Shown here: in pieces, positions 1 to 6,175 of the stretch | Position numbering within the stretch: position 1 is the first letter of the stretch | How the letters are laid out: every line of letters begins with the position of its first letter | Assembly: GCA_024687845.1 (NCBI GenBank) | Contig: JAILEL010000127.1 | Coordinates: 1 to 6,175 of the forward strand | Source: Eubacterium sp. | GTDB lineage: Bacteria; Bacillota_A; Clostridia; Lachnospirales; Lachnospiraceae | Reading direction: 5' to 3' | DNA: 6,175 bases | The notes under the pieces: generated by a model | Database searches by the model: none | What the model was told of the DNA's origin: nothing | Seen by the model: the letters and a program-made list of their open reading frames with translations, nothing else | Made by a program: the position numbers and the translations under genes

Positions 1-12
1 GTACAAAGTAAC

Positions 13-40
13 CTTAAATTGTCATAATTTAGCTTATAAT
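13..40 (+). promoter_or_regulatory. Possible promoter upstream of the histidine kinase
   Basis: A perfect TATAAT lies at 35-40. The best -35 at an acceptable distance is poor: CTTAAA at 13-18 with a 16-nt spacer matches TTGACA at 3 of 6 positions. If used, transcription would start near 47 and leave a leader of about 65 nt before the kinase start. The kinase may instead be read from an upstream gene outside the window, so this is only a candidate. Confidence 0.3.
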
Positions 41-68
41 TCTATGTGGAAATAAGAATGCTTTAAGA

Positions 69-81
69 GTTAACTGTGAAT
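69..81 (+). repeat. Interspersed 13-bp motif, copy 1
   Basis: GTTAACTGTGAAT, 20 nt before the kinase Shine-Dalgarno. It matches the core GTAACTGTGAATA found at 2591-2603 and, with C for T, at 5791 and 5909. It lies in the presumed 5' leader of the kinase gene. Its function is unknown. Confidence 0.5.
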
Positions 82-111
82 TAATGATAATAATCGTAAC
101 AGGAGATTAAC

Positions 112-1365
112 ATGTTCAGAAAAATAAAAATCAAGTTTATAGGTATTTCTGCACTGTCTATGATGATAGTACTTTTTATCGTGCTCGGACTTGTGAACTC
201 AGTAACATATTGGAATACTTTAAAGGATATCTATACTACACTTGACTTTGTTTCTAAACATGAAGATAGTTACGTAAAGGAAGATGAATTTGAGAAGATA
301 AAAGATAAAAGAATAACCTTTGAAACTCAGTTTGAAGCCAGATATATTACCTTCACACTTGGGAATGATGGGACAGTAATAAGTATAAATGATGCTCATA
401 TTGCCTCTATAGGTGATGAAGATATTGAATCATTCTATAAAAAGGTTTTCTCGAATGACAGGGATCACGGAATCTTCTTATTTGATAATTCATACTATGC
501 TTTTAAAAAGAACAGAATAGCTGATGGTAACGAAAAACTAACTGTTATGGATTGTACCAGATATATAAAGTCTTTTAATTTTATAAAAAAGTTCTCCATT
601 TATATAGGCTCACTTAGTATGCTTTTGCTACTATTACTCCTCTCAATCTTTGCAAGAAGAGTAGTGCAGCCTTATATTAAGAATGCAGAGGCTCAGAAGC
701 AGTTTATTACCAATGCAAGCCACGAGCTAAAAACTCCACTTGCTGTCATTTCAGCAAATACTGAAGTTATTGAAATGATGAGCGGTAAAAATGAATGGAC
801 TGAAAGTAATATCAAACAGGTTAAGCGTATGTCAGATCTTATCTCACAGCTTGTTGTTCTTTCAAAGCTTGAAGAGAGAGAGAATATTGTTTTAACTGAT
901 GTAAATATGTCAGAAGTACTTGGAAAGGTAGTTTCAGATTTTGCTACTGTGGCAGAAACTCAGGGCAAACATTTGACAGCTAATATTGAAGAAAATGTAA
1001 TAGTGAAGGCGGATGAAAAAGGCGTACAGGAGCTTGCTAATATTCTTACAGATAATGCAGTAAAATACTGTGACGATAAAGGAACTATAAGCGTTTCTTT
1101 ACGAAAAAAGGGAAAGCAGGCTTGTTTTGTAGTTGCTAATAATTATGAAGATGGTGAAGGGATTGACTATAAGCGCTTCTTTGACAGATTCTACAGAGAA
1201 GATCAATCGCATAGTAATGAGAAGAAAGGCTATGGTATAGGTTTATCCATGGCTGACAGTCTCGTCAGAATGTTTAAAGGTAAGATAAGTGTAACCTACA
1301 AAAAGCCTATGATAAGCTTTACAGTTCTACTGACTGGAGGTTCATCTGAAAAAGATTATAAATAA
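112..1365 (+). CDS. Two-component sensor histidine kinase, HAMP-less
   Basis: A 417-aa membrane sensor kinase that should autophosphorylate on His and pass the phosphate to a response regulator. TM1 is about residues 9-31 and TM2 about 160-181. They flank an extracytoplasmic sensing segment of about 128 residues that I cannot assign to a known domain. The linker from TM2 to the H box is only about 20 residues, too short for a full HAMP domain. The H box NASHELKTPL puts the phosphoacceptor at His204. The N box is around DNAVKY (Asn315), the G1 box is DGEG (347-350), the F box is FFDRFYR (356-362) and the G2 box is GYGIGLS (373-379). All catalytic motifs are present, so it looks active. AGGAG at 101-105, 6 nt before ATG, supports the start. 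No response regulator is in the window; it probably lies upstream, as in most HK/RR pairs. The ligand cannot be read from sequence. Confidence 0.95.
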   Translation: MFRKIKIKFIGISALSMMIVLFIVLGLVNSVTYWNTLKDIYTTLDFVSKHEDSYVKEDEFEKIKDKRITFETQFEARYITFTLGNDGTVISINDAHIASIGDEDIESFYKKVFSNDRDHGIFLFDNSYYAFKKNRIADGNEKLTVMDCTRYIKSFNFIKKFSIYIGSLSMLLLLLLLSIFARRVVQPYIKNAEAQKQFITNASHELKTPLAVISANTEVIEMMSGKNEWTESNIKQVKRMSDLISQLVVLSKLEERENIVLTDVNMSEVLGKVVSDFATVAETQGKHLTANIEENVIVKADEKGVQELANILTDNAVKYCDDKGTISVSLRKKGKQACFVVANNYEDGEGIDYKRFFDRFYREDQSHSNEKKGYGIGLSMADSLVRMFKGKISVTYKKPMISFTVLLTGGSSEKDYK

Positions 1366-1366
1366 C

Positions 1367-1396
1367 TTGAAAAAGACTGGTAAGTTAGGTTATACT
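1367..1396 (+). promoter_or_regulatory. Promoter-like sequence right after the kinase stop
   Basis: TTGAAA (1367-1372, 5/6 to consensus), an 18-nt spacer and TATACT (1391-1396, 5/6). Transcription would begin near 1403 and meet the terminator at 1424-1455, giving a transcript of about 50-60 nt unless it reads through to the AraC-type gene. Such matches also arise by chance in AT-rich DNA. Confidence 0.4.
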
Positions 1397-1423
1397 AATC
1401 TTTGAGTTTTAGCATAAAAGGAT

Positions 1424-1455
1424 AAAAGGACGAATCCTTGCGAATCCGTCCTTTT
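1424..1455 (+). terminator. Intrinsic terminator after the kinase gene
   Basis: A perfect 9-bp stem, AAAAGGACG (1424-1432) with CGTCCTTTT (1447-1455), has a 14-nt loop that carries parts of a CGAATCC direct repeat. The T run belongs to the stem's 3' arm and the A run to the 5' arm, so it could work in both directions. It ends the kinase transcript and any RNA from the promoter-like sequence at 1367. Confidence 0.75.
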
Positions 1456-1487
1456 ACCATTAGTGAAGGTTAAAAGTATTTATATGA

Positions 1488-1512
1488 TTAAAGAAGAATA
1501 AATCTTCTTTAA
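1488..1512. repeat. Perfect 10-bp inverted repeat (AT-rich hairpin)
   Basis: TTAAAGAAGA (1488-1497) and TCTTCTTTAA (1503-1512) are perfectly complementary around the 5-nt loop ATAAA. No T run follows (next bases CAGGGGGC), so it is not a standard terminator. It may be an RNA structure in the leader of the downstream regulator, or an operator. Confidence 0.5.
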
Positions 1513-1530
1513 CAGGGGGCTTATTTATTA

Positions 1531-1547
1531 ACTGATATCAGTATAAT
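1531..1547 (+). promoter_or_regulatory. 12-bp palindrome abutting a TATAAT box
   Basis: ACTGATATCAGT (1531-1542) is a perfect palindrome whose last base is the first T of TATAAT (1542-1547). No good -35 lies 16-18 nt upstream. The arrangement resembles an operator overlapping an activator-dependent promoter, which could serve the AraC-type gene. This is inference from spacing only. Confidence 0.35.
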
Positions 1548-1560
1548 AATTTTCGTAAGA

Positions 1561-1594
1561 TTTTTATACAAGAAAATTGCAATTTGTATCAAAA
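1561..1594. repeat. Nested inverted repeats, possible operator
   Basis: TTTTTATACAA (1561-1571) pairs with TTGTATCAAAA (1584-1594) at 10 of 11 positions. Nested but not concentric is the perfect 12-bp palindrome AAATTGCAATTT (1574-1585). The size fits a dimeric-regulator site or an RNA hairpin. No regulator can be assigned. Confidence 0.4.
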
Positions 1595-1673
1595 TGATGG
1601 TTTAATTTTAAGATTGTAAATAATAGTGAATTTTAGGTATTTGATATGGTACATTGTTACAAAGAATCAGCTC

Positions 1674-1710
1674 TCCGTATTAGTTTATATAGTGTACGGA
1701 TTATCCGGAT
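1674..1710. repeat. Overlapping TCCG/CGGA inverted repeats before the AraC-type gene
   Basis: TCCGTA (1674-1679) pairs with TACGGA (1695-1700). The second arm also belongs to CGGAT-T-ATCCG (1697-1707), which itself overlaps the palindrome ATCCGGAT (1703-1710), followed by TTTTT. The pairings are mutually exclusive, as expected of an attenuator-like leader or of clustered operator half-sites. The block ends 45 nt before the Shine-Dalgarno of the AraC-type gene. Confidence 0.4.
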
Positions 1711-1769
1711 TTTTATAGGTTAATGTGACTTGTATAGGGGATTCACTGGACAGTAGAAGGGGGCAGACT

Positions 1770-2510
1770 ATGTCAGAAATTAAGAGAGAAATAACACAAA
1801 ATATTTTTATGGAAAGAGAAAATGACACAAAACATCCTACATATGAGAACGAGATGTCATTCTATAATCTTATAGCAGAAGGAAAGCTTGAAGAAGTCAG
1901 AAAAGAATGGGAGATATCTCCCAGATCTAATGACGAAATAAGAGGTGTGTTATCTGACAATCCGGCAAGAAATATGATGTATCATTTTATAGCAATGGTG
2001 ACAATAGTTACCAGAGTCTGCATTAGTAACGGAATGCCGCAGGATGTTGCATATAAGATGAGTGATGCTTATATAAGAAAGGCTGACAAAAAGACCAGAA
2101 TCGAAGAACTGCGTCAGGTCGAATGGGAGACAATAGTTGCATATACAGAATTTATGCGTGACAGGACAAAGAGTTCAGCTAAATCAAAACAGATAATTCA
2201 GTGTGTTGATTATATTCATAAAAATATCCATAAGAGTATTACTGTTTCTGAATTGGCAGAAGAAGTTGTTTTGAATGAAACTTATCTGTCAAAGCTCTTT
2301 AAAAAGGAAATGAATTGTACTGTCAGTGAATTTATCAGAAACGAGAAGATAGAAGAAGCCTGCTGGCTGCTCAAATATACCGATAAAACGAGTATAGAGA
2401 TTGCAACAGATCTCTCATTTTCATCACATAGTTATTTTATAAGCGTATTTAAGAAAGTAACCGGTACCACACCAAAAGAATACAGGAATAATAATTTCAG
2501 AAAGATGTAA
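1770..2510 (+). CDS. AraC-family transcriptional regulator
   Basis: A 246-aa DNA-binding regulator. The C-terminal AraC/XylS domain covers about residues 140-240. Its first helix-turn-helix is in ITVSELAEEVVLNETYLSKL (157-176). The second is in SIEIATDLSFSSHSYFISVF (208-227), followed by the typical KKVTGTTPKEYR. The N-terminal 130 residues are helical, with the GKLEEVRKEWE and NPARNMMYHFIA patterns common in clostridial AraC proteins; this is not the sugar-binding cupin of AraC. The effector is unknown. I chose ATG 1770 because AAGGGGG (1757-1763) sits 6 nt upstream. An in-frame GTG at 1725 would add 15 residues (TCIGDSLDSRR...) but would put that Shine-Dalgarno inside the gene. It stands alone between a terminator and a large hairpin, and the palindromes upstream may be its own sites. 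Its targets could be the kinase or the stress genes; the sequence does not say. Confidence 0.93.
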   Translation: MSEIKREITQNIFMERENDTKHPTYENEMSFYNLIAEGKLEEVRKEWEISPRSNDEIRGVLSDNPARNMMYHFIAMVTIVTRVCISNGMPQDVAYKMSDAYIRKADKKTRIEELRQVEWETIVAYTEFMRDRTKSSAKSKQIIQCVDYIHKNIHKSITVSELAEEVVLNETYLSKLFKKEMNCTVSEFIRNEKIEEACWLLKYTDKTSIEIATDLSFSSHSYFISVFKKVTGTTPKEYRNNNFRKM

Positions 2511-2516
2511 AATAAA

Positions 2517-2527
2517 GTTACTATTCA
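2517..2527 (-). repeat. Interspersed motif, inverted copy
   Basis: GTTACTATTCA on the + strand reads TGAATAGTAAC on the - strand, the same unit as in the copies at 5791-5818 and related to GTAACTGTGAATA at 2591. With that copy it brackets the 56-nt hairpin at 2534-2589 in inverted orientation, 7 nt after the AraC-type stop codon. Confidence 0.5.
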
Positions 2528-2533
2528 AGGTTT

Positions 2534-2589
2534 ATGAGATAAGAAACAAAAATGACTGTTTACAGGCACTTTTTGTTTACTTATCTCAT
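2534..2589. terminator. Long near-perfect hairpin, probable bidirectional terminator
   Basis: A 10-bp outer stem, ATGAGATAAG (2534-2543) with CTTATCTCAT (2580-2589), is followed after a one-base bulge (A2579) by 9 bp, AAACAAAAA (2544-2552) with TTTTTGTTT (2570-2578). After a bulged C2569 comes an inner stem, TG-A-CTG (2553-2558) with CAG-G-CA (2563-2568), with one mismatch and a TTTA loop. In all about 24 bp in 56 nt. Read either way, the inner stem is followed by T5GTTT, as in a terminator. The outer stem is longer than termination needs. It closes the AraC-type gene and separates it from the relQ operon. Confidence 0.65.
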
Positions 2590-2590
2590 G

Positions 2591-2603
2591 GTAACTGTGA
2601 ATA
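2591..2603 (+). repeat. Interspersed 13-bp motif, copy 2
   Basis: GTAACTGTGAATA, 2 nt after the hairpin's right arm and 11 nt before the relQ Shine-Dalgarno. No clear -35/-10 pair is visible between 2590 and 2626, so this motif is the most conspicuous sequence in the short relQ leader. Confidence 0.5.
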
Positions 2604-2626
2604 AAAATATGGAATAGGAGTACACC

Positions 2627-3292
2627 ATGGATTATCCGGAAGAATCCAGCCTCCGTAAAGAGGCCGAAGAAGTTGCAAAAAACTTCTCCAGGACCAAAGA
2701 TTTTCTGGACATGATGACACTTTACCGCTGTGCTATCATGGAGATTGAAACAAAACTTAAGGTTCTGAATGAAGAGTTTTCACTTCAATATGACCGTAAT
2801 CCTTTTGAGTCTATAGAATCGAGACTTAAGAGTCCAGCCAGTATTGTAGAAAAGATGATGGCAAAGGGACTTGAGGTAAATGTAGAAAATATTGAAGGTG
2901 AAATATTTGATATAGCAGGAATCAGAGTTGTCTGTTCCTTTAGAGAGGACATTTATCGCCTTGCTGATCTACTTGTTCAGCAGGATGATATTCTTCTGCT
3001 TGCAAGAAAGGACTATATAGAGAATCCTAAGCCTAATGGCTATAGAAGTCTGCATATAATTGTGGATATTCCGATCTTCCTTTCGGAAGGGAAGCGGCAT
3101 ATGAAGGTTGAGGTTCAGTTCAGAACCATTGCAATGGATTTCTGGGCCTCTGTGGATCATAAGCTGAAATATAAGAAAGAAATAAAGCATCCTGAGGAAG
3201 TAGTTGCTCGTCTTAAAAAATGTGCCGACTCACTTGCTGAGATGGATGAAGAAATGGAAGCTATTCGAAGAAATCTGGATCGTGACAGATAG
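2627..3292 (+). CDS. relQ: Small alarmone synthetase, RelQ/YjbM type (GTP pyrophosphokinase)
   Basis: A 221-aa single-domain enzyme that transfers pyrophosphate from ATP to the 3'-OH of GDP or GTP to make (p)ppGpp. It has only the RelA_SpoT synthetase fold; there is no HD hydrolase, TGS or ACT domain, so it cannot degrade the product. Family motifs in order: RLKSPASIVEKM (66-77, nucleotide binding), DIAGIRVVC (95-103), DYIENPKPNGYRSLH (129-143) and VEVQFRT (161-167, catalytic Glu162), then MDFWASVDHKLKYK (170-183). The usual EH of the last motif is DH here. The C-terminal helix ending RRNLDRDR fits RelQ, which in Bacillus and Enterococcus forms tetramers. Length is normal (about 210-220). TAGGAG at 2615-2620, 6 nt before ATG, supports the start. 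It heads a tight run with a NUDIX gene (37-nt gap) and pspA. RelP is the alternative name; length and the MDFWAS context favour RelQ. Confidence 0.93.
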   Translation: MDYPEESSLRKEAEEVAKNFSRTKDFLDMMTLYRCAIMEIETKLKVLNEEFSLQYDRNPFESIESRLKSPASIVEKMMAKGLEVNVENIEGEIFDIAGIRVVCSFREDIYRLADLLVQQDDILLLARKDYIENPKPNGYRSLHIIVDIPIFLSEGKRHMKVEVQFRTIAMDFWASVDHKLKYKKEIKHPEEVVARLKKCADSLAEMDEEMEAIRRNLDRDR

Positions 3293-3329
3293 CGATCCGT
3301 ATTATTTAACATAATAAGGAAGCATATTA

Positions 3330-3896
3330 ATGAAATTTGTTGGAATAGAGAAAAAAGAACAGGGACGATTCATCACCCGATATGATCTTGATTATGAAAC
3401 AGAAGATGGACAGAAGAAAAGATATGAGATAATAAGCCGTAATAGCGATATAAAAACATATGATGAACTACACGGTTCAGAACCTGATGCAGTTGTGCTT
3501 ATTATGACAGATAAGTCAGGAGAGAAGATTCTATTAAACAGAGAATTCAGAATGGCAGCAGGTATGTGGGTTGTGAATTTTCCCGCAGGACTAATTGATC
3601 CGGGGGAAACACCTGAAGAGGCCGCTGCAAGGGAACTTAGAGAAGAGACTGGACTAAAACTCATTTCAATAGACGATATTATTGGTCTTAGTTACAGCGC
3701 TGTAGGCTTTTCAAATGAAATGAATGTTGTTGTAGTAGGAAAATGCGAAGGTGAGATACAAAAAAGTGACTCTTCATTTGAAGAGATAGAAGCTGCGTGG
3801 TATAGTAAAGAGGAGGTTCGTGAACTGCTTAAGACAGAAAGATTTGCGGCTAGAACACAAAGCTTTTGTTATCTGTGGTCAAAAGAAAGGGGTTAA
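3330..3896 (+). CDS. NUDIX hydrolase, ADP-ribose pyrophosphatase-like
   Basis: A 188-aa cytoplasmic hydrolase of nucleoside diphosphates linked to another group. The complete NUDIX box is G87-x5-E93-x7-REL-REET-G-L (87-109), with metal-binding glutamates in the REEL-type core (Glu102, Glu105, Glu106). The [19 protein letters not shown] segment (72-90) and the later GFSNE (126-130) are typical of the ADP-ribose pyrophosphatase (NudF/YqkG) branch, giving AMP and ribose 5-phosphate. The exact substrate is not certain: the family also cleaves sugar nucleotides, and some NUDIX enzymes act on (p)ppGpp. AAGGAAG (3316-3322) lies 7 nt before ATG. The last codons contain the Shine-Dalgarno of pspA, whose start is 2 nt after this stop, so the two are probably translated together. 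Product naming is firm at superfamily level only. Confidence 0.9.
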
Positions 3897-3898
3897 AA

Positions 3899-4570
3899 GT
3901 GGGAATATTAACAAGATTTAAGGATATCATGGCTTCAAATGTTCATGCTCTATTTAATAAAGAAGATAAACACCCTGAGAAGGCTATTGAAAAGTATATG
4001 GCTCAGCTCAGAAGAGATCTCGGTCAGGTGAAGGCGGAAACAGCCGCTCTTGAAACCGAATATAAAAGAGCTGAAAGAGCATATTATGAAAATATGGATG
4101 AGGAAGAGAAGTTTGCCAGATATGCTAATAAGGCAAGAGAAAATGGAAGCTCTTCTGATGCCAGGCTATATGAGAATAAGCTTGAGGCGGCAAGAGCTGA
4201 AGGAGTGAAGCTCAAAGAAAAGTACGAAAGAGCAAAAACAGAAATGGATCAGCTGGCGCTTCTTAATGCCAAGCTTGAGAAGGACGCTGCTACTATCGAG
4301 GGAAAGATGGCAGAGATAAATGAGAAGATTAAAACAGCTGAAGCTCAGAACTCCATGAATAATATAGCAAGCAGAGCAGGCTCCAGAAATACTGAAGAAA
4401 TGTTCTCGAAGATGAATGAGAAGGCTGATTATATTATGGACAGGGCAAATGCCATGGCAGAGCTTGAAAATGTTCAAAGAGATGAGGAACTTAGTGAGCT
4501 TGACAGACTCGCAAGTAAATATGATGCAAATCCAGGAGACGGACTTATTAATATCGATGGTGATGAGTAG
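3899..4570 (+). CDS. pspA: PspA/IM30 (ESCRT-III-like) membrane stress protein
   Basis: A 223-aa peripheral membrane protein that, in the family, assembles into rods or scaffolds on damaged inner membrane and preserves membrane integrity. The N-terminal amphipathic helix MGILTRFKDIMASNVHALF (1-19) is the family signature. It is followed by the HPEKAIEKYMAQLRRDL segment (25-41), then a long coiled-coil hairpin of E/K/A-rich helices (about 42-150) and a short acidic tail (NPGDGLINIDGDE, 211-223). Length matches bacterial PspA (220-230). I chose GTG 3899: AAAGGGG (3886-3892) is 6 nt upstream and translation from it begins exactly with the conserved MGIL. A TTG at 3866 would add 11 unrelated residues and overlap the NUDIX gene. 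It is equivalent to Bacillus YdjF, whose operon also encodes a YdjI SPFH protein, and here the next gene is YdjI-like. No pspF, liaS/liaR or other regulator is adjacent. Confidence 0.95.
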   Translation: MGILTRFKDIMASNVHALFNKEDKHPEKAIEKYMAQLRRDLGQVKAETAALETEYKRAERAYYENMDEEEKFARYANKARENGSSSDARLYENKLEAARAEGVKLKEKYERAKTEMDQLALLNAKLEKDAATIEGKMAEINEKIKTAEAQNSMNNIASRAGSRNTEEMFSKMNEKADYIMDRANAMAELENVQRDEELSELDRLASKYDANPGDGLINIDGDE

Positions 4571-4571
4571 T

Positions 4572-4600
4572 TTGACATAAAATATTAATTAGTATACACT
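4572..4600 (+). promoter_or_regulatory. Possible upstream promoter for the SPFH gene
   Basis: A perfect TTGACA (4572-4577) starts 2 nt after the pspA stop codon. The -10 is less clear: TATACA (4593-4598) at 15 nt or TACACT (4595-4600) at 17 nt. Transcripts would begin inside the inverted repeat at 4596-4615, a common place for a repressor or stress-regulator site. Confidence 0.45.
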
Positions 4601-4615
4601 TGACGTAAGTGTCAA
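4596..4615. promoter_or_regulatory. Inverted repeats between the two SPFH promoters
   Basis: ACACTT-GACGT-AAGTGT (4596-4612) is a perfect 6-bp inverted repeat. Overlapping it, TTGAC-GTAAGT-GTCAA (4600-4615) is a second perfect 5-bp repeat. It covers the start region of the upstream promoter and the -35 of the downstream one, so a bound protein could control both. It could also act as a short RNA hairpin. No regulator can be named. Confidence 0.4.
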
Positions 4616-4628
4616 AAGACAAAATAAT
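4600..4628 (+). promoter_or_regulatory. Probable promoter of the SPFH gene
   Basis: TTGACG (4600-4605, 5/6), a 17-nt spacer and AATAAT (4623-4628, 5/6). Transcription would begin near 4635, leaving a leader of under 20 nt with the Shine-Dalgarno GGAGG at 4641-4645. It would let the SPFH gene be expressed apart from relQ-NUDIX-pspA. No terminator separates pspA from this gene, so read-through is also possible. Confidence 0.55.
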
Positions 4629-4651
4629 AACATTATTTTTGGAGGTAAAGT

Positions 4652-5794
4652 ATGGGTATTATAGGTAATCAGTTAGCAAATGTAGTTGAGTGGGAAGAGT
4701 TTGATGAGAATATGATCTTCTGGAAGTGGACCAATAGAGAAATCAAGAAAGGTTCACGCCTTATTATCAGACCTGGTCAGGATGCTATTTTTATGTATCA
4801 GGGAAAGGTTGAAGGTGTATTCACAGATGAAGGAGACTATGATATTGAATCAAAGATTATTCCATTTTTGTCAACACTTATGGGATTCAAGTTTGGATTC
4901 AATTCTGGACTTAGAGCAGAGGTTCTGTTCGTAAATACAAAGGAATTCACTATTAAATGGGGAACAAAGGCTCCTATAATGCTTCAGGCTCAGGGACTTC
5001 CAGGTGGTATGCCAGTTAGAGCAAATGGTACTGCCAATATTCAGGTTAAAGATTATATGACTCTTATAGATAAGGTTGCTGGTGTTAAGCAGTCTTATGT
5101 AGTTGATGATGTTAAGCTTCGTATTACTACTGTTCTTGATCAGCTTCTAATGAAGTGGATATCAAAAGAAGGTAAGGATATGTTCAACCTTCAGGCAAGC
5201 GCTTTTGATATTTCAAAGGGTATTCAGGAAGATCTGGATATGGAGCTCAGTAAGATAGGTATTTCTGTAACTGGCTTCAGCATCAACAACTTCAATTATC
5301 CGGAAGAGATTCAGAAGGCTATCAACAAGAATGCTGCACAGGCAATGGTTGGTGATGTTGGAAAATATACACAGCTTTCTATGGTTGATGCGATGGCTGA
5401 TGGAAAACTCAGCGGTGGCAATTCAACTATGGGTAATATGGCCGAGATGATGATGGGCGCACAGATGGCAGGTCAGATGATGGGCAACATGGGCATGGGA
5501 ATGGGCCAGCCAATGGGCGGATATCCACAGCAGGGATATGGTCAGCCAATGGGTGGATACCCACAGCAGGGATATGGTCAGCCAATGGGCGGATATCCAC
5601 AGCAGGGATACGGCCAGCCAATGGGTGGATATCCACAGCAGGGATATCAGCAGGCACCACAGGGTGGATACCAGCAGGCTCAGGGACAGCCAGCACAGGG
5701 GGCACCTGCAGAAGCTCCTAAGTTTTGTCCAGAGTGTGGAACACAGACAGGTGGCGCAAAGTTCTGTCCAAATTGCGGAACTAAGCTTGCATAA
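4652..5794 (+). CDS. YdjI-like SPFH protein with GYPQQGY repeats and zinc ribbon
   Basis: A 380-aa protein. Residues 1-240 form an SPFH (band 7/virion-core-like) domain of the YdjI type: [16 protein letters not shown] near the start, then [37 protein letters not shown] and a helix ending with [15 protein letters not shown]. There is no signal peptide or membrane helix, so it is cytoplasmic or membrane-peripheral. Residues 260-284 are Met/Gly-rich. Residues 285-332 are four identical [12 protein letters not shown] units, followed by a Q/G/A-rich linker. The tail is a zinc ribbon, CPEC (359-362) and CPNC (372-375). GGAGG (4641-4645) lies 6 nt before ATG. In Bacillus, YdjI works with PspA (YdjF) and two membrane proteins, YdjG and YdjH; here it follows pspA directly and no such partners are present. 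The likely role is recruiting or organising PspA at membranes, by family inference. The repeat tail is unusually regular. Confidence 0.92.
5504..5647 (+). repeat. Four tandem 36-bp repeats inside the SPFH gene
   Basis: Four uninterrupted copies at 5504-5539, 5540-5575, 5576-5611 and 5612-5647. Each encodes [12 protein letters not shown]. They differ only at third positions of four codons (GGC/GGT, GGC/GGT, TAT/TAC, TAT/TAC), so the peptide is unchanged in every copy. Tandem repeats this similar can change copy number by slippage. There are no spacers, so this is not a CRISPR array. Confidence 0.95.
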
Positions 5795-5818
5795 CCGTGA
5801 ATAGTAATGAATAGTTAC
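5791..5818 (+). repeat. Interspersed motif, tandem copy over the SPFH stop codon
   Basis: ATAACCGTGAATAGTAA runs into a second unit, TGAATAGTTAC. The stop codon TAA (5792-5794) is formed by the first bases of the motif. It belongs to the same family as the copies at 69, 2517 (inverted), 2591 and 5909. Confidence 0.55.
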
Positions 5819-5825
5819 ATTTGAA

Positions 5826-5840
5826 CATAAATTATTTATG
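5826..5840. repeat. 15-nt AT-rich palindrome
   Basis: CATAAAT-T-ATTTATG is a perfect 7-bp inverted repeat with a one-base centre, between the SPFH gene and its terminator. It is too AT-rich to form a strong RNA stem. It could be a protein site or chance. Confidence 0.3.
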
Positions 5841-5870
5841 ATAAATCTATCTGAATAACTTTATATGAAG

Positions 5871-5906
5871 GCACTCCCTTGTTTAAAATATGAGGGAGTG
5901 CTTTTT
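5871..5906 (+). terminator. Rho-independent terminator of the SPFH transcript
   Basis: GCACTCCCT (5871-5879) pairs perfectly with AGGGAGTGC (5893-5901) around a 13-nt AT-rich loop, followed by TTTTT (5902-5906). It is the strongest terminator in the window. It ends the relQ-NUDIX-pspA-SPFH block and insulates the heat-shock promoter of clpB. Confidence 0.9.
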
Positions 5907-5908
5907 GA

Positions 5909-5942
5909 GTTAACCGTGAATAGTTACAATCTGAATAGTAGC
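5909..5942 (+). repeat. Interspersed motif, copy upstream of the clpB promoter
   Basis: GTTAACCGTGAATAGTTAC (5909-5927) followed by a half copy, CTGAATAGTAGC (5931-5942). It starts 2 nt after the terminator T run and ends 16 nt before the clpB -35 box. The clpB promoter spacer contains GTAACTG (5967-5973), possibly a decayed further copy. Confidence 0.55.
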
Positions 5943-5958
5943 ATCTCATAAAAAGTGA

Positions 5959-5987
5959 TTGACAGGGTAACTGCATAGTGGTATAAC
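5959..5987 (+). promoter_or_regulatory. Sigma-A promoter of clpB
   Basis: TTGACA (5959-5964, 6/6), a 17-nt spacer and TATAAC (5982-5987, 5/6). Transcription should begin near 5994, about 9 nt before the CIRCE operator, the usual layout of HrcA-repressed genes. Confidence 0.88.
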
Positions 5988-6002
5988 ATCATTAAGAAAA
6001 GA

Positions 6003-6029
6003 TTAGCACTCACCAAGTGAGAGTGCTAA
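6003..6029. promoter_or_regulatory. CIRCE operator (HrcA binding site)
   Basis: TTAGCACTC (6003-6011), nine bases, then GAGTGCTAA (6021-6029): an exact match to the CIRCE consensus TTAGCACTC-N9-GAGTGCTAA. HrcA binds it at normal temperature and releases it when unfolded protein occupies GroEL. It also lies in the 5' leader, so it can fold as an RNA hairpin ahead of the Shine-Dalgarno. Confidence 0.98.
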
Positions 6030-6052
6030 CAAGAAGGAAAGGAGTTGAGTGT

Positions 6053-6175
6053 ATGAATGCTGATAAATTAACAAGAAAATCTCTTGAGGCTGTTGAAGGC
6101 TGTCAGAGAATATGTATGGAATATAATAACCAGGAAGTTGTGTCAGAGCATCTGCTCTATAGCCTGCTTACTCTT
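6053..6175 (+). CDS. clpB: ATP-dependent chaperone ClpB, N-terminal fragment (runs off the window)
   Basis: Only the first 41 codons are present: MNADKLTRKSLEAVEGCQ followed by RICMEYNNQEVVSEHLL and YSLLTL. This matches the start of the ClpB Clp-N repeat (family pattern MNxxKxTxKSxEAL...A...A...NQEx...HLLxALL). ClpB is a hexameric AAA+ disaggregase that works with DnaK. AAAGGAG (6038-6044) lies 8 nt before ATG. The CIRCE element and heat-shock context support ClpB. ClpC is the closest alternative, but it usually begins with a different MFxRFTExA pattern and is under CtsR. The AAA modules lie beyond the window. Confidence 0.9.
   Translation, partial: MNADKLTRKSLEAVEGCQRICMEYNNQEVVSEHLLYSLLTL

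Follow-up and report, generated by a model that had tools for sequence, protein, structure and literature searches.

Gene organization of the locus

The window, i.e., the whole stretch of 6,175 nucleotides that was analysed, carries a row of genes and sequence features which are all read on the + strand. Its upstream part harbours a sensor histidine kinase gene (112..1365) identified by Pfam (HisKA, HATPase_c) and by reading of its neighbours; in many relatives a response regulator gene, often also a second small alarmone synthetase gene, lies ahead of it. A promoter-like site found by scanning (TTGAAA-18-TATACT, 1367..1396) is located immediately 5' of a predicted conserved RNA element (1423..1520), which is followed by the gene for an AraC-type regulator (1770..2510; Pfam and fold search). 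The encoded protein combines a C-terminal HTH with an all-helical N-terminal half, whereby good fold matches were obtained for the DNA-binding HTH half only and the full-length matches (Rns, ToxT) were weak with TM values near 0.4. Repeat and gap reading placed an inverted repeat with 19-nt arms and an 18-nt spacer (2534..2589) within the subsequent gap, which measures 116 nt and is shorter in the relatives listed except for L007, where the araC reading frame is broken. Next to this gap the row continues with genes for a small alarmone synthetase (2627..3292; Pfam RelA_SpoT, 1.5e-33), a NUDIX hydrolase (3330..3896; NUDIX, 1.1e-21), a divergent PspA paralogue starting with GTG at 3899 (3899..4570; PspA_IM30, 2e-13, and paralogues in relatives) and a YdjI-like SPFH protein (4652..5794; Band_7_1, 1.8e-46) possessing Gly/Gln/Pro-rich repeats and a C-terminal zinc ribbon. 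These four genes are separated by 37, 2 and 81 nt, and thus the gene order and spacing given in the preliminary description proved to be real.

A weak terminator-like stem (3276-3299) overlaps the end of the synthetase gene (five such sites were counted versus 1.8 in shuffles), and as a consequence a single transcript comprising the synthetase and NUDIX genes is not assured. The gap between pspA and the SPFH gene contains two promoter-like sites (10 of 12, 4572..4628), with the scan yielding 15 sites for the region in all versus 15.2 in shuffles, i.e., no more than expected by chance. A shared operator 5' of the SPFH gene was rejected, as the palindrome-like stretch at approximately 4600-4615 is without counterpart in the relatives aligned. 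Downstream of the row a clpB-like gene begins (6053..6175), which is cut by the window end; it was identified by tblastn and is found as a whole gene in L012. It is preceded by an operator TTAGCACTC-N9-GAGTGCTAA (6003..6029), read from the sequence and resembling the CIRCE consensus, and the same pattern was seen in 24 of 226 loci.

The synthetase is RelP-like

The synthetase had been described as RelQ before, an assignment that was abandoned on three grounds. Judged on bit scores, the protein is nearer to RelP and YwaC (186 and 179 bits) than to YjbM/RelQ (135 bits), it reaches no more than 184 of the 320 bits that NCBIfam requires for YjbM, and its G-loop carries, when aligned, a proline (NPKPNGYRS). 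This proline is considered a mark of RelP and corresponds to Pro146 of SaRelP, located five residues before the guanosine-binding Tyr151 (PMC5794853). Placed by alignment spacing, equivalents of SaRelP Arg78, Lys80, Ser84, Lys88, Asp107, Arg112, Tyr151, Glu174 and His190 (residue list from the same source) appear to be present, while the residue aligned to Arg91 is alanine; nine of the ten nucleotide-contacting residues looked for are thus putatively kept. The protein is thus predicted to be a RelP/SasA-like small alarmone synthetase, and its gene is referred to as relP in the following.

The NUDIX hydrolase resembles ADP-ribose pyrophosphatases

By both sequence and fold, the closest solved relatives of the NUDIX protein are ADP-ribose pyrophosphatases, with NUDT5 providing the top Foldseek matches (query TM 0.76-0.81). 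The Nudix box, which follows the pattern GX5EX7REUXEEXGU, is intact. ADP-ribose pyrophosphatases are additionally marked by a proline in an S-P-G loop after this box; this proline was not found in the 21 NUDIX sequences aligned, 20 of which read SAVGFSNE at this position and one (L011) SAVGFANE. Within the gut Lachnospiraceae genus to which the relatives belong, an orthologue of at least 65% identity is encoded by 57 of 61 genomes. Orthologues of at least 51% identity occur in 36 of 250 family genomes, and in the regions read only three of these 36 show the NUDIX gene adjacent to relP or at most two genes away from it. From these comparisons and the fold model, the enzyme is predicted to be ADP-ribose pyrophosphatase-like, and the idea that it clears the alarmone, as had been put forward earlier, is not supported.

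A conserved, predicted RNA element precedes araC

The conserved unit reaches further upstream than relP and includes araC as well as the RNA element (1770-2510 and 1423-1520, respectively). The element is approximately 98 nt long and consists of two predicted hairpins, one of which strongly covaries, and a nearly invariant linker, i.e., P1 (1423-1432/1447-1456), the linker, P2 (1488-1497/1503-1512) and the tail CAGGGGGC. It was found in 54 of the 61 genus genomes, precedes araC in all 31 surveyed sources as well as in all of 22 further loci, and of six genomes in which one survey did not find it, five also lack araC at the locus. The element, which lies outside the range covered by the preliminary description (2627..5794), is the best conserved feature of the locus, exceeding in conservation the proteins encoded behind it. 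An Rfam search returned no family at gathering score (the best sub-threshold match was L20_leader on the opposite strand with 24.6 bits versus a cut-off of 58.7), and literature searches on the element found nothing relevant. Considering its conservation and the missing Rfam match, the element may be a new regulatory RNA.

Base pairing was evaluated with alignment A5, which leaves out L126 (longer P1), L028 and L031 (P2 not recognisable) as well as the near-copies L004, L005, L015, L027 and L030. Here, 96.5% of the cells were paired as compared to 37-58% in slid controls, and 28 cells had changed on both sides versus 6.7 in shuffles, a number reached by none of 500 shuffles. Of five pair measures, the one for further pair types did not exceed the shuffles (9 versus 7.7, reached in 100 of 500), P2 is nearly invariant, and the longer stretch 1400-1530 of the window gave a fold z of only -1.70. 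Compensatory changes at six pairs of P1 and the linker length, which varies by as much as 5 nt between flanks that are both retained, argue against the block being a DNA operator or compound promoter rather than an RNA. This possibility gains some weight from the genome of L004 (G262), where the element core occurs as tandem copies 23-25 nt apart 5' of a glycoside hydrolase-like gene, and from sites related to it in the genomes of L003, L005 and L015, an arrangement resembling operator arrays; taken together it appears unlikely.

A separate, trans-acting small RNA which resides beside araC for other reasons would be in line with the long, nearly invariant and unpaired linker and with a promoter-like site of its own in 13 of 30 element copies (best site score at least 9, with the -10 box beginning 19-26 nt ahead of the hairpin). 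The mean promoter score of these 30 copies is 8.07 versus 7.56 in shuffles, so that the signal in front of the element is weak on the whole. Given that no terminator-like + strand site was detected by the scan between element and araC in the window, and that nearly all genomes hold a single clear copy which adjoins araC wherever this gene is in view, a trans-acting RNA is regarded as rather improbable. P1 does not qualify as terminator of the kinase gene, as relatives such as L021 hold the stem without T-run. In 53 of 53 copies an AUG (50) or UUG (3) is found 9-14 nt after GAAGG, from where a frame of 2-10 codons starts in 42 copies; a conserved leader peptide was rejected, as the frames vary between 2 and at least 40 codons in length and hence no peptide is conserved.

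Kept and optional parts of the row

Conservation of the order relP-NUDIX-pspA-SPFH was checked, and it was found in 19 other species-level genomes with RelP being 73-91% identical. The order is thus not confined to one strain and, on this comparative basis, exceeds chance. The gaps in these relatives are mostly short or overlapping; exceptions are L022 with a relP-NUDIX gap of 221 nt and L035, where an ORF of 171 aa resides between both genes, while the respective distances of L011, L014 and L024 are unreliable (ORF-start artefacts). A survey anchored on RelP is blind to loci without relP, which are taken in when the RNA element serves as anchor. For the 61 genus genomes such a survey identified RelP together with the PspA-SPFH module (PSP) at this locus in 19, PSP only in 10, RelP only in 19 and neither in 6, with 7 being unresolved. 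As a consequence of the PSP loci without relP, a fixed four-gene system was dismissed. Of the 29 PSP loci, 10 lack RelP, and RelP and PSP occur independently of each other (Fisher p = 0.55), which does not support a fixed link between alarmone and PSP, nor does selection imply their joint action. The synthetase gene is, judged by this distribution, an optional part of the row. The single stress unit proposed earlier hence stands as far as the conserved order and the mostly short gaps are concerned, but not with respect to this fixed link.

RelP, DUF218 and PSP were gained and lost independently across loci, as would be expected if unrelated genes had remained in a row through shared descent in one genus without forming a functional unit. 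This explanation is held to be doubtful, as NUDIX precedes PspA in 29 of 29 PSP loci, including the ten without relP, an order that persists at PspA identities down to 31%, and as element and araC are found together wherever both are visible. Least probable of all is a hard-wired circuit of alarmone synthesis and membrane protection with NUDIX turning over the alarmone in the way of B. subtilis NahA, which converts SasA-made ppGpp to pGpp (PMC7492591): small or overlapping relP-NUDIX gaps in many loci and a second synthetase retained by nine of the ten genomes whose locus holds PSP without relP are outweighed by a NUDIX gene that stays PspA-linked without relP, by orthologues that, in the majority of the other family members read, do not stand near relP (both findings also speak against an alarmone-dedicated NUDIX), by its ADP-ribose pyrophosphatase relatives and by the independence of RelP and PSP.

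The second half of the row was clarified by six of the 19 relatives, in which ydjG and ydjH lie ahead of the SPFH gene (pspA-ydjG-ydjH-SPFH; domains were scanned in L013 only). Hence, pspA and the SPFH gene, which are adjacent in the window with neither ydjG nor ydjH found between them, are predicted to represent a B. subtilis pspA-ydjGHI-type module (PMC8581546, PMC11237479) in a trimmed form, which supports this half of the preliminary description. Neither gene was seen in the other 13 relatives with relP; the pspA-SPFH junction is visible in 12 of these, and the remaining locus is cut before it. In none of 11 searched relatives without ydjG at the locus was a match above 37% found elsewhere in the genome (these are MAGs and may be incomplete), and five of five with ydjG at the locus matched there with at least 57% (one being the query itself). 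YdjG and YdjH are reported to be needed for PspA and YdjI to reach the membrane in B. subtilis (PMC8581546, PMC11237479). The absence of both genes falls in two branches, thus providing a natural test for membrane arrival of PspA and YdjI without the known receptor.

Proposed model

Based on these findings, the row is suggested to constitute one envelope-stress operon comprising leader RNA, AraC, the PSP module and NUDIX with RelP as an optional output, a reading to which we assign a probability of about one half. Transcription would begin just before the RNA element, which would serve as 5' leader of the araC mRNA; leader and AraC, perhaps together with the neighbouring two-component system, would then set downstream expression. 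The role of PspA together with the SPFH protein would be to attach to the membrane under stress and protect it, as their counterparts do in B. subtilis. In loci with relP, its product would increase the level of (p)ppGpp or pGpp and thereby slow growth. NUDIX would clear an ADP-ribose-like nucleotide and not the alarmone. Counted against the single operon are (i) the stem at the relP end, (ii) the promoter-like sites in the pspA-SPFH gap and (iii) the repeat-bearing gap of 116 nt before relP, as well as the weak promoter signal, the RelP-PSP non-association, the near-invariance of P2 and the low fold z. A further-reaching and rather speculative idea, which we consider unlikely, is that the element represents a new sensory leader RNA class for envelope or nucleotide stress, which together with AraC would gate an operon joining alarmone synthesis to the clearing of nucleotides and to an ESCRT-III-like repair of membranes that does without the YdjG/YdjH receptor. 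The basis offered for sensing is that a possible ribosome-entry site, followed by the short frame, lies between the two hairpins.

Comparison with known systems

In B. subtilis, SasA/RelP is reported to be under control of sigma-M/W (PMC7492591) and pspA-ydjGHI under that of sigma-W (PMC8581546), while relP and relQ of S. aureus are under VraRS (PMC10117726). Genes which answer to overlapping envelope-stress sigma factors in B. subtilis can thus have their like in one row here, behind one regulator, so that a link between alarmone and membrane can be tested at a single locus, and the survey separates the kept from the optional parts of this row. With RelP/SasA (YwaC) the synthetase shares the single synthetase domain, the G-loop proline and, as placed by spacing, putatively nine of the ten nucleotide-contacting residues looked for, but it differs in the alanine replacing Arg91 and its gene sits in an araC-NUDIX-pspA row. 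NahA (YvcI), the B. subtilis ppGpp-to-pGpp hydrolase, and the window enzyme are both NUDIX proteins linked to a SasA-type synthetase, be it by gene neighbourhood or by function, whereas the window NUDIX, judged by its solved relatives, resembles NUDT5-type ADP-ribose pyrophosphatases. With pspA-ydjGHI the locus has PspA and an SPFH/Band-7 protein with C-terminal zinc ribbon in common, and in six relatives the resemblance extends to a YdjG-like gene with zinc ribbon and a YdjH-like gene with TPM domain, both placed as in B. subtilis. In contrast to the B. subtilis module, the window and 13 of the 19 relatives show no ydjG-ydjH, and the module is joined to araC, relP and NUDIX with AraC and the RNA element upstream.

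Gene layout and its conservation among relatives

ORF and domain searches placed the following products on the + strand of the window: at 112-1365 a histidine kinase, at 1770-2510 a regulator of the AraC type, at 2627-3292 a synthetase with a RelA_SpoT domain, at 3330-3896 a NUDIX protein, at 3899-4570 PspA and at 4652-5794 an SPFH/Band_7_1 protein whose C-terminus carries a zinc ribbon. The start of a ClpB-like gene, recognized by sequence comparison, follows on the same strand (from 6053). The spacings of 37 and 2 nt, as given in the preliminary description for relP-NUDIX and NUDIX-pspA, proved exact on measurement, and pspA and the SPFH gene are 81 nt apart; a terminator-like stem overlaps the relP 3' end and promoter-like sites lie in front of the SPFH gene. 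Between 5497 and 5676 the latter carries 36-nt tandem repeats coding Gly/Gln/Pro/Met-rich repeats ahead of the zinc ribbon. A CIRCE-like operator (6003-6029) precedes the clpB-like gene, its exact pattern being present in 24 of 226 fetched loci, mostly at this locus. A short, partly palindromic motif around TAAC(C/T)GTGAATAGTTAC recurs at 71-90, 2516-2605, 5792-5815 and 5909-5935, all intergenic, and looks like an interspersed repeat.

Species-level genomes, judged by their titles to be mostly metagenome-assembled and with contigs often cut, were scanned with RelP and the best 80 of 360 loci were taken. Each locus of L001-L036 has one or more of the window's neighbour genes; in L037-L080 the synthetase stands alone without any other window neighbour, save for a 25% kinase match in L059. 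The order relP-NUDIX-pspA-(ydjG-ydjH)-SPFH, whose conservation had been proposed as a check, recurs in 19 of these 36 neighbour-sharing loci from the best 80 of 360 (L001-L014, L017, L019, L022, L024 and L035, the L008 region ending before SPFH). Across them RelP identity is 73-91% and PspA identity falls to 31%, hence the gene order outlasted considerable divergence of the sequences. In six of these 19 loci (L013, L017, L019, L022, L024, L035) pspA and SPFH are separated by two extra genes; for L013, the locus scanned for domains, one product has a zinc ribbon above the cut-off and a second one below it and the other a TPM domain, which fits YdjG and YdjH as described in the available text of PMC11237479. 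L014 has no ydjG-ydjH, yet its row falls within a supported five-row clade of the tree whose remaining members have them, so that the pair was lost at least twice if ancestral. A close ydjG copy elsewhere in the genome was found in none of the 11 genomes without ydjG at the locus. The araC reading frame is broken in two in L007 (5337-5968), by either a frameshift or faulty assembly. The PspA of the locus is a divergent paralogue, with a better-scoring PspA elsewhere in L084, L081, L085 and L087; in three of the four read, pyrimidine phosphorylase-like and pcrA-like helicase genes (named by sight) flank this other copy.

RelP as an optional member

Because this first survey was anchored on RelP, a second was anchored on a predicted RNA element upstream of araC, covering the 61 genomes available for the relatives' genus, with the regions of 23 further members fetched. 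Sorting of gene content by hand yielded 19 loci with both RelP and the PspA-SPFH membrane-stress module (PSP), 10 with PSP without RelP, 19 with RelP without PSP, six with neither and seven unresolved or cut (G420, G762, G766, G432, G773, G759, G774). The preliminary description had joined the alarmone synthetase and PSP into one unit, a link that the counts do not bear out: both co-occur in 19 loci where 20.4 are expected (Fisher's exact odds ratio 0.6, p = 0.55; 54 resolved loci, relatedness ignored). In a single-gene NUDIX tree, the state of PSP without RelP required at least three changes on supported branches alone. The NUDIX gene lies directly 5' of pspA in all 29 PSP loci, and together with the locus counts this identifies NUDIX-PspA-SPFH as the tight part, which RelP joins without statistical preference. 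A NUDIX orthologue of at least 65% identity is present in 57 of the 61 genomes and missing from G759, G766, G773 and G774. Nine of the 10 PSP-without-RelP genomes match a second synthetase at 37-42%. Among the 19 RelP-only genomes, six have a close SPFH gene elsewhere, always beside a pspA-like gene and in two cases with ydjG-ydjH; a close SPFH match is absent from the other 13 and from all six 'neither' genomes. Many loci without PSP (e.g., L018, L020, L025, L026, L256, L263) have a DUF218 gene between relP (or araC) and NUDIX.

Alarmone synthetases

By its sequence the window synthetase is RelP/SasA-like and not RelQ, as it had been labelled: compared with solved structures it scored 186 bits against a RelP-like entry, 179 against YwaC and 135 against YjbM/RelQ, and in the profile search it fell below the YjbM equivalog cut-off. 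Further, it possesses a proline at the position of SaRelP Pro146, described in the available text of PMC5794853 as the residue holding the G-loop rigid, and nine of the 10 nucleotide-contacting residues named there, Arg91 being replaced by Ala (placed by spacing on the structure alignment). In many relatives a second, more distant synthetase was identified upstream of a two-component system; in L013 (2185-2793), L012 (1900-2517) and others it precedes a response regulator and a kinase, in the vicinity of fabF, fabZ and a MarR gene. In this synthetase alanine occupies the G-loop proline position (L012, L013), its 17 tree rows group on a single branch separate from those of RelP, and it occurs alongside long Rel and RelP in 15 of 18 genomes searched, near the locus in about half of these.

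NUDIX enzyme

The Nudix box is intact, and sequence together with the predicted fold (mean pLDDT 90.9) points to kinship with ADP-ribose pyrophosphatases. Classical ADP-ribose NUDIX enzymes have a proline in a loop which at this position reads SAVG in the window protein. At a cut-off of at least 51% identity, orthologues were found in 36 of 250 genomes sampled from the family, one with an in-frame stop, and all 36 regions were read. Three adjoin relP or are no more than two genes away from it (G005, which is L022, G052 and G082), one follows araC at a locus where relP is absent (G172), and one is followed 5.5 kb downstream by a RelP-like gene at 48% (G041); the fetched stretches around the remaining ones hold no RelP-like gene. 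That most orthologues are without such a neighbour argues for a predicted general nucleotide-clearing role.

A predicted structured RNA element upstream of araC

A block upstream of araC is conserved better than the proteins in the DNA alignment. Here the RNA element (1423-1520) comprises two hairpins, P1 and P2, joined by the linker UUAGUGAAGGUUAAAAGUAUUUAUAUG, with CAGGGGGC after P2; the window apart, 17 of 162 loci share its 34-nt core without any change. Covariation was assessed on 24 distinct sequences (20 pairs, 480 pair cells) against 500 shuffles. Of these cells 96.5% are paired (slid controls, 37-58%), seven of 20 pairs changed on both sides versus 3.5 in shuffles (one of 500 reaching seven), 28 cells did so versus 6.7 (0/500), and the covariation score was 0.179 versus 0.054 (0/500); further pair types showed no excess (9 versus 7.7; 100/500). 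Six of the seven varying pairs belong to P1, and P2 is mostly invariant, which makes its support weaker than that of P1; in L028 and L031 P2 is unrecognizable. Folding of single copies gave z < -2.2 in six of eight, with L008 at -2.08 and L165 at -1.62, and a longer window stretch spanning the element gave -1.70. No Rfam family matched the element at its cut-off.

Thirty of the 36 L001-L036 genomes carry the element; five of the other six have no araC at the locus and the sixth (L035) has araC at a contig end. Under stricter filters, which lose weak matches, it was found in 54 of the 61 genus genomes, in four of 397 family genomes, two of them outside the genus (G082, G141), and, in an order-level draw, in one of 392 genomes, the centre genome alone. 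In all 31 sources, and in all of 22 further loci, araC is the first gene downstream. Extra weak matches lie ahead of a glycoside hydrolase-resembling gene in the genomes of L004, L005 and L015, the core being tandem in that of L004. Core copies directly 5' of a glycoside-hydrolase-like gene occur in L196 (5930-6075; five, 23-25 nt apart) and L198, on a single branch.

Proposed control and comparison with known systems

Next to the observed gene order, conservation, covariation and element-araC linkage, a mode of control may be suggested in which transcription would start at a promoter-like site (1367-1396), tentatively a promoter, and proceed through the element into araC; no + strand terminator-like site was found between the two in the window. 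A signal-responsive leader and the AraC protein, for whose helical N-terminal half the fold search returned no good structural match, would together set the output.

Open-access text searches, as far as these texts extend, returned no paper describing this gene row; in the available main texts of two phage-shock surveys the words 'nudix' and 'alarmone' (PMC11237479) and 'ppGpp' (PMC9239133) are absent. According to the available text of the respective reports, sasA is controlled by sigma-M and sigma-W (PMC7492591), relP/relQ by VraRS or WalKR (PMC10117726), and pspA-ydjGHI by sigma-W, with YdjI, YdjG and YdjH needed for PspA recruitment (PMC8581546). The setting of the window locus fits this published wiring of sasA, relP/relQ and pspA-ydjGHI.
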